The notes beneath the pieces are model-generated. The model did not search any database. It worked only from the letters and a program-made list of their open reading frames with translations, and had not been told where the DNA came from. DNA of 34,383 bases, from assembly GCA_011526375.1 (NCBI GenBank), contig WTIT01000096.1:1-34383 (forward strand), given 5' to 3'. This DNA is from Methanobacteriota archaeon (GTDB taxonomy: Archaea > Thermoplasmatota > Poseidoniia > Poseidoniales > Poseidoniaceae). The stretch's first letter is position 1. Each line of letters starts with the position of its first letter. The translations under genes were made by a program, and so were the position numbers. Of this stretch, positions 1 through 34,383 are shown in pieces.

Positions 1-153
1 CGCCAGATTGTTGGCGCTCTGAATGATGCTGGGCGTGAGGTCAAAGCCCATATCATTCAGCGTGCGCTCATCAAATCTCCATTCGTAGCCAAGGCTGGCG
101 AAACCAGCATCGACGGGGAAATTCATTCCCTCTGGGTATTTTCTACCGACTAA
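1..153 (+). CDS. 3' end of an unidentified protein (5' truncated)
   Basis: The plus strand is open from the window edge to a TAA at 151-153, giving a 50-residue C-terminal fragment ending in HSLWVFSTD. I do not recognise the family. The stop lies 2 bases from the stop of the convergent permease gene, and such near-abutting convergent ends recur in this window (5890/5891, 21588/21589, 33577/33574), which favours this strand. The minus strand of the same stretch is also open from an ATG at 126 (MNFPVDAGFASLGYEW...) to the edge, but that start has a purine-rich stretch directly against it rather than a properly spaced ribosome-binding site. Either strand could be the coding one, so the call is tentative. 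Confidence 0.35.
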   Translation, partial: RQIVGALNDAGREVKAHIIQRALIKSPFVAKAGETSIDGEIHSLWVFSTD

Positions 154-155
154 GT

Positions 156-1607
156 TCACAGAACCTTGTCGAAGATCCAACCGAAGGTCGACATATCTCC
201 TGGACCAAGGTAGAACATGGTCATGAAGATTGCAATACCATACATGATTGGTCCTGGCTCGTCGAACTTGCCCATACCCATCTTGATTAGTACGTAGGAG
301 ATTACACCCCAAGCAATACCATCAGCGATAGAGTAAGTGAATGGCATAAGTACCATAGTCAAGAATGCTGGTAGAACGATCTCTTTGTCATCCCAGTTGA
401 TTTCGGTTGCTTGCTTCATCATCATAGCACCAATGACTACGAGGGCACAAGCAGCAGCGAAGGTTGGAATTGCCATGAATATTGGGCCAAACAATATGCC
501 TAATAGCATCAATACACCAACTACGATAGCGGTCAATCCTGTTCTGCCACCCTCTTCAACACCTGCTGCAGACTCGATGTAAGTGGTCGTTGTGCTGGTA
601 CCGACTGCTGCACCAACGATTGTTGCTGCTGCGTCAGACATGAAGGCCTCTTCAGAGTCTACTAGGTTGCCATCTTCATCAAGGTCACCAGCTTGGCGAC
701 CTACAGAGTAAAGTGTTCCTGCAGTATCAAAGATATCGACGAACAGGAAGGCAATCATGACTAGCATGAATCCTGCAAGGTCGTCACCAATGTCGCCAAA
801 TGCGCCGAAGGCCGCACCCAAACTCTCCTCTGGAAGACCATTCCATTCGAAAACCTTTGATGGCCAATCTGCTTCTGCAGCAGCCCAACCGGCTCCTCCT
901 GCCAAGAAATCGTTGTATGGATCATAAGCGCCTACTAACCAACCGTAAACTGATGCTGCAAGAATACCATAAATGATAGCACCCTTGATGCCTCTTGCCA
1001 TCATTACTGTAATGGCGATTAGCGCAACCATTGAAATTATTGCCCCGTGTTGGTAGATGGCATACTCGCCTGAACCCCAAGCCTCGGTTGTTGCAAGGTT
1101 AACTAGTGTTGCACCGTCATCCTGAATCCAGCCCATTTCTCTTAGACCAATAATGGCTAAGAACATACCAATACCAGATCCGGTTGCAATCTTTAGATCT
1201 CTTGGAATGGCGTTGATCATCTTAGTTCTCCAACCGATTTGTGGTAGAGAAATAATTAGGAAGATAATACCTTCAATGAATACTGCTGCTAGAGCGACTT
1301 CCCAAGGAATGCCCATAGCAAGTACTACTGAGAATACGAAATACGCATTCAAACCCATACCGGGCGCCAATGCATATGGCTTGTTGGCCCATAATCCCAT
1401 TACTACACAACCAACAAAGGCTGCGATAGCAGTTGCAAATAATGCATCATCAAACGGTATTCCTGCCACGGCTAGCATTGATGGGTTTACCACCAATATG
1501 TAAGCCATGGTCAAAAACGTCGTTAGACCTGCTCTTAGTTCTCCATTCAGCGTTGCTCCTTTTTCTTCGAACTTGAAATAGTTCGCTATATTCTTTTCAA
1601 AACTCAT
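156..1607 (-). CDS. NCS2-family purine (adenine/hypoxanthine/guanine) permease, AzgA/PbuG type
   Basis: A 483-residue polytopic membrane protein expected to import purine bases with protons. The N terminus (ANYFKFEEKGATLNGELRAG), the following TTFLTMAYILVVNP segment and the ALAPGMGLNAYF segment are hallmarks of the AzgA-like branch of the nucleobase/cation symporter-2 family. FVDIFDTAGTLYSVGRQAG and TSTTTTYIESAAGVEEGGRTGL are the other typical substrate-pore segments. Length is normal. About a dozen hydrophobic segments are visible. The next gene upstream on the same strand is adenine phosphoribosyltransferase, so imported bases can be converted to nucleotides at once. The ATG at 1607 is preceded by a run of seven G on the coding strand (1615-1621) that may act as a ribosome-binding site. 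Which purine is preferred cannot be read from the sequence. Confidence 0.93.
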   Translation of the reverse strand: MSFEKNIANYFKFEEKGATLNGELRAGLTTFLTMAYILVVNPSMLAVAGIPFDDALFATAIAAFVGCVVMGLWANKPYALAPGMGLNAYFVFSVVLAMGIPWEVALAAVFIEGIIFLIISLPQIGWRTKMINAIPRDLKIATGSGIGMFLAIIGLREMGWIQDDGATLVNLATTEAWGSGEYAIYQHGAIISMVALIAITVMMARGIKGAIIYGILAASVYGWLVGAYDPYNDFLAGGAGWAAAEADWPSKVFEWNGLPEESLGAAFGAFGDIGDDLAGFMLVMIAFLFVDIFDTAGTLYSVGRQAGDLDEDGNLVDSEEAFMSDAAATIVGAAVGTSTTTTYIESAAGVEEGGRTGLTAIVVGVLMLLGILFGPIFMAIPTFAAACALVVIGAMMMKQATEINWDDKEIVLPAFLTMVLMPFTYSIADGIAWGVISYVLIKMGMGKFDEPGPIMYGIAIFMTMFYLGPGDMSTFGWIFDKVL

Positions 1608-1621
1608 GTTTTAACCCCCCC

Positions 1622-1667
1622 GTTATAAACGGTTAACTGTTTTATAAATCGGCGACCTTATATAGGT
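1622..1667 (-). promoter_or_regulatory. Permease promoter region with TATA-like boxes and an imperfect palindrome
   Basis: Upstream of the permease start are three TATA-like stretches, at about 1622-1630, 1641-1650 and 1656-1665. The box at 1641-1650 would place transcription start about 10 bases before the ATG at 1607. The first two boxes flank a GTTAAC core, so that 1622-1648 forms an imperfect inverted repeat (TTATAAAC and TTTTATAA arms). A regulator bound there would cover the TATA box. No regulator is identified. Confidence 0.45.
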
Positions 1668-1723
1668 TTAGAGCCAAATCTGTAAATTTGAATAGATTTC
1701 GAGGGTTATGCCATTTTACCGAT

Positions 1724-2233
1724 TCAGTAGTGAACTAGTGATTTACAAGGTGCTGATAGATTGTTTTTACCGTTTAAGAAATCCAGTTCAATTACCACAC
1801 CGCAGCCGACGACCTCGCCACCGACCTTTTGGCAGAGTTTGATTGAAGCTTCTAATGTACCTCCGGTAGCTAGTAAGTCATCAATAATCACTACTTTTTG
1901 TCCCGTTTGAATTGCATCGGCTTGAATCTGAATTGTATCGGTGCCATATTCAAGATCATATTCGTAACTAACGACTTCCCCTGGCAGTTTGCCGGCTTTT
2001 CTTATCATCATCATTGGGAGATCCATTTTCATTGCTAATGGAGTGGCAAAAAGGAAGCCACGGCTCTCAATACCGGCAATAATGTCCGGTTGCCAGTCCT
2101 TGATTTGGTCGTGCAGTGAATCAATTACGTATTCCATTGCTTCATTACTTCGCATGATAGTTGAAATATCATAGAATAGAATTCCTGGAATTGGAAAATC
2201 TGGAATTCCGCGAATGTGTTCTTTGAGGTCCAT
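1724..2233 (-). CDS. apt: Adenine phosphoribosyltransferase
   Basis: Converts adenine and PRPP to AMP and pyrophosphate in the cytosol (purine salvage). At 169 residues from the ATG at 2233 it has the usual length for the family. A TTG one codon upstream (2236) is an alternative start. The PRPP-binding loop is plain as VVIIDDLLATGGTLEA near residues 115-130, and the N-terminal IPDFPIPGILFYDIS is the standard APT opening. AGIESRGFLFATPLA is the conserved segment following the hood region. It lies directly upstream of the purine permease on the same strand, separated by 116 bases that hold the permease's own TATA-like boxes, so the two are probably coordinated but not necessarily on one transcript. 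Confidence 0.95.
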   Translation of the reverse strand: MDLKEHIRGIPDFPIPGILFYDISTIMRSNEAMEYVIDSLHDQIKDWQPDIIAGIESRGFLFATPLAMKMDLPMMMIRKAGKLPGEVVSYEYDLEYGTDTIQIQADAIQTGQKVVIIDDLLATGGTLEASIKLCQKVGGEVVGCGVVIELDFLNGKNNLSAPCKSLVHY

Positions 2234-2277
2234 CAAACAATTGTTTGATTGTCGGTTGATGAATTTGTCTCTTGATA

Positions 2278-2997
2278 TTACTCAGAAACTGTGGCACTGG
2301 TAATTATGACTGGGATTACTGGGCGGTCATAAGCGCCAGTCTCTACTTCTGATAGAGTAGTAACATGTTCACAGCCTGAAATTACCTTCCCAAATACGGT
2401 ATGTACGCCATTTAACCAATCATGTTCTGTGATATCATCAGGCATTATGAAAAACTGTGAACCACCGGTATTTGGTTGAGAAGTTTTAGCCATTGAAACC
2501 ATGCACGGCAGGTGTCTAAGTCCATTATCTGCTTCATCTGGCAAAGTGTAGAGGGTTTCGCTGTCACAATCGGCGGAGTTACTCATGTATTGGCCGTCAC
2601 AATAACCGTACCAATGTGCGGCATATCCGCCAGTTCCGTCATTGTTTTCGAAGTCTCCGCCTTGAATCATAAAGTTGTCAATTATTCGGTGAAAGGTTAC
2701 ATTATCGTACATACCAGCTTGTGCCAAACTCCTCATATTGTCAGTATGAATTGGCGCTAAATCATGATATAATTCAATTTCAATAGTATATTTCAGTGTT
2801 TCATTATCAGCAGATTCTGCATGTATTATGTTCATCGTAACGTAACTGCTATTACCCTCGTAAAGGGCATGATTATCGGCATTGCTATTGGTAGAATCTT
2901 CGCTTTCTATACAGCCTGGCGCTAAGCACACCAACATCAATAGCGATGCTAAGTAAACACTCTTTGCCCTGCTATTAAGGGTGATTAATCCGTTCAT
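2278..2997 (-). CDS. Cyclophilin-type peptidyl-prolyl cis-trans isomerase, predicted lipoprotein
   Basis: Catalyses proline cis-trans isomerisation, probably on the outer face of the membrane. The 239-residue product starts with a basic stretch and hydrophobic core (VYLASLLMLVCLAPGC) with a lipobox-like APGC at about residues 26-29, so the mature protein would be lipid-anchored at Cys29. The cyclophilin core follows: VTFHRIIDNFMIQGGD carries the catalytic Arg, TGGSQFFIM the conserved Gln-Phe-Phe, and the segment ending HTVFGKVISG the closing strand. An insertion with Cys residues (near YGYCDGQYMSNSADCDS) lies between the catalytic loop and the GSQFF motif. It may form a disulfide in an exported protein. 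It probably acts in folding of secreted proteins such as the window's peptidases. Confidence 0.9.
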   Translation of the reverse strand: MNGLITLNSRAKSVYLASLLMLVCLAPGCIESEDSTNSNADNHALYEGNSSYVTMNIIHAESADNETLKYTIEIELYHDLAPIHTDNMRSLAQAGMYDNVTFHRIIDNFMIQGGDFENNDGTGGYAAHWYGYCDGQYMSNSADCDSETLYTLPDEADNGLRHLPCMVSMAKTSQPNTGGSQFFIMPDDITEHDWLNGVHTVFGKVISGCEHVTTLSEVETGAYDRPVIPVIITSATVSE

Positions 2998-3044
2998 GGT
3001 CTTGCCATGAATTGGATGTTATTAACCTGTAACAGTGACTTAGA

Positions 3045-3743
3045 TTACGCTTCTGCTGCAGAATCACTAGACCCTGGTGCATCCAACTTGCCCATAACCA
3101 TCATTACTCCGATAACGATGTGAGTCAGCATGGTTACTGGGAAAATCATATCAAAATATGCTGGATTATTCATGATTGGTGCAAGACTAAATCCAAGTCC
3201 AACAGGCATTAATAATGACCACATGTAATCCATTCCCGATGGTTTTTGCATCATAAATGCCGTCACACCAACAAGAATCATTGCCATGCCCCACATAACA
3301 GGCATCATTGCCCATCCAGAGTTTGCTGCATCCCAAGAAGCCCTAATTGAAGTCATTTGATCATTCTCATCATCCCATGCTAAATCATCATCAGCATCAA
3401 TATCGATGTCGTTTGCATTGATAGAATTGACATTACCGCCAAAACCGGCCATGAATAATGCTAATGCAGCGATAATACACATACCGCCAACCGTAAGCAT
3501 TTGTTGGTGCATCTCTCCAGCACCTTTCTTCATTTTTTGGATTAGTAAGTACAATCCCCCAAACATAATCACAATGCCAGTTGTAGCAATTGCTAGCATT
3601 ATCATTAGTGTCATTCTTTCTTCTTCCATCAGTATTTTTATTGCATCTGCACCTACTTCATTTGTTTGAGGCCAGCTAAAAAAAGCTACCATCAATAATA
3701 TTGGTCCACCTGCAAGCATGTATGGTGTTAAATCTCTCCCCAT
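3045..3743 (-). CDS. Membrane protein of unknown function
   Basis: I do not recognise the family. From the ATG at 3743 the product is 232 residues (MGRDLTPYMLAGGPILL...). An in-frame ATG at 3791 would add 16 residues, but a TATA-like box 26 bases upstream of 3743 makes the shorter, leaderless form more likely. About six to seven hydrophobic, Met-rich segments are visible (PYMLAGGPILLMVAFF, MIMLAIATTGIVIMFGGLYLLI, MCIIAALALFMAGFGG, MMPVMWGMAMILVGVTAFMM, MWSLLMPVGLGFSLAP, FPVTMLTHIVIGVMMVMG). Between the third and fourth lies a strongly acidic stretch (DIDIDADDDLAWDDENDQ), probably extracytoplasmic. It sits between glutamine synthetase and the cyclophilin lipoprotein on the same strand, which gives no functional clue. 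Confidence 0.75.
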   Translation of the reverse strand: MGRDLTPYMLAGGPILLMVAFFSWPQTNEVGADAIKILMEEERMTLMIMLAIATTGIVIMFGGLYLLIQKMKKGAGEMHQQMLTVGGMCIIAALALFMAGFGGNVNSINANDIDIDADDDLAWDDENDQMTSIRASWDAANSGWAMMPVMWGMAMILVGVTAFMMQKPSGMDYMWSLLMPVGLGFSLAPIMNNPAYFDMIFPVTMLTHIVIGVMMVMGKLDAPGSSDSAAEA

Positions 3744-3764
3744 GGGAGAAAATCGCACTATTTG

Positions 3765-3773
3765 CCTATAACC
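3765..3773 (-). promoter_or_regulatory. TATA-like box of the membrane-protein gene
   Basis: GGTTATAGG on the minus strand is centred 26 bases upstream of the ATG at 3743. That spacing puts transcription start at or next to the start codon (leaderless mRNA) and supports the shorter of the two possible starts. Confidence 0.4.
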
Positions 3774-3848
3774 GTTGCTACATATATGCAACTAGAGAGC
3801 CTTATTTGGTAGGCTAGCGTAAATTACCGGAGTGGTCTAGGACAATTT

Positions 3849-4862
3849 TCAAGCAGACTTGGTGGTTGAGATAATCACTGCGGCAATTTTGTATGGATCG
3901 CCATTTGATGCGGGTCGGCGGTCTTCAAGACGCCCTTTCCAGCCATCTTCGATGGTTCCTATTGGGATTCTAATAGATGCTCCTCTGTCAGAAACGCCAT
4001 AAGAGAACTCGTCGATCGATTGAGTCTCGTGCTTTCCAGTTAGCCTCATGTGATTATCTGCACCGTATACATCGATATGTTTCTTGATATTCTTGCCAAA
4101 TGCTTCACAAATCTTGGTGAACACTGCTTCATCACCAGATTCACGCATTGCTGTGTTGGAAAAGTTTGCATGCATTCCACTACCATTCCAGTCAGTATCG
4201 CCCAAAGGTTTTGGATGCCAGTCTATTGTAAGTCCATATTTCTCTGCATTTCTTTCAGCCAGGTACCTAGAAACCCATATCTGGTCTCCAGCATCTTTTG
4301 CGCCTTTGGCAAATATTTGGTATTCCCATTGTCCTGCTGCTACTTCAGCATTGATTCCTTCAACATTCAATCCTGCTTCTAAGCATTGGTTGAGGTGGTC
4401 TTCAATGATTTCCCTGCCAAATGCATTCATGCCACCAACAGAACAGTAGAATTGTCCTTGTGGGGTTTGATCTCTAGGGAAGCCAAGTGGAAGCTTGGTT
4501 TCTGGGTCCCAGAGGAAATACTCTTGCTCGAAACCGAACCAAAAGTCATCATCGTCATCATCGATTGTGGCTCTGCCATTCGATTCGTGTGGGCTGCCGT
4601 CGGCATTCAAAACTTCACACATTACCAAGTATCCGTTAATTCTGTCTGGGTCTGGGTATATGGCGACTGGTTTTAGTAAACAGTCTGAGTCTCCGCCATC
4701 TGCTTGCAGTGTTGAGGAACCGTCGAAGGACCACATTGGGCATTCCTCTACCGTGCCGCCAAAATCACTTCTAATCATGGTTTTGCTACGCATGCTTTGG
4801 GTTGGTTTGTATCCGTCTAGCCATATATACTCTAACTTCGCTTTATCTGTCATAGTTATCAT
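3849..4862 (-). CDS. glnII: Type II (eukaryote-type) glutamine synthetase
   Basis: Makes glutamine from glutamate, ammonia and ATP, the entry point of ammonium assimilation. At 337 residues it matches the short GSII class (eukaryotes, rhizobia, actinomycetes), not the roughly 440-residue GSI usual in archaea. Diagnostic stretches are LEYIWLDGY, CPMWSFDGSSTLQA, FGFEQEYFL, QWEYQIF, DTDWNGSGMHANFS and RIPIGTIEDGWKGRLEDRRP. They hold the metal-binding Glu of EQEY and the ATP/glutamate-binding Asn-Gly and Arg residues. No adenylylation site of the GSI class is present. A run of six Asp residues just before the EQEY strand is unusual. An internal ATG at 4853 is a second possible start, but the TATA-like box at 4881-4892 fits leaderless initiation at 4862. 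It is divergent from the XRE-CBS regulator unit. Confidence 0.95.
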   Translation of the reverse strand: MITMTDKAKLEYIWLDGYKPTQSMRSKTMIRSDFGGTVEECPMWSFDGSSTLQADGGDSDCLLKPVAIYPDPDRINGYLVMCEVLNADGSPHESNGRATIDDDDDDFWFGFEQEYFLWDPETKLPLGFPRDQTPQGQFYCSVGGMNAFGREIIEDHLNQCLEAGLNVEGINAEVAAGQWEYQIFAKGAKDAGDQIWVSRYLAERNAEKYGLTIDWHPKPLGDTDWNGSGMHANFSNTAMRESGDEAVFTKICEAFGKNIKKHIDVYGADNHMRLTGKHETQSIDEFSYGVSDRGASIRIPIGTIEDGWKGRLEDRRPASNGDPYKIAAVIISTTKSA

Positions 4863-4880
4863 TCGCGTCGAAATGTGGGC

Positions 4881-4892
4881 GGTATATTAACC
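4881..4892 (-). promoter_or_regulatory. TATA-like box of glnII
   Basis: GGTTAATATACC on the minus strand is centred about 24 bases upstream of the ATG at 4862, consistent with an archaeal leaderless promoter. Confidence 0.5.
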
Positions 4893-4894
4893 AT

Positions 4895-4970
4895 ACGCAC
4901 ATTTTTATGTGTGTTTTTTGAGTGTATGATGACAATTATTGGTAAAATATTATTCTTATGTGCAACATAA
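4895..4970. promoter_or_regulatory. Two inverted repeats in the glnII / XRE-CBS spacer
   Basis: The 231-base AT-rich spacer holds two dyads. One is ACGCACAT, 4-base loop, ATGTGTGT at 4895-4914 (one mismatch). The other is a perfect TTATGT, GCA, ACATAA at 4956-4970. Both share an ATGTG half. The first lies just upstream of the glnII TATA box. They could be operators for a local regulator. The adjacent XRE-CBS protein is an obvious candidate, but no binding evidence exists. Confidence 0.35.
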
Positions 4971-5093
4971 ACGTGAAATTTTGGGATTTATTATGCAAAT
5001 GCGCGAGAATTTTTATGAATTTGAGCGATTGAATAAAATGAAATTGTTGGCTTAATTTACCATCAATTCGTTCGCCGGGGCAACATCTATGCT

Positions 5094-5330
5094 GTGGCTA
5101 AAAGTGGTTTTACCATGGATGACAGTGTGATGAGTATCGAGAACAATGCGCAGATGAGGCAATTTATTCAGTTGTGGATGATGAGTGGCGGTATGGTGCT
5201 AGCGACTGTTAAGGAAATCTTAGATGATGGTCGGCAAATCGAAATGCCAGAGATGATGGGGCGTGATTTCAAAGCCGAAATTATTGAGTTAAGTAACTCG
5301 TTTAGTGAAATAGTGTCGAGGTTTAAGTGA
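5094..5330 (+). CDS. Small protein of unknown function, coupled to the XRE-CBS regulator
   Basis: Unrecognised 78-residue protein. The GTG at 5094 gives MAKSGFTMDDSVMSIENN..., and the in-frame ATG at 5115 gives a 71-residue version. The sequence is soluble, Met-rich and mostly helix-forming (NAQMRQFIQLWMMSGGMVLATVKEILDDG, then EIIELSNSFSEIVSRF), without signal peptide or membrane segment. Its stop TGA (5328-5330) overlaps the start ATG (5330-5332) of the HTH/CBS gene as TGATG, so the two are translationally coupled and probably function together, for example as a partner or modulator of the regulator. A TTAATTTACC stretch at about 5053-5062 could be its TATA box. Confidence 0.65.
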   Translation: MAKSGFTMDDSVMSIENNAQMRQFIQLWMMSGGMVLATVKEILDDGRQIEMPEMMGRDFKAEIIELSNSFSEIVSRFK

Positions 5331-5890
5331 TGGAAGTCCCTACTGGAAGTCATATCAGAAGATGGCGAAAAAGTCTCGGTATAACCCAGAGTAAGGTTTC
5401 TGAAATGAGTGGTGTTGCTCAATCGATTATTGCTAAAATTGAGAATGAGACGGTTGATCCCAGGGTGTCAACTTTACGTAAATTAGTTGAGGCCCTGTCG
5501 AGGTTTGAAAACCCTGAATTATTGCACACAGTTCAAGACATCATGACAACGGATGTTGCCGCATTAAGATTTGAAGATACGATACAAGTTGCGATAGACC
5601 GAATGGTAAAAGATGGAATTAGTCAATTGCCAGTATTGTCCGAAGAAGGAAATATCCTAGGCATAGTTTCTGAAGATAGCATATTGCAAAAAGGCGCTCA
5701 CAGGAATGGTGTAATCGGACAGGTGATGCATACTAGTCCGGAAATTGTTGATATTGGTCTATCCGTTGCAGAAGCAAGAAGAAGATTGACTGAGGTAGAG
5801 GCTTTGCTTGTTGTAGAAGGTGATTTATTAGTCGGATTAGTCAGTAGGATGGATTTGGTTAGAGCGTTAAGGTTGAACAGTATTGCATGA
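5330..5890 (+). CDS. XRE-type helix-turn-helix regulator with a CBS domain pair
   Basis: A 186-residue predicted DNA-binding regulator. Residues about 6-60 form an XRE/Cro-like HTH (IRRWRKSLGITQSKVSEMSGVAQSIIAKIENETVDP). Two CBS motifs follow (VQDIMTTDVAALRF...ISQLPVLSEEGNILGIVSE and IGQVMHTSPEIVDI...ALLVVEGDLLVGLVSRMDL). CBS pairs typically bind adenine nucleotides or related ligands, so DNA binding may respond to energy or nucleotide state. This HTH-CBS layout is a known archaeal type. The ATG at 5330 overlaps the stop of the preceding small gene (TGATG). A GTG at 5327 would add one residue. Its location divergent from glnII suggests, but does not show, control of nitrogen assimilation. Its TGA directly abuts the TAA of the convergent hydrolase gene. 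Confidence 0.9.
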   Translation: MEVPTGSHIRRWRKSLGITQSKVSEMSGVAQSIIAKIENETVDPRVSTLRKLVEALSRFENPELLHTVQDIMTTDVAALRFEDTIQVAIDRMVKDGISQLPVLSEEGNILGIVSEDSILQKGAHRNGVIGQVMHTSPEIVDIGLSVAEARRRLTEVEALLVVEGDLLVGLVSRMDLVRALRLNSIA

Positions 5891-7696
5891 TTACTGATTA
5901 TTTGCGGCGTCTTCACCTTGAGGGGTAATTAGCACATTACTGCCATCTCGATAAATGACAGGGATTTCCACGGTCGAGACACTTGGAATTATGTGCATTG
6001 AGCATGAGGGGGTGCAAGCTGGTGGAAGATAGTCTTCGCCAGATTCTGATAGAACGAAGGTAATGCCATGCCCAGCAGGCAGAAGTGCATCAATTCCTTG
6101 AAATTCCATTAGCATAGTTATTGTTTGTCCGGGAATTACCGTTTGCGCATCATACCCGCCGGCGTGATAGCGTACATCCATAGTCGCATGTCCGAGCCTA
6201 ATGCCGGTTTCTGAGTCTTGCATTTCGATGAATACTTGGCCGCCATCAAATGATGGGACTACTGAAAGATGGAAAGTTGCTAAACCGGATATATGTGTGT
6301 CTGCATCATCAGACATTGGTGGGCAGGTTGTAGTGACTGTTGCATCACCACCAAGAACCAAACCGCCTGCTCCAGTAAACGCTCCAGATGATTGGCATTG
6401 AGACATGTCTAGTTCTATCCGTTCGACGTCTAAGGGCGGCCAAGTATCTTCAATCCGCCATTCCCCATCATTTCGTTGAATCTGTGCATGTAAGGATGGT
6501 TTTGGTCCTATGCCTTTGAGGTAATATTCCATCCATTCAAACAGATCCTGTCCCCAATCCCAGCGAGTCATGTTGTGGATGGCTTCACCGCCGTAACCGG
6601 AATCTTGAGCATTATGTTTAGACCACTGATCTGGATAATTGTGCTCCCATTGGCCAAGCATTCCGGCAACTTCGTAACCTGCATCTATGTAGGCCTGGTA
6701 CCAATTTGTACCAGGGGGCCCGCCAAAGACTTGGTGTGGATCAACATTCCAATCTTGCATACCTTGAACCCAATATATGCTACCATTATAGGTGCCTAAC
6801 GCTTTATCGATGTGGCTCCTTTCATCGTAATAATTTGCCATGTATGGGTCTAACTCTCCTAGCCCATACCGTGTTGGTCCAGCGAGGAATCCTTCCACGA
6901 CATCAGAACACATGTTATCGAGGTCATCGTCGTCATAATCCAAAATGCTGCTGCCATAATTTGAGTGCATTATTTGTGATCTGGCCTCTGCACTACCGTT
7001 TTTGTATAGTAAAGGGGCTAATGCAGTAGTGCCTGAAATCGGTACTATCGTTTTCAAGTGCTCGCTTCCTTGGGCGGCTGCTTCCCAAGCAGTCGCACCT
7101 TCGTAGGATTTACCGTAAATTGCAACATTGCCGTTGCTCCATTCTTGGTCACCAAGCCATTCTACTGCTGAATGAATGCCGAGTCCTTCGCCATCACCAC
7201 GATAATCGAAGCACCCGGTGCTTTCTTCCGTGGCAAAAACTGCTACCTGCGCTAGAGCGTAGCCGTGTGGAATGAAATTATCGTAAATGAACTCTCCACG
7301 GCCTGCTGCCACAATATTGGTTGGATTTGATTCGTCACCTGGTTGCCCGTATGAAAAATATGGGCTAACCACAGCAATTACTGGAACTTGCTCTCCCGCT
7401 TCGGTATTCGAAGGTAACCAATAGGAAAGGTGGACGTCGGCGCTGTTGGGCCCACCGCCCCAAATTCCTGTTGTGTCAACAGTAATTGTCGCTTCTTGGA
7501 CATCAAGTGCCTCGTATGGTCCATTTTCTAGGACCATGGCATATGACCCATCCCAATTCCACTCTAGCTCATATCTATCGTAGATATTTGGATAGATAGA
7601 GTCGTCAGTATTGGTCACAGAAGTTTCATCGGGTGAAAAACAGCCAGAAAGAGGTAATGTCAGGCACATCACTGCTAGCAATATCGCCTGACGCAT
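5891..7696 (-). CDS. CocE/NonD-type (peptidase S15 family) alpha/beta hydrolase, predicted lipoprotein
   Basis: A 601-residue exported serine hydrolase, probably a peptidase or acylase working outside the cell. I chose the ATG at 7696 because it opens a clean lipoprotein signal (MRQAILLAVMCLTLPLSGC) with lipobox LSGC. The upstream in-frame start at 7753 would bury that signal. The alpha/beta hydrolase domain carries a nucleophile-elbow variant GKSYEG with candidate Ser197, a candidate Asp315 in GMQDWNVDPHQ and a candidate His352 in GQWEHNYPDQ, spaced as in the X-Pro dipeptidyl-peptidase/cocaine esterase family. The C-terminal 200 residues match the jelly-roll domain of that family (LSVVPSFDGGQVFIEMQD, MLMEFQGIDALLPAGHGITFVLS). 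Substrate cannot be deduced. A dipeptide- or ester-cleaving role in scavenging fits the other secreted enzymes here. Confidence 0.87.
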   Translation of the reverse strand: MRQAILLAVMCLTLPLSGCFSPDETSVTNTDDSIYPNIYDRYELEWNWDGSYAMVLENGPYEALDVQEATITVDTTGIWGGGPNSADVHLSYWLPSNTEAGEQVPVIAVVSPYFSYGQPGDESNPTNIVAAGRGEFIYDNFIPHGYALAQVAVFATEESTGCFDYRGDGEGLGIHSAVEWLGDQEWSNGNVAIYGKSYEGATAWEAAAQGSEHLKTIVPISGTTALAPLLYKNGSAEARSQIMHSNYGSSILDYDDDDLDNMCSDVVEGFLAGPTRYGLGELDPYMANYYDERSHIDKALGTYNGSIYWVQGMQDWNVDPHQVFGGPPGTNWYQAYIDAGYEVAGMLGQWEHNYPDQWSKHNAQDSGYGGEAIHNMTRWDWGQDLFEWMEYYLKGIGPKPSLHAQIQRNDGEWRIEDTWPPLDVERIELDMSQCQSSGAFTGAGGLVLGGDATVTTTCPPMSDDADTHISGLATFHLSVVPSFDGGQVFIEMQDSETGIRLGHATMDVRYHAGGYDAQTVIPGQTITMLMEFQGIDALLPAGHGITFVLSESGEDYLPPACTPSCSMHIIPSVSTVEIPVIYRDGSNVLITPQGEDAANNQ

Positions 7697-7785
7697 GATG
7701 ATGGGGTGGTGTTCTCTTTCAATAAACTGATGTCTTACTGAATTAATCCGCAAGTTATGTGTTGTAGCAACATCTGGGCCTATTC

Positions 7786-8580
7786 ATGCAGGCATCAGAA
7801 GTGTGGGGGAATAGGTGGTCAAATGCCGTACTGCCTATGGCTCGAAAGTACATGGAGGTGGCAACGGAAAAGCAAAGTTTGGTTTGTTTGGCTGCAGATA
7901 GAACAACTATGTCGGGGCTTTTTGAATTAGTGAAAGAGGTCGGCCCATACATTGCTGCATTGAAAACCCATGTTGACTTGGTTGATGATTGGTCAATTAC
8001 TGCCTGGGAAGAATTCTGCCAGCTAGCTAAGCAGTACAATCTACTGATTTTCGAAGATCGTAAATTCGCCGACATCGGAAAAATAAGTCAATCTCAGATG
8101 GGTGGAATTTATGATATTCGTTCATGGTCTGACATAGTTACTGCTCACTTGATTTCCGGACCGGACATTGTAGATGGTTTACAATCTGCGTGGAAAGGTG
8201 TCGATAGGCAAGGTGGAGTGTTACTACTGGCACAGATGTCTAGTCGTGGTAATTTACTAACCGAAGACTATTCTCAAAGTGTTGTAGACAAAGGAGTGCA
8301 AAGTGAAGGAGTGTTAGGATTCATTGGTAATGGCTCCCGTCCAGAGGAGTTGAGGGTTTTACGTCAACGCGTTGGTGAGGAAAAAATGATCTGGACTCCG
8401 GGCGTCAATATTGCGGTTGGGGATGGGGAGATGGGACAGAGATATGGCGATCCATATGAGGCGATAATTGCTGGCTCTGACTGTATCATTGTAGGTTCCG
8501 GTATTCACAAAGCAGAGAATCCTAGTGATGTCGCTAAGGAATATGCTAAACTCTCATGGCAGGGCTTGCTCGATAGGTGA
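7786..8580 (+). CDS. pyrF: Orotidine 5'-phosphate decarboxylase, eukaryote-like form
   Basis: Decarboxylates OMP to UMP, the last step of de novo pyrimidine synthesis. The 264-residue protein has the catalytic array LIFEDRKFADIG (Asp-x-Lys-x-x-Asp) near residues 87-98 and the upstream catalytic Lys in LKTHVDLVDDW. Downstream motifs IRSWSDIVTAHLISGPDIVDGLQ, LLLAQMSSRGNL and GSDCIIVGSGI resemble the fungal/animal enzyme (URA3 or the UMPS C-terminal domain) rather than the shorter archaeal enzyme of about 220 residues. The ATG at 7786 has a weak TATA-like GTTATGTG about 29 bases upstream (7754-7761). The gene is divergent from the S15-type hydrolase and is followed without a gap by a small membrane-protein ORF. 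Confidence 0.94.
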   Translation: MQASEVWGNRWSNAVLPMARKYMEVATEKQSLVCLAADRTTMSGLFELVKEVGPYIAALKTHVDLVDDWSITAWEEFCQLAKQYNLLIFEDRKFADIGKISQSQMGGIYDIRSWSDIVTAHLISGPDIVDGLQSAWKGVDRQGGVLLLAQMSSRGNLLTEDYSQSVVDKGVQSEGVLGFIGNGSRPEELRVLRQRVGEEKMIWTPGVNIAVGDGEMGQRYGDPYEAIIAGSDCIIVGSGIHKAENPSDVAKEYAKLSWQGLLDR

Positions 8581-8581
8581 T

Positions 8582-8824
8582 TTGTTGCTCGATTTATTTT
8601 TATGGATTATCGCCTTTATCTGTCTTGGAATTCCAAGTTGGCTAATATTCAACTCTTGGAATAAAAGCAGACTGCTTAATCAAAGATTAGAGCAGTGTGA
8701 CAATACATTGTTAACCGATTCTTCAGTGAAAGTAACGCAAATTGTCTCTGCACCAATTGGCACGACTGTAACTGAAAACGCTACTCTGGTGGTGGCTCAA
8801 GTGCCCTCAAATCAGATTCGCTGA
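8582..8824 (+). CDS. Small single-pass membrane protein, unknown function
   Basis: A short ORF directly downstream of pyrF. I place the start at a TTG (8582, or the next TTG at 8585), just after AGGTGA at 8575-8580, which includes the pyrF stop and resembles a ribosome-binding site. An ORF starting further up would overlap pyrF by more than 50 bases. The 80-residue product begins with a hydrophobic segment (LLLDLFLWIIAFICLGIPSW), then a basic/helical stretch (NKSRLLNQRLEQCDN) and a Thr/Val-rich tail (VSAPIGTTVTENATLVVAQ). Family unknown. Its 3' end overlaps the convergent receiver-like gene by 18 bases. The non-ATG start and short length leave room for doubt. Confidence 0.5.
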   Translation: MLLDLFLWIIAFICLGIPSWLIFNSWNKSRLLNQRLEQCDNTLLTDSSVKVTQIVSAPIGTTVTENATLVVAQVPSNQIR

Positions 8825-9505
8825 GTAAACTGCATAGCCTATTCCAAAACCAATAAACAAAATTATCGAATACAATAACTTTCGAGATTTTTTTGGATTC
8901 TCGACAGGTTGAGCAACTGGAAGGGGTGCGTTTAATTCTAGAGGTGGTAATGATCCCCCGTCCGAAATTACCGGGTTTGTGGGAATTGGTAAATCTGGTA
9001 GCGGCATACCAGGCAAAGCCGGTAGCGGCATTGGTCCATCATCTTCCTCCGGCTTTATTCTATCAATGGGATATAACTCATCTAAATCTTCTAGACCTGG
9101 TGCATCTGGAATTGGTCCGAGAATTGTCTCCCACTTTTCTTCTAATACTGACGCTGTGACCGGTTTCTGCAGCCAAGCAACTGCCCCAGCAGAAAACTTC
9201 GCGTCTGCGGCAATATTTGCCAGTCTTCTCGGTGCGACAAAAACAATTCTTGCATCACCGCCGTGCTCCCGCATTTCAAGTGCGGTCAGGTGGCCGTCAA
9301 GAGATGGTATATCGAGAGATATCACGACTAGTTCTGGGTCCAAAGTGATGTATTCGTCGACCGCTTTGTCTCCATCTTGGCAAATTTCGATGTTGAAATC
9401 CTTAATTTTGAATATCGATGAAAGGCGTTGAATTGACATTGCATTTGACTCTACAATGAGGACGGTTGGAGATTCCTCATCAGAATTATTTGAGACGTAA
9501 GCCAT
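8807..9505 (-). CDS. Degenerate response-regulator receiver domain with proline-rich linker and C-terminal membrane anchor
   Basis: A 232-residue protein. Residues 12-130 fold like a CheY-type receiver (TVLIVESNAM, ELVVISLDIPSLDG, ARIVFVAP, AVAWLQKPVT). In an ungapped comparison with canonical receivers the phosphoacceptor Asp is Ser63 (Asp65 is two positions later), the acidic pair is reduced to Glu19-Ser20, and the conserved Thr is Val. The conserved Lys is kept as Lys114 in QKP. This looks like a pseudo-receiver that binds partners without standard phosphorylation. A linker rich in Pro/Leu (PMPLPALPGMPLPDLPIP) follows, then a C-terminal hydrophobic segment (about residues 210-230), giving tail anchoring with the receiver in the cytosol. 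It is last in the co-oriented eL20-FtsY gene run. Confidence 0.82.
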   Translation of the reverse strand: MAYVSNNSDEESPTVLIVESNAMSIQRLSSIFKIKDFNIEICQDGDKAVDEYITLDPELVVISLDIPSLDGHLTALEMREHGGDARIVFVAPRRLANIAADAKFSAGAVAWLQKPVTASVLEEKWETILGPIPDAPGLEDLDELYPIDRIKPEEDDGPMPLPALPGMPLPDLPIPTNPVISDGGSLPPLELNAPLPVAQPVENPKKSRKLLYSIILFIGFGIGYAVYSANLI

Positions 9506-9559
9506 GTCAATCTGTCCTGCCGAAAGAGAACTAACAAATCAATCAACCGGATAATTTCC

Positions 9560-9934
9560 TCATTCTTCTTCGGTATTTGAAGAAATATCCTCTATCGGGC
9601 CTTCTCTTGGATTGGCGAATGTCTCACGTATGGTCTCAGATTGGGCTTGATCGTCGTCTGATTGCCGCTTCAAACTAGGCGCTCTGGTGAATTGTAATTG
9701 TAGTTCGCTGATGACGCTGCGGAAAAGTTGCGCCTCTCTATCCGTTAGATTTCCTTTGGTTTTATTCTGTAACATTGTCAGTAAATCAATCGCTTCTTTA
9801 GCTTCTGCCATGTCGAAGTATTTGTTGCCGTTTTGGTCTGGAATATAGCCCATGTGAAGTAGTGCACTGCGTTGAAACATGTGGACTAATTGAAACAATC
9901 TCGTCGTATCTTCGTCAGAAAAAATATCTGTCAT
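9560..9934 (-). CDS. DUF1844 domain protein
   Basis: A 124-residue protein from the ATG at 9934 (MTDIFSDEDTTRLFQLVHMF...). Residues about 10-85 match the DUF1844 pattern as I know it: FQLVHMFQRSALLHMGYIPD, then AKEAIDLLTMLQNKTKGNLTDREAQLFRSVISELQLQF. The function of DUF1844 is not established. Members are small helical proteins. A hydrophilic acidic tail follows (IEDISSNTEEE). The gene lies 38 bases downstream of ftsY and upstream of the degenerate receiver gene on the same strand, so a role linked to protein targeting or membrane insertion is a reasonable guess from position only. Confidence 0.8.
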   Translation of the reverse strand: MTDIFSDEDTTRLFQLVHMFQRSALLHMGYIPDQNGNKYFDMAEAKEAIDLLTMLQNKTKGNLTDREAQLFRSVISELQLQFTRAPSLKRQSDDDQAQSETIRETFANPREGPIEDISSNTEEE

Positions 9935-9972
9935 TAACAAGGCTAGAGGCCGTCCCCAAATTAATTGATTGA

Positions 9973-11412
9973 TTATTCAAAAAGTTGGTCGAGTAGCCAA
10001 TCTGGATCGAATTGTTGTAGATCATCATACCCTTGGCCAACTCCTGCAAATACGATTGGTCGGCCTGTAGCAAAGGCGATTGAAAGTCCTGCGCCGCCTT
10101 TGGCATCGGTATCCAATTTTGTAAGTACTGCTCCATCAAATTTCATTATCTCTTGGAACATTCTTGCTTGGTCCACTGCGTCATTACCAGCCAATGAGTC
10201 GCCAACAAACAAAGTGAGGTGTGGATTTGCAACCCTTCTTACTTTGTTTAATTCGTTCATGAGATTGGATTTGTTTTGCATTCTTCCGGCAGTATCCACC
10301 AATACTACATCGATTCCTTTGGCTTGAGCAGATTCTATCGCATCTCGGGCAATTGCTGCCGTATCGCCACCTCGTTGGCTAGAGATACATCTAATCCCTA
10401 GATTTTCACAATGTGCTTCCAGTTGCTGTATTGCTCCGGCTCTAAAAGTATCTCCAGCCGCAGCGATTACTGAGAGTCCGTTGTTCATTAGTCGCTTAGC
10501 AATTTTCGCTGCAGTGGTGGTTTTTCCTGTTCCGTTAACGCCAACTAACATTATCACTACAGGAGTGTCTTTCGCATCAATAAATGACTTTACTGAAGCA
10601 TCAAAGTCCCAGTATCCTGCTTGCAATATATTTCTTAATGCCCGCTTTAATGCTGCTTCTACAACCCTGGATAGATCTGCACCTTTACGCAATCTGGAAC
10701 CGATTAAATTCGTTCGAAGTGCGTCAATTACTGCAGTTACTGCATCGCTTGAAATATCGGATTCCAATAATACCCATTCAAGTTCTTCCAATAGATTATC
10801 AAGCGCAGCACTTGATTTAATCAATTTTCCACCAGACTCAACTACTCCACCGCCAAGTTCAACTTCTATGGTTGAGCCTGTCTCAGTCTCGATACTAGCT
10901 GATTTTACAGAGCCTTTCGGTGCTTGAGCAACCTCGACTAATTTTCTACCGGTGGTTGTTCTCATCATAGACAAATCTACTTTTGAGCCTGCAGGTCTAG
11001 CAACTTCCATTGCACCACGCTTTTTCATTGATTTTTCATAGGCTTTTTTTGCCTTTTCCAATTGCTTCTGTTCCTTCTGTAAGCGTTTCTTTTCTTTGCG
11101 TGTAAGTTGTTGAGGCATGAAGTCTTCTTCATCGTCAAAATCTTCCCAATCGTCATCTGAATCTTGATTTTCAACTGTTGATGTTTGGTCTTCATCATCA
11201 AAAACCTCCCAATCATCTTCATCGGTTACAATTTCATATTCTACATCATCATTGTTGTGATAAAAATCATCTTCTGCAACTGCTTGATCTTGAATCTTCG
11301 CAGACGCTAACTGCTGTCCCTCAATTGAGTCTTCCTCGACTGTTAACTCTTCGGTGTCAACTTCATCAGATACCTCTTTGACGCGTCGCTTGAATCTATC
11401 GAATAATCCCAT
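9973..11412 (-). CDS. ftsY: Signal recognition particle receptor FtsY
   Basis: GTPase that docks SRP-ribosome complexes at the membrane. From the ATG at 11412 the product is 479 residues (MGLFDRFKRRVKEV, a typical FtsY opening). A GTG at 11421, directly after the prefoldin stop, would add three residues. A long, strongly acidic N-terminal region (to about residue 110, many Asp/Glu with short basic stretches) is followed by a Lys/Glu helix (KEKKRLQKEQKQLEKAKKAYEKS) and then the NG domain. GTPase motifs are GVNGTGKTTTAAKIA (G1, about 288), DTFRAGAIQQL, DTAGR (G3), TKLDTDAKGG (G4) and GVGQGYDDLQQFDP near the C terminus. The gene starts 9 bases after prefoldin alpha and belongs to the conserved archaeal eL20-pfdA-ftsY string. 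Confidence 0.96.
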   Translation of the reverse strand: MGLFDRFKRRVKEVSDEVDTEELTVEEDSIEGQQLASAKIQDQAVAEDDFYHNNDDVEYEIVTDEDDWEVFDDEDQTSTVENQDSDDDWEDFDDEEDFMPQQLTRKEKKRLQKEQKQLEKAKKAYEKSMKKRGAMEVARPAGSKVDLSMMRTTTGRKLVEVAQAPKGSVKSASIETETGSTIEVELGGGVVESGGKLIKSSAALDNLLEELEWVLLESDISSDAVTAVIDALRTNLIGSRLRKGADLSRVVEAALKRALRNILQAGYWDFDASVKSFIDAKDTPVVIMLVGVNGTGKTTTAAKIAKRLMNNGLSVIAAAGDTFRAGAIQQLEAHCENLGIRCISSQRGGDTAAIARDAIESAQAKGIDVVLVDTAGRMQNKSNLMNELNKVRRVANPHLTLFVGDSLAGNDAVDQARMFQEIMKFDGAVLTKLDTDAKGGAGLSIAFATGRPIVFAGVGQGYDDLQQFDPDWLLDQLFE

Positions 11413-11421
11413 AGTACTCAC

Positions 11422-11988
11422 TCAGTCGTCTAATGTAAGTTCATTCCCAAACATTCCGCCACGCCGACGAGTCTTTGACTTTGCTTTAGTCTCGCTGTTT
11501 TTTGTTGGTATTTGGCGTGATAGAGGGGGCTCTTCTTGAGATGGTCGGGGAGTATTTTCTGATTGTAATTTTTCTGCAGCTTCATTAAATTCCTGAGCGA
11601 GTTTGCCTAACTTCTCTTCAATAGCGCCGGCTTGTTTGAGTAGGGTTTCATGTAAATCATTGAATTCTTCCCTTCTGGTAGCAAGTAATTCTACGATATC
11701 GCTCCATTTTCGCTCACCAAATATTCCGGCCCCTAAGTCAACAATTGCTGTACCTTCTGCAGCACCACTATGTTGAAAATTTAACGTGACTCCAGCGCCT
11801 ATTGAAATGTGTGCTTTTGCATCCCCTGATTTTGACATAGTTGTCAATCTGGTAAGAATTTCCTCAGTAATTTGATGTTCGTTAATCACACTGGTGATTT
11901 GATCCATACGGCGCTGTAACTCTTCCAAATGTTGCCGGTGACTTTCGACCAGTCTAGCCTTGTTTTGTAATTCACTGCGGTCAACCAT
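11422..11988 (-). CDS. pfdA: Prefoldin alpha subunit (GimC-like chaperone)
   Basis: Subunit of the jellyfish-shaped prefoldin chaperone that holds unfolded proteins for the chaperonin. The 188-residue protein has the family layout: an N-terminal coiled-coil helix (LQNKARLVESHRQHLEELQRRMDQITSVI), two beta hairpins (AHISIGAGVTLNFQ, GTAIVDLGAGIFGERKW) and a C-terminal coiled coil (ELLATRREEFNDLHETLLKQAGAIEEKLGKLAQEF). It is longer than the usual 140-150 residues because of a polar, basic tail (KAKSKTRRRGGMFGNE). It sits between eL20 and ftsY, the standard archaeal position for pfdA. Confidence 0.9.
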   Translation of the reverse strand: MVDRSELQNKARLVESHRQHLEELQRRMDQITSVINEHQITEEILTRLTTMSKSGDAKAHISIGAGVTLNFQHSGAAEGTAIVDLGAGIFGERKWSDIVELLATRREEFNDLHETLLKQAGAIEEKLGKLAQEFNEAAEKLQSENTPRPSQEEPPLSRQIPTKNSETKAKSKTRRRGGMFGNELTLDD

Positions 11989-12033
11989 GTTGTTTCAACC
12001 CGGGAGCGGAAGAGAATTAGAAAAAGTCGTCGG

Positions 12034-12306
12034 CTACTCTTCTTCCTTGACTGGTGCGATTGTTCCGCCAGCCAATTCTATCTCTTCTCTGAAAGCGTGA
12101 AGGATTCGTGGCTCTGTTGAAGTTCTTGGATCGATTTCTTCTACTGAGTCGATTTTTATTGAACGGCGCTTAGCCTTGTGCCTAGAGCCCAAGGTGGAGT
12201 AGGCCATGTGCTCAGCATCATCTTTGGATTCTGCTGGAAAATCAAGGGTAAACTTGTGTCTAACGCTACCGAATGGTGCAATTCCGGATACTCGATATGC
12301 CTTCAT
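12034..12306 (-). CDS. rpl18a: 50S ribosomal protein eL20 (L18Ae/LX)
   Basis: Large-subunit ribosomal protein found in archaea and eukaryotes, here 90 residues from the ATG at 12306 (MKAYRVSGIAPFGS). An upstream ATG at 12324 would add six residues, but the TATA-like GTTTAAACC at 12329-12337 lies about 27 bases upstream of 12306 and supports the shorter form. The hallmark is YSTLGSRHKAKRRSIKIDSVEEI. It heads a run of co-oriented genes (prefoldin alpha, FtsY, DUF1844 protein, receiver-like protein), and its position next to pfdA and ftsY is a classic archaeal synteny. Confidence 0.92.
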   Translation of the reverse strand: MKAYRVSGIAPFGSVRHKFTLDFPAESKDDAEHMAYSTLGSRHKAKRRSIKIDSVEEIDPRTSTEPRILHAFREEIELAGGTIAPVKEEE

Positions 12307-12328
12307 CGAGTCGGCGACTTGCATGGTT

Positions 12329-12337
12329 GGTTTAAAC
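12329..12337 (-). promoter_or_regulatory. TATA-like box of the eL20-pfdA-ftsY operon
   Basis: GTTTAAACC on the minus strand is centred about 27 bases upstream of the eL20 ATG at 12306, fitting leaderless transcription of the operon. Confidence 0.45.
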
Positions 12338-12405
12338 TTCCCGTCGCGCCAAAATATGATATTTCATGCGAGAGATTGACTAATATTGAAGTTCTGAGGG
12401 GGTTC

Positions 12406-15400
12406 ATGCGGGGCATTTTACTGTGTATTTTGGTAGTCTTTGCCCCATTTGCTAGTAGTTTACCAGCGCCACCAAATTTTGATGATACTGTTGGCTTTGA
12501 AATATGGTATGAGTCTGTTATTGTTACACAAAATGAGGTTTGGGGCGACGAGATGTGGCAAGAGGTGATCAATGCTGGGGGCCACCCTCTTAGAACCCTT
12601 GACCAAGAAAGGTTGCTTGTATGGCGAACAGACAATTTTGAACTAGATCGAGGATGGTTTGCGGTTGGGTCTGAGTCCGCTGAATGGAAATCTGATTTGT
12701 TACTGGATAGTCAGGATTTTACCCAAATAAAAATCTTGTTTGAACCGCGGTTGCCCGATCATGCCTATTCACAAATCAAATTTGCTTTGCAGCAAATTGG
12801 AATTCAAGTGGAAGGCATGGATTTGTGGCAATACAACCCAATGCCACAAAAAGTGATTATAGATAAGCCAGAATCATTGGATTTGGTGTTAAAAACGCCA
12901 GGAGTGCTATGGGTTGAGCCTGTACTGTCAACAAATGCACGAAACTTAGCTGCATCGGCATACATGGGTGATAGAAATATTGCTACTCAATCCCATTGGG
13001 AGTTTGGTTTGAATGGTAATGGCGTTGTATTAGGTGTGGCCGACAGCGGGTTGGATATTGACCATTCTTGTTTTCGCAATAGCAGTGCGGCAATAGGCCA
13101 AGTAGGTGAAGAACATCGCAAGGTTTTGGTCAATAATATCAGTCTTGATGACGGCGATAACCCCGGAGAAATGGACTATCGCCATGGCACTCATGTCGCC
13201 GGTTCGCTAGTCTGTCATGACGTGTACAACTACCTTAACGAAGAAAAACCCCAAAATGGTTCTACAATGGCTTACGGCGCCAAGTTAGTCTTTCAAGATA
13301 TAGTATCGCAAGATGGTTGGATTCCTCCCGAGAATGTAACGGATTTACTGATTGAGCATTCACTAGCCGGGGGAATTATTCATTCAAACTCGTGGGGCGA
13401 TGATACTACCGCATACACCGATAGAACTGCTGATTTCGACTTATGGGCTCTAGAAAACCCGTGGTCTCTGTCGTTTATTGCGCCAGGCAACACAGGAGGG
13501 CAATTGCTGGAGCCGGCAAATGGACGTAATGTTGTTGCTATCGGTGCATCGACGAAATCATCAAGTCCAGAAATTTGGCAATCATCATCGGTTGGCCCTA
13601 CTGAATTAGGCACATATGGAATATTCGCCCTTGCACCAGGTGTTTCAATTTCGTCTGCTAAGGCTGATGGTATCGACGATTCGATGAATGATGCTTTGAG
13701 AGCGTCCAGCGGCACCAGTATGGCTACACCTATTGCGGCATCTTATGCTGGCATTATCCAGCAAATGGTTGAGCAGGGTTGGATTATGTCAGCCAATGAG
13801 CCGGTAAACACCTACAACTTATCTGATATCAAGCCTTCATGGTCAACCTTACCAGATGAAAACCTCAGTTTGGGTAATGGTTTCACCCCATCTGGTTCAC
13901 TGATAAGATCGTTAATGGCTATTGGAACTACTGACATTGATGTCGAAAATGGTTACTTCAACAGAAATAACGATTCTGGATGGGGCGTGCTTTCGCTTGA
14001 CAGGTTGATAGATTTTGAAAAACTTGAACAATCATTAGGACAAGATAACTTAACGCCAAGTCAAAACGTTTGGATTCACGATAGTTATCGTAGTTCTTTC
14101 GATACCGTCGATTGGTTGACAAATAGGTTTCAAGCCAGTCCTTCGGGCGATATAACAGAGAGTCCATGGAATGGTCAGGGCGCTGCTGGACCGTTTTTGA
14201 GCACAGGTGAAAGTTGGTCAAAACGGTTGGTGCCAAATCAGAACGAAGATTTTCAGATTGTTTTATCGTATCCAGCAAAACCAGAGCCTTTTGTTGTTGA
14301 TGACTTGAGATTGATGGTTAATTTATCAAATGGTTACACTGCAGTTGGAGAGGTTTACGATCCTGATGGATTTTCATCTTTGTATACAACTAATGATTTT
14401 ACCATGTCTCAGTTTGAACAATCTAATGAAACAAGCCTCGGAATTAAAATTTCATTGGACGATTTGACCGATGTTGAATGGTTAGATGTTGTGGTTCAAG
14501 CCAACTATATATCTCCTGGAAACAATCCTGGAACTGTTGGTGTTGATGGTAATTCCGTTGGATTTGCCCTTGCTGCGACTGGAGTGGTTAGAGACTCAGT
14601 AAATTGGGAAGATTCTGATGGTGACGGTATGCCAAATGCCATTGATGAGTGCCCGAATCAACATGCACAATCCTATGATTTAGATGAGGATGGTTGCCCT
14701 GATGATATTGATGGGGATGGCGTAATCGATGAATATGATGATTGTCCAACAGTAAACTCCCAAGGTTTTGATGGAGATCTAGATGGTTGTGTAGATGACA
14801 GTGATGGCGATGGCATCGGAGATAATGTCGATATTTGTCAGACTGAAATTATCGATTCGGTATATCCAGTAAACAGTACTGGCTGCAGGCCAATTGATGC
14901 CCCAATAATCGTGATTGAGGGGGAAATTACTGGATTGAATGAAGGGATTTGGGACTCGGAGGTTGTGGTGACTTGGCAGGTTAATGATGAGGATTTAGAT
15001 CCATACCTTACCGGTTCTAGAATAATGATAAACCAGACAAACAACAATTCTTTCTTCCCAATAGCTACGTGTACTGCTCAAGATGTATTGGTTGTTGGGA
15101 ATATTCACCAATGTACTTGGGACATCAATTCCGATTTGCCAATTTTTGATGTTACTGGTTATGGCATGCACATACAGTTCTTTGCTCAAAGCCTAAATGC
15201 GTCACCAGAAGCATATAATGACATTGTATATTTGGACTCTGAAACGTACTTTTTCACTCCTAGTAACACAAACTTCAACTCTGCCGATAATAGTCCAGCA
15301 TCGGCAAGTTTCACGCGCTCGATTGGATGGGGAATTGTTACGATTTTTTCCGTTGCTTTGGTGTTGAGTAAATTGTGGTCGGTAACTAGAGAAAATGGCA

Positions 15401-15462
15401 AATCTGCCAACAATGAGCCTTTTTTGCAGACAAATCGGTCATTTTTGAATGAAAACGAGTGA
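12406..15462 (+). CDS. Secreted subtilisin-family (S8) serine protease with thrombospondin type 3-like calcium repeats and C-terminal membrane anchor
   Basis: A 1018-residue extracellular protease. The ATG at 12406 is chosen because GAGGGGG lies just upstream (12396-12402) and it opens a signal peptide (MRGILLCILVVFAPFASSLPA). Upstream in-frame codons overlap the eL20 gene. A pro-region of about 170 residues precedes the catalytic domain, whose triad is Asp213 (GVADSGLDIDH), His260 (YRHGTHVAG) and Ser438 (SSGTSMATP), with the oxyanion Asn near HSNSWGDD. A C-terminal beta-rich region follows, then Asp-rich calcium repeats of the DxDGDG type at about 735-815 (DSDGDGMPNAIDECPN, DIDGDGVIDEYDDCPT, DSDGDGIGDNVDIC). 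A hydrophobic segment at about 967-988 followed by basic residues would anchor it to the membrane. Likely role: degradation of external protein. Confidence 0.94.
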   Translation: MRGILLCILVVFAPFASSLPAPPNFDDTVGFEIWYESVIVTQNEVWGDEMWQEVINAGGHPLRTLDQERLLVWRTDNFELDRGWFAVGSESAEWKSDLLLDSQDFTQIKILFEPRLPDHAYSQIKFALQQIGIQVEGMDLWQYNPMPQKVIIDKPESLDLVLKTPGVLWVEPVLSTNARNLAASAYMGDRNIATQSHWEFGLNGNGVVLGVADSGLDIDHSCFRNSSAAIGQVGEEHRKVLVNNISLDDGDNPGEMDYRHGTHVAGSLVCHDVYNYLNEEKPQNGSTMAYGAKLVFQDIVSQDGWIPPENVTDLLIEHSLAGGIIHSNSWGDDTTAYTDRTADFDLWALENPWSLSFIAPGNTGGQLLEPANGRNVVAIGASTKSSSPEIWQSSSVGPTELGTYGIFALAPGVSISSAKADGIDDSMNDALRASSGTSMATPIAASYAGIIQQMVEQGWIMSANEPVNTYNLSDIKPSWSTLPDENLSLGNGFTPSGSLIRSLMAIGTTDIDVENGYFNRNNDSGWGVLSLDRLIDFEKLEQSLGQDNLTPSQNVWIHDSYRSSFDTVDWLTNRFQASPSGDITESPWNGQGAAGPFLSTGESWSKRLVPNQNEDFQIVLSYPAKPEPFVVDDLRLMVNLSNGYTAVGEVYDPDGFSSLYTTNDFTMSQFEQSNETSLGIKISLDDLTDVEWLDVVVQANYISPGNNPGTVGVDGNSVGFALAATGVVRDSVNWEDSDGDGMPNAIDECPNQHAQSYDLDEDGCPDDIDGDGVIDEYDDCPTVNSQGFDGDLDGCVDDSDGDGIGDNVDICQTEIIDSVYPVNSTGCRPIDAPIIVIEGEITGLNEGIWDSEVVVTWQVNDEDLDPYLTGSRIMINQTNNNSFFPIATCTAQDVLVVGNIHQCTWDINSDLPIFDVTGYGMHIQFFAQSLNASPEAYNDIVYLDSETYFFTPSNTNFNSADNSPASASFTRSIGWGIVTIFSVALVLSKLWSVTRENGKSANNEPFLQTNRSFLNENE

Positions 15463-15550
15463 CTGGGCGCAGTTTTTCTTTCCGATTGCCCTGATTTTGA
15501 TTGGTTATGACAAGGTCAACCTTGAAGTTCAATGTCGTTTTGGCTTAGAC

Positions 15551-15564
15551 ATCCCCACGGGGAT
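15551..15564. promoter_or_regulatory. GC-rich hairpin just upstream of the actin-like gene
   Basis: ATCCCC, 2-base spacer, GGGGAT is a perfect 6-bp inverted repeat ending 10 bases before the ATG at 15575. GGTGA (15565-15569), a plausible ribosome-binding site, begins directly after it. It could be an operator or an mRNA hairpin affecting initiation, or it could be chance. Confidence 0.3.
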
Positions 15565-15574
15565 GGTGAATGAA

Positions 15575-16579
15575 ATGAGTGACCGCCTTTATGTTGGAAT
15601 TGACCTAGGAACATACCAATCTACTATCTCTTCAAGTGCTGGTGCAAGCCACACAATTGAGACTATAGTAGGAAGACCGAAAGACCCTGTAGCAAGAAAC
15701 TTTCTCGGAAGAGATGTATTGTTTGGTAATGATGCCTTGAAGAACAAGCTTGCATGTAACCTATACAGGCCTATGGCAGCTGGTGTTGCTCAAGATGATG
15801 AGGCGAACTTAGCGGCTGCTAAGGCATTCGTTTCCCATCTTCTAGAGACGGTGGACCCTGAAGAATACGACGAGGTATTCGGCGTTATTTGCTCACCAAG
15901 CCACGTATCCTTTACTGACAAATCAAACCTTGTCGCTACGCTAAGAGGACAAGTTAACGCAATAATGGTGGTAACAGAACCTTTCGCTACTGCTTATGGT
16001 ATCGAAGAAATTGCTGGGTCAATCGTTGTCGATATCGGTGCTGGAACCACAGATATTGCCCGTATCCACGGAACATTCCCATCTGATGAAGACCAAATCA
16101 CCATCCAAGAGGCTGGAGATTGGCTAGACCTTGCTTTGATGGAATTAGTCGTCAAGAAGTACACCGGCGCTCAAGTTACCAAAGATATGGTCCGCCGTTG
16201 GAAAGAAGCCTCATCATATGTTGGTAAGGAAACCAAGGAAGTCATGGTTGAGTTGTCTGTTGAAGGAAAGAAGCAGGTAGTAGATATCGGGGATCTAATC
16301 GTTGAGGCATGTGAATCAATTATCCCGCTGGTCGGTAATGCGATAAAGAAAATCGTTGCTACCGCTGACCCAGAATATCAGCCAGTCCTAAGAAACAACA
16401 TCATCCTCTCTGGTGGCGGTTCACTAATTGATGGTATTGCAGCAAGAATGGCTGAAGAAATTTCTGATATTGGAGATGTCAATGTATGGTGTGTAGAAGA
16501 TGCTATCAACAGCGTAGCAAATGGCGCACTGAAACTTGCTGGTGAAATGCCAGATGACATGTACACTGCAATTAACTAA
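15575..16579 (+). CDS. Actin-like ATPase of the MreB/MamK superfamily, most like MamK
   Basis: A 334-residue predicted filament-forming ATPase. Start ATG 15575 gives MSDRLYVGIDLGT and has GGTGA at a good distance; the frame is open further up but overlaps the protease. Actin-fold motifs: phosphate-1 loop GIDLGT (8-13), phosphate-2 loop DIGAGTTD (153-160), adenosine motif LSGGGS (about 278-283). Several stretches recall magnetosome MamK rather than MreB: VGRPKDPVARNFLGRDVLFGNDAL after the first strand pair, VVTEPFATAYGIE, the sequence HGTFPSDEDQITIQEAGDWLD after phosphate-2, ATADPEYQPVLRNNIILSGGGS, and the ending NGALKLAGEMPDDMY. Length is close to MamK (about 350). No magnetosome genes are visible nearby. 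The next gene encodes a long coiled-coil protein and is probably cotranscribed. The MamK assignment is from remembered family motifs. Confidence 0.88.
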   Translation: MSDRLYVGIDLGTYQSTISSSAGASHTIETIVGRPKDPVARNFLGRDVLFGNDALKNKLACNLYRPMAAGVAQDDEANLAAAKAFVSHLLETVDPEEYDEVFGVICSPSHVSFTDKSNLVATLRGQVNAIMVVTEPFATAYGIEEIAGSIVVDIGAGTTDIARIHGTFPSDEDQITIQEAGDWLDLALMELVVKKYTGAQVTKDMVRRWKEASSYVGKETKEVMVELSVEGKKQVVDIGDLIVEACESIIPLVGNAIKKIVATADPEYQPVLRNNIILSGGGSLIDGIAARMAEEISDIGDVNVWCVEDAINSVANGALKLAGEMPDDMYTAIN

Positions 16580-16632
16580 ACCCAATAGCGGATTTTTTGA
16601 TTGGGTCGATAATACGGCCTTTTGGACCCAAA

Positions 16633-17943
16633 ATGATTGGGAAAGTTCAAGAGTGGTTGATTACCGATAGGCGTCGTATGACAGTCGGCTCCTCATCACC
16701 CAGCGGAATAAAACGTGCCGGTGATAACTCTTCAGAAGAGCGGGCTGCACTGGAAGGAATGTTACAAGGATATCCAGTAGAACAATTGGTCGAGGAAGTG
16801 CTAATTGCCTGGGATGAATTGGCAAAAAGAAATGATGAAATGGTCTCAGTTAAGCAAAGACTGCGCGTATTAGAACTCGACTTGGCAGAAAGAGAAGACA
16901 TGGTTGCGCCTGAAGTTGCCCGAATGAAAGATTTGGAGACTGAACTGGAAGAACGTCGAAGTCAAATGGTTCATCTTGAGCGTTTATTATCCGATGCTAG
17001 ACAAGATTTAGCCGCACAACAATCATCGCTATCCAATGAAGAAAGGGTGCGGCTTGAGGACGAAGTTGAAGCTTTGAAATCCTTAACCTCTGAACAGGAT
17101 GAAGTTATTGGAGAAATGGAAGGAAGGGTTGCACAAATGGTTGAGGCTCTAGAGCGTGCTGCTGATGCCGGTCTAACTTCAGTCACTGCTGATGAAGTTC
17201 GAAGTTTAAAATCCCAAGTAGACAACATGACAAAACAGTATGAGGTCGAATTATCGGCGAATAAAGCATTGGAAGAAGAGCGTCAGAGACTCCGAGATAT
17301 TGCAGATCGATTACGTGGATTATTGGATGCTCGTGATAACAGACTAACAGAGTTAGAAGAGCAGTTAGAGAGAGTTATGCAGGGTCCTCGTTCGGTTTCT
17401 GCTGAACATGATTACTTAGTTGAACAAATTGAAGAGTTGAAGCGCAGGCTACTAGAGAGAAACCGTGAATATGAGTCTCTGCGAAGAAGGGAGAGGCGCC
17501 TACATAGTGATGTCTTTGAAAGAGATGAGAGAATACAGCAAATGTCTCTAACAATGAGTGATTTAGAGTCTGCATTACAAGATAGAACTGCTGAATTAAG
17601 GGAATTAGAGAGTATTAGGGAAACCATGTCTAATGAATTGGACTCTGTTCGTCGTGGAGAGCGTACCAGAGAAGTTGTTGGTAGAGTATTTGCCGATTCT
17701 TTATCCTTGGTGAGAGGTCATGATGAACGTGAGATGAAGCGTGAAATCTATGCTAACTCACCTGATGTTGAAAGAAAATTATCAACTCCTGATATAGATG
17801 ATATGGCAAACTTAGCTGATGGTGGCAGGGTCGATCTAGGTGTTGAAGAAACTGTTATCGAACCAGGTATGGAAGTAGATACGAATCGTCCTGCCGCACC
17901 AGGCGGTAGTGGTGACCCTGTTATCTTCGATGATGAAGACTGA
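16633..17943 (+). CDS. Long coiled-coil protein downstream of the actin-like gene
   Basis: Function unknown. From the ATG at 16633 the product is 436 residues (MIGKVQEWLITDRRR...). A TTG at 16597 and an ATG at 16678 (MTVGSSSPSG) are alternatives. After a short basic/Ser-rich head and a helical segment (LEGMLQGYPVEQLVEEVLIAWDELAKRN), residues of about 70-370 form heptad-rich Glu/Arg/Leu coiled coil (VKQRLRVLELDLAERED, LEERRSQMVHLERLL, LEEQLERVMQG, VEQIEELKRRLLERNREY). The tail is acidic and disordered (GSGDPVIFDDED). No signal peptide or membrane segment. It follows the MamK-like gene by 53 bases on the same strand, so a filament-binding, scaffolding or SMC-like structural partner is plausible. 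Not an SMC: no Walker motifs. Confidence 0.85.
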   Translation: MIGKVQEWLITDRRRMTVGSSSPSGIKRAGDNSSEERAALEGMLQGYPVEQLVEEVLIAWDELAKRNDEMVSVKQRLRVLELDLAEREDMVAPEVARMKDLETELEERRSQMVHLERLLSDARQDLAAQQSSLSNEERVRLEDEVEALKSLTSEQDEVIGEMEGRVAQMVEALERAADAGLTSVTADEVRSLKSQVDNMTKQYEVELSANKALEEERQRLRDIADRLRGLLDARDNRLTELEEQLERVMQGPRSVSAEHDYLVEQIEELKRRLLERNREYESLRRRERRLHSDVFERDERIQQMSLTMSDLESALQDRTAELRELESIRETMSNELDSVRRGERTREVVGRVFADSLSLVRGHDEREMKREIYANSPDVERKLSTPDIDDMANLADGGRVDLGVEETVIEPGMEVDTNRPAAPGGSGDPVIFDDED

Positions 17944-17950
17944 GTTTATC

Positions 17951-18790
17951 TCACAAAACTGTAGTTATTGCAGAGATCTTGTTTGCTAAGTCTGTAAGGT
18001 CTGTTGCATCTTCAGTTAATGTGCCTGTAACTATCCAGTCAGCCCCGGCATCAGCAGCAATCTTAGCTTGTTCAGGCGTCCTTATTCCGCCACCAACTAT
18101 CATAGTAAGCCCTTCAGTGGTTTTTGCAGATTTTATTAAATCTGGACTTACCTGCTTATCAGCACCACTCCCAGCTTCGAGGTATAGAAGTTTGAAACCA
18201 TACATTGCTGCAGTTAATGAATATGCCTTAACTAAATCAATGTCATCCTCCATAATTAGATCAGCGCTGCCAACCTCTCCTACTTTCCCTCCTGGGTGGC
18301 ATACAATGTATCCAGTAGGCAATGCATCGATGTCAAATTTGTCGATGTATGGCGCCCCCCTTACCTGCTCTCCAACCAAAAATCTACGGTCAGTTGAATT
18401 CATCAACATCATGAAAGTGATGGCATCAGCGGCAGGCGACAAGGCATGAGAGCCACCAGGAAAGAGCACGACTGGAACCTTCCATCTATCCTCGTCGCCA
18501 TCTGGTGATTGGCTAGCAGCAAATGCTCGTAATTCCAAGCCCTCCTGAATTGCAACACATGTTGCATGCACTATCTCGTCTGGTGTGTCTGTTGAGCCCC
18601 CGACAAATATCATCGATGAGCCCGATTCTATTGCCACGCATGCTCTATCTGCGGCGGTCTGAGGAGATTGTTTGTCAGGGTCAATCAGAGTAACATGTCT
18701 AGTTACCCCTTTGGTATTGGTTACATATGCTAGGATTGATTCATCGTCTCTACGCATGCCAACCATTCGTTGCTCTAACCTATAACGCAT
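17951..18790 (-). CDS. Geranylgeranylglyceryl phosphate synthase (GGGPS/PcrB family)
   Basis: Joins geranylgeranyl diphosphate to sn-glycerol-1-phosphate, the first committed step of archaeal ether-lipid synthesis. The 279-residue product has the TIM-barrel signature motifs HVTLIDPDK (about 32-40), MIFVGGSTD, VVLFPGGSHALSPAADAI, GYIVCHPGGKVGEVG, LLYLEAGSGADKQV and MIVGGGIRTPEQAKIAADAGADWIVTGTL, which bind the glycerol phosphate and metal. A second in-frame ATG at 18766 (MVGMRRDDE) is a good alternative start. AATAAATAT at about 18791-18799 would be the right distance for a leaderless transcript beginning there. The gene is divergent from the ABC exporter gene and is strong evidence that the genome is archaeal. 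Confidence 0.94.
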   Translation of the reverse strand: MRYRLEQRMVGMRRDDESILAYVTNTKGVTRHVTLIDPDKQSPQTAADRACVAIESGSSMIFVGGSTDTPDEIVHATCVAIQEGLELRAFAASQSPDGDEDRWKVPVVLFPGGSHALSPAADAITFMMLMNSTDRRFLVGEQVRGAPYIDKFDIDALPTGYIVCHPGGKVGEVGSADLIMEDDIDLVKAYSLTAAMYGFKLLYLEAGSGADKQVSPDLIKSAKTTEGLTMIVGGGIRTPEQAKIAADAGADWIVTGTLTEDATDLTDLANKISAITTVL

Positions 18791-18861
18791 ATTTATTGCG
18801 GAGATAATTTACTACAGGGACTTAATCACATAGTTATCAATAACAACCGTTTGGACTAGTC

Positions 18862-20634
18862 ATGGGCGAAGTTGGTCCTTTCAGAAGACTATTGTCACAC
18901 ATGAAAGACCACAGGAAGACAATACGGCTTGCTTCTCTATGTTCAGTAACTAACAAGATTTGGGATTTAGCACCACCATTGTTAATCGGTTTAGCGGTGG
19001 ATGTTGTGGTCCTCAGAGAAAATTCATACCTTGCCGGACTAGGATATTCTGACCCTTGGACTCAGCTGATTTTGCTGTCGGTTCTAACTTTCGTGATATG
19101 GGGGCTTGAGTCATTGTTCGAATATTTTTATGGGGTATTATGGCGCAATTTAGCACAGACAGTCCAACATGAACTTAGATTAGATACTTTCAACCATGTG
19201 CAAAAACAGGGTATGGGTTGGTTCGATGAACGTCAAAAGGGCGATATTCTAGCAATACTCAACGATGATATTAACCAACTAGAGAGGTTTCTCGATAAAG
19301 GTGCTAACGACTTATTACAAGTGTCAACCACGGTCTTAGTTGTTGGTGCGGTCTTCTTATTCATATCATGGGAAGTTGCAATGTTGGCAATTATTCCTAT
19401 CCCTTTGATCGTCTGGGGCTCTTTCAAGTACCAACGCAGTCTTGAGCCAAAATACGCTGATGTGAGAAATGCGGCAGGAAAAATGAACGCTCTATTGGAG
19501 AACGATCTATCGGGAATGTCGACGATTCAATCCTTTACTGCTGAGGAAATAGAAGTCGCTAGAGTCAAGAAGTTAAGTGATGATTACCGAGAAGCAAATC
19601 GAAAGGCAATCCGGTTGTCTGCCGCATTTACACCGTTAATTCGTATGGCTATTTTGTGTGGATTTACTGCAACTCTATTGCTTGGTGGGTGGTTTACCCT
19701 AGAAGGAGAGTTGGCTGTTGGTGCTTATTCTGTACTGGTCTTCATGACTCAGCGTCTGCTATGGCCTCTGACTCGCCTCGGTGAAACATTTGACTTGTAT
19801 CAAAGAGCCATGGCTTCGTCAACTAGAGTGTTAGATGTATTAACCTCTGAAATTGAAATTTCCCAGGGAGAATATGTCCCCGACAGGGAAATCATAGAAA
19901 ATAGTGATATTACTTTCGAAGGGGTTAGTTTTGCTTATTCCGGCCGAGATAACACATTTACTGACCTATCCCTTACACTAAATGCTGGAAAAACTACAGG
20001 AGTTGTTGGCTCTACTGGTGCGGGAAAGACTACTCTAACCCGTTTGTTGCTGAGGTTTGCCCAGCCAAATTCTGGAAAAATAATATGGGCAGAACAAGAA
20101 ATTGCTGATTGGTCCTTGAAACAACTTCGCTCCTCCATAGCATTGGTTGAGCAACACATCACGTTATTTCCAACATCAATTCTTGAAAATATTAGATATG
20201 GTAACCCAAATGCTACTGATAAACAAGTCATGGATGCAGCAAAGGCCGCCGAAGTGACGGAATTCGTTAACTCACTACCGGAACAGTGGGAAACTATGGT
20301 TGGAGAGGGGGGATATCGATTGTCTGGTGGTCAAAGACAGAGGTTGGCTATAGCTAGAGCTGTATTGAAAGATGCTCCTTTACTCATACTAGATGAAGCG
20401 ACTTCTGCTGTAGATAACGAAACAGAAGCTTCTCTGCAAAGATCTATTGATTATGTATCAAAGGATAGGACTACCTTGATTATCGCTCACAGATTATCTA
20501 CTATACGTAACTGTGACACTATACTAGTAATGGACAATGGCATGATTGTCGAACAAGGAGAGCATGATGATTTAGTCGCTCTAGGCGGAATTTACAGCAG
20601 GTTGTGGAAAGTGCAAACTGGACAGAAGTCTTGA
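18862..20634 (+). CDS. ABC exporter half-transporter (fused permease and ATPase)
   Basis: A 590-residue half-transporter expected to work as a dimer. The N-terminal 320 residues are the six-helix exporter domain (SLCSVTNKIWDLAPPLLIGLAVDVVV, ILLSVLTFVIWGLESLFEYFYG, VSTTVLVVGAVFLFISWEVAMLAIIPIPLIVWG, MAILCGFTATLLLGGWF). The C-terminal half is the nucleotide-binding domain: Walker A GSTGAGKTTL (about 384), Q-loop ALVEQHITLFP, signature RLSGGQRQR, Walker B LLILDEATSA, switch IIAHRLST. The order and spacing match the MsbA/MdlB lipid and multidrug exporter group. The substrate is not predictable. It is divergent from the ether-lipid gene, so a lipid-related substrate is possible but unproven. Confidence 0.93.
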   Translation: MGEVGPFRRLLSHMKDHRKTIRLASLCSVTNKIWDLAPPLLIGLAVDVVVLRENSYLAGLGYSDPWTQLILLSVLTFVIWGLESLFEYFYGVLWRNLAQTVQHELRLDTFNHVQKQGMGWFDERQKGDILAILNDDINQLERFLDKGANDLLQVSTTVLVVGAVFLFISWEVAMLAIIPIPLIVWGSFKYQRSLEPKYADVRNAAGKMNALLENDLSGMSTIQSFTAEEIEVARVKKLSDDYREANRKAIRLSAAFTPLIRMAILCGFTATLLLGGWFTLEGELAVGAYSVLVFMTQRLLWPLTRLGETFDLYQRAMASSTRVLDVLTSEIEISQGEYVPDREIIENSDITFEGVSFAYSGRDNTFTDLSLTLNAGKTTGVVGSTGAGKTTLTRLLLRFAQPNSGKIIWAEQEIADWSLKQLRSSIALVEQHITLFPTSILENIRYGNPNATDKQVMDAAKAAEVTEFVNSLPEQWETMVGEGGYRLSGGQRQRLAIARAVLKDAPLLILDEATSAVDNETEASLQRSIDYVSKDRTTLIIAHRLSTIRNCDTILVMDNGMIVEQGEHDDLVALGGIYSRLWKVQTGQKS

Positions 20635-20647
20635 AATCGCATGAATG

Positions 20648-20675
20648 TTTTATAAATCTTAACACCCTTTTATAA
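20648..20675 (+). promoter_or_regulatory. Proteorhodopsin promoter, two TATA-like boxes
   Basis: TTTATAAAT at 20648-20656 is centred 28 bases before the ATG at 20680. A second box, TTTATAAG at 20668-20675, would start transcription near 20697, just before the in-frame ATG at 20707. The two boxes thus match the two possible starts and could give two leaderless transcripts. Confidence 0.5.
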
Positions 20676-20679
20676 GTAA

Positions 20680-21588
20680 ATGCAAAAAAAACACAGTTTG
20701 AGAACTATGATAACAGAGAAATTCTCGAAAACCACAAGCCTGCTTTTGATTGCCACCATGACCCTAGCGCTTGCATCAACTGTAAGCGCTGCTGACCCAG
20801 CAATGCCGTCAGCTATTGGTGAAGACGGATTGCCTGTATTCCTAGATGATGGTGTAGGCGACGACACATTAGAACTAATTACGTTCTTCTTGTTCTTCGT
20901 CGGTTACATCTCCATGGGTGCAGCATTTGTTTTCTTCATGTCTGAAAGAAACAATGTTGCTCCACAATACAGAACCACAATGACCATATCCGCACTTATC
21001 GTCGGTATCGCCGCATTCCACTACTACTACATGCGTGGCGTATACGCTGACTACGGAACTGTATCAATTGAGTACAGATACATGGACTGGATAATTACCG
21101 TTCCATTGATGGCTCTTAAGTTCCCTAGCCTAGTTGGCAAGGACGCTATTACTGATGCTAAGTTCCTAGGTATGGGATTCACTGGTGTATGTTTCACCGG
21201 TGCTCTAATCATGATCGGTTTCGGTTACCTAGGTGAATCCGGTGCTATGAACGGACTAGCTGGTCTAGTTCTTGGTGGTGTTGGATGGGCTATGATTATC
21301 GTAGCAACTGGTACCCCATGGTCATCTGGACTGGGTGTCGACAACAGCAAGATCAAGTCAGAGTTGATGTGGTCTGCAAACGCTCTACGATGGTTTATCG
21401 TAGTCGGTTGGATCATCTACCCTCTAGGTTACTTGTTCAGCCCAGAAGCTGACCTACTAGATGGTGACCAAGAGTTGATGGCTGTTGCTTACAACATCGC
21501 TGACATGATCAACAAGATCGGTTTCGGTATTGTTGCATGGATGGGTGCTAAGAAAGCAACCGAAGCTCTTGCTGCATCAGAAGAGTGA
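20680..21588 (+). CDS. Proteorhodopsin (light-driven proton pump), D-T-K motif
   Basis: A 302-residue retinal protein, or 293 from the ATG at 20707. An N-terminal signal-like segment (TTSLLLIATMTLALASTVSA) precedes seven membrane helices. Retinal is attached to Lys279 in helix G (YNIADMINKIGFG), with Asp275 as second counter-ion. In helix C (EYRYMDWIITVPLMALKF) the primary acceptor is Asp136 and Thr140 is conserved. The position of the usual Glu proton donor (Glu108 in the bacterial GPR) is Lys147. His114 (FHYYYMRGVY) matches the GPR His75. The tuning site (GPR 105) is Met144, which suggests green absorption. Codons end in C or in CTA/GGT more than in neighbouring genes, as in strongly expressed genes. 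No carotenoid or blh-type retinal-synthesis gene is within the window. Its stop abuts that of the convergent gene. Confidence 0.96.
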   Translation: MQKKHSLRTMITEKFSKTTSLLLIATMTLALASTVSAADPAMPSAIGEDGLPVFLDDGVGDDTLELITFFLFFVGYISMGAAFVFFMSERNNVAPQYRTTMTISALIVGIAAFHYYYMRGVYADYGTVSIEYRYMDWIITVPLMALKFPSLVGKDAITDAKFLGMGFTGVCFTGALIMIGFGYLGESGAMNGLAGLVLGGVGWAMIIVATGTPWSSGLGVDNSKIKSELMWSANALRWFIVVGWIIYPLGYLFSPEADLLDGDQELMAVAYNIADMINKIGFGIVAWMGAKKATEALAASEE

Positions 21589-22623
21589 TTACGAAATAGA
21601 TAGTTTGCGAATTAGGTTTTCAATGGTTAGCCATTGAAGCCTGTTCCAAACAAATGCGAAGATGAGCCAGGTGGTGGTGAAAACTGCCACTGCCTGGCTC
21701 GCTTCCATAACCGTCCAATTATTTTCATTTTCATAATTGGACATAATGGTTAATGGAATAAAATGTACAACGTAGATAGTCAGAGATATTCGTCCTGATG
21801 CCTCGAATAATGTTAGATTAAATTCTTGAATAACCAACCAGAAAATGAATACTCCTGTCAATGAACCGATTAAGAATCCGAGATTTGCTGGAAAGAAATT
21901 GAGGTGATCGCCTTTAGTTGGGTGAGCCCATGTATTTCCATCAATACTCGATATAATTAGTGAAAATAGACAATAGCATACTCCTATTATTATCAGTAAC
22001 AAGGTGGTGTTATTCCTTGGAAGTGTTTTCCCCCCCTCCGTAATGGAACTTCCAAGGAATGCACCAACCACTGCAAAACTTATCCATGGAAATAGTGGAT
22101 ATGTTCCAGTCAAAATCAAGTGAGAAACAAATGTAGAGATATTATCGGTATTTACTCTCTTATCCCAATCATTAGCTCCTTGAAAATTTAACATTGCTTC
22201 ATTTATTCCATATAGCAAAATAAGACACAACCAGAAAACTGTTAGGTTTTGTTTAGTTGATGATAACTTTACAATTAATGGTTTAATCACTATCAGTATA
22301 GCAAATAATGACAATATTCCTGGGGTAAAGGTTGCATACAAATGGGGTGACGAAATATTTACAATAAACTGCAAAATTATTAGAATTGAAGCTTTGATTA
22401 AATTATTTTTAGTTGAGGATTGTGATTTTATTAGCCCCCAACCAAAAATCGTCACAAATAACGGTGCGGCTAGACCACCTAGGCCAGCTATTAGATATGC
22501 AAACCAAGTTGATTGCACCCCTTGATATGGGTTCCACGTTGCAGCGGCATGAACCATTACCATCAACAAAACGGCTAGACCTCTGAGAGAATCTATTGCA
22601 ACAACTCTGCCGTTATTTGTCAT
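21589..22623 (-). CDS. Polytopic membrane protein related to DUF1624/DUF418 acyltransferases (heparan-alpha-glucosaminide acetyltransferase-like)
   Basis: A membrane protein of 344 residues from the ATG at 22623. An ATG at 22632 would overlap purQ by 8 bases. The opening VVAIDSLRGLAVLLMVMVHAAATW is the conserved R-x-x-x-x-D-x-x-R-G-x-A signature with a His in the first helix. LFVTIFGWGLIKS, GTYPLFPWISFAVVGAFLG and FEASGRISLTIYVVHFIPLT are further motifs of this superfamily. About ten hydrophobic helices are visible. Such proteins move acyl groups across or onto extracytoplasmic glycans, but the acceptor here is unknown. It follows purQ directly on the same strand, probably cotranscribed by packing rather than by shared function. 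AT content is higher than in the neighbouring proteorhodopsin gene. Confidence 0.75.
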   Translation of the reverse strand: MTNNGRVVAIDSLRGLAVLLMVMVHAAATWNPYQGVQSTWFAYLIAGLGGLAAPLFVTIFGWGLIKSQSSTKNNLIKASILIILQFIVNISSPHLYATFTPGILSLFAILIVIKPLIVKLSSTKQNLTVFWLCLILLYGINEAMLNFQGANDWDKRVNTDNISTFVSHLILTGTYPLFPWISFAVVGAFLGSSITEGGKTLPRNNTTLLLIIIGVCYCLFSLIISSIDGNTWAHPTKGDHLNFFPANLGFLIGSLTGVFIFWLVIQEFNLTLFEASGRISLTIYVVHFIPLTIMSNYENENNWTVMEASQAVAVFTTTWLIFAFVWNRLQWLTIENLIRKLSIS

Positions 22624-22624
22624 A

Positions 22625-23464
22625 TCAATCATTTATCGATTTGACATAATCAACAGCATTTCTGAATATTTGCAAACCTTGACCTTCCCAACTTATTTCA
22701 GAATTGGTGCTTGGTGCTGTACCCCGAGTGAAGTCTGGATGCAACCATTGTGCATAAATTGCTTCGGGGTGAGGCATTAAACCGAATACTAAACCAGTTT
22801 TATCAGATATTCCTGCGATATTCATCATGCTACCATTAGGGGATTTAGGGAACGGCAAAACTTCATCGTTATTTGAGTTATATTGGTTGTTGGGGTCGAC
22901 ATAACGAACGGTAATTTGATTATTTGCTGATAGTTTAGCAAGGCTTTCTCTATCTGGCATGACGTATTTGCCCTCTCCGTGTCTTACGGGGCAATCAATT
23001 TGCGTTATCCCTTTAGTCCAAATACAGTTGCTATCCTGATTGAATTCCAAAGTAACCCATCGATCTTCATATCTGCCTGAATCGTTCAAAGTTAGACTTG
23101 CACGTTGGATGAAATCGGGCTCGTTAGTGTCTGGGCCGGGAAGTAAACCTGTTTTAACTAAAACTTGGAATCCATTGCATATACCAATAATTGGTTTACC
23201 GGCTTGGATAAACTTGCTTAATTCTTCGCGGAGTGAAAACCGCATCCTATTGCCCATCAGCCTACCACTGCCTAGATGGTCGCCGAAAGAAAAACCTCCT
23301 GGAACCGCGAGAATATCATAGTTAGATAATTCATCTAATCCTGTGATAAATGAGTTTAGATGAACTCTAGTGGATTTGCCGCCGACCATTTCGAAAACTG
23401 CTGCAGTTTCATGGTCACAGTTTATTCCAAAACCAAACAATACGGCAACCTTTGGGGTGTACAT
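22625..23464 (-). CDS. purQ: Phosphoribosylformylglycinamidine synthase, glutaminase subunit PurQ
   Basis: Class I glutamine amidotransferase that supplies ammonia to PurL (purine synthesis, step 4). The 279-residue product has the nucleophile Cys96 in GICNGFQVL, the PGGFSFGDHLGSGR oxyanion-region loop and the His-Glu dyad in LMPHPEAIY near the C terminus. The ATG at 23464 overlaps the purL stop (TGATG), so translation is coupled; a TTG one codon upstream is possible but unlikely. At 279 residues it is longer than the common small PurQ (about 225), resembling the longer PurQ found with larger PurL forms. Confidence 0.94.
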   Translation of the reverse strand: MYTPKVAVLFGFGINCDHETAAVFEMVGGKSTRVHLNSFITGLDELSNYDILAVPGGFSFGDHLGSGRLMGNRMRFSLREELSKFIQAGKPIIGICNGFQVLVKTGLLPGPDTNEPDFIQRASLTLNDSGRYEDRWVTLEFNQDSNCIWTKGITQIDCPVRHGEGKYVMPDRESLAKLSANNQITVRYVDPNNQYNSNNDEVLPFPKSPNGSMMNIAGISDKTGLVFGLMPHPEAIYAQWLHPDFTRGTAPSTNSEISWEGQGLQIFRNAVDYVKSIND

Positions 23465-26400
23465 CAAATTTCACCTCCAGTCATATCTAGAGTGCCTTGC
23501 CAAGAATCAACCATTTGTTGGACATTTGTTGATATTACCTCTTCATAACCATCTGAGATAGTCAATAATTGTGATTCTGTAACCTCTCCAAGATATGTTG
23601 TGGTGTTACCAGACATGGTTTCGAGGAATTTTTCCTCGTTTTCTGGCGAGACTGCGATAATAATTCTACCAAGAGATTCGCCCCACAAACGCGCCCAAAG
23701 AGATTCGTCGCCTGTACCGTCCAAGTCTATGTTGGCTCCAGTTCTGCCGCCAATACACATCTCGGCAACAGCAACTCCAACGCCTCCTTCAGAACAATCA
23801 TGAGCAGTTTTTACCAAGCCAGAATTTATTGCCTTACTTAATGCAACATATGATTTGAATAACTTAGCTGGGTTGTCAAGATTTGGAACTGTTCCACCAA
23901 TTCCATCGCAAGTGCCGTTTTCTTTGAGCATGAAAGAAACTTCAGACGCTCCAAGTTCATTCAGCGATTCGCCAACAAGGTATATTCTGTCACCAGCGGC
24001 TTTGAAATCGCTGGTTGCTGTATTCCTAACATCAGGATGGTCACCAAATAGAGAAAATAACAAGGTTGGCGGAATTGATATCTTGTTGGCGCCTTTACCA
24101 TAATCATTCTTCATAGAGTCCTTGCCGCTAACACATGGTAACCTGTAAGCACGGCAAATTCTCTCAAGTTCTCTATTTGCTCTTACTAACTGGGCAAGTT
24201 TGAATTTGCCATCAGGGGTTTTTTCTGACTGGATTGGGTCTGGCCAACAGAAATTATCCAATCCCGCTATTTTGTTGACGTCTACACCAACACATACTGC
24301 ATTTCTAACAGCTTCATCAATTGCCGCTGCAGCCATTGCGCCAGCATCAATATCTGAATATCTTGGTGCAATACCGCATGAGATTACCAATCCTCGAGGA
24401 TTTCCATGTATAGGGGCGATGACTCCGGCATCTGCCGGGCCGTCTCTTTCAACTCCGACAAACGGCTTTACTGCGGTTTGGGCAATAACCTCATGATCGT
24501 ACTGCCGAACCCAGGTCTCCTTACTAGCAATATTTGGCCTTGCTAACATATCGATGAGAATTGAATTATGGTCGGCATCGGTTGGTGGAACAAATGTTGC
24601 GTGTTTTGGAGTTACCCATTCAGATTCTAATTGTAGTTGGGGAACGCCGTCATGCAGGAATTCTATCGGCAAATATGCTACAGTGGATTCATCGTATTGA
24701 ACGTGAAACATTCCTGTTGAGGTGAATTCCGCTACTGCTGTAGCCTCAACTTCGTGAAGTTGTGCAAGCCTCTCGAATGCTGCTGAATCTTCTGTTTTGA
24801 CTGCGACTGTCATTCTTTCTTGGCTCTCTGATACCAAAATCTCCCATGGCGATAATCCAGGTTGTTTGAGAGGAACCTTAGCCAAATCAATTCTGCAACC
24901 GTTGGTGTATTCAGCCATTTCACCTATTGAGGATGATAATCCGCCCGCACCATTATCGGTAATACATGTAATTAAGCCGGCGTCTCTTGCTTCTAGTAGC
25001 ATATCTAGCATTTTCTTTTGGGTTATCGGGTCACCAATTTGTACCGCACTAGAAGGAGATTCTTCGGTTAATTCAAGTGATGAAAAGGTTGCACCGTGAA
25101 TTCCGTCATAACCAACCCTTCCGCCAACCATGTAAACAACATCACCAGAGCTCGGAGTCTTGATGTGAGATTCTCTACCGTCAGGAAGTTTTCTTGGCAT
25201 TAATCCAACTGTACCACAATAAACTAACGGCTTACCAAGATATCTTTCATCGAATACTATGGCGCCATTAATTGTTGGAATTCCCGATTCATTACCGCCA
25301 ACTCTTACGCCGGAGTGAACCCCGCGTAGTACTCTTGATGGATGAAATAGGTTTTCTGGTATGTCTCCTTGCCAATCAGGCGGTCCGAAACAGAAAACAT
25401 CGGTATTAGCGATTGGTCTTGCTCCGAGTCCAGTGCCTAATATGTCACGATTCACTCCTACAATGCCTGTCATGGCTCCACCGTAGGGATCTAATGCTGA
25501 TGGGGAATTGTGGGTCTCGGCCTTCATGCAGACGCTCCATTCATCGTCCCAAGCAATAACACCTGAATTATCGTGGAATACAGAAAGTAGCCAATCAACC
25601 TCTTTCTGCATGTCGTGGGTTGGTTTCATAATATGGGTCTTGAAAATTGAGTCAACTACCGATTCCTCTCCCGTTTCTAGGTCTTTGTGGTGTATTTTTG
25701 AAGCGAAGATTTTGTGTTTACAATGCTCACTCCATGTTTGAGCTAAACACTCTAATTCAACATCGGTTGGTTGATTTTCAACAATACCAACCTCTTTACG
25801 CGCGGACTGAATAGTCTCATCGCGATAATGGGATTGAATGGTTTTCATTTCCTCCAAATTAAGTGCTAATAACCCGGTCTCTGAAATTTCTATTAGTTGT
25901 TCATCGGTAATTTCTAGATCAATATGTGCTGGTTGTTTGAATTCTTGTGGTGGTTTTTCGGGATATTCAATCATTGGCCAGTCACCATTATTGCACATCT
26001 CATTATCTGAAATTACTGCTCTCTCAATTAGATTGTTATACAATTTTGAGGCAATAAATTCCGGTGTTGCTTGGCCGTTTACCCCATAGAAAGCATACGT
26101 GATGTATGTCGATATATCAGAATCAAGGCTTGCACTTGGGAAAATAGTTCTAAAGCCATCTAATGCAGCCTTACCAGGATTATCAGTAACGCCTGGTTTG
26201 AAGCCGACTGAGATTACAATATCAGGGGTTGCAGAAAAAATCTCAGGAGATTGTAAAAATGTCTGATTGGTTGTTGAATATTCAATGATTGGATCGGCAA
26301 ACAAATCATCGGCTCTTTCTGAAATTAATGTTGCATTAATATCTGAATTAATCAAGAAACCGACTATGCTTCTAACCTCACTAAAATCGATATTGTGATC

Positions 26401-26490
26401 GGCTTTTAGTCTACGTCTAACAACATCCCCTCTTACATCTTTCAGGCCTTCACCTGACTTGGGTGTCGCTTCAACTCTAGTGATTTGCAT
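23464..26490 (-). CDS. purL: Phosphoribosylformylglycinamidine synthase PurL with N-terminal PurS-like segments (PurSL)
   Basis: The 1008-residue synthetase converts FGAR, ATP and glutamine-derived ammonia to FGAM. The N-terminal 165 residues look like two PurS-type repeats (ITRVEATPKSGEGLKDVRGD... and IVISVGFKPGVTDNPGKAAL...). Each starts with a beta strand and the K-x-G-x-x-D/N-x-x-G pattern, suggesting fused PurS function. A linker helix with PTDVELECLAQTWSEHCKHKIF and two PurM-like halves follow: ATP/substrate motifs KAETHNSPSALDPYGGAMTGIVGVNRD, GLGARPIANTD, ITDNGAGGLSSSIGEMA, then SGKDSMKN and TAHDCSEGGVGVAVAEM. It is intermediate between the small PurL (about 740) and the large single-chain form (about 1300). 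PurQ is encoded immediately downstream with a 1-base overlap. Confidence 0.94.
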   Translation of the reverse strand: MQITRVEATPKSGEGLKDVRGDVVRRRLKADHNIDFSEVRSIVGFLINSDINATLISERADDLFADPIIEYSTTNQTFLQSPEIFSATPDIVISVGFKPGVTDNPGKAALDGFRTIFPSASLDSDISTYITYAFYGVNGQATPEFIASKLYNNLIERAVISDNEMCNNGDWPMIEYPEKPPQEFKQPAHIDLEITDEQLIEISETGLLALNLEEMKTIQSHYRDETIQSARKEVGIVENQPTDVELECLAQTWSEHCKHKIFASKIHHKDLETGEESVVDSIFKTHIMKPTHDMQKEVDWLLSVFHDNSGVIAWDDEWSVCMKAETHNSPSALDPYGGAMTGIVGVNRDILGTGLGARPIANTDVFCFGPPDWQGDIPENLFHPSRVLRGVHSGVRVGGNESGIPTINGAIVFDERYLGKPLVYCGTVGLMPRKLPDGRESHIKTPSSGDVVYMVGGRVGYDGIHGATFSSLELTEESPSSAVQIGDPITQKKMLDMLLEARDAGLITCITDNGAGGLSSSIGEMAEYTNGCRIDLAKVPLKQPGLSPWEILVSESQERMTVAVKTEDSAAFERLAQLHEVEATAVAEFTSTGMFHVQYDESTVAYLPIEFLHDGVPQLQLESEWVTPKHATFVPPTDADHNSILIDMLARPNIASKETWVRQYDHEVIAQTAVKPFVGVERDGPADAGVIAPIHGNPRGLVISCGIAPRYSDIDAGAMAAAAIDEAVRNAVCVGVDVNKIAGLDNFCWPDPIQSEKTPDGKFKLAQLVRANRELERICRAYRLPCVSGKDSMKNDYGKGANKISIPPTLLFSLFGDHPDVRNTATSDFKAAGDRIYLVGESLNELGASEVSFMLKENGTCDGIGGTVPNLDNPAKLFKSYVALSKAINSGLVKTAHDCSEGGVGVAVAEMCIGGRTGANIDLDGTGDESLWARLWGESLGRIIIAVSPENEEKFLETMSGNTTTYLGEVTESQLLTISDGYEEVISTNVQQMVDSWQGTLDMTGGEI

Positions 26491-26555
26491 TGCGGCCGCC
26501 TACTTGGGTCATATTGATGGCGGTGAATACGCTCTTTGAACAATACGGAAGAATG

Positions 26556-29486
26556 TCAGAGCATTTCTTTAAGATATTGTCCGGTAAAACTGTGCTCGTT
26601 CTCAGCAATTTTTTCTGGTGTTCCGGTGGCAATTAGTTGACCACCTCGGTCACCACCTTCGGGGCCCAAATCGATGACCCAGTCACTACATTTGACAACG
26701 TCAAGGTGGTGTTCAATGACTATCACGGTATGTCCTTTACCGCGTAATTCCAATAAAACATCAATCAACATTTGAACATCTGAAAGTGCTAAGCCAGTAG
26801 TAGGCTCATCGAGGATGTAAACTGTGTGTTTATTTGGAGGTCTGCGTAATTCACTAGCTAATTTTACTCTCTGTGCTTCGCCGCCGGACAACGTTGTGGC
26901 TGGTTGGCCAAGACGAACATATGAAAGGCCAACGGCTCGTAATGTGTCTAAAGTTCGGTGAATTTTTCTGTGGTTTTCGAAGAACTTTACTGCCTCACCA
27001 ATGGGCATTTCTAGAACATCATGAATGGTTTTTCCTTTCCATGTTACCTCAAGACATTCTCTAGTGTACCTCTTGCCATCGCAAACATCACAGGTAATCC
27101 AAACATCTGGGAGGAAATTCATTTCTAATTTGATAGAGCCTGCTCCGCTACATGCTTCACATCTACCGCCTTTCACGTTGAAACTAAAATGTCCGGGAGT
27201 ATATCCTCGCTCTTTGGAAAGTGTTGTTTGAGAGAATAGTTTTCTTATCTCATCGAATACTTTGGTATATGTTGCTGGGTTTGAACGTGGCGTTCTACCA
27301 ATAGGGGATTGATCGATAATAATCGTCTTGTCGATTTTTTCAATTCCCTCTATACTCTTGTGTTTGCCGGGCGAAGTATCGGCATTGTGTAAGGCTCTTT
27401 GAAGTGAAGGGGCGAGTATTCCTGATACAAGAGAAGATTTACCGGAACCAGAAACCCCTGTTACTGAAGTCATACAACCTAGTGGAAAATCAACATTTAT
27501 TGATTGTAAATTATTATGTTTAGCCCCTTTAATTTTGATTTTATCTTTGCTAGGTTTCTTTCTTTTTGCTGGTATTTCGATGTTCTTTCGCCCACTCAGG
27601 TAAGCGCCAGTAGTAGATTCGTTGCTTGCCATTACTTCTTTTGGCGGCCCGTTTGCAACTACAATTCCACCCTCTAAACCGGCTCCTGGACCTAAATCAC
27701 ACAACCAATCTGCTTGTCTGAGAGTGTCTTCATCGTGTTCAACAACGATTAGTGTGTTGCCCAAATCGCTCAATTCTCTTAATGTCGCAAGAAGTCGGGA
27801 ATTATCTCTTTGATGAAGTCCGATTGATGGTTCGTCAAGAACGTACATCACTCCGGTTAGTCTACTTCCTATTTGAGTGGCTAATCTAATTCTCTGACTC
27901 TCGCCACCAGAGAGAGTGTTTGCCTTACGGTCCAATGTTAGATAATCGAGTCCAACACTATTAAGAAAGTTCAGCCTGCTCTCTATTTCTTTCAGTATTT
28001 CTGTGCCGATGAATAAGCTCTTTTCGTCCAGTGTTTCTAACTGATCAGCATACATTTCTGGAGGCCCATTTTCATTTTCTGGGCGCCATGCTCTAACTAG
28101 CTCTAAACTATCATGGATAGAACACGATGATACTTCTGGTAATCTAATTCCGCCAACTGTTACATGTCTTGCCGCAGCGTTGAGTTTCTCACCATTACAT
28201 TCAGAGCACGGTAAATCTGTCATGCAATTGATTAGACGATTTCTAGTCCTATCAGATGAGGTTTCTGTGTAAGTTTTCTCAAGCCTTGGGATAATTCCCT
28301 CCCAAGGACGGTTCATTTTGTACACTGAACCGTTATCCGATTCAAAATGGAAATTGATTACTGTCGAGCCCGAACCATATAACAAGATGTCTTGTTCATC
28401 GTCTGATAGTAACTTGAATGGAACGTGTATTGGTATGTTGTAATAATCTGCAACTTGTTCGAGCAGTCGTCTGTACCAAGAAGGGGACATTGAGCGTTTC
28501 CATGGCCTAACACAACCGTTACCGATTGACATCTCATAATCAACTACCAGTTCAGTATTGAATTGCCTTTGAACTCCAAGTCCTTGACAACTACTACAGG
28601 CACCTAACGGTGAATTGAATGAAAATACCCTTGGAGAGAGTTCAGGCATGAAAGCGCCGTGTTCGGGGCACGCAAAGTCTTCTGACCAGGAGATGGTTTG
28701 TCCAGCGTCATGTTCTCTTGACTTACTGCCGTTTGGTAGAGGAAGATTCTCTGATGGGGCTTTCAAACTCTCAATTGCAAGGGCGCCCCCGCCCAAACGT
28801 AAGGAAGATTCTACCGCTTCAGTAAGTCTCTGTCTAGATTTTCTTCGACATACGAAACGGTCTATTCTAACATCTATGTCGTGCCGGAAATTCTTATCTA
28901 AAATTGGTGGGTTTTCAAATTCTGCATCATGCCCGTTTACCTTACCATTGAGGAAGCCTTGCTCGACCAACTGCTTGAATAGGTCTTGATGTGTACCTTT
29001 TCTAGCTCTAATTACTGGCGACCAAACCGCAATGGTATGTTCCTCTAAATTCCACAATATATCATCGACGATCTCTTGAACCGTTCTTCGTGCAACCTCA
29101 ATTCCGCAAGTAGGGCAGTGGGGTTTACCTATTCTAGCCCATAATAACCGAAGATAGTCTTGGATCTCAGTAACTGTTGCAACAGTGGAACGGGGGTTGT
29201 GACTGCCTTGTTTTTGGTCAATTGATATTGCTGGAGAAAGGCCTTCAATACCATCACAATCAGCCTTTTTCATTTGACCGATGAATTGTCTAGCGTAAGA
29301 GGATAAGCTCTCGACATATCTTCTCTGTCCTTCGGCGTATAGTGTATCAAACGCTAAACTTGATTTCCCAGAACCTGAAACTCCTGAAACCACGACGAAT
29401 TTGCCGCGTGGCAACTTTACATCGATGTTTTTCAAATTGTGGGTTCTTGCACCCTTCACAGTTATCCATTCTTGATTATCACTCAT
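26556..29486 (-). CDS. uvrA: UvrABC excinuclease subunit A
   Basis: DNA-damage recognition ATPase of bacterial-type nucleotide excision repair. At 976 residues it has normal length and all expected parts: first Walker A GVSGSGKSSLAFDTLYAEGQRRYVESLSSYARQF (about 35), a Cys pair CPTCGIEVARRTVQEI and Cys-rich PLGACSSCQGLG for zinc, first signature LSGGESQRIRLATQIGS with YVLDEPSIGLHQRD, second Walker A GVSGSGKSSLVSG, the zinc module CEACSGAGSIKLEMNFLPDVWITCDVC and second signature LSGGEAQRVKLASEL with DEPTTGLALSD. UvrB and UvrC are not in the window. In archaea this system is generally regarded as acquired from bacteria. A 10-bp palindrome lies just upstream of the start codon. Confidence 0.96.
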   Translation of the reverse strand: MSDNQEWITVKGARTHNLKNIDVKLPRGKFVVVSGVSGSGKSSLAFDTLYAEGQRRYVESLSSYARQFIGQMKKADCDGIEGLSPAISIDQKQGSHNPRSTVATVTEIQDYLRLLWARIGKPHCPTCGIEVARRTVQEIVDDILWNLEEHTIAVWSPVIRARKGTHQDLFKQLVEQGFLNGKVNGHDAEFENPPILDKNFRHDIDVRIDRFVCRRKSRQRLTEAVESSLRLGGGALAIESLKAPSENLPLPNGSKSREHDAGQTISWSEDFACPEHGAFMPELSPRVFSFNSPLGACSSCQGLGVQRQFNTELVVDYEMSIGNGCVRPWKRSMSPSWYRRLLEQVADYYNIPIHVPFKLLSDDEQDILLYGSGSTVINFHFESDNGSVYKMNRPWEGIIPRLEKTYTETSSDRTRNRLINCMTDLPCSECNGEKLNAAARHVTVGGIRLPEVSSCSIHDSLELVRAWRPENENGPPEMYADQLETLDEKSLFIGTEILKEIESRLNFLNSVGLDYLTLDRKANTLSGGESQRIRLATQIGSRLTGVMYVLDEPSIGLHQRDNSRLLATLRELSDLGNTLIVVEHDEDTLRQADWLCDLGPGAGLEGGIVVANGPPKEVMASNESTTGAYLSGRKNIEIPAKRKKPSKDKIKIKGAKHNNLQSINVDFPLGCMTSVTGVSGSGKSSLVSGILAPSLQRALHNADTSPGKHKSIEGIEKIDKTIIIDQSPIGRTPRSNPATYTKVFDEIRKLFSQTTLSKERGYTPGHFSFNVKGGRCEACSGAGSIKLEMNFLPDVWITCDVCDGKRYTRECLEVTWKGKTIHDVLEMPIGEAVKFFENHRKIHRTLDTLRAVGLSYVRLGQPATTLSGGEAQRVKLASELRRPPNKHTVYILDEPTTGLALSDVQMLIDVLLELRGKGHTVIVIEHHLDVVKCSDWVIDLGPEGGDRGGQLIATGTPEKIAENEHSFTGQYLKEML

Positions 29487-29496
29487 GGCCTCACCT

Positions 29497-29506
29497 AATC
29501 ATGATT
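29497..29506. promoter_or_regulatory. Perfect 10-bp palindrome upstream of uvrA
   Basis: AATCATGATT lies 10 bases before the uvrA ATG at 29486, within the 67-base gap behind the pseudouridine synthase gene. It is in a position to act as an operator for uvrA. A 10-base AT-rich palindrome can also arise by chance. Confidence 0.25.
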
Positions 29507-29553
29507 GGATGTCAAGAGTTCAATAAGTCCTCTATTTGAATTGATGGTTTACA

Positions 29554-30435
29554 TCATAATTTGTCGAATGGGTGTTTTGCTTCAAATCGCACTGGGTCAT
29601 CAGTTTCAGGATGGAGAAATTCCAATGATGTTGCATGTAGGCATATTCTGGAAAATGGATTGGTTTGGGCGCCGTGTAATGTGTCACCTACTATGGGGCA
29701 TCCAATTGACTGCATTGCCATGCGAATTTGATGACGTCTGCCGGTTTCAATCATGACTCTAACAAGTGTTGTTGACTCAAATTTTCTAACCGTTTCCCAA
29801 TGAGTTATTGCTTGTTTGGCAAATTTATTTGTTTTGGATGTTGATTTAATGTTAAGGTGCTTATCTTCGATTAAATATTGTATTATAGTCCCTGAATCCT
29901 CTGTTACTGTGCCTTCAACTAAGGCGTGATAAATTCGATAAACGCCTCTTTGAGAAAATTGTTCTTGCAAATATTCTTTGGCAGATTTGTTTTTGGCTAA
30001 TATCATGACCCCGGAGGTTTCTCTGTCAAGCCTATGGACAATAAATGCCCAAGATTTCTCATTTTCTTGCTTAAGGTAGTCTACGCATTTTGAATGTAGG
30101 GTGTCTGACTCTAACTTATTGGTTGCGACTGAAAGTAGTTTTGCTGGCTTTTCCACGACCAAGATATAATCATCTTCATAGATTAAATCAATTAAGAAAT
30201 TCTTGAATTTAATCTCAGTTTGTTGTTTTATTTCCTTGCGAGGTTTATCGAGTAATTCAACAATATCATTTGGTAACAACTGTTGTTTTGCTTTGTGGAT
30301 TGTTGTTTGATTTACTTCAACTCGGCCTTGGGAAAGCATTTTCCTGAGTTTGTTAGTTGATGTATTAGGAAAGTTTTGTTTCAAGAAATCGAGTAATATG
30401 ATTTCTTGTTTAATGGTTTTTTTCAAAATATCCAC
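29554..30435 (-). CDS. RluA-family RNA pseudouridine synthase with N-terminal S4 domain
   Basis: Isomerises uridine to pseudouridine in rRNA or tRNA. The 293-residue protein has an S4-like RNA-binding domain at about 15-75 (LLDFLKQNFPNTSTNKLRKMLSQGRVEVNQ), then the catalytic domain: LIYEDDYILVVEKPAKLLSVA, the active-site stretch IVHRLDRETSGVMILAK (catalytic Asp in HRLDRETSG), YRIYHALVEG, and the C-terminal RMAMQSIGCPIVGD. This S4-RluA arrangement is typical of bacterial RluC/RluD enzymes and unusual for archaea. The start is a GTG at 30433-30435, directly behind the moeA stop. A TTG at 30426 preceded by AGGTGG is a serious alternative and would shorten the protein by three residues. The target uridine cannot be read from sequence. 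Confidence 0.9.
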   Translation of the reverse strand: MDILKKTIKQEIILLDFLKQNFPNTSTNKLRKMLSQGRVEVNQTTIHKAKQQLLPNDIVELLDKPRKEIKQQTEIKFKNFLIDLIYEDDYILVVEKPAKLLSVATNKLESDTLHSKCVDYLKQENEKSWAFIVHRLDRETSGVMILAKNKSAKEYLQEQFSQRGVYRIYHALVEGTVTEDSGTIIQYLIEDKHLNIKSTSKTNKFAKQAITHWETVRKFESTTLVRVMIETGRRHQIRMAMQSIGCPIVGDTLHGAQTNPFSRICLHATSLEFLHPETDDPVRFEAKHPFDKL

Positions 30436-31641
30436 CTACAACAAAATTATTTTGCACACGTCGCCTTTGTTACCCATTTCATCAGGTTCAATAATCGTTA
30501 ATCCATCACTCATCGCTATTCCAGCAATGTTTCCTGAGCCCTGGTGTCCCTTTAATCTCGCAAAAGTAACATCGCCCTCAACAAATAATTCTACTCTTCT
30601 AAAAGTTGTAAACCCTTCTTGGGTTTTGATGTCCTCGGCAAGAATAGCGTTAATTTGTCTGTTATTGATATCCGCAGAATTGGTAAGAGAAGTTAGCCAC
30701 TTTCCAACAATTGCTCGAAATACCACATGACTGCTAACCGGATTTCCGGGAAGGCCAAAGATTGGAACTTTATTCCAAGAACCAAAGATTGGTGGAGATC
30801 CTGGTCGCATTTTTACCCTCCAAAATTTAATTTCTCCTTCTTGTTCCATCAATATCCTAACGAAATCTTTGTCACCCATTGATACACCTCCTGAGGTAAT
30901 TATACAATCATGATTCTCTGCTGCTTTGTTCAATGTATTTCTAAGAGTGTCTAAATCGTCAACAACGTTAGGAAAGCGTGTTGCATCGTGACCATATATG
31001 CTTACTAAAGCTGCCAATCCATAAGAATTAGATTCGTAGATTTGGCCGTGTTCTAATTTTTGGTCAAGTGATTTCAATTCATCTCCAGTTGAAATTACGG
31101 CAATTCTTAGTTTCTTAAAAACTGATATTTTTGCTACCCCTGCTGCTGCACACAAGGCTATTTTTTCAGGTGACATAACTTCGCCTGGAGAGAAAATAAT
31201 CTGTCCCTTTGCGAAATTTTCACCTAGTTTACGGATAAAATGTGGTTTTGATGGTTGATTAAGTATTACCTCATCACCATTTACCGTACAGGCTTCAATT
31301 GGTATTATTGAGTCTGCTCCTTGTGGAATGGGGGCTCCTGTCATTATTCTAATTGCTTGGCCTGATGATAATTTGTGATTGTCTGAAGAACCAGCCATTA
31401 GAGAACCGATAATTGATAATTTAGAAGGCGGGGATGTTGTGTCCGAATGTATAACTGCAAAACCATCCATAGCTGAGTTATCAAAACCGGGATCGTTTAC
31501 CATGGCTCGAATATCGGTAGAAACAATACGGTTAATCGATTCCGATATGGGTATTATTTCCGAGTTTAATTTTATTTGAGTCTCTTGGCACAAACTAATT
31601 GCTTCATTTAATGAAACAAAGTAGGGATATGGTTTGGCCAT
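30436..31641 (-). CDS. moeA: Molybdopterin molybdenumtransferase MoeA
   Basis: Inserts molybdenum (or tungsten) into adenylated molybdopterin in molybdenum-cofactor synthesis. The 401-residue protein has the family layout: N-terminal NDPGFDNSAMDGFAVIHSD and MTGAPIPQGADSIIPIE, the MogA-like domain with VISTGDELKSLDQKL, YESNSYGLAALV and IITSGGVSMGDKDFV, then RPGSPPIFGSWNKVPIFGLPGNPVSSHVVF and a C-terminal beta domain (RLKGHQGSGNIAGIAMSDGLTIIEP). GGGGAGG immediately upstream of the ATG at 31641 resembles a ribosome-binding site, although with only two bases of spacing. The pseudouridine synthase gene follows with no gap. The divergent TauE-like permease gene begins about 25 bases away. Confidence 0.94.
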   Translation of the reverse strand: MAKPYPYFVSLNEAISLCQETQIKLNSEIIPISESINRIVSTDIRAMVNDPGFDNSAMDGFAVIHSDTTSPPSKLSIIGSLMAGSSDNHKLSSGQAIRIMTGAPIPQGADSIIPIEACTVNGDEVILNQPSKPHFIRKLGENFAKGQIIFSPGEVMSPEKIALCAAAGVAKISVFKKLRIAVISTGDELKSLDQKLEHGQIYESNSYGLAALVSIYGHDATRFPNVVDDLDTLRNTLNKAAENHDCIITSGGVSMGDKDFVRILMEQEGEIKFWRVKMRPGSPPIFGSWNKVPIFGLPGNPVSSHVVFRAIVGKWLTSLTNSADINNRQINAILAEDIKTQEGFTTFRRVELFVEGDVTFARLKGHQGSGNIAGIAMSDGLTIIEPDEMGNKGDVCKIILL

Positions 31642-31665
31642 ATCCTCCCCAAAACAAAATTTACT

Positions 31666-32454
31666 TTGATATTATGGAAGGTAATAGGGATAATACTGCA
31701 GTATGAATTGTATCTGTTATTTGCTGGATTAGTAATTATTTCAGCATTATACTCGAGTGTAGGGCATGGTGGTGCCTCAGGTTATCTCGCGATTCTATCA
31801 ATTTCATCTTATGGTTTAATGAGTCATATTTGGTTAAAACAACATGTTTGGATTATGAATCTGGTAGTCGCTTCAATTGCTTTCTATCACTATAATAGGG
31901 CAGGATATCACATTCCCAAACTTACCATTCCATTCATTATCGCAAGTGTACCAATGGCGTTTATTGGAGGAGCTATGCAAATCGATGCTGAAATTTATGA
32001 CGTTTTATTATCAATAACTTTAGTCTGGGCTAGTTATAAAATTCTGAGAATAAACTCTGAGCCTAGTAATTATGTTGCTATTAGTAGAATGGAATCTTAT
32101 GCATGGGGGGGTGGAATTGGTTTCTTCAGCGGTATTATTGGTGTTGGTGGCGGGATTTTCTTATCACCTATATTACTACTAAAAAAATGGGCGAATGTAA
32201 AAACTGCTGCTGCAACGGCTGCAGTATTCATTTTTGTTAATTCACTTTCTGGGCTAATCGGTATGGGGGTTTCCGGACAACTTGATTTGGATTTGGATTT
32301 GCTGGTATTATTCATAGCAGCAATTGCAATTGGTGGATTTTTTGGTGCCCTCATTGGCTCGGCTTATGCTGATAATCGAGTTGTTAGGCGGTTGTTGTGT
32401 CTTGTATTATTAGTGGCTGCAGCAAAACGTGTAGCCCAATTAATTATTAATTAA
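31666..32454 (+). CDS. TauE/SafE family (DUF81) membrane permease
   Basis: A 262-residue membrane protein of a family linked to export or import of sulfite, sulfoacetate and other organic anions. The family's paired repeats are visible: [21 protein letters not shown] in the first half and [21 protein letters not shown] in the second, within about eight hydrophobic helices. The substrate is not deducible. The start is uncertain: the ORF begins with TTG at 31666 (MILWKVIGI), and no in-frame ATG occurs before the first conserved repeat, so a TTG is required. A TTG nearer the first helix is also possible. It is divergent from moeA with about 24 bases between the starts. Confidence 0.85.
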
Positions 32455-32509
32455 TAATAATAATTTGCATAACAATTGCCTTCAAATGGAGTCCCTAATT
32501 GGAATGGTC

Positions 32510-33577
32510 ATGGGCGAAGGAAAGACTGCCATCATTACCGGTATAACCGGGCAAGATGGTTCTTATCTTGCTGAATTACTACTAGAGAAGGGGTATACTG
32601 TGTATGGACTGGTTAGAAGAACTAGTCAACCTGCTCAAGGAAGGAATTTGATTAATCATCTTATGATAAATGATAATTTCAAATTAGTTAATGGAGATTT
32701 AACTGACCAATCAAGTATTGATAACGCTGTTAAAGAAATCCAACCTGATGAGTTTTACAACTTAGGGGCTCAATCATTTGTTCCAGAATCTTGGCGTTCA
32801 CCAACAATGACAGCTGATGTTACGGGTTTGGGAGCATTACGCTGTTTAGAAGCGATTAAGTTGGTCAAACCAGATTGTAAGTTCTATCAGGCTGGTTCGT
32901 CAGAACAATTCGGTGAAGTTAGAGAAATACCGCAAAATGAATTGACTCCGTTTTACCCAAGATCCCCGTATGGTTGTGCTAAGGTATTTGCCTATGAGAT
33001 AACACGTAATTATCGGGAATCTTATGGGTTGTTTGCTTGTACTGGGATATTGTTTAACCACGAAAGTCCAAGAAGAGGATTAGAATTCGTTACCAGAAAG
33101 GTTACGATGACTGTTGCAAGAATTGCTAAAGGTTTGGATGAGTATTTGTCGATTGGTAACGTTAAGGCAAAGCGTGATTGGGGGTTTGCTGGAGATTATG
33201 TTGAAATGCAGTGGCGAATGTTACAACAAGAAAATCCTGAAGATTTTGTTATCGCTACGGGAGAAACGCATAGCGTCCAGGAAATGATAGATTTGGCATT
33301 CTCGAGAGTAAATCTAGAATTATCGTGGAGTGGTGAGGGTGTTGATACCATAGCCAAAGATCAAAATGGTATAGTAAGGGTCAAAACCAATCCTAAATTT
33401 TTCCGTCCAGCAGAGGTTGATTTGTTGGTTGGTGACTACTCATTAGCAGCAGAAAAATTGGGTTGGAAGCCAACAACTAGTTTTAGCGAATTGGTGGAAA
33501 TGATGGTTGACAGTGACCTAAAGATTGTCGAAGATGCTCTAGAAAAAGGCCTTCTGCCGCCAGTTCCTCCAGCTTAA
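32510..33577 (+). CDS. gmd: GDP-mannose 4,6-dehydratase
   Basis: Converts GDP-mannose to GDP-4-keto-6-deoxymannose, the precursor of GDP-fucose, GDP-rhamnose and GDP-perosamine for surface glycans. The short-chain dehydrogenase fold starts with [25 protein letters not shown] (NAD(P)-binding GxxGxxG). The active-site residues are in [11 protein letters not shown] and the [11 protein letters not shown] stretch (Tyr-x3-Lys). [16 protein letters not shown] and [13 protein letters not shown] are signatures of the family. From the ATG at 32510 the product is 355 residues, the usual length. ATGs at 32486 and 32465 are in frame, and the AT-rich TAATAATAATAATT at about 32452-32465 would suit a leaderless start at 32486. 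The second Thr of the family's TS-E motif is Ser here. The stop overlaps that of the convergent glycosyltransferase by 4 bases. Confidence 0.94.
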
Positions 33578-34383
33578 TCCTGCAATAATTTGTGGATTTT
33601 TTGCGCTTGTTCAAGTGGAGATAGTTTTAGTTGTAAAATCCTATTTCTGCCGGCTATTGCCCACTTTTCTCGAATTTTGGCATCCTTACACTGATTCAGT
33701 GCCTCATGCCATTTTCCATAGTCGTATCTAGGTAACAACCTTCCGCATTCACCATCTATTATTGAATCTCTGAAGCCGCCGTCGTCAACAAAAATTGCTG
33801 GAGTTCCTATAGAAAATGCTTCTATTGGAGTCAAACCGAATGGTTCTTTATGCGCCATGCTAACTATTGCTAGTGATTCCTTCATCAGAATCGATAGTTG
33901 TGGAGAAGATAATCTTGGGGCTACCCATAACTTCACATTTTTGTTCGATGCATGTTCTTGGAGGGTTTTGATTTGATCATTATTACCGCCGCCAACATGT
34001 ACTAGTGATATATTTGTGCCAGATAACATTGATATTGTTTCCATTGAACCTTTTGCCCAGTTTGCAGTTCCTATAGTGACGACGTATGCTCCTTCATCTG
34101 ATTGTAGATATGGGTTGGAAAATTGGTCTGTATCATCAGTATACTCTGCTCTATCGACGCATGGGTGAATGAACTCACACTTTATGCCATATACTTCCTT
34201 TATTCTCTGTGCTGTATATGAGGAATTGCCGCTGATTGCTGTGTTGTTTTGTTGAGAAAATTGTCGAACGATTTTCTTATCATTCTTTCTGCCTTTAGAA
34301 AGTAGTAAATTTGTAATAAATTTTGGACGGCGAAGTTTACCATTTAGATTTCTGTGTAATGAGTCTTCATGAAATCCTCTATG
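33574..34383 (-). CDS. GT4-type glycosyltransferase, C-terminal part (truncated by the window edge)
   Basis: Transfers a sugar from a nucleotide-sugar donor. The minus-strand frame is open from the window edge to the stop at 33574, giving 269 residues without a start. An internal ATG at 34044 is not the real start because the domain continues upstream of it. Upstream reading gives [46 protein letters not shown] and then [14 protein letters not shown], the linker between the two Rossmann domains of GT-B enzymes. [18 protein letters not shown] opens the donor-binding domain, and the retaining GT4 motif Glu-x7-Glu is [19 protein letters not shown]. With gmd next door, it probably belongs to a surface-polysaccharide or protein-glycosylation locus. 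Confidence 0.9.

Follow-up and report, generated by a model that had tools for sequence, protein, structure and literature searches.

The Poseidoniales genome examined here encodes a MamK-like actin, here named A, that belongs to a larger conserved gene set. A subtilase gene lies upstream of A, a long coiled-coil protein (C) is encoded directly downstream and, at an unlinked locus on another contig, a second MamK-like actin (B) lies behind a zinc-ribbon protein (D). The earlier note had proposed that A and its coiled-coil neighbour are an undescribed filament and scaffold pair. This was supported, with the qualification that the system is larger and takes in the subtilase, B and D. Homology, fold, catalytic residues, synteny, co-distribution and the loss of a conserved block of C where the actin is missing have been shown. 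The A/B/C/D set is apparently undescribed, and its MamK-type filament seems to do another job, with no sign of magnetosomes. Features of the window, which is the whole 34,383 nucleotide stretch of DNA that was analysed, are listed in Table 1.

Table 1. Features of the window at and around the actin A locus
Feature	Position	Strand	Basis or remark
S8 subtilase ORF with a C-terminal transmembrane segment and short tail	12178..15462	+	PF00082 2.7e-24; synteny
Actin A, MamK-like actin-fold ATPase, 334 aa	15575..16579	+	NF040964 HMM, PDB, AF2 model, invariant residues
Coiled-coil protein C, 421 aa, cytoplasmic, encoded by the next gene after A	16678..17943	+	in-frame stops, heptads, synteny
N-terminal module of C, residues about 21-165	16738..17172	+	free-standing homologues in actin-less genomes
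Ultra-conserved block of C, residues 236-295, GPRSVSAEHDYLVEQIEELKRRLLERNREYESLRRRERRLHSDVFERDERIQQMSLTMSD	17383..17562	+	candidate filament-binding element (inferred)
Geranylgeranylglyceryl phosphate (GGGP) synthase, convergent flank marking the locus, outside the system	17951..18790	-	synteny
FtsY and prefoldin-like genes, conserved divergent flank, outside the system	9973..11988	-	synteny

Actin A is a relative of MamK

Relatives of A align from the methionine at 15575, which is taken as the start; the longer open reading frame from 15449 is an upstream extension. When compared with HMMs of actin families, A scored 338 bits with MamK (NF040964; E 7e-101), 212 with BeeR, 78 with MreB, 27 with salactin and 14 with crenactin. 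None of the cut-offs was reached: 337.6 bits compares with a curated cut-off of 400 for MamK, and the cut-offs are 530 for BeeR, 400 for salactin and 630 for crenactin, while the two MreB scores (77.7 and 69.4 bits) compare with cut-offs of 293 or 365.75. Sequence matches in the PDB were to MamK (E 1e-63), BeeR (1e-40) and MreB (about 1e-12). Homology to the MamK of AMB-1 is full-length, at 33–38% identity, and the proteins are similar in length.

Structure prediction, which had been suggested for the filament, was run for A. The AlphaFold2 model, built with 35 aligned proteins, has a pLDDT of 89.9 and a pTM of 0.87, and its best PDB match is the MamK filament 5ljv (TM 0.93/0.95, rmsd 1.7). 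Residues equivalent to the catalytic Glu143 and Asp161 of MamK (E143, D161) are invariant in the 35 aligned sequences. From homology, fold and catalytic residues we conclude that A is a genuine relative of MamK. The earlier claim that A carries motifs diagnostic of MamK rather than of MreB or crenactin held; the motifs are present and the HMM and PDB comparisons agree. Placement among MreB or Hsp70 proteins, which would have counted against the earlier proposal as a whole, was not found: HMM scores, structural comparison and phylogeny all put A with MamK. That A polymerises into an ATP-dependent double-helical filament is inferred, and there are no polymerisation data.

MamK, the actin whose filaments align magnetosomes in magnetic bacteria, is the closest characterised relative of A and shares its fold and its catalytic Glu and Asp. 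However, A and B both miss the 400 bit cut-off, fall outside the MamK clade and have C, D and the subtilase as neighbours instead. No mam or mad genes were recognised by eye among the genes of the window or in about 5 kb around B, and the claim that no magnetosome genes are nearby therefore held for the window at this level of scrutiny. BeeR, a three-stranded tubular actin from Verrucomicrobiota, is a MamK relative in organisms without magnetosomes and provides the next-best solved structure for A (PMC11929497). It is marked by a disordered N-terminal extension of 30–50 aa that is absent from A, which begins directly before the first strand. Salactin, found in Haloarchaea, is also archaeal and is reported to be closest to MamK (PMC10746226), but it belongs to another lineage and has a long charged N-terminal tail that A lacks. 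Crenactin, an archaeal actin regulated by its partner arcadin-2 (PMC5173319), represents a different actin family.

Phylogeny of the MamK-like actins

A tree was constructed from the archaeal actins and bacterial MamK proteins from named genomes, with salactin and crenactin sequences left out. Bacterial MamK proteins formed one clade (support 100/100), and A, B and an actin from another Thermoplasmatota family (genome G133) fell outside it. The A sequences formed one clade and the B sequences another. Whether A and B together make up a single archaeal clade was neither shown nor rejected (AU p = 0.31). Because A scores below the cut-off and lies outside the bacterial clade, we regard it as a MamK-like sister lineage that should not be filed as MamK. 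Only the best 80 of 539 relatives were sampled and more than 450 weaker MamK relatives were left out, so that where the archaeal actins fall with respect to those weaker bacterial proteins is provisional.

In G133, the locus at L122 9128–12279 encodes a MamK-family actin that, at 435 bits, is above the MamK cut-off. The gene immediately after it is for an unrelated coiled-coil protein of 618 aa, which was considered as a homologue of C and rejected, as there is no significant similarity. The same contig also carries archaeal Kae1 and archaeal Dph6. None of the 11 other genomes of the class has such an actin, and contamination of this MAG is 7%.

A tailed-phage contig in IMG/VR also encodes a full-length MamK-like actin that scores 359 bits with NF040964, on contig IMGVR_UViG_3300009370_000045 (L218 4989–6032, + strand). 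It is directly upstream of the terminase large subunit gene and near the major head protein gene, and we conclude that it is a phage-encoded MamK-type actin.

The subtilase and the conserved locus

A signal-like stretch begins near residue 77 of the subtilase open reading frame, and the true start is therefore probably near 12406. At the other end, a transmembrane segment and, after it, a tail of 7–41 residues were present in all 18 loci checked (18/18), as would be expected if the protein were a protease of the cell surface whose short end lies in the cytoplasm. Wherever a carrier locus extends far enough, this gene is directly upstream of A.

The order subtilase–A–C is syntenic in two families, namely that of the window (f1; genera g1, g11–g15, g17 and g19) and its sister family (f2; genera g5, g7, g9 and g21). 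A lack of conservation of the gene pair in related genomes would have counted against a filament and scaffold pair and was not observed, with the exception of one genus. C is directly downstream of A in all of the carrier loci read, except in g18 (L128 4829–9858), where the subtilase and A are adjacent and the next gene, which overlaps the end of A, is methionine sulfoxide reductase-like. C was not found in the 11 kb read at this locus, a search that was not genome-wide. Thus, C is not indispensable beside A. The g18 A is the fastest-evolving and most divergent A in the tree.

The gap between A and C is 98 bp, and a possible stem-loop (ACCCAAT...ATTGGGT) lies within 16577–16680; this rests on computed energy only, without comparison to shuffled sequences or relatives. 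Scans for promoters and terminators gave nothing above shuffles. A rhodopsin-like gene near the actin locus (20680–21588), by eye a proteorhodopsin, fits a surface-ocean archaeon.

The coiled-coil protein C

The long open reading frame of C comprises 448 codons from a TTG at 16597. However, in most close relatives its first 27 codons are interrupted by an in-frame stop, and more distant relatives match only from codons 26–28, and we conclude that the ATG at 16678 is the real start. The earlier note had described a coiled-coil protein of about 436 residues downstream of A on the same strand, and this held apart from the length, which is 421 aa. Hydrophobic occupancy of heptad positions a and d across residues 41–352 is 0.66, versus 0.48 ± 0.02 in shuffled sequences (z = 8.4). 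No transmembrane segment was found in C. There is a weak score with SMC models that possibly reflects nothing more than coiled-coil composition.

Conservation is concentrated in the block at residues 236–295, which is about 85% identical between the families, while much of the remainder of C is only 20–50% identical. The block is found only in actin-carrying genomes and is absent from actin-less ones. This makes it the best candidate for a filament-binding element, an inference for which there are no binding data. In the simplest reading, which is likewise inferred, the block would contact the filament and the N-terminal module would contact something that persists without the filament.

A second actin and its zinc-ribbon neighbour

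Actin B is 49% identical to A and scores 366.3 bits with the MamK HMM NF040964, again under the cut-off of 400, and 70 bits with that of salactin (cut-off 400). Its neighbour D has about 338 aa, and the two genes are conserved together in both families. Most members of D have CxxC pairs at both ends, and the central domain is highly conserved. In g18 (L102 2589–3521 and L103 2588–3526), the N-terminal zinc ribbon of D has been lost and the C-terminal one kept. An AlphaFold model of D was of low confidence (pLDDT 72, pTM 0.50) and had no convincing PDB match when searched with Foldseek.

B was also considered as a non-polymerising partner, as it has Asp at the position where the A278D substitution blocks polymerisation of MamK. 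This was rejected, as MamK proteins vary at that position. Separately, a protein of 145–162 aa encoded near the archaellum cluster in three genomes (L233 2958–3395, L234 4442–4882 and L236 628–1116) matches the helical C-terminal part of D over 36–69 residues at 36–47% identity, which is a short and weak match.

Distribution and probable joint loss

In a survey of 390 genomes of the phylum, most of them incomplete assemblies, with matches counted by eye, all 72 genomes sampled from the window's family (72/72) had at least one strong match to the actins. In the sister family, strong matches were confined to 10 of 55 genomes (genera g5, g7, g9 and g21), and none was found in eight genomes of f3, a neighbouring family of the same class. 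At least nine of the ten f2 carriers have both A and B. Full-length C and D were checked in 24 f2 genomes and are distributed in the same way as the actins.

In actin-less f2 genomes, the A locus has neither the subtilase nor A, and C persists only as its N-terminal third. This remnant is a free-standing protein of 155–166 aa. Five genomes (from g3, g6 and g10) have it, flanked by L18Ae and GGGP synthase, and a sixth copy (G056) is cut by the contig end. It is gone from g4, and in g2 any trace of it is weak and doubtful. At the B locus of non-carriers, D and B are missing beside the thiolase gene, before the next conserved gene, in 12 of the 12 genomes read. Thus, two unlinked loci are affected in the same genomes. 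In a four-gene tree, the non-carriers formed a single clade that branches within the carriers, a placement indicative of vertical inheritance and of loss rather than gain.

The joint loss of A, B, full-length C and D was likely a single event. As it probably occurred once, in a lineage with smaller genomes, it is weak statistical evidence of linkage. Two g5 genomes (G039 and G299) were considered as independent, repeated losses and rejected; both also lack the flanking prolyl-tRNA synthetase gene and are probably explained by assembly gaps, with the A-locus flank of G039 at a contig end.

That the joint loss was probably one event could be taken to support the view that A and C are mere neighbours, A being a filament without a dedicated partner and C acting in an unrelated process. 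The retention of the subtilase and A in g18, with no C at the locus, points the same way. However, adjacency of A and C has been kept across genera of two families, and the point at which C is truncated separates the module that survives from the most conserved part, which is lost. We therefore consider this explanation unlikely.

A second alternative is that particle-attached cells use the A/B filament to place or anchor the archaellum or a different adhesion appendage. The archaellum operon is reported to occur throughout the Poseidoniaceae and in half of the genera of Thalassarchaeaceae (PMC6461757). Archaellin-type genes were found in 34/36 f1 genomes, all of the window's genus, and the match between D and the small archaellum-cluster protein could also be read in favour. 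However, that match is short and weak, two g7 genomes from f2 (G044 and G058) have both actins and no archaellin, and three g4 genomes have one archaellin-type match and no actin. We doubt this explanation, and the archaellum as a cargo identified by co-occurrence was rejected, as archaellin overlaps with the actins but does not track them in f2.

Tubulin-family genes were found in 60 of the 60 genomes surveyed, carriers and non-carriers alike, within the limits of assembly completeness; most have two strong FtsZ-type genes and a third, weaker one. As FtsZ genes persist where the actins are missing, the actins are not needed for division. Compensation for actin loss by tubulin-type genes was rejected, because these genes are present with or without actins. 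Among the functions that had been suggested earlier (shape, division, appendages or an internal structure), none has direct evidence, and division is unlikely given that FtsZ is unaffected.

Proposed function

We propose that A, which represents a sister lineage of bacterial MamK, forms actin filaments driven by ATP. C would be a long coiled-coil adaptor, on the cytoplasmic side with A; its central conserved block would hold on to the filament, and its N-terminal module would dock on something also present without the filament. The organised structure would most likely be at the cell envelope, and the best candidate for a cargo or anchor is the membrane-anchored surface subtilase encoded upstream, with its short C-terminal tail predicted to face the cytoplasm. 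B and D would be part of the same system, with B either co-polymerising with A or forming a parallel filament. C and D would then tie MamK-type filaments to an envelope structure. As a whole, this model of filament, C/D adaptors and envelope could as readily prove wrong as right. Polymerisation, binding of the block to the filament, docking of the N-terminal module, cooperation between A and B and the subtilase as cargo are all inferred, with no experiment and no interaction data behind them. Nothing identifies the cargo directly, and co-transcription of the locus has not been shown.

There is a precedent for such an arrangement in Desulfovibrio magneticus, where two related actins, MamK and Mad28, and the coiled-coil proteins Mad20, Mad23, Mad25 and Mad26 place magnetosomes (PMC12748827). 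The likeness to A/B and C is in the way the system would work, and no homology between C and Mad proteins is claimed.

It remains possible that A and B instead form a filament for chromosome segregation or general cell organisation, like salactin, with C as a bundling or DNA-linked factor and not an envelope adaptor. Salactin is reported as closest to MamK, the keywords of the paper describing it include DNA segregation (PMC10746226), and C scores, if weakly and perhaps only through its composition, with SMC models. Against this, the scores of A and B with the salactin HMM (27 and 70 bits) are low relative to the cut-off of 400, one entire clade of the order has neither actin, and the gene that consistently lies beside A encodes a surface protease anchored in the membrane. 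We continue to prefer the envelope model.

Implications

The Marine Group II archaea (Poseidoniales) are uncultured and rank with the most abundant archaea in surface ocean waters. An actin cytoskeleton in this order was not mentioned in the Marine Group II and archaeal genome and ecology literature that we searched, and no paper treating MamK together with Marine Group II was found in the literature searched. A bolder reading, which we consider less likely than not, is that Poseidoniales have an undescribed two-actin cytoskeleton, composed of A with C and the surface subtilase and of B with D, that was inherited from the ancestor of the order. As A, B and the third Thermoplasmatota actin lie outside bacterial MamK, the magnetosome actin may in that case have been drawn from a more ancient family of filaments that had no magnetosomes to serve and was possibly archaeal.

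The conserved pair of MamK-like actins and their neighbours provide concrete genes with which the cell organisation of Marine Group II can be tested, and the remnant of C at actin-less sites points to a 60-residue candidate binding element. A and B are magnetosome-free relatives with which to ask what MamK-type filaments do outside magnetosome alignment.
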